Assembly: GCF_023016525.1 (NCBI RefSeq) | Contig: NZ_JALKCG010000002.1 | Coordinates: forward strand, 438,001 to 502,000 | Direction of reading: 5' to 3' | Source: Ancylobacter koreensis | Lineage (GTDB): Bacteria; Pseudomonadota; Alphaproteobacteria; Rhizobiales; Xanthobacteraceae | DNA length: 64,000 nucleotides | Shown here: in pieces, positions 1 through 64,000 of the stretch | Numbering within the stretch: position 1 is the stretch's first letter | Layout: each line of letters starts with the position of its first letter | Position numbers and translations under genes: made by a program | The notes under the pieces: model-generated | Database searches by the model: none | The model's input: only the letters and a program-made list of their open reading frames with translations | What the model was told of the DNA's origin: nothing

Positions 1-264
1 ATGATGGGCGAGCGTGCCCTCGGCGTCGTGCTGGATGAAGTCGAGCACGGTAATGAGGCGTGGTGCGTCGGCGGTGAGGCCGGTCTCCTCGTTCAGCTCG
101 CGCAGCGCCGCGTCGAGATAGGCCTCACCCGGCTCCACCCGCCCGCCGGGAAAGCCCCAAAGCCCCTGATCGGGCGGGTTGGCGCGGCGCACCAGCAGCA
201 CCGAGCCCCCGCGCCGGACGACGGAGAGGACGGCCGGGACGGGACGTACGGGAGAGGGGGACAT
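1..264 (-). CDS. Nudix hydrolase, 3' end beyond the window
   Basis: Nudix enzymes hydrolyse nucleoside diphosphates linked to another group; the substrate cannot be told here. The visible 88 residues contain a complete Nudix box: G41, E47, R55-E56, E59-E60 and G62-L63 fit the Gx5Ex7REUxEExGU pattern. The ATG at 264-262 is chosen because an AAGGA-like ribosome site lies about 10 bases upstream. The gene follows thiC in the same direction, but a strong hairpin separates them, so co-transcription is doubtful. The C-terminus is missing because the window ends. Confidence 0.88.
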   Translation of the reverse strand, partial: MSPSPVRPVPAVLSVVRRGGSVLLVRRANPPDQGLWGFPGGRVEPGEAYLDAALRELNEETGLTADAPRLITVLDFIQHDAEGTLAHH

Positions 265-292
265 GTCGGGCGATTCCTTCGGGGCGGGGAGG

Positions 293-319
293 GCCGGCCG
301 GGAGAGGCTCCCGGCCGGC
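293..319 (-). terminator. Hairpin downstream of thiC
   Basis: A perfect 11-bp GC-rich stem (293-303 with 309-319) and a 5-base loop lie 12 bases beyond the thiC stop codon. There is no clear T-run after it, so it is either a weak intrinsic terminator or an RNA-stabilising stem. It would separate thiC from the Nudix gene. Confidence 0.5.
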
Positions 320-331
320 ACCGGCACCACG

Positions 332-2388
<2,057 letters not shown>

Positions 2389-2518
2389 GAACGGCGCGAT
2401 CTTCGGCGAAAGTCGCGCGCCGGTCAAATCGGCCCGCCGCCGTCACCCCGCCGCCGCCGCATTTCCTGTAGATTACCGATTCACGAGGAAACGAACGCTT
2501 CGAGACATCGGGGGACCC

Positions 2519-3766
2519 ATGGCCGGCCTGACGCTTCCGCTCTCCATCGCCACCCGCGCCGCGCTGGCCGCCGGGGCGCTCGCTGCCCTCCTGCTGGCCC
2601 CGGCCCCGGCCTCGGCGCAGCAGAACTGCGGCAATAACGGCGCCGGCTTCGACCAGTGGCTGGCCGGTTTCAAGCAGGAGGCGGTGACGCAGGGCGTCTC
2701 GCCGCGCACCGTCGCGGCGGCGCTGAACGGCATCGCCTACGCCCCCGACATCGTGGCGACGGATCGCGGGCAGAAGGTGTTCGGCCAGAGCTTCTTCCAG
2801 TTCTCCGACCGCATGGTGGCGAACTACCGGATCCAGCAGGGCCGCCAGCAGATCCAGAAGAACCCGCAGCTTTTCGCCCGCATCGAGCAGACTTTCGGCG
2901 TGCCGGGCGCGGTGCTTGTCGCCTTCTGGGGGTTGGAGACCGATTTCGGCGCCAATATGGGCGACAAGCCCACCCTGCGCTCGGTGGCAACGCTGGCCTG
3001 GGACTGCCGGCGCGCCGACGTGTTCCGCGTGCAGCTTCTCGCCGCGCTGAAGATCATCGACCGTGGCGACCTCACCCCGCAGACCATGCGCGGCCCGTGG
3101 GCCGGCGAACTTGGCCAGTTCCAGTTCCTGCCCGACCACTACCTGAACTACGGCGTCGACTTCGACGGCGACGGGCACATCAACTTGATCCGCTCGGCGC
3201 CCGACGCGCTGGCCTCGGCGGCCAACTATCTGCGGGCGCTCGGCTGGAAGGCCGGCCAGCCCTGGCTGGAGGAGGTGCGCGTGCCGGCCAACATGGCGTG
3301 GGAGCAGGCGGACCTGACGATCCGCCACCCGCGCGCGCAATGGGCGAAGGCCGGCGTGGTGCGGGCCGGCGGCGGGCAGCTTCCCGCCGACCAGCTTCCT
3401 GCCTCGCTGCTGCTGCCGATGGGCCGTTTCGGCCCGGCCTTCCTCGCCTATCCGAATTTCGACGCCTTCACCGAGTGGAACAACTCGCTGACCTACGCGA
3501 CCTCGGCCGCCTATCTCGCCACCCGCGTGACGGGGGCCGGGCCGTTCAACCGCGGGCAGGGCGATGCCATCCCCGTTCTGTCGATGGCGCAGGTGCAGGA
3601 ACTGCAGCGGCTGCTGAACGCGCGCGGCCACCATGTCGGCCGCATCGACGGCATTGTCGGGGCGGCGACCCGCGAGGCGGTGCGGACCGAGCAGATGCGG
3701 CTCGGCCTGCCCGCCGATTCCTACCCGACCGCGGAGCTGGTGGCGGCACTGCGCGCGGGCAAGTGA
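2519..3766 (+). CDS. Lytic murein transglycosylase (MltB/SLT_2 family) with peptidoglycan-binding domain
   Basis: Cleaves peptidoglycan glycan strands to 1,6-anhydro ends in the periplasm. The 415-residue protein starts with a signal peptide (about residues 1-33, ending ASA-QQ). The MltB-like domain (about 40-340) has the probable catalytic glutamate E140 in WGLETDFG and the supporting GQFQFLPDHY segment. A C-terminal PG_binding_1 domain (about 350-412) includes LNARGHHVGRIDGIVG. It diverges from thiC. A GGGGGA ribosome site precedes the ATG. Confidence 0.93.
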   Translation: MAGLTLPLSIATRAALAAGALAALLLAPAPASAQQNCGNNGAGFDQWLAGFKQEAVTQGVSPRTVAAALNGIAYAPDIVATDRGQKVFGQSFFQFSDRMVANYRIQQGRQQIQKNPQLFARIEQTFGVPGAVLVAFWGLETDFGANMGDKPTLRSVATLAWDCRRADVFRVQLLAALKIIDRGDLTPQTMRGPWAGELGQFQFLPDHYLNYGVDFDGDGHINLIRSAPDALASAANYLRALGWKAGQPWLEEVRVPANMAWEQADLTIRHPRAQWAKAGVVRAGGGQLPADQLPASLLLPMGRFGPAFLAYPNFDAFTEWNNSLTYATSAAYLATRVTGAGPFNRGQGDAIPVLSMAQVQELQRLLNARGHHVGRIDGIVGAATREAVRTEQMRLGLPADSYPTAELVAALRAGK

Positions 3767-3779
3767 GGGCGGCACCCCT

Positions 3780-3867
3780 GTCATCCCGGACGGCCGCAGG
3801 CCGATCCGGGATCGCGTGCCGTCATCGGATGACGATCCCGGCTCTCGCTTCGCTCGGCCGGGATGAC
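3780..3867. repeat. REP-like palindromic element
   Basis: The segment is bounded by gtcatcccgg and its inverse ccgggatgac, with an inner palindrome gccgcaggccgatccgggatcg. Copies of the same consensus occur near 28.5, 29.7, 35.4 and 43.6 kb of this window, always between genes. It resembles the REP/BIME-type elements common in Rhizobiales. Confidence 0.75.
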
Positions 3868-3871
3868 GTGG

Positions 3872-3922
3872 CTTCTTCCCATCCACGCCTTCTTCCCATC
3901 CACGCCTTCTTCCCATCCACGC
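3872..3922. repeat. Three tandem 17-bp repeats
   Basis: The unit cttcttcccatccacgc occurs three times without a gap, and a fourth partial copy follows (cttcttcccc). A further REP-like arm (gtggatccccgggtcaagcccggggatgac, about 3942-3971) comes next. The unit contains the REP arm 'atccacgcc', suggesting slippage within a REP element. Confidence 0.85.
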
Positions 3923-4006
3923 CTTCTTCCCCGCGCCGAAGGCGTGGATCCCCGGGTCAAGCCCGGGGATGACGGCGCTCTGTGAGCGGCGGCTCGGCGA
4001 CGAGCG

Positions 4007-4894
4007 TCACAGCACCGGCACGCCGTGCTGCTTGGCCTTGGCCTCCGGCTCGACATGGATGTTGACCACGGAGTCGGGCACCTGCGCCTCGATGGCGTCC
4101 TCGATCCGGTCGCAGATGGCGTGCGCGGCGCTCACCGGCATATCGCCGGGCACGACGAGGTGGAAGTCGACGAAGGTCATGCGCCCGGCCTGCCGGGTGC
4201 GCAGATCGTGCGCCTCGATGGCGCCGACCGCCTCGGCGGCGATCAGCGCACGGATCAGCGCCAGCGTGTCGTCCGGCACGGCATGGTCCAGCAGGCCGCC
4301 GACGCTCTCCTTCAGCACCTTCCAGCCCGACCACAGGATGTTGAGCGCCACGAGGCCGGCGAGGATGAGGTCCAGCCGCTCCCAACCCGAGAGGGCCGCG
4401 ACGGTCACGCCGATCAGCACGCCGGCCGAGGAGGCGACGTCGGTCAGCAGGTGCTGGCCGTCCGCCACCAGCGCCGGCGAGCGTGCCCGCCGGCCGGTGC
4501 GGATCAGCACCACGCACCAGATGGCGTTGATGACGGCCGCCGCGCCGTTCATGGCGAGGCCCTGCACCGAGGCGACGATCGGGGTGGGCGCCAACCAGCC
4601 GAGATAGACCTCGCGGAAGATCGAGATCGCCGCCACCACGATCAGCACGCCGACGATGACGGCGGAGAAATACTCCGCCTTGGCATAGCCATAGGGATGG
4701 GCGGCATCGGCTGGCTTGTGGCTGACGCGCAGCGCCAGCACGGCGGCGATGGAGGTCGCGACGTTGACGATGCTCTCCAGCGCGTCGGAATACAGCGCCA
4801 CGCTGCCCGTCATCAGATAGGCGACGTATTTCAGCCCCAGCACGAGGAAGCTGATGCCGACGTTCAGCAGGGCGATCCGCGAGGTGTTGGTCAT
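4007..4894 (-). CDS. Cation diffusion facilitator family metal transporter
   Basis: Exports divalent metal ions (zinc, iron, cobalt, manganese or similar) across the inner membrane by proton exchange. The 295-residue protein has about six hydrophobic helices, family markers YSDALES in helix 2 and HPYGYAKAEY after it, and the HxxxD pair of QHLLTD in helix 5. A C-terminal cytoplasmic domain (about 205-290) ends with the usual VNIHVEP. The metal cannot be fixed from sequence. An 18-bp perfect palindrome lies about 80 bases upstream and may be its operator. Confidence 0.92.
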   Translation of the reverse strand: MTNTSRIALLNVGISFLVLGLKYVAYLMTGSVALYSDALESIVNVATSIAAVLALRVSHKPADAAHPYGYAKAEYFSAVIVGVLIVVAAISIFREVYLGWLAPTPIVASVQGLAMNGAAAVINAIWCVVLIRTGRRARSPALVADGQHLLTDVASSAGVLIGVTVAALSGWERLDLILAGLVALNILWSGWKVLKESVGGLLDHAVPDDTLALIRALIAAEAVGAIEAHDLRTRQAGRMTFVDFHLVVPGDMPVSAAHAICDRIEDAIEAQVPDSVVNIHVEPEAKAKQHGVPVL

Positions 4895-4973
4895 CAGCGC
4901 CGTGTCCGTTCGGGCGCTGGGCGCCTGTGGGCCGACCGATTAGTGCCTCGCTATCAAAAAATCAAGACAGGTC

Positions 4974-4991
4974 AATGACTTGCAAGTCATT
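4974..4991. promoter_or_regulatory. 18-bp perfect palindrome upstream of the CDF gene
   Basis: The sequence aatgacttgcaagtcatt equals its own reverse complement. It sits between the CDF start (4894) and the sugar kinase stop (5019). The TTGCAA core within an AT-richer stretch is reminiscent of Fur-superfamily or other metal-regulator sites. The regulator is not identified. Confidence 0.55.
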
Positions 4992-5018
4992 CGCAGAAGC
5001 GTTAGCAGGCTTGCCCGT

Positions 5019-5927
5019 TCACGCATTAGCCTGCCGGGGCAGGATGGCGCCGCGATGGCGGATCACCCGGCCGGCGAGCGCATGGCCGGCCTCGGCGGCG
5101 GCGGCCGGCTCCTCGCCGCCGAGGCGCGCGGCGATATAGGCGGCGTTGAAGCTGTCGCCGGCGGCCGTGGTGTCGATGGGCTCGACCGGCTGCGGGATGG
5201 GCACGAACTGGGCCGCGCCGCCGGCGACGACCAGCGCGCCCTCGGCGCCGTTCTTCACCACCACCTCCTGCACGCCGAAGGTAGCGTGGCGCTCGGCGGT
5301 GGCGGCGGGCGAGCCGTCGCCCCAGAGTTGCACCTCGTCCTCGAAGGTGGGCAGGGCGAGCGAGGTGCGCTTGAGCGCCTGGGCATAGACCGCGCGGGCG
5401 CGGGCGATGTCGCCCTTCCAGTTGCGGGGGCGGAAATTGCCGTCGAACACCACGCGCACGCCGCGCTCGCGGGCGAATTCCAGCGTCGCGAACAGGCGGC
5501 CGAGCCCGACATTCGAGTAGATCGAGAGGGTGATGCCGGAGAGGTAGACCATGCTCGCCTCGATGAGGCCCTCGGCGATGGCTTCCCAGCCGGGCAGCTC
5601 GAACAGGTCGCGCGCCGGCGCGGTGTCGCGCCAGTAGGTGAAGGCGCGCTCGCCATTGGGGGCATTGTCGATCATGTACAGCCCCGTCGTCCGGCCGGGC
5701 ACGCGCAGCATGTAGCGCGGATCGATGCCCTCGGCCTGCGCGGAAACGCGGATCGCCTCCGAATAGCGGTCGTCGCCGAGCGCGGTGGCATAGGCGGTCT
5801 CCACCCCGGCGCGGGCGAGATAGACGGCGGTGTTGAAGGTGTCGCCGCCGACCGACAGGCCGTAGCGCCCGTCGGCGCCGCGCGCGAGCTCGATCATCAC
5901 TTCGCCGATCGAGACGATCCTAGCCAT
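5019..5927 (-). CDS. PfkB-family carbohydrate kinase, 2-dehydro-3-deoxygluconokinase-like
   Basis: Phosphorylates a sugar or sugar acid with ATP; the resemblance is to 2-keto-3-deoxygluconate kinases. The 302-residue protein begins ARIVSIGEVMIELA, the N-terminal PfkB signature region, and ends with DTTAAGDSFNAAY, where D258 is the expected catalytic base. The start at 5927 is supported by GGGAGAAAC just upstream. It lies in a leftward run after the SDR gene, with a 131-base gap. The substrate is inference. Confidence 0.9.
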   Translation of the reverse strand: MARIVSIGEVMIELARGADGRYGLSVGGDTFNTAVYLARAGVETAYATALGDDRYSEAIRVSAQAEGIDPRYMLRVPGRTTGLYMIDNAPNGERAFTYWRDTAPARDLFELPGWEAIAEGLIEASMVYLSGITLSIYSNVGLGRLFATLEFARERGVRVVFDGNFRPRNWKGDIARARAVYAQALKRTSLALPTFEDEVQLWGDGSPAATAERHATFGVQEVVVKNGAEGALVVAGGAAQFVPIPQPVEPIDTTAAGDSFNAAYIAARLGGEEPAAAAEAGHALAGRVIRHRGAILPRQANA

Positions 5928-6058
5928 GGCGTTTCTCCCGTCGGTGGTCGATTCGCCGGCCAGACTCGCCTCATTCCCCCGCCGGGGCAAGGCCGGGCGG
6001 GGGAATGAGGGTGGAGTGGAAGGCTCCGGGCCGCGCTATGGCGGACCGGAGCGCGGGC

Positions 6059-6820
6059 TCAGAACTGCACGCCCCGGGTGAGCGCGCCGTCGACCACGAG
6101 GTTGGTGCCGTAGACGAAGCTCGCCGCCGGGCTGGCGAGGAAGACGGCGGCGTTGGCGATCTCCTGCGGCGTCGCCATGCGGCCGGTCGGGTTCAGCGCC
6201 AGCGCCTCGGCGAACAGCGCCGGGTTGCCGTCCTTGATGGTGTTCCAGATGCCGCCGTCGAAATAGGTGTTGCCGGGCGAGACGGTGTTGGCGCGGATCT
6301 TCTTCGGGGCGAGCTGGTAGGCGAGGCCCTGCGTGTAATGGATCAGCGCCGCCTTGAAGGTCCCGTAGGGCCCGGCGGCGAAGTCGATCTCGCGGCCGGA
6401 TACCGAGGAGATGGTGACGATGGACGCCGCCGCGCTCTTCTCCAGCCAGGGCAGGGCGGCGTTGACGAGGCGCACCGTGCCCATCAGGTCGGTGTCGAAG
6501 CCCTTCTTCCAGTGCTCCTCGTCATTGCCGACGGCGAGCGCGCTCACATTGGCGACCACGATGTCGAGCCCGCCGAAGGCGTTCGCCGCCTGTTCGACGA
6601 AGGCGGCCAGCGCCGGGCCGTCCGACACGTCGACGCCGGCGCCGAGCGTCTTCACGCCGTTGCCGGCGAGGCGGGCGGCGGTGGCCTCGGCCTCGGCGGC
6701 GTTGCGGCTCACGAGGGCGACGTCGGCGCCCTCCGCCGCGAGGGTTTCGGCGATGGACAGGCCGATGCCCTTGGTGCCGCCGGTGACGAGCGCGCGCAGT
6801 CCTTTCAGTCCGAGGTCCAT
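6059..6820 (-). CDS. SDR-family NAD(P)-dependent oxidoreductase
   Basis: Short-chain dehydrogenase/reductase of 253 residues with unknown substrate. The cofactor motif TGGTKGIG is at 13-20, and the catalytic set is S139, Y152 and K156 (PYGTFKA). The usual NNAG motif is replaced by VANVSAL. The ATG at 6820 is chosen over longer openings because homology starts there and GAGGAAGA lies just upstream. A dehydrogenase beside a 2-keto-3-deoxygluconate-type kinase suggests sugar-acid metabolism, but that link is inference. Confidence 0.92.
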   Translation of the reverse strand: MDLGLKGLRALVTGGTKGIGLSIAETLAAEGADVALVSRNAAEAEATAARLAGNGVKTLGAGVDVSDGPALAAFVEQAANAFGGLDIVVANVSALAVGNDEEHWKKGFDTDLMGTVRLVNAALPWLEKSAAASIVTISSVSGREIDFAAGPYGTFKAALIHYTQGLAYQLAPKKIRANTVSPGNTYFDGGIWNTIKDGNPALFAEALALNPTGRMATPQEIANAAVFLASPAASFVYGTNLVVDGALTRGVQF

Positions 6821-6923
6821 GATGTCTTCCTCAAGCGGGGGGTGAGGCGTGCATGATCCACCGCCCGGTGCCGCCGGCACAAGCCATTCCTGCGATGATT
6901 CAGAGGCTTGTGAGGCGCCGTGG

Positions 6924-7517
6924 TCACGGGGCGATGATGCGCACCGAGCCGGTCGGCAGGGCGGGCACGGCCTCGTCGGTTGCCTGCGGCGCGTGATCCG
7001 CTCCGGTTGCCGGCTTCGCGCCGCCATCTGAGGCCGCTTCCGGCGCGGGAGAGGCCGGGGTGTGCCAGCCGCCCGGCGGGGCATAGCGCGCGGCGAGGTC
7101 CTCCGCGCGGGCTTCGTTGTGCTGGATGAGGCAGGTCATCCGCCCTTCCATGACCCCGGCGCCGCCGAGGCGGCCGCCGATGGTGTGCTGCGCCCCGCCG
7201 CCCTCGAAGGGGGCGATGCTCTGGCACTCGAAATTACGCCACTGGGCGAAGCGGCCCTGCGCTTCCTCGAACAGCGCGCGCCAGCGCTTGCGCTGCGCGG
7301 GCTGCAAATCCTCACGCGAATCGATGGCGTGCTGGGTGCCGTCCACCGCGCGCTCCAGCGCCGCCTCGCTCGCCTTGAGACGTCTGTTGAGGCAGTCGAG
7401 GAAGCCGCGCAGGTCCGTGTCGCCTCGGTCGCACGCCGCGGAAACCTCCTGTGCCCGCGCCGAGGGCGCGGCCAGCAGGAGGATGGCGAGGCTCACAATG
7501 CCGGCGAGGCGTGCCAT
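6924..7517 (-). CDS. Secreted DUF1311/LprI-like hypothetical protein
   Basis: A 197-residue protein with a signal peptide (about 1-22, cleavage after ARA). The cysteine-containing core (about 25-130) resembles the DUF1311 family, some members of which (LprI) inhibit lysozyme. A low-complexity Ala/Pro tail follows. The function in this organism is unknown. It lies 16 bases beyond the aminotransferase stop in the same direction, so the two are probably co-transcribed. Confidence 0.7.
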   Translation of the reverse strand: MARLAGIVSLAILLLAAPSARAQEVSAACDRGDTDLRGFLDCLNRRLKASEAALERAVDGTQHAIDSREDLQPAQRKRWRALFEEAQGRFAQWRNFECQSIAPFEGGGAQHTIGGRLGGAGVMEGRMTCLIQHNEARAEDLAARYAPPGGWHTPASPAPEAASDGGAKPATGADHAPQATDEAVPALPTGSVRIIAP

Positions 7518-7533
7518 GGGCGGGACGGTTTCC

Positions 7534-8739
7534 TCATGCGGCGCGCACGTCGCGCAGGAAATTGCCCATGCGCTCGAGCGCCCGCCGGATGTTCTCGGCC
7601 GAGTTGGCATAGGAAAGCCGGATATAGCCCTCGCCGTAAAGCCCGAAATCCGGCCCGCCGATGGTGGCGACGCCGGCTTCGTCGAGCAGCGCCGCCGCCA
7701 GCTTCTTGGCGGACGTCCATCCGGTGCCGGAAATGTTCGGGAAGGCGTAGAAGGCGCCCTTCGGCACGGCGCAGGAAACGCCGGGCAGCGCGTTCAGCCC
7801 TTCGACCACCAGATGGCGGCGGCGGTCGAACTCGGCCACCATCTCGGCGACACACTCCTGCGGGCCGGTGAGCGCGGCGAGCGCGCCATACTGCGCCGGG
7901 GCGTTGACGCAGGACCAGGCATTGACCGCCAGCTTGCGCACCGGCTCGAACAGCCCCTCCGGCCACAGCGCCCAGCCGAGCCGCCAGCCGGTCATCGCAT
8001 AGGTCTTCGACCAGCCGTTGAGCAGGATCAGCCGGTCGCGGATTTCGGGATAGGCGAGCAGCGTGGTGTGCGCCTCGCCGTCGAACAGGAACTGGTCGTA
8101 GATCTCGTCCGACAGGATGACGACCTGCGGATGCTTCTCCAGCCCCGCTACGAAGGCGTCGATCTCGGCCTTCGGGGTGACGCCGCCGGTCGGGTTGGCC
8201 GGCGAGTTGAGGATGACGAGCCGCGTGCGCTCGGTGATCAGCGACAGCGCCTCCTGCGCGGAGAAGCCGAAGCCGTTCTCCTCGCGGATCGGCACCGGCA
8301 CCGGGGTGGCGCCGGTGAATTCGATCATCGAGCGGTAGATGGGAAAGCCGGGGTCGGGATAGAGGATTTCCGCGCCCGGCTCGCCGAGCATGAGGATGGC
8401 GGCGAACATCGTGACCTTGCCGCCCGGCACGATGACCACCCGGCCGGGGTCGATCTCGGTGTCGAAGCGGCGATGGATGTCGGCGGCGACCGCCACGCGC
8501 AGCGGCTCGATGCCGGTGGAGGGGGTGTAGCCGTGGTGCCCGTCGCGCAGCGCCTTGATCGCCGCCTCGACGATATGGGCCGGCGTTGCGAAGTCGGGCT
8601 GGCCGATGCCCAGATTGATGATGTCGCGGCCCTGCGCCGACAGCGCGGCGGCGCGGGCGAGCACGGCGAAGGCATTCTCCTCGCCGATACGGTCGAAGGC
8701 GGCGACGGGGTGGGGACGGAAATGTGCGGTTGTGGACAT
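7534..8739 (-). CDS. Pyridoxal-phosphate aminotransferase, class I/II
   Basis: Fold-type I PLP enzyme of 401 residues that moves an amino group between amino acid and keto acid; the preferred substrate is unknown. Visible family features are the N-terminal INLGIGQPDF, SPANPTGG (N182), DEIY (D211), the Schiff-base lysine K245 in GWSKTYAMTGWRLGW, and the C-terminal carboxylate-binding arginine in YIRLSYA. The ATG at 8739 matches the family N-terminus; upstream in-frame codons are poor in character. Confidence 0.93.
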   Translation of the reverse strand: MSTTAHFRPHPVAAFDRIGEENAFAVLARAAALSAQGRDIINLGIGQPDFATPAHIVEAAIKALRDGHHGYTPSTGIEPLRVAVAADIHRRFDTEIDPGRVVIVPGGKVTMFAAILMLGEPGAEILYPDPGFPIYRSMIEFTGATPVPVPIREENGFGFSAQEALSLITERTRLVILNSPANPTGGVTPKAEIDAFVAGLEKHPQVVILSDEIYDQFLFDGEAHTTLLAYPEIRDRLILLNGWSKTYAMTGWRLGWALWPEGLFEPVRKLAVNAWSCVNAPAQYGALAALTGPQECVAEMVAEFDRRRHLVVEGLNALPGVSCAVPKGAFYAFPNISGTGWTSAKKLAAALLDEAGVATIGGPDFGLYGEGYIRLSYANSAENIRRALERMGNFLRDVRAA

Positions 8740-8900
8740 GAAGGCTCCTGGCGGCGTTTCCCGACCTGATGCGGGTGGCCTGCAACCGGACACCCGCATC
8801 AAGGCTCTTGCGTCTTTCTCATTCCTGTCACACGGGAGAGGGGCGAGGTTCAAGTGGCCGGCCTCCCCAACCGGCCCGTGCAAGAGGCGACGTCCCGCCG

Positions 8901-10061
8901 ATGAGCATTGAGCATGTATTGCCGCCCGTCGGCGCGCCGGTCGATGCGGCGCCGGCGCTGTTCCCCGAGCGCGCGCGCCTGACCGGGCGCCATGTCGACA
9001 TCGTGCCGTTCGATCCCGCGCTTCACGCGCGCGACCTCTATGAGGCCTCGCACGGGCCGGACCGCGAGGCGCTGTGGGCCTATCTCGGCGCCGGACCCTA
9101 TGAGGACTTTGCCGCCTTCGACGCCGCCTATCGCGCTGCGGCGCCGCGTGAGGACCCGCTGCTCTTCGCCATTCTCGACAAGGAGGGGCGTGCGGTCGGC
9201 CACGCCACCTATATGCGCATCGACCCTGCCAACCGGGTGATCGAGGTCGGCAACATCCTCTACACCCCGGCGCTGATGCGCACGCCCGCCGGCACCGAGG
9301 CCATGTATCTGATGGCGCGGCACGCCTTCGAGACGCTGGGCTACCGGCGCTACGAGTGGAAGTGCAACGCGCTCAACGCGCCCTCGCGGCGGGCGGCGGA
9401 GCGCTACGGCTTCCGCTTCGAGGGGCTGTTCCGCCACCACATGATCGTCAAGGGCCGCAACCGCGACACGGCGTGGTTCTCCATCCTCGCCGAGGAATGG
9501 CCGCAGATCGCGGTGGCGATGGAGAGCTGGCTGGCGCCGGAGAATTTCGACGAGGCGGGCCGGCAGATCGTGCCGCTCACCACCTTCAACGCGCAGGAGC
9601 TGGAGAGCGAGGGTCGCGTACTGCGCCGCGCCGGGCTCGACGATCTCGCGGGCGTCGAATCGCTGCAGAAAGCCGCCTATGCCCGCAACCGCATCCTGCT
9701 CGGCGTCGAGCCGGTGCCGCTGCTGTGGGATTACACCCGCGTCTTCCGCGAGCGCGAGGTGTGGGTGCTCGACGTGCCGGAGGGGATCGGCGGCGTGCTG
9801 ATCCTGCAGGCGCGGGCGGACGACCTGCTCATCGACAGCGTGGCGGCCTGCCCGAAGGCGCAGGGCTTCGGCTATGGCAACCTGCTGCTGATGGCGGGCG
9901 AGGCGCGGGCCCGCGCGCTCAGCCGGCGCACGGCGCGGCTCTATACGGGCGAGCCGCTGGCGGCCAACATCCACTGGTACCGGCGCAAGGGCTACGCCAT
10001 CGAGCGGGTGGAGCAACTGCCCGACCGCCGTCTCGTCCACATGGCCAAGGCGGTGGGGTAG
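8901..10061 (+). CDS. Tandem GNAT acetyltransferase (RimJ/RimL-like plus second GNAT domain)
   Basis: A 386-residue protein made of two acetyl-CoA-dependent N-acetyltransferase folds. The first (about 18-200) resembles RimJ/RimL-type enzymes, with RYEWKCNALNAPSRRAAERYGF as its acetyl-CoA-binding end. The second (about 235-384) has the GNAT motif A in SVAACPKAQGFGYGNLLL and ends in IHWYRRKGYAIE. Both halves seem intact, so this is a true fusion and not a frameshift product. The start at 8901 is the first ATG with homology. The acetylated target is unknown. Confidence 0.88.
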   Translation: MSIEHVLPPVGAPVDAAPALFPERARLTGRHVDIVPFDPALHARDLYEASHGPDREALWAYLGAGPYEDFAAFDAAYRAAAPREDPLLFAILDKEGRAVGHATYMRIDPANRVIEVGNILYTPALMRTPAGTEAMYLMARHAFETLGYRRYEWKCNALNAPSRRAAERYGFRFEGLFRHHMIVKGRNRDTAWFSILAEEWPQIAVAMESWLAPENFDEAGRQIVPLTTFNAQELESEGRVLRRAGLDDLAGVESLQKAAYARNRILLGVEPVPLLWDYTRVFREREVWVLDVPEGIGGVLILQARADDLLIDSVAACPKAQGFGYGNLLLMAGEARARALSRRTARLYTGEPLAANIHWYRRKGYAIERVEQLPDRRLVHMAKAVG

Positions 10062-10159
10062 GCGGGGCTTTCCTTGCACCTGCGGCGGGATGGCTTACAT
10101 TCGGGCAGGTTTCCTTGCGGCCGGGTTCGGCCGCGCACTTCTCTTCTGGACGTTCGACG

Positions 10160-10987
10160 ATGAGTTATGTGGAGGCGGCCGGCGCGCCGCTGCGCAAGAC
10201 CGGCCATATCAAGCTGCACGGCCCGGAGGGCTTTGCCGGCATGCGCAAGGCCGGCCAGCTCGCCGCGCAGGCGCTCGACCTCGTGCACGAGATGGTGGAG
10301 CCCGGCGTGACCACCGACGCCATCGACCGGCTGGTATTCGACTTCGCGATGGACCATGGCGCGCTGCCGGCGACGCTGATGTATCGCGGCTACCGCAAGT
10401 CCACCTGCACCTCGATCAACCATGTCGTCTGCCACGGCATCCCGAACGACAAGCCGCTTCGCGAGGGCGACATCGTCAATGTCGACGTGACGCTGATCGT
10501 CGAGGGCTGGCACGGCGATTCGAGCCGCATGTACCCGGTGGGCGAGATCCCGCGCCGGGCCGAGCGGCTGCTCGACGTGACCTATGAATCGATGATGCGC
10601 GGCATCGACGCGATCCGGCCGGGCGGCCATGTCGGCGATATCGGCGCGGCGATCCAGGAATTCGTCGAGCCCTTCCACATGAGCGTGGTGCGCGACTTCT
10701 GCGGCCATGGCCTGGGTCAACTCTTCCACGACGAGCCGAACATCGTCCATGTCGGCCGTCGCGGCGAGGGACCGGAGCTGCTGCCGGGCATGATCTTCAC
10801 CGTCGAGCCGATGATCAATCTCGGCCGCCCGCATGTGAAGGTGCTGTCCGACGGCTGGACGGCGGTGACGCGCGACCGCTCGCTCTCGGCGCAGTTCGAG
10901 CACGCCGTCGGCGTCACCGAGACCGGCTGCGAGATCTTCACGCTCTCGCCCAAGGGCTATCACAAGCCGATCTTCGCCAACGCCTGA
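10160..10987 (+). CDS. map: Methionine aminopeptidase, type I
   Basis: Removes the initiator methionine from new proteins. The 275-residue protein has all five metal ligands of the pita-bread fold: D109, D120, H183, E216 and E247. The substrate-site segment [10 protein letters not shown] is also present. It is followed after 17 bases by radC in the same direction; map-radC adjacency is common in Rhizobiales, and the two probably share a transcript. Confidence 0.97.
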
Positions 10988-11004
10988 ACGAGCCGGGAGC
11001 CCTT

Positions 11005-11817
11005 ATGGCGCGCAAAAGGGCGGAGCGTAACGGGGCGGGCGGCACCGAGCCGGCCGGCGCGGGCCTGCCGCCTTCTCTCCCGGATAGCGCCACGCCCGGC
11101 TTCGCCGAGGGCGACGGCCCGCGCCCGCCGGGTCTCGACGAGGCCGGCCCGCATTTTCTCGGCCATCGCGAAAGGCTGCGCGAGCGCTTCCGCCAGTCCG
11201 GCGGCGAGGGGCTGCCGGATTACGAACTCCTCGAACTCGTGCTGTTCCGTGCTGTTCCCCGCGCGGATGTGAAGCCGCTCGCCAAGGCGCTGATCGCCCG
11301 CTTCGGCTCCTTCGCCGAGACGGTCGGCGCCCCGCCGGGCCGGCTGCGCGAGGTGAAGGGGGTCGGCGAAGCTATCGTCACCGAGCTCAAGCTGATCGGC
11401 GCGGCGGTGGAGAGGGTGACCCGCGGCAAGGTGCGCGAGCGCCCGGTGCTTTCCTCCTGGAGCGCGGTGATCGCCCATTGCCGCGCCAGCATGGCCTTCG
11501 CCGAGCAGGAGCAGTTCCGCGTGCTGTTCCTCGACAAGCGCAACCAGCTCATCCTCGACGAGGTGCAGCAGCGCGGCACGGTGGACCACACGCCGGTCTA
11601 TCCGCGCGAAGTGGTCAAGCGGGCGCTGGAGGTGGCGGCGAGCGCGGTCATCCTCGTGCACAACCACCCGAGCGGCGACCCGACGCCCTCCAATGCCGAC
11701 ATCCAGATGACGAAGACCATCATCGAGGTGGCGAAGCCGCTGGGCATCGAGGTGCACGACCACATCATCGTCGGCAAGGACGGCCATGCCTCGCTGCGGG
11801 GCCTGCGGCTGATCTAG
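11005..11817 (+). CDS. radC: RadC family protein (JAB/MPN domain)
   Basis: A 270-residue RadC-type protein, once linked to DNA repair but of uncertain biochemical function. It has a disordered N-terminus (about 1-48), a helix-hairpin-helix-like region (about 50-140, including [15 protein letters not shown]), and a JAB domain with the zinc motif H219, H221 and D232 in [14 protein letters not shown]. It follows map at 17 bases. Confidence 0.95.
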
Positions 11818-11825
11818 CTAGGCGC

Positions 11826-12308
11826 TCACCCGGTCGGCAGCTCGTGGCGGCCGACCGGGGGGCCGAGGAACTCGACGCTCCATTTGACGCCGAAGGCGTT
11901 GAGCGCCGCGCGGTCCGGCACGCCGTCATGCATCACGCCGGCGAGTTCGGTGAAGAACGCCGCCGCGTCGAGCGCAGGCGTCATCAGTATGTACTGGCGC
12001 GCCGGCGCGTCGGTCACGTTGACGAAGCCGTGCTCCGCCCCACCGGGCACGCAGACCACATCGCCCGCCTCGGCATAGAAGCGCCTACCGTCCACCTCGT
12101 AGAGATAGCGGCCCTCGATCACGCGGAAGATCTCCGCCTCCCGGTGGCGGTGGCGCGGCGGGCCGAAGCCGGGGGCGTTGATCGTCTCGATGAAGCAGAA
12201 CTCGTTTGCGCTGGCCGCCGGCGGCATGCGCACGAACAGGTCGAGGCCGATGGCGGGGATGCGGATCGGCGGTTCGGTACCCCGCGAGTGAAGAAACGTC
12301 ACGCTCAT
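11826..12308 (-). CDS. Cupin-domain protein
   Basis: A small 160-residue single-cupin protein. Metal-binding residues H53, H55, E59 and H93 are all present in RHRHREAE and EHGFVNV, so it can probably bind a metal. It lies 14 bases after the FAD monooxygenase, pointing to one transcript and a shared, probably oxidative, pathway. The substrate is unknown. The start at 12308 follows a GGAGAG site. Confidence 0.85.
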   Translation of the reverse strand: MSVTFLHSRGTEPPIRIPAIGLDLFVRMPPAASANEFCFIETINAPGFGPPRHRHREAEIFRVIEGRYLYEVDGRRFYAEAGDVVCVPGGAEHGFVNVTDAPARQYILMTPALDAAAFFTELAGVMHDGVPDRAALNAFGVKWSVEFLGPPVGRHELPTG

Positions 12309-12322
12309 TGCAGCTCTCCTTA

Positions 12323-13792
12323 TCACAGCCCGGCGAGATAGGCCGCCACGGGACCCCACTCGCCATCGGCGACCGACAGGGCAAGATAGCCGTCCGGGCG
12401 GACCAGCTCGATGCCGCCCTCCACCGGGTTTGGACGCGGCGCGGCCTCGACGAGCGGACCTGCGACGCCGGCCGGCGGTGCCTCCACGCCCGCGCCGACG
12501 CGCAGGGCGAAGCGCGGCATGTCGCCCGCGCCGTAGGGCGCCTCGCCCTCCACCGGCGCCATGCGCTCGCCCGCGCGGGGGCCGGACTGCCAGGACACGC
12601 CGTTGAGCGGGCTGTCGGCGTAATGGGTGGCGGTCTCGGTCAATTCGCCTTCCAGCGCGTGCTGCACCATGGGCAGGCCGAGCACGAACTGCATCACCGT
12701 GTTGCGCAGGTGGCGCGCCAGCGGGTTCTTCAGCGTCGCGAGGCGCGTCATCCGGCCGGCGGTGGCGATGACCTCGGCGCCCACGGCCCGGCGCTCGGGG
12801 TCGTAGCTGTCGAGCAGCAGCGGCGAGGTCGAAAGCCCGCGCAGCACCAGCGCGAGCTTCCAGGCGAGGTTCATCGCGTCCTGCATGCCGGTGTTCATGC
12901 CCTGCCCGCCGGCCGGGCTGTGCACATGGGCGGCGTCGCCGGCGAGGAAGACGCGCCCGGCGCGATAGGCGTTCACCTGCCGCTCATTGATGCGGAAGGA
13001 GGTCGTCCACACCGTATCGACCAGCCGGATGCCGCTGGGGCCGCGACGGTCGAGAATCGCCTGAAAGGTCTCGAAGGAGGGCGGGGGCGGCACGGCGCCG
13101 CTCGACGGGCCGAGGCCCAGGATCAGCCGGTAGCGCGTGCCGCCGAGCGGGAACAGCACGGCCGGCCCTTCCTCGTGCCACCAGGTGGCGAACTCGCTCG
13201 GCGGGAACGGCACGCCCTCGATGTGGAAGTCGCCCTGCGCCCAGTCATTGCCGAGCGTGTTGCCCTCGAAGCTCAGGCCGAGCCGGTGGCGGATCGGGCT
13301 GTGGGCGCCGTCGCAGGCGATCAGCGCGCCGTAGCGGCCGGTCTCCTCGCGCCCGTCGGCATGGCGCAGCGTCGCGGTGACGCCGGCCTCGTCCGGTTCG
13401 AAGCCGGTGAGCTCGACCCCCAGCTCCGCTGCGACGTCGCGTTCTGCGAGATGGCGCACCAGCACGCGTTCGGTCTCGCTCTGGGGCAGCATCAGCACGA
13501 ACGGGTAGGGGGTGACGACCTCCTTCAGCTCGATGCGCGCGATTTCACTCGCACCGGCGAAGATGTTGGCCACCGTGACGGGATTGCCCAGGCTCACCAG
13601 CTCGGCGGAAAGCCCGCCGCCGGCGCGCTCCAGCAGTTCCAGCGTGCGCGGCCAGACCGCCACCGCGCGCGAGGTCTTCGCCCGCGCGGCCATCCGGTCG
13701 ACGAGCCGCACCGGCACGCCGTAGCGCGCCAGTTCGAGCGCCATGACGAGGCCGACCGGGCCGGCGCCGGAAATGAGGACGGTGTCGGTCAT
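12323..13792 (-). CDS. FAD-dependent aromatic-type monooxygenase
   Basis: Class A flavoprotein hydroxylase (PHBH/UbiH/PheA superfamily) of 489 residues that uses NAD(P)H and oxygen. It has GAGPVG at 9-14, the DG motif at 161-162, and GDAAHVHSPAGGQG starting at 285, followed by a C-terminal thioredoxin-like segment. The substrate is unknown; long-chain members act on phenols or polyketides. It precedes the cupin gene by 14 bases and follows the Inh-like gene by 51 bases. Confidence 0.92.
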   Translation of the reverse strand: MTDTVLISGAGPVGLVMALELARYGVPVRLVDRMAARAKTSRAVAVWPRTLELLERAGGGLSAELVSLGNPVTVANIFAGASEIARIELKEVVTPYPFVLMLPQSETERVLVRHLAERDVAAELGVELTGFEPDEAGVTATLRHADGREETGRYGALIACDGAHSPIRHRLGLSFEGNTLGNDWAQGDFHIEGVPFPPSEFATWWHEEGPAVLFPLGGTRYRLILGLGPSSGAVPPPPSFETFQAILDRRGPSGIRLVDTVWTTSFRINERQVNAYRAGRVFLAGDAAHVHSPAGGQGMNTGMQDAMNLAWKLALVLRGLSTSPLLLDSYDPERRAVGAEVIATAGRMTRLATLKNPLARHLRNTVMQFVLGLPMVQHALEGELTETATHYADSPLNGVSWQSGPRAGERMAPVEGEAPYGAGDMPRFALRVGAGVEAPPAGVAGPLVEAAPRPNPVEGGIELVRPDGYLALSVADGEWGPVAAYLAGL

Positions 13793-13843
13793 GTCGCGAT
13801 CCCCCGGATGCGCGTGTGCAAGCCTTCGTCTCGCGCCCATTGC

Positions 13844-14593
13844 TCAGGGGCGCGAGAGCAGGAGCGGCGTGCCCTCGTCGGGCGGCACCTTCTCCCAGGT
13901 GCCGTCCTCCTGCCGGGCGAAGCGGAAGCCCTCGCCCTGCGCGGTGAGCAGCACCAGATCGGAACCGTCGAGCCGCCAGCGGTCGGGCGCCAGCGCCACG
14001 ATGGCGGCGGCGCAGCCGGGCGCGAGCCGCGCACGGTACACCTCGCTGCCCGCCGGCGCATCGGTCAGCGCGATGCGGCAGAGCGGCTGGCCGGCGGTCA
14101 GCGCGATGTCCCAGTCGCCGACGAGATCGGCGGCCTGCAAGGCGGGCTCGGCGAGGCGCGGATTGACGAGGAAATAGACGCCGTCGCCCTCGCGCAGCGC
14201 CTCCCAGGTGCCGCCCACGCCCTCGGTGAACTCGGCCACCAGCCGACCGTCCGGACCGTGCAGGCGGATGGATTCGCCCGGCCCCGGCGCCCAGCTCGCA
14301 ATGTCGACCGCGAACAGTATGGCCGCGCCGCAGACCGCCTTGTCGAGCGTGACGTCGTACAGGCCGGCCGGCGCGCCCTTGCGTCCATGCGGACGGGCGG
14401 TGAGCACCAGCGGGCAGATGCGGTCGCCGTCGGCATTGGTGAGCTGGTAGCTGTCGGCCAGCGGCACGCCGCCCTCTGCGCTCGCGCCCGAACCGGCACC
14501 CGCGCTGGTGCCTTCCTGCGCCCGTGCCGGCCCGGCCAGCAGAAGCGCGGCGGCGAGCAGCGTGAGCGGGAGGTGGGGCGCGCGTCTCCGCAT
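13844..14593 (-). CDS. Secreted protein with two AprI/Inh-like domains
   Basis: A 249-residue exported protein with signal peptide (about 1-25, cleavage after ARA-Q). Two halves share an eight-strand barrel pattern: the first about 45-150, the second about 152-245, which starts LVGDWDIALTAGQPLCRIAL and ends GEGFRFARQEDGTWE. This resembles the AprI/Inh family of bacterial metalloprotease inhibitors, which protect the periplasm from secreted serralysins. No protease gene is nearby. The double-domain form is unusual. Assignment by eye, moderate. Confidence 0.7.
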   Translation of the reverse strand: MRRRAPHLPLTLLAAALLLAGPARAQEGTSAGAGSGASAEGGVPLADSYQLTNADGDRICPLVLTARPHGRKGAPAGLYDVTLDKAVCGAAILFAVDIASWAPGPGESIRLHGPDGRLVAEFTEGVGGTWEALREGDGVYFLVNPRLAEPALQAADLVGDWDIALTAGQPLCRIALTDAPAGSEVYRARLAPGCAAAIVALAPDRWRLDGSDLVLLTAQGEGFRFARQEDGTWEKVPPDEGTPLLLSRP

Positions 14594-14602
14594 CGGTGTG
14601 CC

Positions 14603-15580
14603 TCAGCGGCCTTTCACCGGGGTTTCCGGCACCGGCGTCAGCGGCGCCTTGCCCTCGAACCAGGCAGCGAGATTGTCGACCACCAGCTGGCCCATGGCGT
14701 TGCGCGTGACATGGGTGGCCGAGGCGACATGGGGCAGCAGCACGGTGTTGTCGAGCCCGATCAGCGCCTCCGGCACGTTGGGCTCGTCGGCGAAGACGTC
14801 GAGGCCGGCGGCGGCGATGGTGCCGTCCGCCAGCGCGCGGATGAGCGCCGGCTCGTCGACCACCGAGCCGCGCGCCACGTTGATCAGCACGCCGGTGGGG
14901 CCGAGCGCGGCCAGCACCTCGGCGTCGATCATGCGGTCGGTCTCCGGCCCGCCGGGCACGATGACGATCAGCGCGTCGACGTCGCGAGCCAGCGCCTTGA
15001 GGTCGGGGTAATGGGCGTAGGGCACGTCCGCCACCGGGCGGCGGCTGTGATAGGCGATGGGACGGCCGAAGCCCTCCAGCCGGCGGGCGATGGCGCGGCC
15101 GATGCGGCCCATGCCGACGATACCGATGGTGCGGTCGCGCAGCGTCGGAGAGAGCGGGAAGCCGCCGGTGGGCCACTTGCCGGCGCGCAGGTAGCGCTCG
15201 GCCTGCGGAATGCGGCGGAGCGTGGCGAGCAGCAGGCCGATGGTGAGGTCGGCCACCTCGTCGTCGAGCACGCCGGGCGTGTTGGTGACGACGACGCCGC
15301 GCTTTCCGGCGGCCTCGGCATCGACCGAATCATAGCCGACGCCGAAATTGGCGACGATCTCCAGCGCCGGCAGGCGGGCCATCAGCGCATCGGTGACGCG
15401 GCGCACGCCGCCGCCGGTCGAGCCGACGCCGGTGGCTACCGCGCGGATGCGGGAGCCGACCTCGGCAAGCATTGCCTCGGCGTCCGGCGCGTCGAGGCGG
15501 TGGACGGTGAAGAGCTCGCCGAGCTGCGCCTCGATCATGCCCATCATCGGGCCGGTCTGGAGAAGGTCGGGGCGGGACAT
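14603..15580 (-). CDS. D-2-hydroxyacid dehydrogenase (glyoxylate/hydroxypyruvate reductase-like)
   Basis: A 325-residue NAD(P)-dependent enzyme that interconverts 2-keto and D-2-hydroxy acids, closest by motif to glyoxylate/hydroxypyruvate reductases. The Rossmann motif GMGRIG is at 156-161 and the catalytic triad is R237, E266 and H284. The ATG at 15580 has GAGGAG six bases upstream, which decides against the ATG at 15601. Its stop lies 9 bases before the Inh-like gene. Confidence 0.94.
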   Translation of the reverse strand: MSRPDLLQTGPMMGMIEAQLGELFTVHRLDAPDAEAMLAEVGSRIRAVATGVGSTGGGVRRVTDALMARLPALEIVANFGVGYDSVDAEAAGKRGVVVTNTPGVLDDEVADLTIGLLLATLRRIPQAERYLRAGKWPTGGFPLSPTLRDRTIGIVGMGRIGRAIARRLEGFGRPIAYHSRRPVADVPYAHYPDLKALARDVDALIVIVPGGPETDRMIDAEVLAALGPTGVLINVARGSVVDEPALIRALADGTIAAAGLDVFADEPNVPEALIGLDNTVLLPHVASATHVTRNAMGQLVVDNLAAWFEGKAPLTPVPETPVKGR

Positions 15581-15679
15581 GGAAAACTCCTCGGCGTACA
15601 TGCGGGGGCGTGTCAGGGGGCGGTATTCGTCACCAAAGCAACGCCCGTTTCAAGTCCCGTAACGCCCTCCGCGCGTCTC

Positions 15680-16174
15680 TCAGGCAGTCTCCTCGTCGGC
15701 GCCCTCGGCGTCGTCCTCGGGCTCGGCGGCGGTGACGGCACCGAGCTGGGCGGAGAGGTTGCGCTCGATCTTGCGCAGCAGCTTGCGCAGGCGCTTGCGC
15801 TCCTTGCCGTCGAGGCCGGCGGTCATGGTCTGCTCCAGCGATTCCCAGATGGCGTCGATGGCGCCGGCACGCTGGCGGCCCTCGTCGGTGAGGTGCACGC
15901 GCACGAGCCGGGCATCACCCTCGGCGGCGCGGCGCTCCAGCAGGTTCTGCGCGGAAAGCCGGCCGACCGTCTTCGAGGCGGTGGGGGGGCGCACCTTCAG
16001 CGCCGCCGCCAGCTCGGACATGGTACGCCCGTCCGATTCGGCCAGCAGCTTCAGCACTGTTTCCTGTCCGGGAAACAGCCCGATCTCCTGCAGGCGCCGT
16101 GCCGCCAGCGCACGCTGGAGGCGCGCGACGTGATGCAATCTGTGGCCGATCTTCTTGTCGAAGTCGTCCTTCAT
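15680..16174 (-). CDS. MarR-family transcriptional regulator
   Basis: A 164-residue winged-helix regulator. The DNA-binding part (about 40-105) contains TMSELAAALKVRPPTASKTVGRLSAQNLLERR, followed by a wing with DARLVRVHLTDEG. An acidic tail follows. It lies directly downstream of the ABC/amidohydrolase operon in the same direction, so it may regulate that locus or itself. An inverted repeat sits about 70 bases upstream. The start at 16174 is chosen because homology begins at KDDFDKKIGHRLHH. Confidence 0.92.
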   Translation of the reverse strand: MKDDFDKKIGHRLHHVARLQRALAARRLQEIGLFPGQETVLKLLAESDGRTMSELAAALKVRPPTASKTVGRLSAQNLLERRAAEGDARLVRVHLTDEGRQRAGAIDAIWESLEQTMTAGLDGKERKRLRKLLRKIERNLSAQLGAVTAAEPEDDAEGADEETA

Positions 16175-16242
16175 CGGCGCCCCCGCGGACCAACACGCCA
16201 AGGCAACAACTATTTGTCGCGATAGAAGCGGGTTGTCGTGAC

Positions 16243-16271
16243 ACGAACATGGCTGCAATCGAGATGTTCGT
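16243..16271. promoter_or_regulatory. Inverted repeat between the flavodoxin-fold gene and marR
   Basis: ACGAACAT (16243-16250) and ATGTTCGT (16264-16271) form a perfect 8-bp inverted repeat with a 13-base spacer, about 70 bases before the marR start and 30 bases after the upstream gene. It may be a MarR operator or a hairpin ending the upstream operon. Confidence 0.45.
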
Positions 16272-16299
16272 CAAAGCGCCCGCAAATGGAGGCCGGATT

Positions 16300-16887
16300 C
16301 TATATTTTGGCGAACTGCGCCTCGACGCGGGCGAGAAAAGCGCTGCGCTTGGCGGGGCTGGCCGAATCCATGCTGTGAAGGGCGAGCCACAACCGGCGCG
16401 CGCGGCGATGGACGATGCCACCCACGCCCGACAGCAGAATGCGGCGCCCCGGCTGGCCGATCCACAGCCACCAGTACCAGGGCGAGCCGAGCGTCGACAC
16501 CGCCGCCAGCACCCGGATGTTGGTGAGCCGGCGCTCCAGCGGGCGGAAGGGTTTCGGCATGCCGAAGGTCTCGTGCGGCACCAGCACGCGGTCGAGCCAC
16601 CCCTTCAGCAGGGCGGGCGGGCCGTACCACCAGGTCGGCGCGACGAAGATCAGCGCGTCCGCCTGCTTCACGCGGGCCAGATGGTCCATGACGGGCAGCA
16701 CGTTGACGCCGGGCTCGTGATAGGCGAGCCGCTCCTGCCGGCTGAGCGCGGGCTCGAAGCCCTCGGCGTAGAGGTCGAGCAGGTCGACCTCGTGGCCGCC
16801 GGCGGTCAGGCCGCGGATCACCGCGTCGCGCACCGCCGCGTTGAAGCTCTCCGCCACCGGGTGGCAATAGACGACCAGCGCGCGCAT
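16300..16887 (-). CDS. NAD(P)H-dependent flavodoxin-fold oxidoreductase
   Basis: A 195-residue protein of the NQO/flavodoxin-like fold, expected to bind FMN or FAD and reduce quinones or supply reduced flavin. It starts RALVVYCHPVAESFNAA, and has the flavin-loop segment PTWWYGPPALLKGWLDRV. Its ATG overlaps the stop of the preceding flavoenzyme gene by one base (TGATG), so translation is probably coupled. In the operon it may supply electrons or reduced flavin; this is inference. Confidence 0.88.
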   Translation of the reverse strand: MRALVVYCHPVAESFNAAVRDAVIRGLTAGGHEVDLLDLYAEGFEPALSRQERLAYHEPGVNVLPVMDHLARVKQADALIFVAPTWWYGPPALLKGWLDRVLVPHETFGMPKPFRPLERRLTNIRVLAAVSTLGSPWYWWLWIGQPGRRILLSGVGGIVHRRARRLWLALHSMDSASPAKRSAFLARVEAQFAKI

Positions 16888-18338
16888 CAGGTTGGGTCTC
16901 CCGGCGCGCCGGCCCGCCCGGCATGACGCTCCAGCCCCAGAAAGAGATAGGTACGGCCGGCGCCGAGGTCAAAATCGGGATGTGCCCAGGCGATCATCTT
17001 GCCGGGATTAAGCAGGCCCTGCGGGTCCGCCTCGCGCTTGAAGGCGAGCTGGGCGGCGTCGGTCTGCTTCATGCCGCCTTCCTCCAGCGTGTAGCGGTGC
17101 GGGTTGAAGACCGGGATGCCGAGGTCCTCGTGCAGGGCGACGATCTCCTCCAGCCGCGCCTCCGAGGTGAAGCGGATGAGCGGCAGGCCGAAGGAGGTAA
17201 TTTTGCCGTCGAAGCGCACGAATTCGAGATGCGCGGGCGCCTCGTCGCCGAGCCGGGCATGGACCTGTTCCGCCAACGAAAGCTGGTTCGGGAAGGGGTA
17301 GAGCGTCTGCAGATAGGTGATGGCGGGATCGACGCGCAGCGCCCGCAGCGTCGTGTGGTTCCAGGCGAGCTCGTAGAGCGGCGGCAGGCCCTTCGCCTCC
17401 TCGGGCCCCACCAGATCGGAGCGGTAGAGCGTGCGCCCGTTCCAGCGCTTCGTGAAGCTCTCGAAGGCAGCGCGGGCGACCGGCGCCAGCATGACGAGCA
17501 CGATGTGCAGCCCGTCCGGCAGATATTTGCGGTGGCGCAGGAAATAGCTCTGCGGCACCGGCGCGGCGATCACCGAGACCAGCTTCTTGAGGATGGCGTC
17601 CTGTTCGCCCAGCGCATTGGCATAGGCGGCGGCCTCGCCGAAATCCTCGAACCCGATGATCGCCTCGGTCCACCCATAGGCCGGGGCGAGCGGCATCTCG
17701 ACCTCCAGTATGATGCCGTTGGTGCCGTAGGCGTGCGAGACGGTCTGCACCTCCTCGCCGGTCAGCTCAAGGATGCGCGGTGTCGCCTCCATGGTGGCGA
17801 TGCGCAGCGACACGATGTTGCCGAGGTCGCGCAGCCCGCCCCAGCTGATTGAGCCCACGCCGCCCGAACCGCCGGCGACGAAGCCGCCTATGGAGGCGGT
17901 GCGGTAGGTGGAGGGGTGAAGGCGCAGCTCCTGCCCGCTCGCCGCGCAGGCGGCATCGATGTCGGCGATGAGGGCGCCCGCCTGCGCGCGCACCCGGCCG
18001 GGGACGATCTCCAGCACCTTGTCGAGGCCGGAGAGATCGAGCACCAGCCCGCCGTCCAGCGGCATGGCCTGCCCGTAATTGCCCGTGCCGGCGCCGCGCG
18101 GGGTGACCGGAATGGCGAGTGCGTGGCAGGCAGCGAGAATCGCCAGCACCTCCGCCTCGCTGGCCGGGAAGGCGACGATATCGCCGCTCACCGCGTCGAG
18201 CTGGCGCTTGAGCGTGGGCGAGTACCAATAGAAATCGCGGCTCTTTTGGCGCACCAGCGCCGGGTTTTCCTCGGTGCGGATGCCGCCGAGCCGCGCCTTC
18301 AGCCCGGCGATGTCGTAGCTCTTCGCAGCGGAGGTCAT
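16887..18338 (-). CDS. FAD-binding oxidoreductase, GlcD/FAD_binding_4 family
   Basis: A 483-residue VAO/PCMH-fold flavoenzyme. The FAD-binding domain includes PRGAGTGNYGQ at about 80-90 and IGGFVAGGSGGVGSISWG further on; the C-terminal FAD-oxidase_C region ends LLNPGKMIAW. Relatives oxidise 2-hydroxy acids such as glycolate or D-lactate, but this subgroup keeps an unusual GNYGQAMPLDGG stretch and its substrate is unknown. It overlaps the amidohydrolase by 4 bases (ATGA) and the next gene by one base. Confidence 0.9.
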   Translation of the reverse strand: MTSAAKSYDIAGLKARLGGIRTEENPALVRQKSRDFYWYSPTLKRQLDAVSGDIVAFPASEAEVLAILAACHALAIPVTPRGAGTGNYGQAMPLDGGLVLDLSGLDKVLEIVPGRVRAQAGALIADIDAACAASGQELRLHPSTYRTASIGGFVAGGSGGVGSISWGGLRDLGNIVSLRIATMEATPRILELTGEEVQTVSHAYGTNGIILEVEMPLAPAYGWTEAIIGFEDFGEAAAYANALGEQDAILKKLVSVIAAPVPQSYFLRHRKYLPDGLHIVLVMLAPVARAAFESFTKRWNGRTLYRSDLVGPEEAKGLPPLYELAWNHTTLRALRVDPAITYLQTLYPFPNQLSLAEQVHARLGDEAPAHLEFVRFDGKITSFGLPLIRFTSEARLEEIVALHEDLGIPVFNPHRYTLEEGGMKQTDAAQLAFKREADPQGLLNPGKMIAWAHPDFDLGAGRTYLFLGLERHAGRAGAPGDPT

Positions 18339-19651
18339 TGCGGGCGCTCCATCAGATCGTCGAGCTCGCCATAGTCGGGCGGCGCTACCTCGATCGCACG
18401 GCCCGCGCGCAGCACGAGGCGGTCCGCCTGCGGGCGGGCGTGAAGTTCGTTGAGGCTGCGGGCTGGGAACAGGGAGAGGTCCGCCGGCCGGCCGGGCGCG
18501 AGAAGGCCGGCCTCCACACCCATCCATTGCGCCGGCGCGCGGGCGATGAGCGCCGGCCCCTCGCCGGCGGGATGGTCGAGATGGGCGATGCGGGTGGCCT
18601 CGCGATAGACCTCGACGAGATCGAGGTCGCCATAGGCGTAGAAGGGATCGCGCGCATTGTCGCTGGCCACCATGACGGGAATGCCGCGCGCGCGCATCTC
18701 GTGCAACAGGGTGACGCCGCGCCAGCGCGGGGTGCGGCCGGGCTGGCGGTCCTGGAGGTAGAGGTTGCACATGGGCAGCGAGACGATGCCGATGCCGGCC
18801 TGCGCCACCCTGTCCAGCGCGCGGTCGGCTTCCGCCTCGTCCTTCAGCGCCAGCGCGCAGCAATGGCCGGCGAGGATGGGGCCTTGGAAGCGCCGGCGCA
18901 GGGCGATTTCGGCGATGTCGACCAGCGCATGGGCGTTCCGGTCGCGTTCGTCGACATGCAGGTCGAGCGCGAGGCCGTGCCGCTCGGCGGCGTCGAACAG
19001 GAGTTCGAGCCCGGCGTGCAGGTTCGGCGTCACATAGGTGTAGCTGCCGAGCAGCCCGCCATGCTCGCGCACGAGCCCGACGAGACGGTCGAACAGGGCC
19101 GGGTCGAGCACGCTGTCGACGGGAATGAGGCCGACCGCCTGCAGCTCGATGCGCCCGCGCCAGGCCTCGCGCATCTCGGCGAACACCCTCCAGGCGCCGG
19201 CGGCGCGCTCGCCTTCCGAATCGAGATGGGTGCGGATGGCGACGGTGCCGTGCGCGTAAGCACAGCGCAGCGCGAAGTCGAAGCGGCGGCGTATGTCCTC
19301 TTCGCTCCAGTTCGGCTTGTCGGCGGCGACCGCCGCCATCGCGCCCTCGAAGCTGCCGTCGCGGTTGGGCGCGCGGTTCCAGATGAAGCCCTTGTCGAGA
19401 TGGGTGTGGATGTCGGCGAGGCCCGGCAGCGCGAGCGTGCCGGCCCGCTCGATGCGCGGCCCGTCCTCGATGAGCGCGCCGGCCGGGGCAAGCCGGGCGA
19501 TGTGCCCGCCGGCGACGGCGATGTCGAGCGCCACCAGCCCCTCGGCATCGGCCGGGCCGGGCGGGGCGGCGATGAGGCCGGTGGGCGCGCGGACATGGCC
19601 GAGCACATAGGCGGCCGGCAGATCGGCCGGAGGAAGGGCGGGCCTCGTCAT
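18335..19651 (-). CDS. Cytosine-deaminase-like amidohydrolase
   Basis: A 438-residue metal-dependent hydrolase of the TIM-barrel amidohydrolase superfamily, nearest by motif to cytosine deaminase/CodA-like enzymes that hydrolyse C-N bonds in pyrimidines and related rings. Metal residues are visible as H82 and H84 (HTHLDKG), then DLHVDE, AGHCCAL, and the catalytic aspartate in VASDNARDPF. It overlaps the permease gene upstream and the flavoenzyme downstream by 4 bases each, so it belongs to the transporter operon. The substrate is not known. Confidence 0.9.
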   Translation of the reverse strand: MTRPALPPADLPAAYVLGHVRAPTGLIAAPPGPADAEGLVALDIAVAGGHIARLAPAGALIEDGPRIERAGTLALPGLADIHTHLDKGFIWNRAPNRDGSFEGAMAAVAADKPNWSEEDIRRRFDFALRCAYAHGTVAIRTHLDSEGERAAGAWRVFAEMREAWRGRIELQAVGLIPVDSVLDPALFDRLVGLVREHGGLLGSYTYVTPNLHAGLELLFDAAERHGLALDLHVDERDRNAHALVDIAEIALRRRFQGPILAGHCCALALKDEAEADRALDRVAQAGIGIVSLPMCNLYLQDRQPGRTPRWRGVTLLHEMRARGIPVMVASDNARDPFYAYGDLDLVEVYREATRIAHLDHPAGEGPALIARAPAQWMGVEAGLLAPGRPADLSLFPARSLNELHARPQADRLVLRAGRAIEVAPPDYGELDDLMERPQ

Positions 19652-20430
19652 GCCGGGCCGCCGATCTCGCTCTCGTGCCAGCGGCGCAGGGCGAGCCAGC
19701 TCAAGAGGCTGAGCACGGCGTAGATGAGGATGCCGGCGAGCGAGATGAGCAGCAGCGCCGCGAACAGGCGCGGAATGTTGAGCCGGTAGGCGGATTCGAC
19801 GATGCGGAAGGCGAGGCCCGAGCCCTGGCCCGCCGAGCCGGCGGCGATCTCGCCGACCACCGCGCCGATCAGCGCGAGGCCGCCGGCGATGCGCAGGCCG
19901 CCGAGGAAATAGGGCAGGGCGGTGGGCAGGCGCAGCAGCGCCAGCGTCTGCCAGCGCGAGGCACCGGCGAGGCGGAACAGGTCGCGCAGGTTCGGGTCCA
20001 CCGAGTTGAGCCCGAGCGTGGTGTTCGACAGCACCGGGAAGAAGGCGACGATCCAGGCGCAGAGCAGCACGGCGGAATCGGTCGACATATAGATCAGCAT
20101 CAGCGGCGCGACGGCGATGACGGGCGTCACCTGCAGGATCACCGCGATGGGGAACAGCGAGAACTCGACGATGCGTGCGCTGGCAAAGATGAGCGCCAGC
20201 CCCACCCCGCCGGCCACGGCGAGCAGCAAGGCGAGCGCCGTGGTCTCCAGCGTCACCAGCATGGAGCCGAACAGCACGGCGCGGTCGCGGATCAGAGTCT
20301 CCAGCACCGCGCCGGGGGCCGGCAGCACATAGGGCGGCAGGTTGTTCAGCGTGACGATGAAGTGCCAGGCCGCCACCAGCAGGGCGAGCACGCCGATCGG
20401 CAGGAGCCAGCGGAAGGGAGACCGTTCCAT
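19648..20430 (-). CDS. ABC transporter permease (NMT1/THI5-like importer)
   Basis: A 260-residue inner-membrane permease with about six helices of the BPD_transp_1 type. The ATPase-docking EAA-like loop reads LFRLAGASRWQTLALLRLPTALPYFLGGLRIA. It groups with SsuC/TauC/ThiX-like importers. The stop overlaps the amidohydrolase start (ATGA). The ATPase gene ends 11 bases before it. Confidence 0.93.
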   Translation of the reverse strand: MERSPFRWLLPIGVLALLVAAWHFIVTLNNLPPYVLPAPGAVLETLIRDRAVLFGSMLVTLETTALALLLAVAGGVGLALIFASARIVEFSLFPIAVILQVTPVIAVAPLMLIYMSTDSAVLLCAWIVAFFPVLSNTTLGLNSVDPNLRDLFRLAGASRWQTLALLRLPTALPYFLGGLRIAGGLALIGAVVGEIAAGSAGQGSGLAFRIVESAYRLNIPRLFAALLLISLAGILIYAVLSLLSWLALRRWHESEIGGPA

Positions 20431-20441
20431 GCGGCGCTCCC

Positions 20442-21248
20442 TCAGCGTGGGTCCATCGCCCGGGCCAGCGCCTGCGAGGTCTCGCGGCACAGGCCCGCAT
20501 ATTCCGGCGAGGTGCGGAAGGCCTCGTCGCGCGGCTGGTTGGGGTCGATGGCAAGCTCGGCCACCACGCGGCCCGGCCGGGCGCGGAACACCAGGATGCG
20601 CGAGGAGAGATAGACCGACTCGAAGACCGAATGGGTCACGAAGACGATGGTGCAGCCCAGTCGCCGCCAGACGTCCAGAAGATCGTTGTTGAGCTTGAAG
20701 CGGGTGATCTCGTCGAGCGCGGCGAAAGGCTCGTCCATCAAAAGCAGGCGCGGCTTCGTCACCAGCGCGCGGGCGATGGAGACGCGCATCTTCATGCCGC
20801 CGGACAGTTCGCGCGGATAGGCGTCGCGAAAACCCGACAGGCCGACCAGCTCCAGCGCCTCCGCGATGGCGGGCTCGGCCTCGCGCCGGCCGATGCCGGC
20901 GAGCTTGAGCGGCAGGTGGACATTGCCGAACACGCTGGCCCACGGCATCAGCGTCGGCTCCTGGAAGACGAAGCCGATGGACGGCTGCCCGGCGGCGCGG
21001 CGGGCCTGTTCCTCGCCGTGCCAGTCGAGCCGGCCCTCGCTCGGCTCGGAGAGGCCGGCGATGAGGCGCAGCGCGGTGGACTTGCCGCAGCCCGAGGGGC
21101 CGAGCAGCGAGAGGAACTCGCCCTGCCGCACCTCCATGTCGAGCCCGTCCAGCGCGGTGACGGCGTTGGCGAAACGCTTGCCGACGCCCCGGAGGGCGAG
21201 CAGCGGCGCGTCGGTCTGCGGGGCGGGCGCGTTCACGTCGGCGGTCAT
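20442..21248 (-). CDS. ABC transporter ATP-binding protein (NMT1/THI5-like importer)
   Basis: ATPase subunit of the importer, 268 residues. Walker A GPSGCGKST, the Q-loop FQEPTLMPW, signature LSGGMKMR, Walker B LLLMDEP and switch histidine VTHSVFE are all present. The start is uncertain: the ATG at 21248 is used, but an ATG at 21290 would add 14 residues and neither has a good ribosome site. It lies between the binding-protein gene and the permease. Confidence 0.93.
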   Translation of the reverse strand: MTADVNAPAPQTDAPLLALRGVGKRFANAVTALDGLDMEVRQGEFLSLLGPSGCGKSTALRLIAGLSEPSEGRLDWHGEEQARRAAGQPSIGFVFQEPTLMPWASVFGNVHLPLKLAGIGRREAEPAIAEALELVGLSGFRDAYPRELSGGMKMRVSIARALVTKPRLLLMDEPFAALDEITRFKLNNDLLDVWRRLGCTIVFVTHSVFESVYLSSRILVFRARPGRVVAELAIDPNQPRDEAFRTSPEYAGLCRETSQALARAMDPR

Positions 21249-21301
21249 CTCATCTGTCTGCGGCCGGGGCCGGATCGCCGGGGCAGGCATATCGCAGGCG
21301 G

Positions 21302-22324
21302 CTATTTCGGCGCCAGCTCCTTGCCGACGCCCTTGTTCACGAACTGGGTGGTGTAGGATCTGGCGATCTCGATGCCGGGCTTGAGCACCTTGGCCTGCAC
21401 CATCTTGTCGTAGAAGCTCTTGATCCGCGCATCCGTCATGGCGCCGATGCCGAGCGTCGTGGTGTCCCCGGAATCGACGATGCCATACTCCTTCATCTTG
21501 GCGATGGAGAAGGCGATCATCGCGTCGGTCATCTCCGGATTGTCCTGCTTGATCAGCGCGTTGGCCTTGGTGTTGTCGCCATAGAGATAGTTGTACCAGC
21601 CGATGATCGAGGCATCGACGAAGCGCTGCACGAGATCGGGGTTCTGCTTCACCAGCTCGGTGCGGGTCTCGATGGTGGTGGCGTAGGTGTCGAAGCCGTA
21701 ATCGGCCAGCAGGAAAAGCTTGGGCACGAAGCCGCCCTGCTGCTCCACCGCATAGGGCTCGGAGGTGACGTAGCCCTGCATGGCGCTGTTCTTGTCGACG
21801 AGGAAGGGCGCGGCGTTGAAGGTGTAGGGCTTCACCTGGTTCTCGCTGAAGCCGTAATCGGCGACGAGCCACTGGTAGTAGCTGGCGAGCCCCTCCTTGG
21901 AGATGAACAGCGTCCGCGTCTTGAGCTGCTCGAACGTCTCGACGTCGGGATGGGCGATCAGGACCTGCGGGTCCTTCTGGAACAGGGCGGCGACGATTTC
22001 GGTGGGGATGCCTTCCACTACCGAGGAGAACGCCTGCAGCATGTTGGCGCCCATGTAGAAGTCGATCTTGCCGACCGGCAGCAGCAGCCGGTTGTTGGCC
22101 TGCGGGCCGCCGGGCAGGATGGTGACGTTGAGGCCGTACTTCGCGTAGGTGCCGTCCACCACCGCCTGGTAGAAGCCGCCATGCTCGGCCTGCGCCACCC
22201 AGTTGGTGCCGAACGTCACCTTGTCGGCGGCCGCAGCCGGCGCGAGCGGAAGGGCGGCGAGGGCGAGTGCGGTAACAGCCGCGAGGGTCGAGAGAAAACG
22301 CAAGCGCGGAAGACGCAGGCGCAT
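21302..22324 (-). CDS. ABC transporter substrate-binding protein, NMT1/THI5-like
   Basis: A 340-residue periplasmic binding protein with a signal peptide (about 1-29, after AAAA). The mature part opens VTFGTNWVAQAEHGGFYQA, typical of the NMT1/THI5 group that binds pyrimidines, riboflavin or other aromatic rings. It is the first gene of the leftward operon. The start at 22324 has GGAGA five bases upstream; an ATG at 22336 is possible. The ligand is unknown. Confidence 0.92.
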   Translation of the reverse strand: MRLRLPRLRFLSTLAAVTALALAALPLAPAAAADKVTFGTNWVAQAEHGGFYQAVVDGTYAKYGLNVTILPGGPQANNRLLLPVGKIDFYMGANMLQAFSSVVEGIPTEIVAALFQKDPQVLIAHPDVETFEQLKTRTLFISKEGLASYYQWLVADYGFSENQVKPYTFNAAPFLVDKNSAMQGYVTSEPYAVEQQGGFVPKLFLLADYGFDTYATTIETRTELVKQNPDLVQRFVDASIIGWYNYLYGDNTKANALIKQDNPEMTDAMIAFSIAKMKEYGIVDSGDTTTLGIGAMTDARIKSFYDKMVQAKVLKPGIEIARSYTTQFVNKGVGKELAPK

Positions 22325-22394
22325 CGGTGTCTCCATCCGGGTACGAAGGGCGGTGCGTGGCGGTTCGAATGCCGCCATGATAGGCGAGCTTAAT

Positions 22395-22435
22395 CGGGAT
22401 GCACATATGCCCGCATGACAAGTCTGTGCATCCCG
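22395..22435. promoter_or_regulatory. 11-bp inverted repeat in the divergent promoter region
   Basis: CGGGATGCACA (22395-22405) and TGTGCATCCCG (22425-22435) are perfect inverses with starts 30 bases apart, about three DNA turns. The site lies midway between the divergent binding-protein gene and the RidA gene, so one regulator could control both operons. The regulator is unknown. Confidence 0.6.
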
Positions 22436-22471
22436 CCGACAAGATCCGCCCGCGAGCCGCCGAGCCCCGCC

Positions 22472-22861
22472 ATGCTGCGTCATCTGATACCGCCCGCCAT
22501 TCGCCGCCCCTTCGCCCGCTACAGCCACGCCGTCGAGGTGGCGGCCGGCGCGCGACTGCTGCTCGTTTCCGGCCAGCTCGGCATTTCGCCCGAGGACGCC
22601 ATTCCCGAGAGCGCGGAAGAGCAGGCCGAGCTGTGCTTCCGCGCCATCGCCGCCTGCCTCGCGGAGGCGGGAATGGGGCCGGGCGATCTGGTGCGGATCA
22701 ACGCCTATGTCACCGAGCGCGCTCATCTCGCCGGCTACATGGCGGCGCGCGACCGCTTCGTCGCCGATCCCCCGCCGGCCTCGACGCTGATGATCGTCTC
22801 CGGCTTCACGCGTCCCGAATTCAAGGTCGAGGTCGAGGTGCTGGCGGCGAAGGCCGATTGA
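22472..22861 (+). CDS. RidA-family protein lacking the usual arginine
   Basis: A 129-residue YjgF/YER057c/UK114-fold protein. RidA itself hydrolyses reactive enamines/imines; other Rid groups have different or unknown roles. The fold is clear from LLLVSGQLGI, INAYVTE and the end VEVEVLAAKAD. The PAR-S segment carrying the arginine needed for deaminase activity reads PPASTLMIV here, so classical RidA activity is doubtful. The start at 22472 is preferred; an upstream ATG at 22415 would place codons over the inverted repeat. Confidence 0.9.
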   Translation: MLRHLIPPAIRRPFARYSHAVEVAAGARLLLVSGQLGISPEDAIPESAEEQAELCFRAIAACLAEAGMGPGDLVRINAYVTERAHLAGYMAARDRFVADPPPASTLMIVSGFTRPEFKVEVEVLAAKAD

Positions 22862-22901
22862 GCCTAGAACGCCCGCGTCGAACCCCCCGGACACGCCGCC
22901 A

Positions 22902-23732
22902 ATGCCGTCTGCCATGCCCCCCAAACGCTTCTGGACCGAACTCGCCTGGACCGACTTTGCCGCCGGCGATACCGAAAACTGGATCGCCGTGCTGCCGGTG
23001 GCGGCGGTGGAACAGCACGGGCCGCATCTGCCCGTGGGCGTCGATACGTTCATCGGCGAGGGCTATCTCAGGGAAGTGGCGCGGCTGCTGCCGGACGATC
23101 TGCCGGCGGTGTTCCTGCCGCTGCAGGCCATCGGCAAGTCCAACGAGCACATCCATTTTCCCGGCACGCTGACGCTTTCCGCCGAGACGGTGATCCGCGC
23201 CTGGACCGAGATCGGCGAGAGCGTGCACCGCGCCGGCGTGCGCAAGCTCGTCATCGTCAACTCGCATGGCGGTAACGTGCCGATCCTCGACATTGTGGCG
23301 CGCGACCTGCGCGCCCGGCTCGGCATGCTGGCGGTGACGCTTTCCTGGCACCGCTTCGGCTATCCCGAGGGGCTGTTCAGCGCGCAGGAGCGCCAGCACG
23401 GCATCCATGCCGGCGGCATCGAGACCTCGCTGATGATGGCCTTCCGCCCCGACACGGTGCGCGAGGCCGATCTGCGCGACTTCCCGCCGGCGACACTCGC
23501 CATGGAGCAGGAATTCGCCTTTCTGCGCGCCGGCACGCCGGCCGGCTTCGGCTGGATGGCGCAGGACATCAACCCTGACGGCGGCATGGGCGATGCCACG
23601 GAAGCCTCACGCGAGAAGGGCGAGGCCTGCGCGCTCTACGGCGCGCGCGCCTTCCTCGCGCTGCTGGACGACGTCAACCGCTTCGAGCTCGCCCGCCTGC
23701 CGGCGGGTCCGCTCGGCGGGAGCGCGGAGTGA
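22902..23732 (+). CDS. Creatininase-family amidohydrolase
   Basis: A 276-residue protein of the creatininase/ArfB/MftE family, metal enzymes that open cyclic amides, deformylate pyrimidines or trim peptides. The metal signatures are E37 and H39 in EQHGPHLPVGVDT (D48), H122 in NSHGGN, and E174 in HAGGIETS. It follows RidA by 40 bases, and its TGA overlaps the next gene's ATG. The substrate is unknown; context suggests a small cyclic amide. Confidence 0.92.
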   Translation: MPSAMPPKRFWTELAWTDFAAGDTENWIAVLPVAAVEQHGPHLPVGVDTFIGEGYLREVARLLPDDLPAVFLPLQAIGKSNEHIHFPGTLTLSAETVIRAWTEIGESVHRAGVRKLVIVNSHGGNVPILDIVARDLRARLGMLAVTLSWHRFGYPEGLFSAQERQHGIHAGGIETSLMMAFRPDTVREADLRDFPPATLAMEQEFAFLRAGTPAGFGWMAQDINPDGGMGDATEASREKGEACALYGARAFLALLDDVNRFELARLPAGPLGGSAE

Positions 23733-24787
23733 TGGAAGGCTCGGTGATGGAAGGCTCGGTCGCGCGCGAGGCGTTCCACGACATCACGCTCTCGCTCGAC
23801 GGGGCGCGGGCCTATGCCGCCCGCGTGCTGGAGCGCTTCGGCACGGCGCCGGGCAATGCGACGATCACCGCCGACGCGCTGGTGCGTGCCGAGGCGGACG
23901 GGCTCGGCACGCACGGCCTCGCCCGGCTGCCGAGCTATGGCGCCATGGCGGCGGCCGGCAAGATCGACGGCCACGCCGTGCCCAGCCTGCGCCGCGTCTC
24001 GCCCTCGGTACTGGCGGTGGATGCGGGCAACGGCTTCGCCTATCCCGCCATCGAGCTTGCCCTTCCCGAACTCGCCGCGCTCGCCCGCGAGACCGGCATC
24101 GCCATGATGGCGGTGCGCCGCTCCAGCCATTTCGGCGTCGCCGGCCAGCCGGTGGAGAAGCTGGCCGAGGGCGGGCTGGTCGGGCTCGCCTTCGCCAACG
24201 CGTCGGCCTCCATCGCGCCGTGGGGCGGGCGCAAGCCGGTGTTCGGCACCAACCCGCTCGCCTTCGCCACGCCGCTGAAGGGGCGTCCGCCGGCGGTGGT
24301 CGACCTCTCGGTCGCCAAGGTGGCGCGCGGCAACATCCTGGCCGCCGTGCAGCGCGGCGACGCCACCATTCCCGAGGGCTGGGCCTTCGACGCCGACGGC
24401 AATCCAACCACGGATGCCAAGGCCGGGCTTGCCGGCACGATGGTGCCGATGGGCGAGGCCAAGGGCACGGCGCTCGCCTTCGTCATCGAGGTGATGGCGG
24501 CGGCGCTCACCGCCTCGACCTTCGCCTTCGACACGCCGAGCTTCTTCGACGGCAAGGGGCCGCCGGCGGCGGTGGGGCAGGTGGTCATCGCCATCGACCC
24601 CGGCCCGGTGGCGGGCGATGCCTATCTCGACCATCTCGAGCGTCTGGCGCTTGCCATCGAGCACGAGCCCGGCGCGCGGCTTCCCGGCACCCGGCGCCTC
24701 GTCAACCGCGAGCGGGCGGCGCGCGAGGGCGTCACGCTCGGCGCGCCGCTGCAGCGCGCGCTGGCCGGGATGGGCTTTACGGGCTGA
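23732..24787 (+). CDS. Ldh-family (malate/ureidoglycolate-type) NAD(P) dehydrogenase
   Basis: A 351-residue member of the Ldh_2 family (AllD, YlbC, sulfolactate dehydrogenase), which oxidises 2-hydroxy acids with NAD(P). Family segments include ADGLGTHGLARLPSY, RRSSHFGVAG and GTNPLAFATP. The start overlaps the creatininase stop (TGATG). A 15-base duplication (gtgatggaaggctcg twice) gives the N-terminus EGSVMEGSV, so a second ATG at 23747 is equally possible. It is the last gene of the rightward operon. Confidence 0.92.
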   Translation: MEGSVMEGSVAREAFHDITLSLDGARAYAARVLERFGTAPGNATITADALVRAEADGLGTHGLARLPSYGAMAAAGKIDGHAVPSLRRVSPSVLAVDAGNGFAYPAIELALPELAALARETGIAMMAVRRSSHFGVAGQPVEKLAEGGLVGLAFANASASIAPWGGRKPVFGTNPLAFATPLKGRPPAVVDLSVAKVARGNILAAVQRGDATIPEGWAFDADGNPTTDAKAGLAGTMVPMGEAKGTALAFVIEVMAAALTASTFAFDTPSFFDGKGPPAAVGQVVIAIDPGPVAGDAYLDHLERLALAIEHEPGARLPGTRRLVNRERAAREGVTLGAPLQRALAGMGFTG

Positions 24788-24805
24788 TTTTCAGGCTGAA
24801 ACGCG

Positions 24806-24836
24806 AAAGGCCCGGGCACGGCCCGGGCCTTCTGTC
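24806..24836. terminator. Convergent terminator after the Ldh gene and ppa
   Basis: A perfect 10-bp stem, aggcccgggc/gcccgggcct with a 3-base loop, lies between two converging genes. It is followed by a T-rich stretch on the plus side (ttctgtctcgt) and faces cgaaa on the other, so it can serve both strands. Confidence 0.8.
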
Positions 24837-24867
24837 TCGTCGGTGCGGGCCCTGCGGCCCGCCCGGC

Positions 24868-25395
24868 TCACTTCCTGGCGGCTTCGATCGACTTGACGAT
24901 CAGCGCGCGGGCTTCCGCCGGCCCCTGCCAGTCCGCCACAGAGACCTTCTTGCCCTTCTCCAGATCCTTGTAGTGGGTGAAGAAGTGCGCGACCTGCTCG
25001 ACGATGAGCTGGGGCAGGTCGGCATAGCTCATGATCTTGGAGTGGTAGGGGTAGACCGAGTCCGCCGGCACCGCGAGCACCTTCTCGTCGCCGCCCTTCT
25101 CGTCCGTCATCATCAGCACGCCGATCGGGCGGGCCGCGATCACCGAGCCGGCCAGCAGCGGGATGGGCGAGATGACGATGATGTCGAGCGGGTCGCCGTC
25201 ATCGCCGAGCGTGTTGGGGATGAAGCCGTAATTGCCGGGATAGAACATCGGCGTGTGCAGGAAGCGGTCGACGAAGAGCGCGCCGGATTCCTTGTCGATC
25301 TCGTACTTCACCGGCGCGCCGCCGGCCGGGATCTCGATGATGGCGTGAACCTCGTCGGGCGGGTTCGGGCCGATCGAAATGCGCGAAATATCCAT
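24868..25395 (-). CDS. ppa: Inorganic pyrophosphatase, family I
   Basis: Hydrolyses pyrophosphate to phosphate and so drives biosynthesis. The 175-residue length is normal for the soluble family I enzyme. Active-site stretches include VKYEIDKESGALFVDRF, YPGNYGFIPNT and DGDPLDIIV. The start at 25395 is preferred because GAGT/CC-GAGAGG precedes it and homology begins at DISRISIG. It faces the Ldh gene and shares a terminator. Confidence 0.97.
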   Translation of the reverse strand: MDISRISIGPNPPDEVHAIIEIPAGGAPVKYEIDKESGALFVDRFLHTPMFYPGNYGFIPNTLGDDGDPLDIIVISPIPLLAGSVIAARPIGVLMMTDEKGGDEKVLAVPADSVYPYHSKIMSYADLPQLIVEQVAHFFTHYKDLEKGKKVSVADWQGPAEARALIVKSIEAARK

Positions 25396-25566
25396 GAGAG
25401 GACTCCAAGGGCTCCGGATCGAACAGGCCGGCGGCGCCGGCACGCAAAGGCGCCTTCTCTTATGTCGGCGCGGGCGCGGCGTCGAGACGGGTCGCCCCAT
25501 CAATTCGGCGGGCCGCGCTTTCGCCGGGCTGGTGCTGCGGTCGCCGACGCGGCGCGAGGGTGGATG

Positions 25567-25581
25567 TGATACAGTGTATCA
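25567..25581. promoter_or_regulatory. Operator site 1 of the zinc operon (candidate Zur box)
   Basis: TGATACAGTGTATCA is a 15-base inverted repeat (TGATA-N5-TATCA; all bases but the centre pair). It lies 57 bases upstream of the His-rich gene and 35 bases from a second site with the same arms. Confidence 0.6.
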
Positions 25582-25616
25582 TTCGGGCTGGACGGATGAT
25601 TTGATATAGAGTATCA
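25582..25616 (+). promoter_or_regulatory. Probable promoter with operator site 2 (candidate Zur box)
   Basis: A weak -35 (TTCGGG, 25582-25587), a 17-base spacer and a -10 (TATAGA, 25605-25610) precede the zinc operon. The second TGATA-N5-TATCA site (25602-25616) covers the -10, as expected for repression. A Zur-type regulator gene lies at 40517-41068. That Zur binds here is inference. Confidence 0.55.
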
Positions 25617-25637
25617 AAACGCCATTGGAGTTTGAGC

Positions 25638-25913
25638 ATGTCCGTCGCCCGCCTGCACAATCACGATCACGATCACCTGCACGAGCACGCCCATCACCAC
25701 CCCGCCCCGACGCAGGAGGATGCGCAGGCCGGGCATCATGGCCATAGCCACGATCGTCACCATCATTCTCACGGCGCCGGCGAGCGGCACCCGGCGGCGC
25801 GGCCGGCCTTCTCGCTGCTGCGGCTTTCCGCGCTCCAGCGCCTCGCCATCGCCCTGCCGCTGGCCGGCCTGATCTGGGCCGCCGCGCTCGCCGTGATCGG
25901 GGCCGGCAACTGA
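25638..25913 (+). CDS. Small His-rich membrane protein, first gene of the zinc operon
   Basis: A 91-residue protein not assigned to a named family. Its first 51 residues hold 18 histidines in HDHDHLHEHAHHH and GHHGHSHDRHHHSH blocks, typical of zinc or nickel binding. A single hydrophobic helix (about 66-89) follows. Its stop overlaps the ATPase ATG (TGATG), so it is translated with the transporter. It may collect or buffer zinc at the inner membrane; this is inference from composition and place. The ATG at 25638 is used instead of a TTG at 25632. Confidence 0.75.
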   Translation: MSVARLHNHDHDHLHEHAHHHPAPTQEDAQAGHHGHSHDRHHHSHGAGERHPAARPAFSLLRLSALQRLAIALPLAGLIWAAALAVIGAGN

Positions 25914-26662
25914 TGGGAACCGTGCTGTCCTTCCGCAATCTCACGCTCGGCTATGACCGTCACCCCGCCGTGCACCATCTCGACGGCGAGGTGGCGGAGG
26001 GCGACCTGCTGGCCGTGTGCGGACCGAACGGGGCGGGCAAGTCGACGCTGCTCAAGGGCATCGCCGGCGTACTCTCGCCGCTGACCGGACGCATCGAGGG
26101 CCATGTGCCGGCGCGCGAGATCGCCTATCTCCCGCAGGCAGCCGAGGTCGACCGCTCCTTCCCCATCGACGTCTACGACCTCGTGGCGATGGGTCTGTGG
26201 CGGCGGGCCGGCCTGTTCGGCGCCATCTCGCGGGCCGACCGCGCGCGGATCGAGGCCGCCATCGCCGCCGTCGGGCTGGAAGGCTTCGAGACCCGCCCCA
26301 TCGGCACCCTGTCCGGCGGGCAGATGCAGCGCACGCTCTTTGCCCGCCTGCTGCTGCAGGACGCCCGGCTGATCCTGCTCGACGAGCCCTTCACCGCCCT
26401 CGACGCCGGCACCATGGCCGACCTGACGGCACTGGTGACACGCTGGAACGGCGAGGGCCGCACCGTCATCGCCGTGCTGCACGATTTCGACCTGGTGCGC
26501 GACCATTTCCCCCGCACGCTGCTGCTGGCGCGCGAGGCGGTGGCCTGGGGCGCCACCGGCGAGGTGCTCACCGCTGACAATCTGGCGGCGGCGCGGCGCA
26601 TGTGCGAGGCGTGGGACGAGGCCGCCCCGACCTGCCCCCCGGTTGCGGGAGCCGCAGCGTGA
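25913..26662 (+). CDS. Zinc/manganese ABC transporter ATP-binding protein (ZnuC/AztA type)
   Basis: A 249-residue ATPase for metal uptake. Walker A is GPNGAGKST, signature LSGGQMQR, Walker B LILLDEP and switch VLHDFDLV. It resembles ZnuC or AztA proteins. It overlaps the His-rich gene by one base and the permease by four bases (GTGA), so the four zinc genes form one operon. Confidence 0.94.
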   Translation: MGTVLSFRNLTLGYDRHPAVHHLDGEVAEGDLLAVCGPNGAGKSTLLKGIAGVLSPLTGRIEGHVPAREIAYLPQAAEVDRSFPIDVYDLVAMGLWRRAGLFGAISRADRARIEAAIAAVGLEGFETRPIGTLSGGQMQRTLFARLLLQDARLILLDEPFTALDAGTMADLTALVTRWNGEGRTVIAVLHDFDLVRDHFPRTLLLAREAVAWGATGEVLTADNLAAARRMCEAWDEAAPTCPPVAGAAA

Positions 26663-27528
26663 TCTACGATTTCCTCGTCGGTCCCTTCGCCGAATTCGAC
26701 TTCATGCGCCGCGCGCTGGTCGGTGTGCTGGCGCTCGGCGTCGGCGCCGGGCCCATCGGCGTGCTGATGATGCTGCGCCGCATGAGCCTTGCCGGCGACG
26801 CCATGGCCCATGCGATCCTGCCCGGCGCGGCGGTGGGCTTCCTCGCCGCCGGGCTCAACCTGTTCGCCATGACCATAGGCGGGCTGGTCGCCGGCTTCGC
26901 GGTGGCGCTGGGCGCGGGCGCGGTGGCGCGCGCCACGCAGATGAAGGAGGACGCGGCGCTCGCCGCCTTCTACCTCATCTCGCTGGCGCTCGGCGTGCTG
27001 CTGGTCTCGCTGCGCGGCTCCAATGTCGACCTGCTGCACGTGCTGTTCGGCACGGTGCTGGCGCTCGACGACGCGACGCTGCTGCTGATCGTCTCGATCT
27101 CCAGCCTGACGCTGGTGGTGCTGGCGCTGGCCTGGCGCCCGCTGGTGCTGGAGAGCGTCGATCCCGGCTTCCTGCGCTCGGTGAGCCGGGCGGGGGCGCC
27201 CTCGCACCTCGTCTTCCTCGCGCTGGTCGTCACGAACCTCGTCGGCGGCTTCCACGCGCTGGGCACGCTGCTCGCGGTCGGGCTCATGATGCTGCCGGCC
27301 GCCGCCGCGCGGTTCTGGACGCGGGAACTGACCGCGCTGGTCGGCGTCTCGGTGCTGGTCGCCTGCGCCTCCGGCGTGATCGGCCTGCTGTTTTCCTATC
27401 ATTCCGGCGTGCCCTCGGGGCCTGCCATCATCCTCGTCGCCGGCGGCGCCTATGCGCTCTCCGTGCTTTTCGGGCCGGTCGGCGGGCTCTTGCCCCGCTT
27501 CCTGCCGCAACGTCATCTCGAAGCCTGA
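26659..27528 (+). CDS. Zinc/manganese ABC transporter permease (ZnuB/AztB type)
   Basis: A 289-residue inner-membrane permease of the ABC-3 family with about eight hydrophobic helices. Family markers include MSLAGDAMAHAILPGAAVGF and HALGTLLAVGLMMLPAAAARFW. Translation starts at a GTG (26659) within the end of the ATPase gene; no ATG is placed better. The binding-protein gene starts 11 bases downstream. Confidence 0.93.
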   Translation: MIYDFLVGPFAEFDFMRRALVGVLALGVGAGPIGVLMMLRRMSLAGDAMAHAILPGAAVGFLAAGLNLFAMTIGGLVAGFAVALGAGAVARATQMKEDAALAAFYLISLALGVLLVSLRGSNVDLLHVLFGTVLALDDATLLLIVSISSLTLVVLALAWRPLVLESVDPGFLRSVSRAGAPSHLVFLALVVTNLVGGFHALGTLLAVGLMMLPAAAARFWTRELTALVGVSVLVACASGVIGLLFSYHSGVPSGPAIILVAGGAYALSVLFGPVGGLLPRFLPQRHLEA

Positions 27529-27539
27529 TGGAGCCCCCC

Positions 27540-28505
27540 ATGCTCACCCGCCGCCTCGCTCTCGCCGGCGCTCTTGCCCTGGCCGTCGCCGCCGCCCCCT
27601 TCATTGCCCCCGCCACCGCACAGGAAGCGACGACGAAGATCCCCGTCGTCGCCTCGTTCTCCATCCTCGGAGATTTCGTCAAACAGGTCGGTGGCGACCG
27701 GGTGGCGGTGACCACCCTCGTGGGCCCCAATGGCGATGCCCATGTCTTCCAGCCCGCGCCGGCCGACGCCAAGAAGGTGGCGAGCGCGCAGTTCGTCTTC
27801 GTCAATGGCCTCGGCTTCGAGGGCTGGATCGACCGGCTGGTGAAGGCCTCCGGCACCAAGGCGGAGATCGTCGTCGCCACCAAGGGCATCACGCCGCGCG
27901 CCATGGCCGGGGAAGAGGAAGGCCACGATGACGCGCATGATCACGACAAGCACGCCGAAGAGGGCCATGACCATGGCGGCATCGACCCGCATGCCTGGCA
28001 GTCCATCCCCAATGCGGAAATCTACGTCGCCAATATCCGCGACGCTCTGATCGCCGCCGATCCCGCCGGCAAGGCGACCTACGAGGCGAACGCGGCCGCC
28101 TATACCGCCAAGCTCCAGGCGCTCGACGCCGATGTGAAGGCGGCGGTGGCAAAGATTCCGGAGCAGAACCGCCGCATCATCACCTCGCACGACGCCTTCG
28201 GCTATTTCGGCGCCGCCTATGGCGTCGATTTCATCGCCCCGCAGGGCGTGTCGACCGAGGCGGAAGCCTCCGCCAAGGACGTCGCCAAGATCATCCGCCA
28301 GATCAAGGCGTCGAAGATCCCGGCCGTGTTCATGGAGAACATCTCCGATCCGCGCCTCGTCAAGCGCATCGCCAAGGAGACGAATGCGCGCATCGGCGGC
28401 GAGCTCTATTCCGACGCGCTCTCCGATGACAAAGGCCCGGCGAGCACCTACATCGACATGATGAACAACAACATCCGCGAGCTCTCCTCGGCGCTGTCGA
28501 GCTGA
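27540..28505 (+). CDS. Zinc ABC transporter substrate-binding protein (ZnuA/AztC type)
   Basis: A 321-residue periplasmic metal-binding protein of cluster A-I. A signal peptide spans about 1-28 (ends ATAQ). Metal ligands include H68 in GDAHVFQP, H151 in DPHAWQ and the histidine of ITSHDAFGYF. A His/Asp-rich loop (about 128-147, HDDAHDHDKHAEEGHDHGG) marks a zinc- rather than manganese-type protein. The start at 27540 has GGAG six bases upstream. Confidence 0.95.
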   Translation: MLTRRLALAGALALAVAAAPFIAPATAQEATTKIPVVASFSILGDFVKQVGGDRVAVTTLVGPNGDAHVFQPAPADAKKVASAQFVFVNGLGFEGWIDRLVKASGTKAEIVVATKGITPRAMAGEEEGHDDAHDHDKHAEEGHDHGGIDPHAWQSIPNAEIYVANIRDALIAADPAGKATYEANAAAYTAKLQALDADVKAAVAKIPEQNRRIITSHDAFGYFGAAYGVDFIAPQGVSTEAEASAKDVAKIIRQIKASKIPAVFMENISDPRLVKRIAKETNARIGGELYSDALSDDKGPASTYIDMMNNNIRELSSALSS

Positions 28506-28527
28506 GTTCGCCGTTCACCACACCGTT

Positions 28528-28601
28528 ATGGCCGGGCTCGTCCCGGCCATCCACGACTTTCCGCCGCAAGGCGTGGATGCCCGGGCCAAGCCCGGGCATG
28601 A
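28528..28601. repeat. REP-like palindromic pair after the zinc operon
   Basis: Two palindromic arms, atggccgggctcgtcccggccat (28528-28550) and gtggatgcccgggccaagcccgggcatgac (28572-28601), are joined by a GC-rich linker. They match the REP-like family seen elsewhere in the window and may act as a transcript-end stem. Confidence 0.75.
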
Positions 28602-28625
28602 CGTCCTGAAAGATCGAGGTTGCCC

Positions 28626-29606
28626 ATGCCCGAGACCCAGTCGCCCCAGTCAAAGATCCCCGTCACCGTGCTCACCGGCTATCTCGGCGCGGGCAAGACA
28701 ACGCTGCTGAACCGCATCCTCTCCGAGCCGCACGGCAAGAAGTTCGCCGTCGTCGTCAACGAGTTCGGCGAGATCGGCATCGACAACGACCTCGTGGTCG
28801 GCGCCGACGAGGAAGTGTTCGAGATGAACAACGGCTGCATCTGCTGCACCGTGCGCGGCGACCTGATCCGCATCATCGACGGGCTGCTGCGCCGCAAGGG
28901 CGACTTCGACGGCATCATCGTCGAGACGACCGGCCTTGCCGATCCCGCCCCGGTCGCGCAGACCTTCTTCGTCGACGAGACGGTGGGCGCCAAGACCACG
29001 CTCGACGCGGTGGTGACGGTGGCCGACGCCAAATGGCTGAAGGACCGGCTGAAGGACGCCCCCGAGGCGAAGAACCAGATCGCCTTTGCCGACGTCATCC
29101 TGCTCAACAAGACCGACCTCGTGTCGGAGACCGAGCTGAAGGACGTCGAGATGCGCATCCGCGCCATCAACCCCTTCGCCCGCATCCACCGCACGCAGAA
29201 ATCCGACATCGCCATCGACAAGGTGCTGGGCCAGGGCGCCTTCGACCTCGACCGCATCCAGGCGATCGACCCGGATTTCCTTGAGGGCGGCCACAAGCAT
29301 TTCCACGACGAGGACATGCAGTCCTTCTCCTTCTCCTCGGAGAAGCCGCTGGACCCGGACAAGTTCTTCCCTTGGATCCAGGAGCTGACCCAGCGCGAGG
29401 GGCCGAACATCCTGCGCTCCAAGGGCATTCTCGCCTTCAAGGACGACCCGGACCGCTTCGTGTTCCAGGGCGTGCACATGATCCTCGACGGCGACCACCA
29501 GCGCCCGTGGCGGGCGGACGAGGCGAAGACGAGCCGCATCGTCTTCATCGGCCGCAAGCTCGACCGCGCCGCGCTGGAGAAGGGTTTTCTCGCCTGCGTG
29601 GCGTGA
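28626..29606 (+). CDS. COG0523/CobW-type GTPase, probable zinc metallochaperone
   Basis: A 326-residue G3E-family GTPase. GYLGAGKT (18-25) is the P-loop, GCICC (C71, C73, C74) the metal-binding CxCC motif, with ETTGLADP and NKTD as further switch and base-recognition elements. A CobW C-terminal domain follows, with a [10 protein letters not shown] His-rich stretch. Such proteins insert or distribute zinc when it is scarce. It lies 120 bases after the zinc-binding-protein gene and before a WD40 gene, supporting a zinc role. Confidence 0.93.
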
Positions 29607-29936
29607 GGCGGCGTCCGGAGTGCAGCCGAAGGGGTTCCCCTGGGTCCCGGATCGGCGCCGCACGATGCGCGGCTTGTCCGGGACACAGCGTCTTCGTTTC
29701 CCGGACAAGCGCCGCCGCAGGCGGAGCGCCGATCCGGGACCCGGCAGGAACACTTCGACCATATGTCATTCCGGCCGAGGCGCAGCGTCGAGCCGGGATC
29801 GCTCTCCCACGGGATGCGATCCCGGATACGGCCTGACGGCCGTTCCGGGATGACGGGCAGGGAATGGGCCTCCACCCGTGACGCGGGGCGCGAATTGGGC
29901 TAACCCGACATTCCCCTTCAAGAAGCCGTCGAGCCC
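29607..29936. repeat. Intergenic region with two REP-like elements
   Basis: This 330-base gap holds no gene. A nested element has outer arms gggtcccggatcggcg (29642-29657) and cgccgatccgggaccc (29727-29742), and inner arms cttgtccggga and tcccggacaag. A second element (29765-29853) is bounded by gtcattccgg and ttccgggatgac. The remaining 80 bases before the WD40 gene show no clear promoter. Confidence 0.8.
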
Positions 29937-30932
29937 ATGGCCGCCCTGTCCTCCTCTCCCTCGTCCCTCACCTCGAAGCTGCGCCCGCTCGAACTCGGCG
30001 GCGGCGCGGTCGGCGTGCGCTTTCTCGGCGCCGTGCCCGCTTTCGCCCTCGGCAATGGCGAGGTGGTGCTGGCGGGCGAGGAGACGATGCGCCTGCGCGC
30101 GCATGACGGCGCGATCCTTTCGGTCTCCGGCGACGCGCGTCGGCTCGTCACCGGCGGCGATGACGGGCGCGTGGTCGCCACGCTCGGCGACGGCACCCAC
30201 GAGACGCTGTTCGAGCAGAAGGGCCGCTGGATCGACCAGGTAGCGGCGGGGCCGGACGGCGCGGTCGCCTTCTCGGCCGGCAAGACGGCACATTTTCAGC
30301 CGAAGAAGGGCGAGCGAAAGTCGCTCGACCTGCCCTCGACGGTCGGCGGCCTCGCCTTCGCGCCAAAGGGCACGCGGCTCGCCGTCGCCCATTATGGTGG
30401 CGCCAGCCTGTGGTTTCCCAATGCGCAGGCCAAGCCGGAGGTGCTGGAATGGAAGGGCTCGCATCGCGGCGTGCTCTGGCACCCCGAGGCCCGCTTCCTC
30501 GTCACCACCATGCAGGAGCCGGCGCTGCACGGCTGGCGCCTGCCGGACGGCGCGCATATGCGCATGTCGGGCTATCCCTCGCGCGTGCGCTCCATGGAGT
30601 TCACCGTCGGCGGGCGCTATCTCGCCACCTCCGGCTCCGGCGAGGTGATCCTCTGGCCCTTCGCCAGCAAGGAAGGGCCGATGGGCAAGCAGCCGACCAT
30701 GCTCGCCCCGCGCGACACCCGCGTCAGCGCGGTCGCCGCCCATCCGAAGGAGGAAGTCATCGCCTGCGGCTACGATGACGGGCTGGCGATGATGGTGCGC
30801 CTCTCCGACGGCGCGGAGATTCTGCTGCGCGCGCCGGACGGCCAGCCGGTGAGCGCCATCGCCTGGCGGGCGGATGGCGGAGCGGTCGCCATCGGCGGCG
30901 AGGGCGGGGCGGGCGGCGTCACCGTCTTCTGA
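29937..30932 (+). CDS. WD40-repeat protein linked to zinc genes
   Basis: A 331-residue cytoplasmic protein with no signal peptide. It is built of about seven beta-propeller blades; typical blade parts are GGDDGRVVATL, GLAFAPKGTRLAVAHYGGASLW, MEFTVGGRYLATSGSGEVILW and HPKEEVIACGYDDGLAMMV. It has no enzymatic motif. In Rhizobiales WD40 genes often follow COG0523 GTPases, so it may be a scaffold in zinc allocation; this is inference. Confidence 0.85.
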   Translation: MAALSSSPSSLTSKLRPLELGGGAVGVRFLGAVPAFALGNGEVVLAGEETMRLRAHDGAILSVSGDARRLVTGGDDGRVVATLGDGTHETLFEQKGRWIDQVAAGPDGAVAFSAGKTAHFQPKKGERKSLDLPSTVGGLAFAPKGTRLAVAHYGGASLWFPNAQAKPEVLEWKGSHRGVLWHPEARFLVTTMQEPALHGWRLPDGAHMRMSGYPSRVRSMEFTVGGRYLATSGSGEVILWPFASKEGPMGKQPTMLAPRDTRVSAVAAHPKEEVIACGYDDGLAMMVRLSDGAEILLRAPDGQPVSAIAWRADGGAVAIGGEGGAGGVTVF

Positions 30933-31116
30933 CGGTCCTGTAATACCATTATTCATTTCAATGGGTTGGCGGTGACCTGTGGTCGCCGTGCCACGCCGCG
31001 CGGAGGATTGCGCGGGCGCGCGGAGTTGCGTTCGCATACCGACGAATTGTCACCCGGCTGTCACCCGCCCTCGTTAGCGGGGGACCATCAGAATAATCGC
31101 CCGGGGACCATTGGTC

Positions 31117-34100
31117 ATGCATCGCTATTTCTCGTCCACCAGCCGTCTGGCGCTGGTCGCTGCCGGCGCCGTCTTTGTGGCGCCCCTCGCCCTCACTTCC
31201 GGCGCCCGCGCCGATTCCTTCACCGTGCCGTCGGGCACGACCGAGACCGTGGCGCAGAGCGTTTCCGGAACGGATACCGGCCTGATCGCGCCGGGCGGGC
31301 TGCTCGACGTCAGCGGCACCGCCATCACCTGGAGCGCCCCGGCGACCGGCGAGGGCATCGTCCTGCGCAATGACGGCACCATCGAGAGCGGCAACCGCGC
31401 GCTCGACAGCGCTTCCAATGTCAGCGGCACGCTGACCCTGACCAACACCGGCACCATCACGTCCAGCGACGACACGGTGCGCCTCAACGGCGCCTTCGCC
31501 GACGGCCATCTCTCGGTGACCAACACCGGCACGATGATCTCGACCACCGGCCAGGTCTTCGATCTCAACAAGGCGACGGCCGAGAGCGCCCATGTCGAGA
31601 TCGACAATCGCGGCACCATCACCGCGCTCGGCAACGACGCCATCCGCTTCGGCGGCGGCACCGTCGTGCTCACCAATTCGGGCACCATCCAGACGCTCGA
31701 AGGCGAGAGCCGCGCGCTGAAGTTCGACGATGACGGCATCATCGACACGCTGCAGTCCTTCACCCTGCTGAACAAGGCGGGCGGCAAGATCCTCGGCCAG
31801 GACGACGCCTTCAAGTTCGCCGCCGATTCCGACACGTCGGATGCGGTCATCAACATCGAGAATCACGGGCTGATCGACGGCGGCATCGGTCAGGCGCTCG
31901 ACTTCGCCGACCTGACCTCGCCGAGCAACAGCATATCCATCCTCAATTACGGCACGCTCCAGTCCTCCACCGCCGACGGCATCCGTCCCGGCGCCGGCGC
32001 CATCGTGACCAATTACGGCCTCATCCAGTCGACCGACCTCACCAGCGACGGCGACGGCGTCGACTTCCAGGGCGCCGGCGGCACGGTCATCAACATGTCG
32101 ACGGGCCAGATTCTCGGCGCCAAGCACGGCGTGACCGGCGACGGCGCCATCTCGGTGCTCAACAATGCGGGCGGGCAGATCGTCGGCCGCAACGGCTCGG
32201 GCATCAACGTCGACAGCACCGGCGCGACCGTCGTCGAGGTGGTCAACTACGGCACGATCCGCGGCGAGGTGACGGGTCTCCTCGACGATGACGGCACGGC
32301 CGACGGCACCCCGGACGGCGACGGCGACGGCGTGGATGTCGACGGGAGGGTGCTGCTGCACAATTACGGGCTGATCCAGGGCACCGGCGCGACCGGCACC
32401 AAGGACGGCGAGCCGAACACGGCGGACGGCATCGCCGCCGGCGGCGGCATCATCTACAACCACAAGGGCGGCGTGATCGAAGCCTTCGACAACTACCCCA
32501 ATATCGATTCCGACGATGTCGGCCGCGCCATACTGATCGACGACAGCGCGCAAGGCCCGGCGCCCTTCGCGGCGCAGATCACCAATGAAGGCATCATCCG
32601 CTCCGACGGCACGGCGATCACCCTGATCGGCACGCAGGACGACACCATCGTGAATGCCGGCCTGATCCGCAGCGGCAGCGAGGTCGCGGTCGACATGGGC
32701 GGCGGCGACGACCGCTTCGTCTATGTCGCGGGCGGCGAGGTGGTCGGCCTCGTGCTCGGCAATGACGGGAACAACACCTTCGAACTCGCGGGCAAGGGCA
32801 CGTTCGACCTGTCGCTGCTGGGCGACGGCGCGCAGTACCGCGACTTCAACACGCTGTTCGTCGGCGAGGGGGCCGATTTCACCGGCACGGGCGCGTCGGA
32901 TTTCGACGGCGAAGTGGACGTTGAGGGCGAATTCGTGCTCAACGGCTCGCTCGAACAGGCCGGCGTCAACATCGGCAGCAGCGCGGCGCTCGGCGGCAAC
33001 GCAACGGTCGGCGAGCTCACCGTCGGCGACGGCGGCGCGGTGACGCCGGGCAACTCCATCGGCACGGTGACGGTTGTCGGCACCGCGACCTTCGACGCGG
33101 GCTCGGTCTACGAGGTCGAACTGAACGGGCGGCGCTCCGACCAGATCGTCACCGACACGCTGACCCTCAATGGCGGCACGGTGGTGGTGACGCCGATCGG
33201 CCCGATCTATGACGGTGCGGTCTATGAGATCGTCTCGGCCACGTCGACGACCACGCCGGTGGCGCAGTTCGCGCTTCAGGACCCGAACTTCCTGTTCGCC
33301 GATGCCACGCTCGGCCGCGACGATGCCTCGGTGACGCTCTCCATCGCGCGCAACGACGTCGCCTTCGCCAGCCTCGCCCGCACCGCCAACCAGGCGGGCG
33401 TCGCCAACGCCATCGACCTTGCCAATGGCAGCCTGCTGGAAGGCAGGGTGCTCAGCGCCACGGCGGGGCAGGCGCAGGCGGTCAGCACCGGCTACGACCT
33501 GCTGTCGGGCGAGGTGCATGCCTCCATCGGCACCACGCTGTTCTACCAGTCCTCGCTCATCGCCGACACGCTGGCCGGCCGCCTGCGGCAGGCCTCGGCG
33601 GCCGGCGGCTCGACCGCTATGGCGGCGCTCGGCGGTGGCGGGCCGGTGACGGCCTATGCCGCCAAGGCGCCGGAGGCGACCAGCCCGTTCCCGGTCAAGG
33701 CCGCCCCGGCCGAGCCGGCGGGCCCGGTCTATGCGGCGTGGGCGCAGGGCTTCGGCCAGTGGAACTCGGCGGATGGCAATGGCAATTCCGCCAGCGTCGA
33801 TTCCTCGCTCGGCGGCTTCCTCGCCGGCGGCGACTTCACCTCCAACAACGTCACCTTCGGTCTGGCGGCCGGCTACGCCTCCGCCAGCGCGGATGTCGAC
33901 GACCGGCTGAGCAGCGCCGACGCCGACACGGTGATCATCGCCGCCTATGCCGGCGCCAGCTTCGACGCGCTGCGCCTGCGGGCCGGCGCGAGCTATGGCT
34001 GGAGCGACATCGACACCTCGCGCACCGTCTCCATGCTGAGCCTCGCGGAGAACCCGCTCGGCTCCTATGACGGCTCGACGGCGAATATCTTCGTCGAGGC

Positions 34101-34551
34101 CGGCTACGCGCTGGAGTTCGGCGGCTTCGCCTTCGAGCCCTTCGCGCAGATGGCGTGGAGCTGGATCGACACCGACAGCTTCAGCGAGACGGGCGCCTTC
34201 GCCAGCGGGCTCGTTTCCTCCGGCCTGTCCTATGACGTGCCCTATTCGACGCTGGGCGTGCGTCTCGCCACCAGCCTCGCCATGGGGAGCGCGACGGTGA
34301 CGCCGCATGCCAGCCTCGCCTGGCGCCACGCCTATGGCGACGTCACGCCGGAGATCGGCATGAGCTTCGCCTCCACCGGCACCGCCTTCACCGTGGCGGG
34401 CGCTCCGGTTGCCGAGGACAGCTTCCTGCTGGGCGCGGGCATCGACATCGGCGTGAGCGAGAACCTGTCGCTGAACGTCGGTTATGAGGGCCAGTTCGCC
34501 AGCGACGTCGACACCAACGCGATCAAGGGCGGCCTGACCTACCGCTTCTGA
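31117..34551 (+). CDS. Autotransporter with N-x-G repeat passenger domain
   Basis: A 1144-residue type V secretion protein. It has a signal peptide (about 1-33, ends ARAD), and a passenger (about 34-800) with many short beta-helix repeats such as LTNTGTITSS, VTNTGTMIST, IDNRGTITAL and VNYGTIRGE. A linker contains VTPGNSIGTV, and the C-terminal beta-barrel (about 865-1144) ends in phenylalanine (GGLTYRF). The passenger probably sits on the cell surface as an adhesin or matrix protein; the partner is unknown. The ATG at 31117 is chosen over a TTG six bases earlier. Confidence 0.9.
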   Translation: MHRYFSSTSRLALVAAGAVFVAPLALTSGARADSFTVPSGTTETVAQSVSGTDTGLIAPGGLLDVSGTAITWSAPATGEGIVLRNDGTIESGNRALDSASNVSGTLTLTNTGTITSSDDTVRLNGAFADGHLSVTNTGTMISTTGQVFDLNKATAESAHVEIDNRGTITALGNDAIRFGGGTVVLTNSGTIQTLEGESRALKFDDDGIIDTLQSFTLLNKAGGKILGQDDAFKFAADSDTSDAVINIENHGLIDGGIGQALDFADLTSPSNSISILNYGTLQSSTADGIRPGAGAIVTNYGLIQSTDLTSDGDGVDFQGAGGTVINMSTGQILGAKHGVTGDGAISVLNNAGGQIVGRNGSGINVDSTGATVVEVVNYGTIRGEVTGLLDDDGTADGTPDGDGDGVDVDGRVLLHNYGLIQGTGATGTKDGEPNTADGIAAGGGIIYNHKGGVIEAFDNYPNIDSDDVGRAILIDDSAQGPAPFAAQITNEGIIRSDGTAITLIGTQDDTIVNAGLIRSGSEVAVDMGGGDDRFVYVAGGEVVGLVLGNDGNNTFELAGKGTFDLSLLGDGAQYRDFNTLFVGEGADFTGTGASDFDGEVDVEGEFVLNGSLEQAGVNIGSSAALGGNATVGELTVGDGGAVTPGNSIGTVTVVGTATFDAGSVYEVELNGRRSDQIVTDTLTLNGGTVVVTPIGPIYDGAVYEIVSATSTTTPVAQFALQDPNFLFADATLGRDDASVTLSIARNDVAFASLARTANQAGVANAIDLANGSLLEGRVLSATAGQAQAVSTGYDLLSGEVHASIGTTLFYQSSLIADTLAGRLRQASAAGGSTAMAALGGGGPVTAYAAKAPEATSPFPVKAAPAEPAGPVYAAWAQGFGQWNSADGNGNSASVDSSLGGFLAGGDFTSNNVTFGLAAGYASASADVDDRLSSADADTVIIAAYAGASFDALRLRAGASYGWSDIDTSRTVSMLSLAENPLGSYDGSTANIFVEAGYALEFGGFAFEPFAQMAWSWIDTDSFSETGAFASGLVSSGLSYDVPYSTLGVRLATSLAMGSATVTPHASLAWRHAYGDVTPEIGMSFASTGTAFTVAGAPVAEDSFLLGAGIDIGVSENLSLNVGYEGQFASDVDTNAIKGGLTYRF

Positions 34552-34564
34552 TCGGAGCAACGGC

Positions 34565-34600
34565 ATGGGCCGAATCCGCCGCCTGGCGGGTTCGGCCCAT
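34565..34600. terminator. Long hairpin after the autotransporter
   Basis: A 16-bp stem with one G-T pair (atgggccgaatccgcc with ggcgggttcggcccat, loop gcct) lies 14 bases after the stop codon. There is no T-run, so termination is likely but not certain. Confidence 0.6.
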
Positions 34601-34671
34601 CGGCCATGCACGCCGGCTCTACCGCATTGCGGCAGATAGGCTAGGCTGGCGCATCACAGGAGAAGGCCGCC

Positions 34672-35412
34672 ATGAAGATCGAGGACGTTCGCCGCACCGC
34701 CTATTCCATGCCGCTGACGAACCCGTCCTATCCCAAGGGACCGTACAAGTTCTTCAACCGCGAGTTCTTCGTCATCACCTACCGCACCGACCCGGCGGCG
34801 CTGGAGAAGGTGGTGCCCGAGCCGCTCAAGGTGGTCGAGCCCATCGTGAAGTACGAGTTCATCCGCATGCCCGACTCTACCGGCTTCGGCGACTACACCG
34901 AGACCGGGCAGGTGATCCCGGTCGAGCTGAACGGCGTGAAGGGCGGCTACGTCCATTCCATGTATCTCGACGACGAGGCCCCCATCGCCGGCGGCCGCGA
35001 GCTGTGGGGCTTCCCCAAGAAGCTCGCCAAGACCCGCTTCGCGGTGGAGAGCGACACGCTGGTCGGCACGCTGCATTACGGCAGCGTGCTCTGCACCAGC
35101 GCCACCATGGGCTACAAGTACCAGGAGCTCGACAAGGACGCCCTGCACAAGTCGCTGCTGGGGCCGAACTGGATGATCAAGATCATCCCCCATGTCGACG
35201 GCACGGCGCGGGTGTGCGAGCTGGTCGAGTATTATCTCGAAGACCTCGTGGTGAAGGAGGCGTGGACCGGCCCGGCGGCGCTCGGCCTGTTCCCGCATGC
35301 TCTGGCGGACGTCGCCAAGCTGCCGGTGCTGGAGGTGATCTCCGCCGCCCATTTCCGCACCGACCTTACCCTCGGCCTCGGCAAGGTGGTCTACGACTAT
35401 CTCGAGGACTGA
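34672..35412 (+). CDS. adc: Acetoacetate decarboxylase
   Basis: Converts acetoacetate to acetone and carbon dioxide. The 246-residue protein is family-length and keeps the Schiff-base lysine region [12 protein letters not shown] (K116 with neighbour K117) and the N-terminal [22 protein letters not shown] ribosome site precedes the ATG. With bdhA at 41.3 kb it could act on ketone bodies from poly-hydroxybutyrate. Some relatives of this fold have other activities. Confidence 0.93.
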
Positions 35413-35438
35413 GCTTCTTCAGGCCTCATCCCCAAAAC

Positions 35439-35533
35439 GACGTCATCCCCGGGCCTGACCCGGGGATCCACGGCTTCGACGGAAGCGGCATGGCGGCCAA
35501 GGACGTGGATGGCCGGGTCAAGCCCGGCCATGA
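35439..35533. repeat. REP-like palindromic pair between adc and the NicO gene
   Basis: Arms gtcatccccgggcctgacccggggatccacg and gtggatggccgggtcaagcccggccatgac lie between the two converging genes adc and NicO. They match the REP-like family of this window and could also act as a bidirectional transcript end. Confidence 0.75.
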
Positions 35534-35554
35534 CGGAATGCTGTCGGGGCACAT

Positions 35555-36517
35555 TCACCCCAGCGTCAGCCGCTCGCTGACCATGAAGCCGGTCAGCAGC
35601 GCCATCCCGAAGGCGACGAGCGCCAGCGCGGCGAGGAATTCCACGCCGCGCAGCACCACTGCCCCGGTGGAGCCCGGCCGGTTGGCGGCGATCCGCACCG
35701 CCGTCCGCTTGGCGAAGACGGCGAGGGCGGCGACGGCGCTCACCGTCAGCGCCGTGCCCACGCCCATCAACAGGGCGGAGGCGGCGCCGACCCAGAAGAT
35801 GCCCTGCGCTAAGGCGAAGACCAGCACGAGGATGGCGCCCGAGCAGGGACGCAGCCCGACCGACATCACCGCGCCCCACCACTCCCGCCAGCCGCCGCCC
35901 CTCGGCAAATCCTCCGGTCCCGGCATGTGGGCGTGGCCGTCGCCGCAGCCGCAATCCGGCCCGTGGACATGGGCCGGCACGCCACGCCACGCCGCGAGCA
36001 GCGCGCGGCCCTTCACGAAGGCGAGGCGCAGGCCGATCAGCACGATCAGCCCGTAGGCGGCGAGTTCGATGACGTAGACCGCCCGGCTCATCGCGGCGGC
36101 GGTGGCGCCGATCAGCGCGGCGAGCAGGCCTGCAACGAGGATGGCGGTGAGCGCTTGCGCGAAGGCGCTGGCGAAGGCGAGGCCGATGCCGCGCTTCAGC
36201 GTCGCCTCGTTGGCGAGCAGGTAGGAGGAGATCACCGCCTTGCCGTGGCCGGGTCCGGCGGCGTGGAACACGCCATAGGCAAAGGAGATGCCGCCGAGCA
36301 GGAACACGGCGTGGCCGTCCTGCTTCGAGGCACGCACGGCGGCGGTAAGCAGCCGGTAGAATTCCGCCTGCTTGGCGAGGATGAAGCCGGCAATGCCGCC
36401 GGTCTCCGCCGCGGCGGGCGGAGCGCCGACGCCGAACGGGCTCTGCGCGAAGGCAGGGTGGAGCGCCAGCGCTGCGGCCAGCAGCGCCAGCGCGCCGACG
36501 GCGAGCCGGCGGTTCAC
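35555..36517 (-). CDS. NicO/RcnA-family nickel-cobalt type transporter
   Basis: A 320-residue membrane protein, with signal-like N-terminus and about six helices. The family marks are HAAGPGHGKAVISSY and GLRPCSGAILVLVFAL. A cytoplasmic or periplasmic loop (about 190-215) has a His/Cys-rich stretch, HVHGPDCGCGDGHAHMPG, likely metal-binding. Relatives export or import nickel and cobalt; the pairing with DUF1007 is common and leaves the metal open. It overlaps the DUF1007 stop by 4 bases (ATGA). Confidence 0.9.
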   Translation of the reverse strand: MNRRLAVGALALLAAALALHPAFAQSPFGVGAPPAAAETGGIAGFILAKQAEFYRLLTAAVRASKQDGHAVFLLGGISFAYGVFHAAGPGHGKAVISSYLLANEATLKRGIGLAFASAFAQALTAILVAGLLAALIGATAAAMSRAVYVIELAAYGLIVLIGLRLAFVKGRALLAAWRGVPAHVHGPDCGCGDGHAHMPGPEDLPRGGGWREWWGAVMSVGLRPCSGAILVLVFALAQGIFWVGAASALLMGVGTALTVSAVAALAVFAKRTAVRIAANRPGSTGAVVLRGVEFLAALALVAFGMALLTGFMVSERLTLG

Positions 36518-37161
36518 GAGCAGGTCACCGTGACGCGGTTGGCGAATTGCGAGCCGAACTCGCTCGCCGTGGTCAGCGCGTTGAAGAAGCTCTCCGACAG
36601 GGTGGAGGTCTGGGTGGCGGCGGGGTCGGGCCGGTGCAGGGTGAGCGCGCAGCCCTGCGCCGCGCCGGCCAGCGTCACCGGCGTCTCATCGGCGAGCTGG
36701 AAGGCGACGAAATAGGTGGGATCGTAGACGTCGAGGGTGAGCGCGCCCTTCTTCGCCGGCGGGTCGGCGAAGGGCAGGGTGAAGTGCAGCGTCAGCGCCG
36801 TGCCGTCATAGGTGAGCGAATAGTCCTTCGGCGGCAGGAAGGGGGAGCTTTGCTTGCCGCGCTTGGCATAGGTGAAATAGTCGAACTCCTTGAGGGAATC
36901 GATGTTCACCTGCGCCAGCTCCTTCAGCGTCGCCGCGCTCGGCTTGCCGTCCGGCGTTGTCTCCAGCCCCTGCAGCGCATAGGTCGAGAAGGCCTCGTCG
37001 AACTTCCAGTGGTGGCGCACGCCGGCGAGCTTTCCGTCCGGCGCATAGTCGAGTTCGGAGCGCACCTCGACCCAGACATGGGGATGCGCGAGAGCCGGGC
37101 CGGTGAGGGCGGCGAGCATGAAGGCCGCCGCCAGAAGGTGCCGAAGCATGGTCCGCCGCAT
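36514..37161 (-). CDS. DUF1007 periplasmic protein paired with NicO
   Basis: A 215-residue exported protein with an N-terminal signal peptide ending ALA, then HPHVWVEVRSELDYAPDGKLAGVRHHWKFDE, the DUF1007 signature with several histidines. It is thought to bind metal for the partner NicO transporter; the role is not proven. The ATG at 37161 has GGGA five bases upstream; an in-frame ATG at 37149 is a possible alternative. Confidence 0.88.
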   Translation of the reverse strand: MRRTMLRHLLAAAFMLAALTGPALAHPHVWVEVRSELDYAPDGKLAGVRHHWKFDEAFSTYALQGLETTPDGKPSAATLKELAQVNIDSLKEFDYFTYAKRGKQSSPFLPPKDYSLTYDGTALTLHFTLPFADPPAKKGALTLDVYDPTYFVAFQLADETPVTLAGAAQGCALTLHRPDPAATQTSTLSESFFNALTTASEFGSQFANRVTVTCS

Positions 37162-37250
37162 CCTGTCCCTGTCGCGAGTCGCGCCGCGATGTGCGCACGA
37201 TACGTGGCGTCGCACTTCGGCGGAAAGGTGACGCGCGCCGCGCAAACGAC

Positions 37251-37274
37251 AACGGCCGCCCGAAGGCGGCCGTT
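37251..37274 (-). terminator. Terminator after asd
   Basis: A perfect 10-bp stem (aacggccgcc/ggcggccgtt, loop cgaa) lies 53 bases beyond the asd stop. On the minus strand it is followed by GTCGTTTG, so it probably ends asd transcripts before the DUF1007 gene. Confidence 0.65.
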
Positions 37275-37326
37275 TCTGATCTTCATGAAGGCGTGACGCC
37301 GGACGCGGTCCCCGCCCGCCGCCGGC

Positions 37327-38364
37327 TCACGCCGCCTTGGCGGACTTCGGCTGGATCAGCTTGCGGTTCACCAGCACTTCGGCGATCTGCACCGCGTTCA
37401 GCGCCGCGCCCTTGCGCAGATTGTCCGACACGCACCAGAAGGACAGGCCGTTCTCCACCGTCGCGTCCTCGCGGATGCGGGAGATGTAGGTGGCGTCCTC
37501 GCCGGCGGCCTCGTAGGGCGTGATGTAGCCGCCCGGCTCGCGCTTATCCACCACCAGCACGCCCGGCGCGTTGCGCAGGACCTCGGTGGCCTCCTCGGCG
37601 GTGATCGGGTTCTCGAACTCGACGTTCACCGCCTCGGAATGGGAGATAAACACCGGCACGCGCACGGCGGTGCAGGTGAGCTTGATCTTCGGGTCGAGAA
37701 TCTTCTTCGTCTCGGCCATCACTTTCCACTCTTCCTTCGTGTAGCCGTCTTCCATGAAGACGTCGATGTGAGGAATGACGTTGAAGGCGATGCGCTTGGG
37801 GAACTTCTTGGCTTCCACCGGGTCCGACACGAAGACGGCGCGGGTCTGGGCGAACAGCTCGTCCATGGCGTCCTTGCCGGCGCCCGAGACCGACTGGTAG
37901 GTCGCCACCACGACGCGCTTGATCGTCGCCTTGTCGTGCAGCGGCTTGAGGGCCACGACGAGCTGGGCGGTCGAGCAGTTCGGGTTGGCGATGATGTTCT
38001 TCTTGGTGAAGCCCTTCACCGCGTCGGCGTTCACTTCCGGCACGATCAGCGGCACGTCGGAATCGTAGCGCCACGCCGAGGAATTATCGATCACCACGCA
38101 GCCCTGACGGCCGATCCTGGGCGACCATTCCTTGGAAATCTCGCCGCCGGCCGACATGAGACAGATGTCGGTGTCCGAGAAATCGTAGTTTTCCAGGGCT
38201 TTGACCTTGAGCGTGCGGTCGCCGAACGAGACCTCCGTCCCGACCGAACGGCGGGAGGCAAGCGCGACCACCTCGTCGGCGGGAAACCCGCGCTCGGAGA
38301 GGATGTCGAGCATTTCGCGGCCCACATTGCCCGTGGCACCGACGATGGCGACCTTGTAGCCCAT
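37327..38364 (-). CDS. asd: Aspartate-semialdehyde dehydrogenase
   Basis: Makes aspartate semialdehyde for lysine, threonine, methionine and diaminopimelate synthesis. The 345-residue protein has the NADP motif GATGNVG and catalytic C130 in NPNCSTAQ. The ATG at 38364 has AGGAGA six bases upstream, which decides over the ATG at 38370. It is monocistronic here, bounded by a terminator and by the divergent toxin-antitoxin pair. Confidence 0.97.
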   Translation of the reverse strand: MGYKVAIVGATGNVGREMLDILSERGFPADEVVALASRRSVGTEVSFGDRTLKVKALENYDFSDTDICLMSAGGEISKEWSPRIGRQGCVVIDNSSAWRYDSDVPLIVPEVNADAVKGFTKKNIIANPNCSTAQLVVALKPLHDKATIKRVVVATYQSVSGAGKDAMDELFAQTRAVFVSDPVEAKKFPKRIAFNVIPHIDVFMEDGYTKEEWKVMAETKKILDPKIKLTCTAVRVPVFISHSEAVNVEFENPITAEEATEVLRNAPGVLVVDKREPGGYITPYEAAGEDATYISRIREDATVENGLSFWCVSDNLRKGAALNAVQIAEVLVNRKLIQPKSAKAA

Positions 38365-38473
38365 GATCATTCTCCTGAAAGTCCTGCCATTCACAGGCTC
38401 GGACGAGCGCGGGCTTTTACGCGATAAGGCGCGCGAGGGCAATGCGGGGGAACATTGGAACTGCCCTGCGCCC

Positions 38474-38511
38474 TTGACCCTGCTCCCAGCCGTCCTATGT
38501 TACATGTAACA
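38474..38511 (+). promoter_or_regulatory. Promoter and palindromic operator of the toxin-antitoxin pair
   Basis: A good promoter (-35 TTGACC at 38474-38479, spacer 16, -10 TATGTT at 38496-38501) overlaps a perfect 14-base palindrome TGTTACATGTAACA (38498-38511), 13 bases before the antitoxin ATG. This is the usual layout of an autoregulated toxin-antitoxin operon. Confidence 0.7.
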
Positions 38512-38524
38512 ATTGAGATGAGGC

Positions 38525-38776
38525 ATGGCCGCGAAAGGGCAGGGTATGGCGACTTCCGTTCGACAGCGCGTTCAGCGCCGCCGCGACACGCTGCGCGCCG
38601 CCGGGCTGCGGCCGGTGCAGATCTGGATTCCCGATACCCGACGGCCAGGTTTTGCGGAGGAGTGCCGTCGTCAGGCCAGCGTCGTTGCGGCCGCCGATGC
38701 GTCCGACAGGGATTTGCAGTCCTTTATGGACGCGGCGTGGGACGATCTGTTCGGGCCCGACAATGAGGCGCGGTGA
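38525..38776 (+). CDS. MazE-like antitoxin (DUF3018 family)
   Basis: An 83-residue protein of the DUF3018/antitoxin MazE group. The N-terminal segment VRQRVQRRRDTLRAAGLRPVQI is likely the DNA-binding part, and the C-terminal acidic part (DRDLQSFMDAAWDDLFG) would cover the toxin. Its stop overlaps the toxin by 14 bases. An ATG at 38546 is another possible start. It should repress its own promoter with the toxin as co-repressor. Confidence 0.88.
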   Translation: MAAKGQGMATSVRQRVQRRRDTLRAAGLRPVQIWIPDTRRPGFAEECRRQASVVAAADASDRDLQSFMDAAWDDLFGPDNEAR

Positions 38777-39086
38777 TCTTGTCGCGGTGTCCCTGCCGGG
38801 AGACTTCGGCAAGCCGCGACCGGGGCTGATCGTTCAGGCCGACGAGTTTGCCGATATCGCCAGCGTGACGGTGCTTCCGCTGTCATCGCTGCTGACAGAT
38901 GCGCCGCTGGTCCGCCTCACAGTGCAGCCAACCTCGCTGAACGGGCTGCGCGAACCCTCCCAAGTCATGATCGACAAGGCGATGACTGTTCGTTGCGAGA
39001 AGGTCGGTCAACCGTTCGGCCGGCTCGAAGACGAGGCGATGCTGGCAGTCAACCGTTCGCTAGCGCTGTTTATCGGCTTCGGCTGA
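38763..39086 (+). CDS. PemK/MazF-type toxin endoribonuclease
   Basis: A 107-residue toxin of the MazF/PemK family, which cuts mRNA in a sequence-specific way. The N-terminal RRGDLVAVSLPGDFGKPRPGLIVQ is the family signature, and SQVMIDKAMTVRCEKVGQPFGRL the second conserved region. It overlaps the antitoxin gene, so they are co-translated. It appears intact. The cleavage site is unknown. Confidence 0.92.
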   Translation: MRRGDLVAVSLPGDFGKPRPGLIVQADEFADIASVTVLPLSSLLTDAPLVRLTVQPTSLNGLREPSQVMIDKAMTVRCEKVGQPFGRLEDEAMLAVNRSLALFIGFG

Positions 39087-39093
39087 TATCAAA

Positions 39094-40416
39094 TCACTCC
39101 GCCGCATCCACACCGGCCGCCGGCGCCGGCGCTCCGCCCACCCCGAACCGCCGCGCGACATAGTCCTCGACGATCTTCTTGAAATCGTCGCGCAGACTGG
39201 GGCCGCGCAGGGTCATCGCCTTCTTGCCGTCGAGATAGACCGGCGCGGTGGGAAACTCGCCGGTGCCGGGCAGCGAGATGCCGATGTCGGCGTGCTTCGA
39301 CTCGCCCGGCCCGTTCACGATGCAGCCCATCACAGCGACGTTGAGCGTCTCGACGCCGGGATAGCGCTTCTTCCACTCGGGCATGGAGGTGCGAATGAAG
39401 TCCTGCACCTCGAAGGCGAGCTCCTGGAAGGTGGTGGAGGTGGTGCGCCCGCAGCCGGGGCAGGCGGCGACCAGCGGCACGAAGGTGCGCAGGCCCATGG
39501 TCTGCAGCATCTCCTGCGCCACCGTGACTTCGCGGGTGCGGTCGCCATTCGGCTCGGGGGTGAGCGAGACGCGGATGGTGTCGCCGATGCCCTGCTGGAG
39601 CAGCACGCCCATGGCGGTGGACGAGGCGACGATGCCCTTCGAGCCCATGCCGGCTTCGGTCAGGCCCAGATGCAGCGCGTAGTCGGCGCGGCGGGCCAGC
39701 TCGGCATAGACGGTGATCAGGTCCTGCACCGCCGAGACCTTGGCGGAGAGGATGATCTTGTCGCGCGGCAGGCCGATCTCCTCGGCCAGCGCCGCCGAGA
39801 GCAGGGCCGAGCGCACCAGCGCCTCGCGCGTCACCGAGCGGGCGTCGGCGGGGCGCGGCAGGGCGGCGTTCTCATCCATCAGCCGGGTGAGCAACTCGTC
39901 GTCGAGCGAGCCCCAGTTGGCGCCGATGCGCACCGGCTTGCCGTGGCGGATGGCGGCCTCGACGATGGTGGTGAAATGGCGGTCGCGCTTCTGGCCGAAG
40001 CCCACATTGCCGGGATTGATACGGTATTTGTCGAGCGCTGCCGCGCAGTCCGGGTATTTCGTCAGCAGCAGGTGGCCGTTGTAGTGGAAGTCGCCGACGA
40101 TGGGAGTATCGAGCCCCATCTTCGCCAGCCGCTCCTTGATCGCGGGCACCGCAAGGGCGGATTCCTCGCGATCGACCGTGATGCGCACGATCTCCGAGCC
40201 AGCGCGGGCGAGCTGGGCGATCTGCCGCGCGGTCGCCTCGGCGTCGGCAGTGTCGGTGTTGGTCATCGACTGCACGACGACCGGGGTGCCGCCGCCGACG
40301 ATGACGGAGCCGACCCTGACGGCGACGGTCAGCCGGCGCGGCGCGGGGCCGGCGGCCTCCAGCTCGGGCGCGACGATGGGGGCGGGGGCGGAAACGTCCG
40401 GGGCGGAAAGGTCCAT
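39094..40416 (-). CDS. ispG: 4-hydroxy-3-methylbut-2-enyl diphosphate synthase IspG
   Basis: Iron-sulfur enzyme of the MEP isoprenoid pathway. The 440-residue protein is of the shorter bacterial type. The cluster cysteines are in ACPGCGRT and [15 protein letters not shown]-barrel part: [24 protein letters not shown] onwards. The ATG at 40416 is chosen over a GTG three codons earlier. It converges with the toxin gene at a 7-base gap. Confidence 0.97.
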
Positions 40417-40516
40417 GGCGATCACAGTCCGGCGGCGAGGGGAGGCGGGCGGCCGGTCCGGTCCGCGTTCGGCTCGGTGCGGGCTTGAAAGGGGTTAAGC
40501 CGGTGCCGGGCCGGCG

Positions 40517-41068
40517 TCAACGGGCCGGCACCGGAGCGGCGGCTCGCGCGGGCTCCGCCGCCTGCGCCGCCCGGCATTTCGCGCAGGTGCCGGCGATCTC
40601 GATCACCGGCGTGCGCGGGGTGAAGCCGGCGGCGCGCGTCGCCCAGGCGAGGTCGCGGCCGATGGCGTGCGAGGCGACTTCGTCGGTCAGTCCGCAGCCC
40701 TCGCAGATCAGGAACACGATCACGTCATCGCCGGCATGGTCGCGCCCGCAGGCGATGTAGGCGTTGCGGCTCTCGATGCGGTGGGCGAGGCCTTCCGAGA
40801 CAAGGAAGTCGAGCGCGCGATAGACCGACATCGGCGGCGGCTTGTCGCCGGAGCTGCCGAGGCGCTCCACCAGCTCATAGGCACCCAGCGGCACGTGGCT
40901 GTCGGCAAGCCCTTCCAGCACGCGCCGGCGCAGCGGGGTCAGCCGCGCGCCGCGCTCGCCGCAGGACGCTTCCGCCCGCGCCAGCGCACCCGCGACGCAG
41001 GCACTGTGGTCGTGGTCGTGAACCCGACCGTGAGCTTGGTCGCTGTCGTGGCTGTGCCCGGCTGTCAT
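40517..41068 (-). CDS. zur: Fur-family regulator, probable Zur
   Basis: A 183-residue ferric-uptake-family repressor. The winged-helix half (about 35-100) reads RLTPLRRRVLEGL and PPPMSVYRALDFLVSEGLAHR, and the dimer half has two CxxC pairs (C122/C125, C162/C165) for structural zinc. The zinc regulator subgroup is supported by ICEGCGLTDEV and by zinc genes 12-15 kb away. The N-terminus adds a His/Asp-rich tail (HSHDSDQAHGRVHDHDH), unusual for the family. It diverges from bdhA. Confidence 0.88.
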   Translation of the reverse strand: MTAGHSHDSDQAHGRVHDHDHSACVAGALARAEASCGERGARLTPLRRRVLEGLADSHVPLGAYELVERLGSSGDKPPPMSVYRALDFLVSEGLAHRIESRNAYIACGRDHAGDDVIVFLICEGCGLTDEVASHAIGRDLAWATRAAGFTPRTPVIEIAGTCAKCRAAQAAEPARAAAPVPAR

Positions 41069-41253
41069 GGCGCCATCTTAACCCGAGGCGTAAGGATGGG
41101 GAAACCGCCCGGACGCTTCCGTGTGCGGTGCAGCGATAAGTGCTTTGCACGACATAACGGCGTGCTAGCCTAGCCTATGTGGGAAGTCGAACGGCACGGC
41201 GCGAGGCCCGCACGGGGGCGCCGGGCACCATCTCAGTCGCAGGAGCCTCCTCG

Positions 41254-42033
41254 ATGCCTAAGGGAAAGAACGCCGTCATCACCGGTTCGACCAGCGGAAT
41301 CGGCCTCGCCATCGCGCGCGGCCTGGCGGCCGACGGCACCAATGTCACGCTGAACGGCTTCGGCGACGCCGCCGCCATCGAGAAGGAGCGTGCGGCCATC
41401 GAGAGCGAATTCGGCGTGAAGGCGATCTATGTCGCCGCAGACCTCACCAAGGCGGCCGACAATGCCGCGCTGATCAAGACTGCCGAGGAGCAGCTCGGTT
41501 CGGTCGACATCCTCGTCAACAATGCCGGCGTGCAGTTCGTCTCGCCGATCGAGGATTTCCCGGACGAGAAATGGGACCTCATCATCGCGTTGAATCTCTC
41601 CGCCGCCTTCCACGCCACCAAGGCCGCCGTGCCGGGCATGAAGGCGCGCAAATGGGGCCGCATCATCAACACCGCCTCGGCGCATGCGCTGGTCGCCTCG
41701 CCCTTCAAGTCGGCCTATGTCGCCGCCAAGCACGGCATTGCCGGCCTGACCAAGACGGTGGCGCTGGAGACGGCGACCTTCGGCATCACCTGCAACGCCA
41801 TCTGCCCCGGCTATGTCTGGACGCCGCTCGTCGAGAAGCAGATTCCCGACACCGCCAAGGCGCGCGGCATCTCCGAGGACGAGGTGAAGGATTTCCTGCT
41901 GGCGGAGCAGCCGACCAAGCAGTTCGTCACCGTCGAGCAGGTGGCGGCGCTCGCCGTGTTCCTCGCCGGCGAGACGCAGAGCTCGATCACCGGCGCCCTG
42001 CACCAGATCGATGGCGGCTGGGTCGCCCAGTAA
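41254..42033 (+). CDS. bdhA: 3-hydroxybutyrate dehydrogenase
   Basis: Oxidises D-3-hydroxybutyrate to acetoacetate with NAD, for use of polyhydroxybutyrate. The 259-residue SDR protein has GSTSGIG at 11-17, NNAG at 89-92 and the catalytic S142, Y155, K159; the HALVASPFKSAYVAAKHG stretch is typical of the family. The start at 41254 is preferred to an upstream opening at 41179 because an AGGAG site and homology lie there. It is followed 34 bases later by the patatin gene. Confidence 0.95.
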   Translation: MPKGKNAVITGSTSGIGLAIARGLAADGTNVTLNGFGDAAAIEKERAAIESEFGVKAIYVAADLTKAADNAALIKTAEEQLGSVDILVNNAGVQFVSPIEDFPDEKWDLIIALNLSAAFHATKAAVPGMKARKWGRIINTASAHALVASPFKSAYVAAKHGIAGLTKTVALETATFGITCNAICPGYVWTPLVEKQIPDTAKARGISEDEVKDFLLAEQPTKQFVTVEQVAALAVFLAGETQSSITGALHQIDGGWVAQ

Positions 42034-42067
42034 GCCCGCAGCCCGTGTAGAGTTCCGGAGGCGCCGA

Positions 42068-43558
42068 GTGGCCGAGACCCCGAAGAAGCCGGCGCGGCGC
42101 CCCCGCGCCAAGACGAACGAGACCACGACCAGCGAGACCACGACGCGCGCGACGCCGGCGGCGGAGAGTTCCGCGCTGGCGGCCGACGTCGCGCCGAAGC
42201 CCGCGCCGGCCGCCGAACCGGCCGAAACGAGCAAGGCCGCAAAGCCGGCGCCGGCCGGAAAGGCTCCGGCCCGCACGGCGTCGGCGAAAGTTGCGCCGGC
42301 CGGGGAAGCGTCCGCCAAGGCAACGTCCGCCAAGGCGGCTTCCACCAAGGCAACGGCTTCCACCAAGGCCGCGTCGGCCAAGCCTTCCGCCGAGCCGGTT
42401 TCGGCGTCGGATGAGGCGAAGGCGGAAGCGGCGGCCGGCGCGCTCGCCACGCCCACCGGCACCGCGGAGGTCAAGCGCGAGGTGCATCCCGAGCCGCCGC
42501 ATGCGGGCGCCAAGGCGTCGGGGCCGGTTCTCAAGCCGCTGAACCTTGCCCTCCAGGGCGGCGGCGCGCATGGCGCCTTCACCTGGGGCGTGCTTGACCG
42601 GCTGCTGGAAGACGGCCGCATCGCCATCGAAGGCATTTCCGGCACCAGCGCCGGGGCGATGAACGCGGCGGTGCTGGCCACGGGGCTGGCGCGCGGCGGC
42701 AACGAGGGCGGGCGCGAGGCGTTGAACCGCTACTGGCGCGCCGTCTCCAAGGACGGGCGCACCAGCCCGCTCCAGCGCACGCTGCTCGACCGGCTGCTCG
42801 GCAACTGGTCGCTCAACGCCAATCCGAGCTACATCGCCTTCGACATGATGAGCCGGTTCCTGTCGCCCTACGACTTCAACCCGCTCAACATCAATCCGCT
42901 GATGGAGCTGATCGAGGAGCATGTCGACTTCGAGGCGCTGCAGTCCTGCCGCCACGTCCATGTCTTCATTTCGGCCACCAACGTGCACACCGGCAAGGCG
43001 CGCGTCTTCGCCAAGCACGAACTGACCGCGCAGGCGATCATGGCTTCGGCCTGCCTGCCCTTCATGTTCCAGGCGGTGGAGATCGACGGCGTGCCCTACT
43101 GGGACGGCGGCTATATGGGCAACCCCGCGCTGTACCCGTTCTACAACGCGGTGAAGACCGACGACATCCTGCTGGTGCAGATCAACCCCATCATCCGTCG
43201 CGAGACGCCGAAGACGGCGCGCGACATCAACAACCGGATGAACGAGATCACCTTCAACGCCTCGCTGCTGGCGCAGCTGCGCGCCGCCGAATTCGTCACG
43301 CGCCTGCTCAGGCACGGCAGCCTGAAGAAGAAGGGCGACGGGATCGACGGCTATCGCGACCTGCGCCTGCACCGCATCGACGGCGCCGACAAGCTGATCG
43401 CGCTCGATTCCTCGACCAAGATGAACGCGGAGTGGGAGTTCCTGCTCTATCTCCACGCCATCGGCCGCGAGGCGGCGCAGAGCTTCCTCGACACGCATTT
43501 CGATTCCATCGGCGTGCGCTCGACGCTCGACGTGCACGAGGAACTGAGCCGGGGCTGA
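42068..43558 (+). CDS. Patatin-like phospholipase/esterase with long Ala-rich tail
   Basis: A 496-residue protein. Residues about 155-490 form a patatin domain: GGGAHGA oxyanion loop (164-170), nucleophile S194 in GTSAG and D346 of the DGG dyad in YWDGGYMGN. Residues 1-150 are Ala/Lys/Pro/Thr-rich with SAKAT/STKAT-like repeats. The gene starts at a GTG (42068) with GGAGG seven bases upstream. Pairing with bdhA is common in Rhizobiales, so a role in lipid or polyhydroxybutyrate granule turnover is suggested but not shown. Confidence 0.88.
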   Translation: MAETPKKPARRPRAKTNETTTSETTTRATPAAESSALAADVAPKPAPAAEPAETSKAAKPAPAGKAPARTASAKVAPAGEASAKATSAKAASTKATASTKAASAKPSAEPVSASDEAKAEAAAGALATPTGTAEVKREVHPEPPHAGAKASGPVLKPLNLALQGGGAHGAFTWGVLDRLLEDGRIAIEGISGTSAGAMNAAVLATGLARGGNEGGREALNRYWRAVSKDGRTSPLQRTLLDRLLGNWSLNANPSYIAFDMMSRFLSPYDFNPLNINPLMELIEEHVDFEALQSCRHVHVFISATNVHTGKARVFAKHELTAQAIMASACLPFMFQAVEIDGVPYWDGGYMGNPALYPFYNAVKTDDILLVQINPIIRRETPKTARDINNRMNEITFNASLLAQLRAAEFVTRLLRHGSLKKKGDGIDGYRDLRLHRIDGADKLIALDSSTKMNAEWEFLLYLHAIGREAAQSFLDTHFDSIGVRSTLDVHEELSRG

Positions 43559-43593
43559 GCGCGGTCGGCGCGCGGCCGGCTCCTGTAACGCCG

Positions 43594-43790
43594 TCATGGC
43601 CGGGCTTGACCCGGACATCCACGTCTTCGGCCGGGCGCGGGCGGCACGTCGTGGATCCCCGGATCAAGTCCGGGGATGACGGCGGCGGGTGTCAACTGTC
43701 ATCCCGGATGGCCGGCACGGCCGATCCGGGATCGCGCCCGGAATGGAGAGCGATCCCGGCTCTGCGCTTCGCTCCGGCCGGGATGACAAG
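43594..43790. repeat. Cluster of REP-like elements before the RluA-family gene
   Basis: Three linked palindromic parts: gtcatggccgggcttgacccgg..., gtggatccccggatcaagtccggggatgac, and a gtcatcccgg...ccgggatgac element ending at 43784. All match the REP-like family of this window. No gene is present in the 297-base gap. Confidence 0.8.
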
Positions 43791-43855
43791 GCGGATGGCG
43801 GCCTCTTTCGCGCTCACCCTCGACCTTGCCGCCGCTTTATGCTGTGACGGCGGGC

Positions 43856-44617
43856 ATGGACGCTTCTCCCGCCGCCCCCGCCCCCTTCGACATCGCCGCG
43901 CGCGTGCTGCACCGCGACGGCATGATGCTCATCATCGACAAGCCGGCGGGCCTTGCCGTGCACAAGGGGCCGAAGGGCGGCGAGACGCTGGCGGACCATC
44001 TCGACGCGCTGCGCTTCGGCCTGCCGGCGGCGCCGGAGCTGGCGCACCGGCTCGACAAGGACACGTCCGGCTGCCTCGTGCTCGGCCGCCATCGCAAGGC
44101 GCTCGCCGATCTCGGCCGGGCCTTCGCCGACGGCACGGTCGGCAAGACCTATATCGCGGTGGTGCGCGGCGTGCCGGGCGCGGCGCGCGGGCGCATCGAG
44201 CTGAAGCTGTCCAAGCGCTCGCCGACGCGCGGCTGGTGGATGGCGGTCGATCCGCGCGGGCAGGAGGCGATCAGCGAGTGGGAGAAGATCGCCGAGGGCG
44301 AGGGCTTCGCCGTGCTGGCGCTCTCCCCGCTCACCGGGCGTACGCATCAGCTCCGCGTGCATCTCGACGCCATCGGCCATCCCATCCTCGGCGACAGCAT
44401 CTATGGCGGCGCCTCGCGCCTGCCGGGCGGGCCGATCCTGCACCTGCATTCGCGCCGGGTGACGATTCCGCAGAAAAAGGGGCACGCGCCGGTCGATGCG
44501 CGCGCACCGCTGCCCCCGCACATGCGCGCCACGCTGGAGCGTGCCGGGCTCGACCCGGCGGCGCTGGAGGCGCGGGCGGACGCCGCGATCTTCACACCAC
44601 GTGCAGGTTCGGCCTGA
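43856..44617 (+). CDS. RluA-family pseudouridine synthase
   Basis: Isomerises uridine to pseudouridine in rRNA or tRNA. The 253-residue protein lacks an S4 domain and has catalytic D67 in HRLDKDTSG, with LSPLTGRTHQLRVHLDAIGHPILGD as the later conserved motif. This size fits the RluA/TruC-type single-domain enzymes; the target base is unknown. Its 3' end overlaps glk by 26 bases on the opposite strand. Upstream start codons have no homology. Confidence 0.9.
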   Translation: MDASPAAPAPFDIAARVLHRDGMMLIIDKPAGLAVHKGPKGGETLADHLDALRFGLPAAPELAHRLDKDTSGCLVLGRHRKALADLGRAFADGTVGKTYIAVVRGVPGAARGRIELKLSKRSPTRGWWMAVDPRGQEAISEWEKIAEGEGFAVLALSPLTGRTHQLRVHLDAIGHPILGDSIYGGASRLPGGPILHLHSRRVTIPQKKGHAPVDARAPLPPHMRATLERAGLDPAALEARADAAIFTPRAGSA

Positions 44618-45563
44618 GGGTTTTGGCCATCCGCCCGCCGAGCTGGCCGCAGCCGATCAGGCCGGGCGTGGCGTGCATGATGATGTGAACCGGTGTCTCG
44701 ATCAGCCGCGGCTGGTGCGGCGGGTGCTCCTCGAAGGCCTCGCGGAACGGCGAACCGTTGAAGAACGGCGCCAGCCCGGCCGAGACGCCGCCGCCGAGAA
44801 AGACGCCGCCGCGCGCGTTGAAGATCAGCGCGAGGTCGCCGGCGATGCGGCCGAACAGGCGCAGGAACATGTCGCAGCTCGCCCGCGCCGCGCTTTCCCC
44901 GCGCGTCGCGGCGGCGATCACGTCCTCGGGCGAGAGCGCCGTGCCGGAGAGGATCGTGTGGATGCGCCCGAGCCCCGAGCCGGAGAGCGCGTGCTCGACC
45001 ACAACGGGGCCGGTCTCTTCCTGCATGTGGGCGACGACGCGCGCCTCTTCCGCCGTGGTGGCGCCGAGGCGCGCGCGCCCGCCCTCGCCGGTGACGACGA
45101 GGCGCTGGCGCCCGGCGCTGATCAGCCCCGCCACGCCGAAGCCCGTGCCCGGCCCGCAGATGAGGAGCGGCGCCCCCGGCATCGCCGTGCCGCCGCCGAC
45201 CGCGACGAGATCGGGCGCGCCGAGCGCCGGCACGCCATGGGCCAGCGCCTCGAAATCGTTCACAGCGGCGAATTTCTGCCAGCCGAAATGCCGGCGCATG
45301 TCGCGCTTGGAGAAGGACCAGTCGCGGTTGGTGAGCTTGACCACCTCGCCATCGGCCGGTCCCGCAACGGCGAGCACCGCGCCGCCCACCGTGGCGCGCG
45401 CGGCGTCCCCGCGCTGGTCGAGATCGGCCGCGATCATCTCCTTGAAGCCGGCGAAATCATTGTTGCGGTGGATCTGGATGTCGCGCGGGGCGCCGTCGGT
45501 GCCGACGAGCGCGAGGCGGGAGGAGGTTCCGCCGATATCGGCGATGAGAATGAGATGCGGCAT
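44592..45563 (-). CDS. glk: Glucokinase
   Basis: Phosphorylates glucose with ATP. The 323-residue protein is of the proteobacterial Glk type: LIADIGGTSSRLALVG (phosphate 1), the sugar-contact NDFEALAHG, GPGTGFGVA, and HALSGSGLGRI, with FLGGGVSAGL near the C-terminus. The ATG at 45563 is the best fit. Its stop region overlaps the converging RluA-family gene by 26 bases. Confidence 0.95.
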   Translation of the reverse strand: MPHLILIADIGGTSSRLALVGTDGAPRDIQIHRNNDFAGFKEMIAADLDQRGDAARATVGGAVLAVAGPADGEVVKLTNRDWSFSKRDMRRHFGWQKFAAVNDFEALAHGVPALGAPDLVAVGGGTAMPGAPLLICGPGTGFGVAGLISAGRQRLVVTGEGGRARLGATTAEEARVVAHMQEETGPVVVEHALSGSGLGRIHTILSGTALSPEDVIAAATRGESAARASCDMFLRLFGRIAGDLALIFNARGGVFLGGGVSAGLAPFFNGSPFREAFEEHPPHQPRLIETPVHIIMHATPGLIGCGQLGGRMAKTLRPNLHVV

Positions 45564-45721
45564 GATCCAGTCGCTGCGGGCAAGGGGCAATAGGAGGGCG
45601 GCGAAGCACCCGATAGCAGCCGATCCGCCCCGCTTCCACAAGTCCCGCGCGGCCGTTTCGGTTCGATGCCCCGCGCGGCTGGCTGTTGCCTTCGCCCTCC
45701 GGCGGGCCTATCGGCTTGGCG

Positions 45722-47071
45722 ATGAACGATGCACCCGACGCCTCCCGCCGCCCGTCCCGCGCCCCTCGTCCCAGCGCCGAGGCGCCCGGCCTCGCCGTCC
45801 GCCGTGCCGCCGCCGATGCGGTGGACGCGGTGCTGGAGAAGGGCCAGCCGCTGGAGGAAAGCCTCGACCGGCTGACGCGCGATTTGGAGGATCGCGACCG
45901 GGCGCTGGCGCGGATGATCGCGGCGACCACGCTGCGGAAATTCGGAAGCCTGAAGGCGCTGCTGCGCACGCTGCTGGAGCGCGGGGTGCCGGCCAAGGCG
46001 AGCCGGGTCGAGACGCTGCTCGCCATCGGCGCCGCGCAGATCCTGTTCATGGACGTGCCCGACCATGCGGCGGTGGGCACCAGCGTGGCGCTGGCCGGCG
46101 AGAGCCCGGCGACTGCGGGCTTCAAGGGCCTCGTCAACGCCGTGCTGCGCCGCATCGCCCGCGAGGGAAGAGCGATCCTGCCGGACGCGGCGGACCAGCC
46201 GAACTGGATGGTCGAGGGCTGGGCGGGCGCCTATGGCGGGGAGGCGGCGCAGGCGATTTCAAAGGCGCTGGCCGCCGAAGCGCCGCTCGACCTGACGGTG
46301 AAGTCCGAACCGGAGAATTGGGCGGAGCGGCTTGGCGGAAGGCTGCTGCCGACCGGCTCGATCCGCGTGCTGGACGCCGGCAATGTCACCGCACTGGCCG
46401 GCTTCCCGGAGGGCGCCTGGTGGGTGCAGGACGCGGCGGCCGCGCTGCCGGCGCGGCTTCTGCACCCGGCTCCGGGAATGCACATCGCCGATCTGTGCGC
46501 CGCTCCCGGCGGCAAGACCGCCCAGCTCGCGGCGGCCGGCGCGCAGGTGACGGCGCTCGACCGCTCCGCCCCGCGCCTCAAGCGGCTGCGGCAGAATCTC
46601 GAACGGCTCGGCCTCACGGCGGAGATCGTCGAGGCGGACGCGGCGCGCTGGAAGGGCGGGCCGTTCGACGGCGTGCTGATCGACGCGCCCTGCTCGGCCA
46701 CCGGCACCATACGCCGCCACCCCGACGTCGCCTGGACCAAGGGGCCGGCCGACATAGCGAGCCTCGCCGGTCTCCAATCCCGCATCCTCGACAACGCCGC
46801 CTCGCTGGTGAAGCCGGGCGGCGTGCTGGTCTATTCCACCTGCTCGCTGGAGCCGGAGGAGGGCGAGCGGCAGATCGCCGAACTGTTGGCGCGCCGTTCC
46901 GACCTCGTGCGCGATCCCGTCGTGCCGGGCGAGGCGGGCATCGCGGCGGAATGGATCAACGCGGCCGGCGAGGTGCGCACGCTGCCGACCCACATGCCGG
47001 TCGGTGAGGGCGAGGACCCGCGCCTCGGCGGGCTCGACGGCTTCTTCGCCGCCCGCCTGCGCCGTCGCTGA
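45722..47071 (+). CDS. rsmB: 16S rRNA m5C967-type methyltransferase RsmB
   Basis: Methylates a cytosine in 16S rRNA using SAM. The 449-residue protein has an N-terminal NusB-like RNA-binding domain (about 25-155) and a C-terminal methyltransferase domain with the SAM loop ADLCAAPGGKTAQLA and the two catalytic cysteines C324 (DAPCSATG) and C374 (YSTCSLEPEE). The start at 45722 is the first ATG with homology. It diverges from glk. Confidence 0.94.
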   Translation: MNDAPDASRRPSRAPRPSAEAPGLAVRRAAADAVDAVLEKGQPLEESLDRLTRDLEDRDRALARMIAATTLRKFGSLKALLRTLLERGVPAKASRVETLLAIGAAQILFMDVPDHAAVGTSVALAGESPATAGFKGLVNAVLRRIAREGRAILPDAADQPNWMVEGWAGAYGGEAAQAISKALAAEAPLDLTVKSEPENWAERLGGRLLPTGSIRVLDAGNVTALAGFPEGAWWVQDAAAALPARLLHPAPGMHIADLCAAPGGKTAQLAAAGAQVTALDRSAPRLKRLRQNLERLGLTAEIVEADAARWKGGPFDGVLIDAPCSATGTIRRHPDVAWTKGPADIASLAGLQSRILDNAASLVKPGGVLVYSTCSLEPEEGERQIAELLARRSDLVRDPVVPGEAGIAAEWINAAGEVRTLPTHMPVGEGEDPRLGGLDGFFAARLRRR

Positions 47072-47221
47072 ACCCTTGCCGCGTATGGGTTTTCACGAGA
47101 CGAGCCGTGGGCGCTGCCGCACGGAATCCGGGGCGCGGGTGGACGTGCCGGCCCGCTCGGCTAAGATTCGCCGCCGGGGGATCGGGTGATTCCCGGCGGC
47201 TTCGGGAGCATTAAGGCGCTG

Positions 47222-48940
47222 ATGGCCCGCGACATCTTTGCGGACCGCGCCCGTCTGGCGCTGTTCGCAACCGAGTTCGGCTGGAGCAGCCTCGTGGCGC
47301 GCGCCATGGCGCACCCGTGGTTTCCCTGGCGCGCTGCCGCCGTGCCGGTCCCCTCGCGCCTGCTCTTCGCGCCGCACGACCTGCGCACCGGTGATCCCGC
47401 GCGGGCCGGCGAATTCTATGCCGGGCGCTATTCCTTCGCCGGCAAGCTGGTGCTCACCGACGGCGCCTCGCCCTTCGACATGGAGCCGCCCTCGCCGGAA
47501 TGGGCGCGCGAGCTGTTCGCCTTCGGGTGGCTGCGCCACCTGCAGGCCGCCGCCTCTCCCATCGCCCGTGCCCATGCCCGCGCGCTGGTGAGCGACTGGA
47601 TCGGCATGCGCGGCCACCGTCTGCCCTTCGCCTCGACGCCGGAGGTGGCGGCGCGGCGTGTGATGAGCTGGCTCACCCAGTCGCCGCTCATCCTGCAGGA
47701 CGCCGATCCCGGTTTCCACCGCCGCTTCATCCGCAGCCTCACCGCGCAGGTGCGCTACCTCAAGAGCGTGGGACCGAACGCGCCGGACGGCCGGCCGCGC
47801 CTCGCCTGCGCGCTGGCGCTCGGCTTCGCCGGCCTGTGCATGGCCGACCAGACCCGGCTGATGCGCTCGGCGCAGAAGCGGCTGATCGAGGAACTGGACC
47901 GGCAGGTGCTGGGCGATGGCGGCCATGCCGGGCGCAATCCGGGCACGCTGATCGAACTGCTGCTCGACCTGCTGCCGCTGCGCCAGTGCTACGAGGCGCG
48001 CCACGTGCCGCCGCCCCCGGCGCTGCTCAACGCGCTGGACCGGATGATGCCCATGCTGCGCTTCTTCCGGCACGCGGACGGCGCCTTCGCCCTTTTCAAC
48101 GGCATGGGGCCGACCCCGGCCGACGGGCTCGCCACCGTGCTCGCCTATGATGACGCGCGCGGGCGTCCGGTCTCCAACGCCCCCTATTCGGGCTACCAGC
48201 GTCTGGAGGCTGGCGGCACGGTGGTGATCGCCGATACCGGCCGCCCGCCGCCGATCTCGCTGAGCCTCGACGCGCATGCCGGCTGCCTGTCCTTCGAGCT
48301 TTCCGCCGGCCGGCACCGGCTGGTGGTGAATTGCGGCCTGCCCGCCACCGGCCGCGAGGAATGGCGCCCGGCGGCGCGGCAGACGGCGGCGCATTCGACC
48401 GCCGTGGTGGAGGACACCTCGTCCTGCCGCTTCGTCACCATCGGCGCGCTGACGCGACTGTGCGGTACGCCGGTGCTCGGCGGGCCGAGCGAACTGCATG
48501 TGGACCGCGGCCCGCATGGCGGCTCCGACGTGCTGCGCGCCAGCCATGACGGCTATGCCGGCCGCTTCGGCGTCGTCCACCAGCGCTCCTGGCGGCTGTC
48601 GCCGGACGGCATGCGGCTCGATGGCGAGGACCTGTTCCGCGTCGCGCAGGGCGAGGAATTCCCCACCGACCAGCCGGGTCGCTACGCCATCCGCTTCCAC
48701 CTGCACCCTGCCGTCGAGCCCTCGCGCGCCTCCGACGGGCAGACGGTGATCCTCAAGCTTCCCGACGGCGACGACTGGGCCTTTACCGCGCCGGAGGCGA
48801 GCGTGACCATCGAGGAGAGCATCTTCCTCGCCGGCGGCGGCGGACCGCGCCGTACCGAACAGCTCGTCATCTCCGGCGTCGCCCGGCAGACACCGCGCGT
48901 GGAATGGACCTTCGTTCGGCTGGCGGCACTGCGCGCCTGA
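47222..48940 (+). CDS. Heparinase II/III-family protein
   Basis: A 572-residue protein with an alpha-helical toroid N-terminal half (about 60-300, including LRHLQAAASPIARAHARALVSDW) and a beta-sandwich Heparinase_II_III domain (about 300-560, LDAHAGCLSFELSAGRHRLVVNCG). The family cleaves uronic-acid polysaccharides such as heparin or alginate-like chains, but in Rhizobiales this gene is conserved without a known substrate. It lies between rsmB and purH. A GTG at 47186 is an alternative start. Confidence 0.88.
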   Translation: MARDIFADRARLALFATEFGWSSLVARAMAHPWFPWRAAAVPVPSRLLFAPHDLRTGDPARAGEFYAGRYSFAGKLVLTDGASPFDMEPPSPEWARELFAFGWLRHLQAAASPIARAHARALVSDWIGMRGHRLPFASTPEVAARRVMSWLTQSPLILQDADPGFHRRFIRSLTAQVRYLKSVGPNAPDGRPRLACALALGFAGLCMADQTRLMRSAQKRLIEELDRQVLGDGGHAGRNPGTLIELLLDLLPLRQCYEARHVPPPPALLNALDRMMPMLRFFRHADGAFALFNGMGPTPADGLATVLAYDDARGRPVSNAPYSGYQRLEAGGTVVIADTGRPPPISLSLDAHAGCLSFELSAGRHRLVVNCGLPATGREEWRPAARQTAAHSTAVVEDTSSCRFVTIGALTRLCGTPVLGGPSELHVDRGPHGGSDVLRASHDGYAGRFGVVHQRSWRLSPDGMRLDGEDLFRVAQGEEFPTDQPGRYAIRFHLHPAVEPSRASDGQTVILKLPDGDDWAFTAPEASVTIEESIFLAGGGGPRRTEQLVISGVARQTPRVEWTFVRLAALRA

Positions 48941-49036
48941 GGCGGCGCAGCCCTGCCGTGCCCGCGCACCGGTTCACGCCGGGGCCGGATCGTGATAGGG
49001 CGGCGCGCATTCCCCGCCGCAACCATTGGTCCCGCC

Positions 49037-50647
49037 ATGCCCGCCGATATCCGCCCCATTGCCCGTGCCCTGCTTTCGGTCTCCGACAAGACCGGCCTCG
49101 TGGCGTTCGCCGAGCGGCTCGCCGCGAAGGGCGTCGAGCTGGTCTCCACCGGCGGCACCCGCAAGGCGCTCGCCGAGGCCGGGCTGAAGGTGCTGGACGT
49201 CTCCGACCTCACCGGCTTTCCCGAGATGATGGACGGCCGGGTGAAGACGCTGCACCCCTCGGTGCATGGCGGCATCCTCGCCATTCGCGACGACGCCGGC
49301 CACCGCGCCTCGATGGAGGCGCATTCCATCGTGCCGATCGATCTCGTGGTGGTGAATCTCTATCCCTTCGAGGCGACGGTGGCGCGCGGCGCCGGCTATG
49401 ACGACTGCGTGGAGAACATCGACATCGGCGGCCCGGCGATGATCCGCGCGGCGGCCAAGAACCACGCCGACGTCGCCGTGGTGGTCGATCCCTCGGGCTA
49501 CGAGACGGTGCTGGCCGAGCTGGAAGCGAAGGGCGGCACGAGCTTCGCCACCCGCCGCAAGCTGGCCCAGCTCGCCTATGCCCGCACCGCCACCTATGAC
49601 GGCGCCATTGCGAGCTGGTTCGCCGAAGTCGAGGCGCGCGAGGCTGAGTCTGCGGCGGACGCCGCCCCCGCCAGCCGGGTGTTCGGCGGGAAGCTCGCCG
49701 AGGCGCTGCGCTATGGCGAGAACCCGCACCAGGGCGCGGCCTTCTATGTCGGCGGCGCGGCGCGGCCGGGCGTCGCCACGGCCCGCCAGCTTCAGGGCAA
49801 GGCGCTTTCCTACAACAACCTCAACGACACCGACGCCGCCTTCGAAGCGGTGGCCGAGTTCGACCCCGCCCGTGCGCCGGCGGTGGTCATCGTCAAGCAC
49901 GCCAATCCCTGCGGCGTGGCCGAGGGCGCGACCCTCGTCGAGGCCTACCGCAAGGCGCTGGCCTGCGACCCGACCTCCGCCTTCGGCGGCATCGTGGCGC
50001 TCAACCGCACGCTGGACGCGGAGGCGGCGCGCGCCATCGTCGATATCTTCACCGAGGTGATCGTGGCGCCGGACGCCACGCCCGAGGCCGCCGCCATCGT
50101 CGGCGCCAAGAAGAACCTGCGCCTGCTCGTCACCGGCGCGCTGCCCGACCCGAAGGGCGCCGGTCTGGCGGTGAAGTCGCTGGCCGGGGGCTATCTCGTG
50201 CAGTCGCGCGACAATGCCGTGGTCGACGACATGGAGCTGAAGGTGGTGACGAAGCGCGCGCCGACCAATGCCGAGCTCGCCGACCTCGCCTTCGCCTTCC
50301 GGGTCGTGAAGCATGTGAAGTCGAACGCCATCGTCTATGCGAAGGACCTTGCGACGGTGGGCATCGGCGCCGGCCAGATGAGCCGGGTGGATTCGGCGCG
50401 CATCGCCGCCCACAAGGCGCGCGACGCGGCCGAGGCGGCCGGGCTGGCCGAGCCGCTGACGCGCGGCAGTGTGGTGGCGTCCGACGCCTTCTTCCCCTTC
50501 GCGGACGGGCTCGTCACCGCCATCGAGGCGGGCGCGACGGCGGTGATCCAGCCGGGCGGCTCGATCCGCGACAATGAGGTTATCGCGGCGGCGGATGCGG
50601 CGGGCATCGCCATGGTGTTCACCGGCGTGCGCCATTTCCGCCACTGA
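49037..50647 (+). CDS. purH: Bifunctional AICAR formyltransferase/IMP cyclohydrolase PurH
   Basis: Last two steps of purine synthesis: formylates AICAR and closes the ring to IMP. The 536-residue protein has the cyclohydrolase domain (about 8-200, [10 protein letters not shown]) and the formyltransferase domain with [16 protein letters not shown] and the ending HFRH. The upstream GTG opening at 48992 is not needed. A shared terminator separates it from the converging ompW-like gene. Confidence 0.97.
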
Positions 50648-50681
50648 GCGGGGTGCGCGAAGGCACTGAAGGGCGGACATG

Positions 50682-50709
50682 AAAAAGGGCCGGCTCGCGC
50701 CGACCCTTC
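50682..50709. terminator. Terminator between purH and the ompW-like gene
   Basis: Stem aagggccggc/gccgaccctt with a short loop; on the minus strand it is followed by TTTTTC, a good intrinsic terminator for the ompW-like gene, and it may also stop purH transcripts. Confidence 0.75.
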
Positions 50710-50762
50710 GCCTGCGCTCTCCGGCTCCCCCCAGAGCCGTCGGGCGCATTGCCGCTGCCGTC

Positions 50763-51461
50763 TCAGAAGCGGTAGGTGACGCCGACGCCGACCAGCCACG
50801 GGTTGAGATTGGCCTTGCCCGAGAGCGTGTCGCCGTCCACCGTGACGTTGAAATCCGGCTCCAGGAAGAGCTTCTTCACGTCGACGTTGAAGCCCCAGTG
50901 CTCGTCGAACATGTAGTCGAAGCCGGCCTGCAGCGCCCAGCCGAACGTGTCCTTCACGTCGATCGAGTCGGCCGAATAGGCCTTCTGGTCGTAGAAGAAG
51001 GTGTAATTGATGCCCGCGCCGACATAGGGCTTGAACGCGCCGAAATCGGTGAAGTGGTATTGCAGGGTCAGGGTCGGGGGCAGCGCCCACACCTCGGCGA
51101 TCTTGTTGAGGCTGCCGATGGTGCCCTTGCCGTTGATGTCGTGCGGGGTCACGCCGAGGATGAGTTCGGCCGCCCAGTTCTTCGTGAAATAATAGGTGAT
51201 GTCGAGCTCGGGCACGATCGAGGTCGAGTATTCCAGCCCTGAGCCGGGGATGGCGTAAACCGAGCCGCTGTCCTCCGGAATGACCGCAAGCGCGCGCAGG
51301 CGGATCTGCCACGGGCTCTGCTCGACCACCGGCGCCGGCGCCTTGAAGACCGGCGACGAAACGTCGGCCGCCAGGGCGGGCGCCGCGAAAAGGCCCGCCG
51401 CGGCGGCGAGGAGGGTGCCCAGCACCGAAAGTTTATTTAAGGTTAATGCGTATCCAGGCAT
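50763..51461 (-). CDS. OmpW-family outer membrane protein
   Basis: A 232-residue eight-strand beta-barrel of the OmpW type. A signal peptide (about 1-31, after ALA-AD) precedes the barrel. Family stretches include [45 protein letters not shown], and the end VGVGVTYRF with the C-terminal Phe of barrel proteins. OmpW proteins pass small hydrophobic molecules. A FixK/FNR box lies 77 bases upstream, so it may be induced at low oxygen. Confidence 0.9.
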
Positions 51462-51537
51462 CCCCGAACCCCTTGAATTCCCGGCCCCGGGAAGCGGGGC
51501 GCGGCGCCATTGGTGCGCTGCGGGAGAGAGGCCGAGG

Positions 51538-51551
51538 TTGATCGAGATCAA
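51538..51551 (-). promoter_or_regulatory. FixK/FNR box upstream of the ompW-like gene
   Basis: TTGATCGAGATCAA matches the consensus TTGAT-N4-ATCAA at every fixed base. It lies 77 bases before the ompW-like start, a normal place for an activator at about -41.5 with a leader of roughly 40 bases. ompW of Escherichia coli is oxygen-regulated through FNR, which fits. The divergent gdh gene starts 150 bases away and might also respond. Confidence 0.75.
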
Positions 51552-51700
51552 GAGACGGATAGTCTCCGGCCTCTGTGACCGCTAAGCAACAGAGGGGGAT
51601 ACCGGAGGATTAGCGGTTCCAGCACGTACGGTTTGGTGGTGAGATAAACACGGACGTTACCGGCTGAAGCAGTGCCGCAGACGCCCATCAGGGGGACGAC

Positions 51701-54700
51701 ATGGGGGTCGAAGGGTTCTTTGCCAGCGAGGATGAGCGCATCGCGCGCCAGCTCGTTGAGCAGGCGGACCTTATCTTGCAGGCAACCGACGGCGATGCGC
51801 CGGCGCGGTTCGCCAGCCGTTTGTTCGGGCGTGCGGTTGCCGAGGATGTGCGCGTCTACACGCCGCACGAACTCGCCAGCCTCGCGCGGCTTGCCTATGC
51901 GCATCTGAAATTCCGCCGGCGCGACAATTTCGACATCCGTATCGAGCAGCCGCAGACCCAGGAGGGCGGGGAGCGCCTCGGGCGCGTCTCGATCATCCAG
52001 ATCGTCAACGACGACATGCCGTTCCTGCTCGATTCCGTCATGGCGGCGCTCAACGCGCAGGGCGTGACGGCGAGCTTCGTGGTGCACCCCATCCTCGCCG
52101 TCGACCGTGACAATAACGGGCAGGTGACGTCGATTGCGGTCAGCGAGGCGCCCTCGGGCGGCCGGCTGCGGCGCGAGAGCCTGATCCACATCCACATCCC
52201 GCGCATCGAGGACGAGGCCCGCCGCAACGCGCTCGTCGACGACCTGACGGCGGTGCTGAACCAGGTACGCCTCGCGGTGAACGCCTGGCAGCCCATGATG
52301 GCGCAGGTGCGCGCGGCGGTGACCAACCTGACGCTGGCCCCCTCCATGGTGCCGCGCGAGGAGCGCGAGGAGGCGGTTGCCTTCCTCGAATGGCTGCTCG
52401 CCGGCCGCTTTACCTTCCTCGGCTGCCGGCAATATCAGGCGACCGGGGCGTCGTCCGGCGGCGCCCGCCCGGTGCAGTTCGAACGGCGGATGGAGGACGC
52501 GCTCGGCCTGCTCGCCGACGAGGATTTCCGGCTGTTCCGCCGCAACGGCGATTCCCGCAGCGTGAGCGCGGATCTGGGCGAGGCGCTGGCCGAGCCGAGC
52601 CCGCTCATCGTCACCAAGTCGCGCACCGTCTCCACCGTGCACCGGCGCGCCTGGATCGATGTGGTGCTGGTGAAGCGCTACGATTCGCAGGGCCGGGTGG
52701 TCGGCGGCCTGTGCATCGCCGGCCTGTTCACCGCGACTGCCTATACGAGCTCGGTGCGTACCATTCCGCTGCTGCGCCGCAAGGCGTCGAGCGTGCTCTC
52801 GCGCGCCGGCTTCGCGCCGGAAAGCCATTCCGGCCGCGCGCTGGTGAAGGTGCTGGAGACCTATCCGCGCGACGACCTGTTCCAGATCGACGCCAACTCG
52901 CTGTTCCAGTTCGCGCTCGCCATCCTCCAGCTCGACGAGCACCCGCGCGTGCGCCTGCTGGCGCTGAACGAGCGCTTCGACCGCTTCGTCTCCGTGCTCG
53001 TCTTCGTGCCGCGCGACCGTTACGGCTCCGAGGTGCGCGAGAAGATCGGCAACCTGCTGGCGGCGAGCTTCGGCGGCCAGATCGCCGCCTTCCGCCCGCT
53101 CTTCATGGATGGGCCGCTCACCCGCGTGCACTTCATCATCGAGCGCGGGCCGGGCGAGGTGCCGACGGTGAGCCGCGCCAGCCTCGAAGGCGCCATCACC
53201 GACATCATCCGCACCTGGGGTGACGGCGTCTCGGAGGCGCTGGCCGCTTCCTTCCCCGCCGCGCGCATCGGCGAGCTGACCGGGCGCTACGCCAACGCCT
53301 TTCCGGCCGGCTACCAGTCGAGCTACCCGCCCGAGGAGACGATCGAGGACATCAAGCTGATCGAGGGGCTCGGCGATTCCGCCCCGGTCGCCGCCGCCTT
53401 CCGGCCCTCGCCGCTGCGCGAGCGCGACCGCGTGTCGCTCAAGGTGCTGAGCCTCAAGGTGCCGCGCCTGCTCTCCGAGCGCGTGCCGATGCTGGAGGCG
53501 ATGGGCTTCGTCGTCATCGACGAGCGCACCTTCACGGTGAAGCCGGCCGGGAGCCCGCCGGTCTATGCGCACGACATGCTGCTCTCGCGCCGGGGCGGCG
53601 GGGCGATCCCGGTCGACAAGCTGCAGGGCTGGCTGCACGGCACGCTGATGGCGGTGCTGCGCGGGGGCGAGAGCGACGGCTTCAACGGGCTGGCGCTCAC
53701 CGCCCAGCTCGGCTGGCGCGACATCGCGCTGCTGCGCACGCTCGGCCGCTATCTCCGGCAGGCGGGCATTCCCTTCAGCCAGGACTACCTCTGGCAGACG
53801 CTGAACGCGCATCCCGCCATCGTGCAGAAGCTGGTGGCGCTGTTCCACGCCCGCTTCGATCCCGACCAGCCGGACCGCCGGGCCGAGCGGCAGGCGGCGA
53901 TCCGCAGCGAGATCGAGACCGCGCTGATCGAGGTCGCCAGCCTCGACGAGGACCGCATCCTGCGCCGCTTCGCCAATCTGATCGAGGCGGCGGTGCGCAC
54001 CAATTTCTACCAGCGCTCGGCCGACGGTACGCCGCGTCCCGCCATCGCCATCAAGTTCCTCAGCCGCGAGGTGGAGGGGCTGCCGCTGCCGCGCCCCCAC
54101 TTCGAGATCTTCGTCCATTCGCCGCGCGTCGAGGGCGTGCATCTGCGCTTCGGCCGTGTGGCGCGTGGCGGTTTGCGCTGGTCGGACCGGCCGCAGGACT
54201 TCCGCACCGAGGTGCTGGGGCTGGTGAAGGCCCAGCAGGTGAAGAACGCGGTGATCGTGCCGGTGGGCGCCAAGGGCGGATTCGTGCCGAGCCAGCTGCC
54301 CTCCGGGCCGCGCGAGGCGATCCAGGCCGAGGGGGTGGACGCCTACAAGCTGTTCATCGGCAGCCTGCTCGACGTCACCGACGACATCGAGAACGGCGAG
54401 ACGGTGCATCCGCCGCGCACCGTGCGCCACGACGAGGACGACCCCTATCTCGTCGTTGCCGCCGACAAGGGCACGGCGACCTTCTCCGACATCGCCAATA
54501 CGCTCTCCCAGCTGCGCGGCTACTGGCTGGGTGATGCCTTCGCCTCCGGCGGCTCGGTCGGCTATGACCACAAGGCGATGGGCATCACCGCGCGCGGCGC
54601 CTGGGAGGCGGTGCGCCGGCATTTTCGCGAGCTGGACACCGACATCCGCGCCACGCCTTTCACCGTGGTGGGCGTGGGCGACATGTCGGGCGACGTGTTC

Positions 54701-56557
54701 GGCAACGGCATGATCCTGGAGAAGACGATCCGGCTCGTCGCCGCCTTCGACCATCGCGACATCTTCCTCGATCCCAATCCCGACCCTGAAACGTCCTTCC
54801 GCGAGCGGCGGCGGCTGTTCGCGCTGCCGCGCTCGAGCTGGCAGGACTACGACAAGTCGCTGATTTCGGCGGGCGGCGGCGTATTTCCGCGCGCGGCCAA
54901 GAGCATTCCGCTCTCCTTCGCCATGCGCGAGGCGCTCGGCTTCGACAAGAGTTCCGCCTCGCCGGCCGAGGTGATCAGCGCCATCCTGCGCGCGCCGGTC
55001 GACCTTCTGTGGTTCGGCGGCATCGGTACCTATGTGCGCGCCGCCGGCGAGAGCGATGCGCAGGTCGGCGACCGCGCCAATGACGCGGTGCGCGTGACCG
55101 GCGGCGAATTGCGGGCGCGGGTGGTGGGCGAGGGCGCCAATCTCGGCGTCACACAGCGCGGGCGCATCGAGGCGGCGCGGCGCGGCGTGCGGCTCAACAC
55201 CGATGCCATCGACAATTCGGCCGGCGTGAACACCTCGGACATCGAGGTGAACATCAAGATCGCGCTCGGCCCGGCACTGCGCGAGGGCCGGCTCGACGCG
55301 CAGGGGCGCGCCCAGCTCCTCGCCTCGATGACCGGCGACGTCGCCCAGCTCGTGCTCCGTAATAACTACCTGCAGACGCTGGCGCTCTCGCTGGCCGAGC
55401 GGCGCGGCATCGAGGATTTCGGCTTCCAGCAGCGCCTCGTCCAGCGGCTGGAGGCGCGCGGCCTGCTCGACCGGGCGGTCGAGTTCCTGCCCTCCGACGC
55501 CGAGTTCGCCGACCGGCGGGGACGCCGCGAGGGGCTGACGCGCCCGGAGCTGGCGGTGCTGCTCGCCTATGCCAAGCTGACCGCCCATGCCGACCTGCTG
55601 GATGGCGAGGTGCCGGACGATCCCTATCTCGCCCGCGAACTCGCCGCCTATTTCCCCTCCGAGCTGCGCGAGCGGTTCCCGGACGGCATCGAGCATCACC
55701 GGCTGCGCCGCGAGATCGTCGCCACCCGCCTGTCCAACGCCATGATCAACCATGGCGGCCCGACCTTCGTCACCCGCCTCGCCGACGAGACCGGCGCCGA
55801 TATCGGCTCCATCGCCAAGGCCTTCGCCGTGGTGCGCGACGGCTTCGGCCTTGCCGCGCTCAATGCCGAAGTCGACGCGCTGGACGGGCAGGTGCACGGC
55901 GGCGTGCAGCTCGACCTCTACGGCGTCGTGCAGGACATGCTGATCGACCGCAGCATCTGGTTCCTGCGCAATGTCGACCTCTCCGGCAGCCTCGACGAGC
56001 TGGTCGCCCACTACACCGCCGGCATCGCGCCGGTGGAGAAGGTACTCACCGGCCCGGTGCGCGAGCTTCTGCCCGAGGAGACCCGCACCCTGCACGATGC
56101 CCGCGTGATGCAGTGGACGCAGGCTGGCGTGCCCGAGCCGCTGGCGCGCCGCATCGCCCGCCTGCCGGCGGTGGAGAGCGCCACCGACATCGTGCTCATC
56201 GCCGAGCGCACCAAATCCTCGCTGGCGGACGTCGCCGTCACCTTCTTCGCGGTGGCGGTGCTGTTCCGGCTCGACCGCATCCTCGGCCCGGCGCGGGCGC
56301 TGGCCGTGACCGACCATTACGACCGGCTCGCGCTGGAGCGGGCGCTGACCTCCTTCGAGACGGCCGTGCGCCGGCTGACCGCCGAGGTGATCGCCGAGCA
56401 CGGCGCGGGGGTCGCCGGCGTCTCCGCCTGGACGCGGGCGCGCGGCGACATCGTGGAGCGCGCGCGCGGCGGCATCTACGAGATCGCCGCTTCCGGGCTC
56501 AGCGTCTCCAAGCTGTCGGTGGCGGCGAGCCTGCTCGGCGACCTCGTGCGCGGCTGA
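51701..56557 (+). CDS. gdhB: NAD-specific glutamate dehydrogenase, large (GDH-180) type
   Basis: Oxidative deamination of glutamate to 2-oxoglutarate. The 1618-residue size is that of the large GDH-180 class. N-terminal ACT-like regulatory parts (about 30-700) precede the catalytic core, with FGRVARGGLRWSDRPQDFR, GAKGGFVPSQLP, GDMSGDVFGNG (NAD domain) and DLLWFGGIGTYVRA, then a long helical C-terminal domain. A minus-strand open frame of almost equal length inside it is a codon-bias shadow. The gene symbol follows common usage for this class. Confidence 0.95.
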   Translation: MGVEGFFASEDERIARQLVEQADLILQATDGDAPARFASRLFGRAVAEDVRVYTPHELASLARLAYAHLKFRRRDNFDIRIEQPQTQEGGERLGRVSIIQIVNDDMPFLLDSVMAALNAQGVTASFVVHPILAVDRDNNGQVTSIAVSEAPSGGRLRRESLIHIHIPRIEDEARRNALVDDLTAVLNQVRLAVNAWQPMMAQVRAAVTNLTLAPSMVPREEREEAVAFLEWLLAGRFTFLGCRQYQATGASSGGARPVQFERRMEDALGLLADEDFRLFRRNGDSRSVSADLGEALAEPSPLIVTKSRTVSTVHRRAWIDVVLVKRYDSQGRVVGGLCIAGLFTATAYTSSVRTIPLLRRKASSVLSRAGFAPESHSGRALVKVLETYPRDDLFQIDANSLFQFALAILQLDEHPRVRLLALNERFDRFVSVLVFVPRDRYGSEVREKIGNLLAASFGGQIAAFRPLFMDGPLTRVHFIIERGPGEVPTVSRASLEGAITDIIRTWGDGVSEALAASFPAARIGELTGRYANAFPAGYQSSYPPEETIEDIKLIEGLGDSAPVAAAFRPSPLRERDRVSLKVLSLKVPRLLSERVPMLEAMGFVVIDERTFTVKPAGSPPVYAHDMLLSRRGGGAIPVDKLQGWLHGTLMAVLRGGESDGFNGLALTAQLGWRDIALLRTLGRYLRQAGIPFSQDYLWQTLNAHPAIVQKLVALFHARFDPDQPDRRAERQAAIRSEIETALIEVASLDEDRILRRFANLIEAAVRTNFYQRSADGTPRPAIAIKFLSREVEGLPLPRPHFEIFVHSPRVEGVHLRFGRVARGGLRWSDRPQDFRTEVLGLVKAQQVKNAVIVPVGAKGGFVPSQLPSGPREAIQAEGVDAYKLFIGSLLDVTDDIENGETVHPPRTVRHDEDDPYLVVAADKGTATFSDIANTLSQLRGYWLGDAFASGGSVGYDHKAMGITARGAWEAVRRHFRELDTDIRATPFTVVGVGDMSGDVFGNGMILEKTIRLVAAFDHRDIFLDPNPDPETSFRERRRLFALPRSSWQDYDKSLISAGGGVFPRAAKSIPLSFAMREALGFDKSSASPAEVISAILRAPVDLLWFGGIGTYVRAAGESDAQVGDRANDAVRVTGGELRARVVGEGANLGVTQRGRIEAARRGVRLNTDAIDNSAGVNTSDIEVNIKIALGPALREGRLDAQGRAQLLASMTGDVAQLVLRNNYLQTLALSLAERRGIEDFGFQQRLVQRLEARGLLDRAVEFLPSDAEFADRRGRREGLTRPELAVLLAYAKLTAHADLLDGEVPDDPYLARELAAYFPSELRERFPDGIEHHRLRREIVATRLSNAMINHGGPTFVTRLADETGADIGSIAKAFAVVRDGFGLAALNAEVDALDGQVHGGVQLDLYGVVQDMLIDRSIWFLRNVDLSGSLDELVAHYTAGIAPVEKVLTGPVRELLPEETRTLHDARVMQWTQAGVPEPLARRIARLPAVESATDIVLIAERTKSSLADVAVTFFAVAVLFRLDRILGPARALAVTDHYDRLALERALTSFETAVRRLTAEVIAEHGAGVAGVSAWTRARGDIVERARGGIYEIAASGLSVSKLSVAASLLGDLVRG

Positions 56558-56598
56558 CGGGACTCCTTTCGCTCGCCGTATAAAAAGGGTGGGGATCG

Positions 56599-57042
56599 CT
56601 AATCCAAATCTTCAAGCGTCACCGTTCGGCTGCGCAAAGCGTCCAGATCTTTCCATTCAGACGAGCCGGGCGTCAGTATTTTCCAATATTTCCAACCATT
56701 TAGATTGGTTGCCTTTCCGCTCTTCGTCTTCGCTATGGCACTTATTGCGGCTGATGGAGAAGAAAATTTCGAGCCGTTTAAACTCCATTCCCCATCTATG
56801 ATTGATCCTTCATATTCTTTATTGTTATATATCGTCTTGAATATGGTGCCATGCGGAAGCGAAATTTCATTATTTTTCCATGGCCTTAGAGATTTTGTAT
56901 TATTTTTCAATTTTAAATCGTCGCTATCAATGTTCAATAACCTTCGCAATATATCGTTTGGTGTTTCAGAAAAAGATAGTTTTGCAGCGACTATCGCTTT
57001 GTAGACGTCGATATCAATTTTAATGCTCTCATATCGTGCCAT
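56599..57042 (-). CDS. SeqA-N/RHH-like plus RAMA-domain protein in an AT-rich island
   Basis: A 147-residue protein unlike its neighbours in base use: 16 of 60 bases are G or C at 56881-56940. Residues about 5-40 read IKIDIDVYKAIVAAK and then ETPNDILRRLL, close in pattern to the SeqA N-terminal dimer/ribbon-helix-helix segment. Residues about 52-135 match the RAMA/DUF4357 pattern: LPHGTIF, a GSIIDGEWSLNGSKFSSPSAA core, and LNGWKYWKI. RAMA domains are predicted readers of modified DNA and usually accompany methylases. No methylase is adjacent. A consensus -35 lies upstream. The function is unknown. Confidence 0.72.
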   Translation of the reverse strand: MARYESIKIDIDVYKAIVAAKLSFSETPNDILRRLLNIDSDDLKLKNNTKSLRPWKNNEISLPHGTIFKTIYNNKEYEGSIIDGEWSLNGSKFSSPSAAISAIAKTKSGKATNLNGWKYWKILTPGSSEWKDLDALRSRTVTLEDLD

Positions 57043-57088
57043 TGCTCAATCATCTCTTTGGATGAGTAATTTGAGTAAATTGAGATTA

Positions 57089-57094
57089 TGTCAA
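57089..57094 (-). promoter_or_regulatory. Consensus -35 element for the RAMA-domain gene
   Basis: TTGACA on the minus strand lies 47 bases before the ATG, followed 17 bases later by the weak -10 AATTAC. The region is AT-rich, like the gene. A T-run overlapping it could be the end of the cytochrome c terminator. Confidence 0.4.
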
Positions 57095-57195
57095 AAAAGT
57101 GTCTGTCGTCGCGCCCGGGCGATGACCCAGATGACGCGATTCAGCGACCCGCGTGGTCCAAGCAGCGATGATCGGGGGGGGGCGACGCCGAACCC

Positions 57196-57708
57196 TCACC
57201 CCATGCAGGCATCTTCGGTCTTGCTGTAGCCGGCCGGTTTCGGCTCGTTCTTCTGCGGCTGGCCGCGGCCGAGCGCGCCGTCCGAGCGGGCGCGCAGATA
57301 GACGAAGATGGCGTCGATGTAGCACATCACGTTGGGATTGCTGCCGAGCGCCGGCATCACGAGGTCCTGGCTGGCGCTCACGTTCTTCTTGCCGTTGGTG
57401 ACGGTGTCGAGGAACTGGCTGTAGCTCAGCGTCTGCAGCGCATCGACCAGCGAGGGGCCGAAGCTGGAGCCCAGCCCGTCCGGGCCGTGGCACTGCATGC
57501 AGTTGGCGGTGTAGCGGATGTAACCGACCGAGGTGTACCAGTCGACCGTGCCGTCCGGCTCGATCTTGAAGGTGGGGTTGCCATCCTTGTCGGCGTACTC
57601 GCCGTCAGACACGCTGGCGACGGCGGGGTCGCCCGTTCCGTCCGCCCCGGCGGGCGCGGCCGAGACGAGGAAAAGGGCGGCCATGGCCGCCCAGGTCTTT
57701 ATCCGCAT
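57196..57708 (-). CDS. Four-cysteine c-type cytochrome, methanol metabolism-related family
   Basis: A 170-residue periplasmic monohaem cytochrome c with signal peptide (about 1-22). Haem is bound at C70-x-x-C73-H74 (CMQCH), with M118 or M128 as probable axial ligand. Two more cysteines, C129 and C168, fit the four-Cys family found next to methanol dehydrogenase genes in methylotrophs. Here no xoxF or mxa gene is near, so the electron donor is unknown. It lies between the AT-rich island and acs. Confidence 0.85.
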   Translation of the reverse strand: MRIKTWAAMAALFLVSAAPAGADGTGDPAVASVSDGEYADKDGNPTFKIEPDGTVDWYTSVGYIRYTANCMQCHGPDGLGSSFGPSLVDALQTLSYSQFLDTVTNGKKNVSASQDLVMPALGSNPNVMCYIDAIFVYLRARSDGALGRGQPQKNEPKPAGYSKTEDACMG

Positions 57709-57834
57709 GCGATCCTCCCATGCGCCCCGATTATCGTTGTGGCGTCGTGAAGGATGGGGCGGCGGAGTATGGTCATGCCACGGGAAGGGACGGTCAAGCC
57801 GCCCGTTCCCGCGGGCCGATGATGTGTCGGTGGC

Positions 57835-59793
<1,959 letters not shown>

Positions 59794-59960
59794 GGCGTTT
59801 CTTCCCCTTTGGGCAGGCGCTGACGCGCCTCTCTTGCTGCCCCGGATTATGGGGAGCGGGTTCCGACTGGACAAGCCGGAGGGGCGCTGGACTTTGGTCG
59901 GTATGTAGTTGCGCGGACGGGAGCCGGCGTCCGGCGGCGGTATCGCGAGCCTCGTGCCCC

Positions 59961-60620
59961 TTAGCAGCGTGGACGCCAGACGCTGGTGCGCTTGATCTCG
60001 GCGTCCTCCAGCTCGCGCGAGACCGGCACGCCGTATTCGGCGATTTTTTCGAGCCTCTCACGCGGCAGGTAGGAGCGGCCGGGATCGCCGATCCATACAG
60101 CGGCGCCGCGGGCCGAAAGCGCCTCCAGCCAGCCGAAGACGCGGGCGGCGAGGTCGTGCTCATAGGCGATGTCGCCGGCGAGGATCACCTCCCAGCCGAA
60201 GTCCGTACCGACGACGTCGGCCGCGAGCACCTCGACCGGCGCGCCGTTCTCCCATGCGTTAAGGGCGATGGCCGCATGGGCGAAGGGGTCGATGTCGGCG
60301 CAGGCGACCGCCGCCGCACCGGCCTTCATGGCGGCGATGCCGACAAGGCCGGAGCCGGCGGCGAAATCCAGCACGCGCCGCCCGCGCACCGTCTCGGGGT
60401 GGTCCAGAACATAGCGCGCCAGCGCCTGCCCGCCGGCCCAGGCGAAGGCCCAGAAGGGCGGCGGCAGGCCGATCTCGCCCAGCTCCTCCTCGGTGCGCTG
60501 CCAGATCGGCAGCGATTCGGCGGCGAGGTGGAGGCGAATCTCGGGAACCAGCGGCGGTGCCAGAAGATGCGTCTCGGCGCGGATGAAGGCGGCGGGATCA
60601 GCGAGGGGCCGCCGCGTCAC
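59961..60620 (-). CDS. Nnt1/ETFB-lysine-type class I SAM methyltransferase
   Basis: A 219-residue methyltransferase with the SAM motif [15 protein letters not shown] and a following ACADIDPFA; it resembles the METTL20/Nnt1 group that methylates lysines of the electron-transfer flavoprotein beta subunit. The target in this organism is inference. It starts at a GTG (60620) that overlaps the stop of the EVE gene by four bases (GTGA), so translation is coupled. Confidence 0.82.
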
Positions 60621-61036
60621 CGCGTGCCGCCGGCCATGTCGAGCACGATCTCCCATTCCGCGTCGGTGACGGGTTGCACGGAGAGGCGGGAATATTTCAG
60701 TAGCGCCATCTCGGCGAGGCGCGGCTCCGCTTTCACGGCGGCCAGCGTCACCGGGTTCTTCAGCGTGGCGACCGCCTTGAGGTCGACCATGACGAACTTG
60801 CCCGAGGGGTCGGACGGGTCTGGATAGGCCTCGCGGATCACCTCGACGATGCCGACGATCTCCTTGCCCTCGTTGGAATGATAGAAGAAGCCGTGCTCGC
60901 CGGTCTTCATGGCGAGAAGCTGCTGCTTGGCGAGGTGGTTGCGCACGCCGTCCCAATGGGTGCCCTTGGCGCCGGCGGCGAGCTGCATCTCCCACGACCA
61001 TTTGAACGGTTCGGACTTGTAGAGCCAGTGGGCCAT
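60617..61036 (-). CDS. EVE-domain protein
   Basis: A 139-residue single-domain EVE protein (PUA-like fold). It opens HWLYKSEPFKWSW and has GTHWDGVRNHLAKQQL and GFFYHSNEGKEIVGIVEV, the binding-pocket segments. EVE domains are related to YTH and are predicted to bind modified bases in nucleic acids. It is in a leftward run tsaD-gpsA-EVE-methyltransferase with overlaps or a 1-base gap. The function in the run is unknown. Confidence 0.9.
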   Translation of the reverse strand: MAHWLYKSEPFKWSWEMQLAAGAKGTHWDGVRNHLAKQQLLAMKTGEHGFFYHSNEGKEIVGIVEVIREAYPDPSDPSGKFVMVDLKAVATLKNPVTLAAVKAEPRLAEMALLKYSRLSVQPVTDAEWEIVLDMAGGTR

Positions 61037-61037
61037 C

Positions 61038-62027
61038 TCACGCTTCCGCTTTCTGGGGACGGGCCAGCAGCGACCCGATCGCCTGTTCGATATCGCTGCG
61101 CCCGGCCAGCACCGCCTCGACCGCGCGGGCGATGGGCATGTCGACACCGCGCGCGTCGGCCATCGCGACGAGAGCGCTCGCCGTCAGCGCCCCCTCGGCC
61201 AGCCTTCCGCTGGGGTGCAGCCCGCCGGCGCGGCCGAGATCGAGCCCGAGCGCGTAGTTGCGCGACTGCGCCGTCGAGCAGGTGAGGATGAGGTCGCCGA
61301 GGCCGGAAAGGCCGGTGAGCGTCTCGGCGCGGGCGCCATAGGCCTTGCCGAAGCGCATCAGCTCGGCGAAGCCCCGCGCGATCAGCGCCGCTCCCGCGCT
61401 CGCGCCGAGCCCGCGCCCGCCGACGATGCCGGCGGCGATGGCGAGCACGTTCTTGGCCGCGCCGCCGATCTCGACGCCGCGCACGTCGTCGGAATGGTAG
61501 AGCCGGAACGAGCCCGAGCCGAGCGCCGCCGCCAGCCCCTCGGCGAGATCGAGGTCGCGCGCGGCGAGGGTGACGGCGGTCGGCAGGCCGGCGGCGACAT
61601 CCGCCGCGAAGCTGGGGCCGGAGAGGATGGCGGGCGTCGCCTCGGGGCACGCCTCGGCCAGCACCTGCGTCATGAACAGCGAGGTGCCGCGCTCGATGCC
61701 CTTGGCGCAGGTGACGAGCGGGATGCCGGCGGAGAGGTGCGGGGCGAGTTCGCCCGCCACCGCGCGGCTCGCCTGCGCGGGCACCACCATGAGCACGGCG
61801 TCAACGCCGGCGAGGTCGGCGAGGCGCGCCGTCGGCGTCACCGCGGGCGCGAGCTCGACGCCGGGCAAATGCAGGCGGTTTTCGCGCGAGCGCGCCATCG
61901 CCGCGATGGCCTCGGCGTCGCGGCCCCAGAGCACCACCTCCCGCCCCGCGCGGGCGCTCGCATTGGCGAGCGCGGTGCCCCAGGCGCCGGCGCCGACCAC
62001 GCCGATAGAAGCGAAACCTGCGGGCAT
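61038..62027 (-). CDS. gpsA: Glycerol-3-phosphate dehydrogenase [NAD(P)+]
   Basis: Makes sn-glycerol-3-phosphate from dihydroxyacetone phosphate for phospholipids. The 329-residue protein has the NAD motif [19 protein letters not shown], the catalytic lysine region [13 protein letters not shown], and [13 protein letters not shown]. Its ATG overlaps the stop of tsaD by one base (TGATG); pairing of tsaD and gpsA is usual in alphaproteobacteria. Confidence 0.96.
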
Positions 62028-63118
62028 CAGCCGGCCGCGCCCGGCAGCGGGGCGCCCGGCGCGGAGGAATTGGCGCCCTCGACTTCGCCGAGCGGCCACC
62101 GCGCGCGCGGCGCCGTGCCGAGATCGTCGGTCAGCCCGCGCGCCAGCCGCTCGGCACCGGCCCAGGCGATCATCGCGCCATTGTCGGTGCACAGTTCCGG
62201 CGGCGGCACGGCGAGGCGCGTGCCGGCATCGGCCGCCACCTTGTGCAGCACCCGGCGCACCGCCTGGTTGGCGCCGACGCCGCCGGCGAGCACCAGCGCG
62301 TTCGGCTTGAGGCCCTTCTGCAGCATCAGCCGCAGCGCGCAGCGCGTCCGGTCGGCGAGGATGTCGACGATGGCGGCCTGGAAGGAGGCGCACAGATCGT
62401 TCACGTCCTCGTCCGACAGCGGGGCGATCTTCAGCGCTTCCTGCCGCACGGCGGTCTTCAGGCCGGAGAGCGAGAAATCCGGCACCGGCTTGCCGTGCAG
62501 CGGGCGAGGCAGGGCGAAGCGCGAGGCATCGCCCTTCAGCGCCGCGCGCTCCACCTCCGGGCCGCCGGGATAGGGCAGGCCGAGCATCTTCGCCGTCTTG
62601 TCGAAGGCCTCGCCGATGGCGTCGTCGATGGTGCCGCCGAGCTTGGTGTACTCGCCGATGCCGGTGACGGCCACGAGCTGGGTGTGCCCGCCCGAGACCA
62701 GCAGCAGCAGGAAGGGGAAGGGCACCTTGTCGGTGAGCCGCGCGGTGAGCGCGTGCGCTTCCAGATGGTTGACCGCGATCAGCGGCTTGTTCGCCGCCAG
62801 CGCCAGCGCCTTGGCCGTGGTGAGCCCGACGATGACGCCGCCGATCAGCCCCGGCCCGGCGGCGGCGGCGATGCCGTCGACCTGCGCCAGCGTGATGCCG
62901 GCCGAGCGCAGCGCCAGCGCGATCAGATGGTCGAGGATCTCCACATGGGCGCGGGAGGCGATCTCGGGCACCACGCCGCCATATTCGGCATGCGCCTCGG
63001 TCTGCGAGCGCACGACGTTGGACAGGATGGTGCCCGAGCCGTCGCCGCGCCGGCGCACGATGGCGGCGGCGGTCTCGTCGCAGGTGGTCTCGATCCCGAG
63101 GAGGAGAAGATCGCTCAT
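62027..63118 (-). CDS. tsaD: tRNA N6-threonylcarbamoyladenosine transferase TsaD
   Basis: Transfers the threonylcarbamoyl group to A37 of ANN-reading tRNAs, with partners TsaB and TsaE encoded elsewhere. The 363-residue protein has [13 protein letters not shown] (phosphate loop), [12 protein letters not shown], the metal pair in NHLEAH, and VSGGHTQL. The C-terminal extension after [12 protein letters not shown] is short. It diverges from hemC across a 62-base region, the classic hemC/tsaD arrangement of alphaproteobacteria. Confidence 0.97.
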
Positions 63119-63180
63119 TGACTTTATATGGTTGGACAGTGATCTGAACCGGCATCGAACCGCTAGCACCGCAGGACCGC

Positions 63181-64000
63181 ATGACGCAATCGCTTCCCCG
63201 ACTCCGGCTCGGCACGCGCGGCAGCCCGCTGGCGCTCTGGCAGGCGCATGCGGTGCGCGACGCCCTCCTGAAGGCGCATGGCTGGCCGGCCGAGGCGGTG
63301 GAGATCGAGGTGATCCGCACCACCGGCGACGCCATTACCGACCGCGCGCTGTCGGAAGCGGGCGGCAAGGGGCTTTTCACCAAGGAGCTGGAGGAGGCGC
63401 TGCTGGAGCGGCGCATCGACCTCGCGGTGCATTCGGCCAAGGATATGGCGACGCGCCTGCCGGACGGGCTGCACCTCGTCGGCTATCTCCCCCGCGCGGA
63501 TGTGCGCGACGCGCTCATCCTGCGCGAGGGCGCCTCGCTCGCGGACCTGAAGCCGGGCGCCAAGGTCGGCACCGCCTCGCTGCGCCGCGAGGCGCAGCTG
63601 CGCCGGCTGCGGCCGGACCTTCAAGTGTCGCTGCTGCGCGGCAATGTGCACACGCGGCTCGCCAAGGTGGAGAGCGGCGAGTTCGACGCCACGCTGCTGG
63701 CGCTGGCCGGACTTGCCCGTCTCGGTCTCACCGAGCGGATCAGCGCGCTGCTCGACGTCGCCGATTTCCTGCCCGCCGTCGGGCAGGGGGCGGTCGCCAT
63801 CGAGACGCGGTTCGGCGACCTCGCGGTGGATTCGCTCGTCGTGCCTGTCGTGTGCCCGGCGACCGGCCTCGCGCTCCGCGTCGAGCGCGCCTATCTCGGC
63901 GAGCTTGACGGCTCCTGCCGCACGCCCATCGGCGGACTGGCGGAAGTGACCGGGGACGAGATCCGCTTCCGCGGCGTCGTGCTGTCTGCCGACGGCACGC
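63181..64000 (+). CDS. hemC: Hydroxymethylbilane synthase (porphobilinogen deaminase), 3' end beyond the window
   Basis: Joins four porphobilinogens into hydroxymethylbilane for haem and related tetrapyrroles. The visible 273 codons include the N-terminal [18 protein letters not shown], catalytic D88 in HSAKDM, the arginine cluster of [15 protein letters not shown], and C246 in GSCRTPIGG, which carries the dipyrromethane cofactor. Only the last part of domain 3 is missing, cut by the window edge. It diverges from tsaD. Confidence 0.96.

Follow-up and report, generated by a model that had tools for sequence, protein, structure and literature searches.

The question raised by this locus is why a short AT-rich gene, the product of which joins a SeqA-type N-terminal segment to a RAMA-type C-terminal part, stands in a GC-rich chromosome, and what its protein may do there. 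Across the window, by which the whole 64-kb stretch of DNA analysed is meant, the GC content is 69.6%, as against 39.4% in the ORF of this gene and 40.5% at its third codon positions, and the stretch from 56462 to 57312 is the only part of the window where the GC content calculated over 444 bp falls below 50%. This agrees with a preliminary description of the locus, which had pointed out an AT-rich island and had correctly counted 16 G/C bases in 56881-56940; the end that it gave to the island, 57110, takes in the ORF plus its promoter, the ORF itself starting at 57042. The gene is flanked on the left by what we take to be an NAD-glutamate dehydrogenase-type gene and on the right by a presumably c-type cytochrome-like gene, followed by a gene that we assume to be of the acetyl-CoA synthetase type (Table 1). 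Neither an Rfam scan of 56000-58000 nor a tRNA search of the whole window returned any match.

Table 1. Positions in the window of the SeqA_N-RAMA gene, its parts, its promoter elements and its neighbours
Feature	Position	Strand	Basis
Left neighbour, 1618-aa ORF	51701..56557	+	ORF list; its end matched in 30/30 genus genomes
SeqA_N-RAMA gene, 147 aa, 39.4% GC	56599..57042	-	ORF list, Pfam, GC scan
RAMA domain (predicted fold), residues 55-139	56626..56880	-	Pfam, hhalign to CcrM-type C-termini, Foldseek MPND
R137, at the place of CcrM R350	56632..56634	-	Alignment; R in 51/59 members
W117 and W120, at the places of CcrM W332 and W335	56683..56694	-	Alignment; W in 57/59 and 56/59 members
Linker, residues 39-54	56881..56928	-	Length, low pLDDT
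SeqA_N domain, residues 7-38 (oligomerisation fold in SeqA)	56929..57024	-	Pfam, PDB profile, Foldseek 1xrx
38-nt promoter block, 37/38 identical to G234	57064..57101	-	Sequence comparison
9-bp direct repeats CTCAATTTA (57084-57076) and CTCAAATTA (57075-57067), then CTC	57065..57085	-	Spacing tests
TTGACA, -35-like hexamer just upstream of the repeats	57089..57094	-	Read from sequence
Right neighbour, 170-aa ORF with CxxCH	57196..57708	-	ORF list, motif read in sequence
Next neighbour ORF	57835..59874	-	ORF list, genus search

Both domains that had been proposed for the protein were recovered. Pfam SeqA_N aligned with residues 7-38 above its cut-off (E 1.7e-6, 27.7 bits, cut-off 23), and Pfam RAMA aligned with residues 72-139 (E 4.4e-6) at 27.0 bits, below its cut-off of 35.2, the assignment being supported by the predicted fold and by the comparison of the RAMA part with three CcrM-type C-termini, one of them from the host genome, which gave a probability of 94% and an E value of 1.2e-7 in hhalign. 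Of the NCBIfam SeqA model only the portion matching residues 6-50 could be aligned (19.8 bits, cut-off 185). The Pfam scan of the 147-aa protein found no SeqA C-terminal hemimethylated-GATC domain, the C-terminal part being RAMA, and a PHROGs search of the same protein gave no match. At E<=0.01, RAMA was matched by 55 and SeqA_N by 35 of the 59 members of a family alignment, and the family profile matched the SeqA chains 1xrx (2.6e-5) and 3fmt (5.8e-5) in the PDB, with MPND at 0.71. Structure prediction, which the preliminary description had recommended, pointed to the same two folds. The full-length AlphaFold model, based on the 59 family sequences, had a mean pLDDT of 85.4 and a pTM of 0.57, and its Foldseek search placed SeqA-N (1xrx) at rank 5 (probability 0.99, E 0.54, rmsd 1.3 over 34 columns), with no RAMA structure, MPND included, among the best 50 matches. 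When the RAMA part was modelled by itself (pLDDT 82.1), the three best matches were all MPND-RAMA (7ydt_A, 7ydw_A and 7ydw_B; probability 1.00, TM 0.58-0.62, E 0.04-0.06), so that the Foldseek E values of both domains lie above 0.01 despite the high probabilities. A mere chance resemblance to SeqA_N was ruled out, as sequence profile and predicted fold are concordant. The N-terminal part of the protein thus matches the SeqA_N oligomerisation domain, and its C-terminal part is predicted to adopt the RAMA fold.

Conservation within the 59 members singles out the core of SeqA_N, with D10 in 59, L32 in 58 and R33 in 55 of them, and 51 carry F at what is presumably the place of SeqA I21, as numbered with the help of the PDB profile alignment. 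The SeqA_N strand is acidic, and its invariant D10, present also in SeqA, would speak against a contact between this strand and DNA. This bears on the preliminary description, which had seen in the N-terminal segment a dimerisation and DNA-associating region of SeqA type: the domain match stands, and the role of the segment in SeqA is oligomerisation and not DNA reading (PMC6225831). The layout described for SeqA, with oligomerisation in residues 1-33, a linker in 34-64 and DNA binding in 65-181 (PMC6225831), is shared by the protein studied here, which likewise has an N-terminal oligomerisation domain by sequence and predicted fold, a flexible linker and a C-terminal DNA-binding domain. It departs from SeqA (PF17206 plus the SeqA C-domain) in that the C-domain of SeqA binds hemimethylated GATC while RAMA takes this place here, and in its shorter linker (16 residues; 12-40, median 18, in the 59 members), within which residues 41-50 form the block of lowest pLDDT (53) in the full-length model.

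The closest comparison for the C-terminal part is the RAMA domain (PF18755) at the end of CcrM, to which it is related by profile and by the retention of residues at the places of W332, W335 and R350, the last of these being putatively matched by its spacing in the CcrM-type protein of the host (18 residues past the first W). In CcrM, W332 touches the non-target strand, R350 hydrogen-bonds the phosphate backbone of that strand and W335 belongs to the same segment (PMC10359602), and the RAMA domain as a whole is described as a contact with the DNA backbone (PMC9963953; PMC10359602). Unlike CcrM, the protein has its RAMA domain without a methylase and bears an oligomerisation head instead; MPND, which provides the best structural matches, differs in being a mouse protein with an MPN domain and is 21-22% identical.

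The history of the locus was followed in 30 genomes of the genus, in all of which the end of the left neighbour lies within 4 kb of the acetyl-CoA synthetase-type gene. The SeqA_N-RAMA gene occupies this site in the window's genome and in one other, G234, an outcome of the comparison with sister genomes that the preliminary description had called for. In the other 28 genomes the spacer measures 66 to 3806 bp; none of these has a RAMA gene in it, and the cytochrome-like gene is found there in G165 only. In G195 the same spacer holds a gene of 38.7% GC with a TIR domain (L206:1613-2476; TIR_2 3.6e-10). Given these varied contents across the genus, the site is a spot of gene turnover. No phage gene was recognised at it. 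An island peculiar to the strain was ruled out by the presence of the gene at the same place in G234. A third member of the genus, G120, has a distant copy elsewhere, the adjoining genes of which are shared with the viral contig L060.

Comparison of the two alleles at the site showed a dS of 1.42 (1.416) and a dN of 0.193 for the RAMA gene, against dS values of 0.20 in the cytochrome-like gene, 0.26 in the dehydrogenase end and 0.20 in the synthetase end, and the short spacers on both sides of the gene and its promoter block are poorly alignable. These data led to the rejection of a history in which the gene was acquired once and then simply inherited, and a separate arrival of the two alleles, or an allele exchange, appears to fit better. 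With a dN/dS of about 0.14 the gene is under purifying selection, and both protein and promoter are constrained, although the alleles are more diverged than the flanking genes. These values weigh against the gene being a neutral AT-rich passenger, an idea that its standing as a single gene without partners, at the site in two of the 30 genomes, might otherwise suggest; as the promoter block is also conserved at 37 of 38 positions while synonymous sites are near saturation, such a passenger is very improbable.

Beyond the genus, a protein search of the Xanthobacteraceae-level family matched 5 of 296 genomes, the window's own included, three of the five belonging to its genus. A gene unique to this genome was ruled out by this search, and lateral acquisition, as put forward in the preliminary description, is supported, along with absence from most sisters. 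The description of the protein as an orphan has to be given up: with that of the window gene, at least 76 distinct proteins have the two domains, the 75 others coming mainly from Alphaproteobacteria and being encoded on chromosomes, plasmids and phages. The scans gave 56 loci on named genome contigs and 4, 3 and 11, overlapping, on viral contigs. When 14 loci without a match to the family profile had been filtered out, 93 with a match were left, from which 14 were removed, as partial matches or duplicate contigs, to give 79; without L123 and L125, which are identical to L088 and L099, 77 loci were retained, encoding 75 distinct proteins in addition to that of the window. By their names, 48 of the 56 contigs are alphaproteobacterial, two are given only as Proteobacteria/Pseudomonadota and six belong to other groups, mostly metagenome bins, a share biased by a query built from relatives in this class. 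Relatives were also found by protein search on three plasmids, one of which, from Variovorax, is an exception to Alphaproteobacteria. The family genes depart from the GC content of their loci by a median of -5.5 points (77 loci), and the low GC content of the window gene is extreme for the family. In L036 (1498-2862) a similar RAMA domain closes a 455-residue ORF, the earlier part of which looks helicase- or nuclease-like by eye. In L035 and L097 the gene stands 590 and 578 bp past an acetolactate-synthase-like gene, named by eye, a shared position that suggests it was inherited vertically in these two loci. A literature search found no paper on a SeqA_N-RAMA protein with weak queries that matched mostly the SeqAn software or unrelated RamA papers.

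The promoter of the gene provided a finding that goes beyond the preliminary description. On the coding strand, positions 57094-57064 read TTGACA TAAT CTCAATTTA CTCAAATTA CTC, and at up to 3 mismatches the array has a single match in the host genome, which is its own promoter. Since an EM motif search had yielded nothing but AT-rich strings, spacing tests were used to define the repeat. For these tests, the 77 loci without L076 and L082, the upstream regions of which were at least 70% identical to others, were joined by the window to give 76 regions; the family members are related and the loci not independent, merging having been done at that identity only (two removed). Of the 76 family upstream regions, 25 contain tandem 9-bp repeats in which 8 or more of the 9 positions match, compared with 4.1% of 564 control upstreams, which were delimited with a greedy ORF caller, often fall in coding sequence and are unmatched in composition, and with 0.9% of the composition-matched shuffles. 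Periods of 10 and 11 were found in 0 of 76 regions and a period of 8 in 14 of 76, versus 6.9% of controls.

These arrays have in common an ACT that recurs at 9-bp intervals, in either orientation. The pair ACT-N6-ACT is present in 42 of the 76 family upstreams, that of the window gene included, versus 4.3 expected by dinucleotide shuffle (z 20) and 16 of the 564 control upstreams, which belong to other ORFs of these loci; it is absent from the remaining 34. The 18-bp harmonic is seen in 30 of 76 (z 14.5), and gaps of 0, 2, 9, 11 and 18 between ACTs are raised too, partly since some units are ACTACT. Three ACT units were counted in 17 of 76 family regions and 2 of 564 controls; ACT-N6-ACT-N6-ACT is absent from the window, where the first unit of the array starts with TCT. 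The pairs concentrate in front of the gene, with 70 in the final 100 bp before the start (9.2/kb) versus 0.16/kb beyond 1.5 kb, as counted in 76 loci with the window and G234 left out. A small excess of 7 ACT-N6-ACT pairs lies 400-500 bp past the start codon and perhaps belongs to the promoter of the gene that follows. TTGA[CT] stands at the array or shortly before it in 17 of the 42 repeat-bearing loci (3.8 expected). The arrangement was absent upstream of 15 of 15 seqA genes, which, together with the scattered and mobile nature of the family, sets the latter apart from SeqA; upstream of RAMA-only genes it was found in 3 of 25, with a longer stretch of 180 bases scanned, and a different kind of 9-bp tandem repeat precedes two further RAMA-only genes. 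GANTC sites number 40 in 11,700 upstream bases, one being in the promoter region of the window gene and none in that of G234.

Such an array is the trace expected of a self-repressing oligomeric protein, and it may well be bound by this protein itself. Omega and other ribbon-helix-helix repressors recognise a sequence in the promoter of their own gene (PMC3874152), and they share repeats in this position with the window gene and 41 others of the 76. Omega resembles the protein in being small and in binding cooperatively to repeats in its own promoter (PMC3874152), a behaviour that the window protein would share; it differs in using heptad repeats and an RHH motif for DNA binding (PMC3874152), as compared with a 9-bp repeat and an acidic strand here. 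This likeness could mean that the gene is a plain repressor derived from a phage or plasmid and left on the chromosome, with no role in DNA modification. The two-domain gene is found on twelve contigs of viral collections, three of which share their stretch with a bacterial contig, and in one sequenced phage, Rhizobium phage RHph_X2_26, and the confinement of the array to its own promoter in the host genome points the same way; since the site has no recognised phage gene and RAMA would be an unusual choice for such a repressor, this reading is held to be somewhat unlikely.

Whether the protein reads modified DNA, as the preliminary description proposed, depends on what RAMA domains recognise. 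That RAMA reads 6mA is itself a prediction (PMC11037411); one study reports no 6mA preference for MPND, and the RAMA binding so far reported there is not sequence-specific (PMC9963953). A Wolbachia RAMA domain with a partial match to DUF2924 has been termed a transposon-encoded DNA-binding domain (PMC11342252). The proposed reader thus keeps its standing as a prediction on RAMA, with the CcrM domain touching the backbone and the MPND preference unconfirmed (PMC9963953; PMC10359602). It had further been stated that the gene is without a methylase, and this is true at the locus, where the ORFs of 52000-62000, named by eye, include no adjacent methylase or nuclease. In the family it does not hold throughout: in 9 of 77 loci an adenine methylase is encoded no more than 1.5 kb away, which makes 9 in 219 kb versus 2 in 587 kb farther out (binomial 2.5e-4), a contrast that leans toward methylation reading, given methylase profiles built locally from 8 near and 2 far seed proteins and two close relatives, L064 and L065, among the nine loci. 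An initial regular expression had overlooked one true HsdM. In a Pfam search of the nearest neighbours (150 proteins, 76 loci), N6_Mtase was the commonest domain (4 of 150), followed by terminase domains (3). In phage RHph_X2_26 (L029:6934-8531) an annotated DNA adenine methylase is directly upstream of the SeqA_N-RAMA gene.

In the host genome, the one N6_N4 methylase match is the CcrM-type protein, which has the genome's only RAMA above cut-off and, at E<=0.001, is the sole RAMA match besides the window gene. There is also one N6_Mtase match, in a large ORF (G000:C11:503316-503879; L133, L224); judged by eye, this ORF might encode a restriction-modification enzyme of fused type.

Profile searches placed these observations in a wider frame. 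Some match was found in 45 of 385 genomes across the class, ten of which, the window's own included, span both domains, the rest being mostly RAMA alone. Across the phylum, 76 of 398 genomes matched: five span both domains, all in the window's class; 48 by hand count match at the N-terminus only, all in other classes; and the remaining 23 match in the RAMA part, of which 22 belong to classes other than the window's. As 15 of 16 inspected N-terminal matches are ordinary SeqA, the search pattern leaving one unresolved, the head in this sample pairs with a GATC-binding domain elsewhere and with RAMA here. This division, the company of RAMA in the CcrM-type methylase and the methylases near nine loci would suit an alphaproteobacterial analogue of SeqA that reads methylated or hemimethylated adenine, here chiefly in CcrM-type GANTC, and coats or sequesters such DNA. 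We regard this as unlikely, because 68 of 77 loci have no such methylase within 1.5 kb, the make-up of the methylase profiles and the relatedness of L064 and L065 temper the enrichment, and the 6mA preference of RAMA is unconfirmed (PMC9963953); the patchy distribution in family and class, moreover, leaves no core cell-cycle role for such an analogue.

The methylases could also belong to restriction systems. HsdM-type methylases are divergent from the family gene in L027, L069 and L074 and one is nearby in L077; the PADLOC candidate PDC-S14 aligns to the RAMA part of the window protein (3.3e-7), and a TIR-domain gene takes the same spacer in G195. The protein might on these grounds be a small solo member of restriction or anti-phage loci that regulates or guides an adjoining restriction-modification or immune system. 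As no partner gene adjoins it here, and as several relatives stand amid phage-type genes (L003, L060 and L062), this is unlikely, and a place in defence or silencing, also raised in the preliminary description, is circumstantial.

The explanation preferred here, and considered rather probable, is that of a mobile, oligomerising, self-repressing DNA-binding protein with a SeqA-like layout that uses RAMA as its DNA grip. The short N-terminal SeqA_N domain would pair and chain monomers, and beyond the flexible linker the C-terminal RAMA would grip the DNA backbone as that of CcrM does. Oligomers would bind the 9-bp direct repeats of their own promoter and repress it, so that the protein is kept scarce. 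Its further targets would be other DNA in phages, plasmids and loci of defence type, most probably DNA that adenine methylation labels as self or foreign. Oligomerisation, binding of the repeats by the protein itself, repression and, above all, methylation sensing are steps that we infer. An operator role sits badly with the reported non-sequence-specific binding of RAMA (PMC9963953), the acidic strand of SeqA_N makes it doubtful which of the two domains would read the repeats, and methylation reading is possible in view of the adenine methylases near 9 of 77 loci. A bolder form of this explanation, in which a SeqA head joined to a CcrM-type DNA grip makes mobile, self-limiting filament formers that read adenine-methylated DNA and dose themselves through the 9-bp promoter repeats, seems a long shot.

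If true, it would give Alphaproteobacteria a SeqA-like system, built on the same head that in Gammaproteobacteria works with Dam/GATC. Most Alphaproteobacteria have their GANTC sites methylated by CcrM, and an origin control of Dam/SeqA type has been suggested in Agrobacterium, in passages that name no SeqA counterpart (PMC11514494). A family with a SeqA head and a CcrM DNA domain would be a concrete candidate for such a counterpart, and its 9-bp repeat promoter, which over half of the family genes possess, is a candidate operator and may offer a DNA target for RAMA, a domain with disputed binding preferences.
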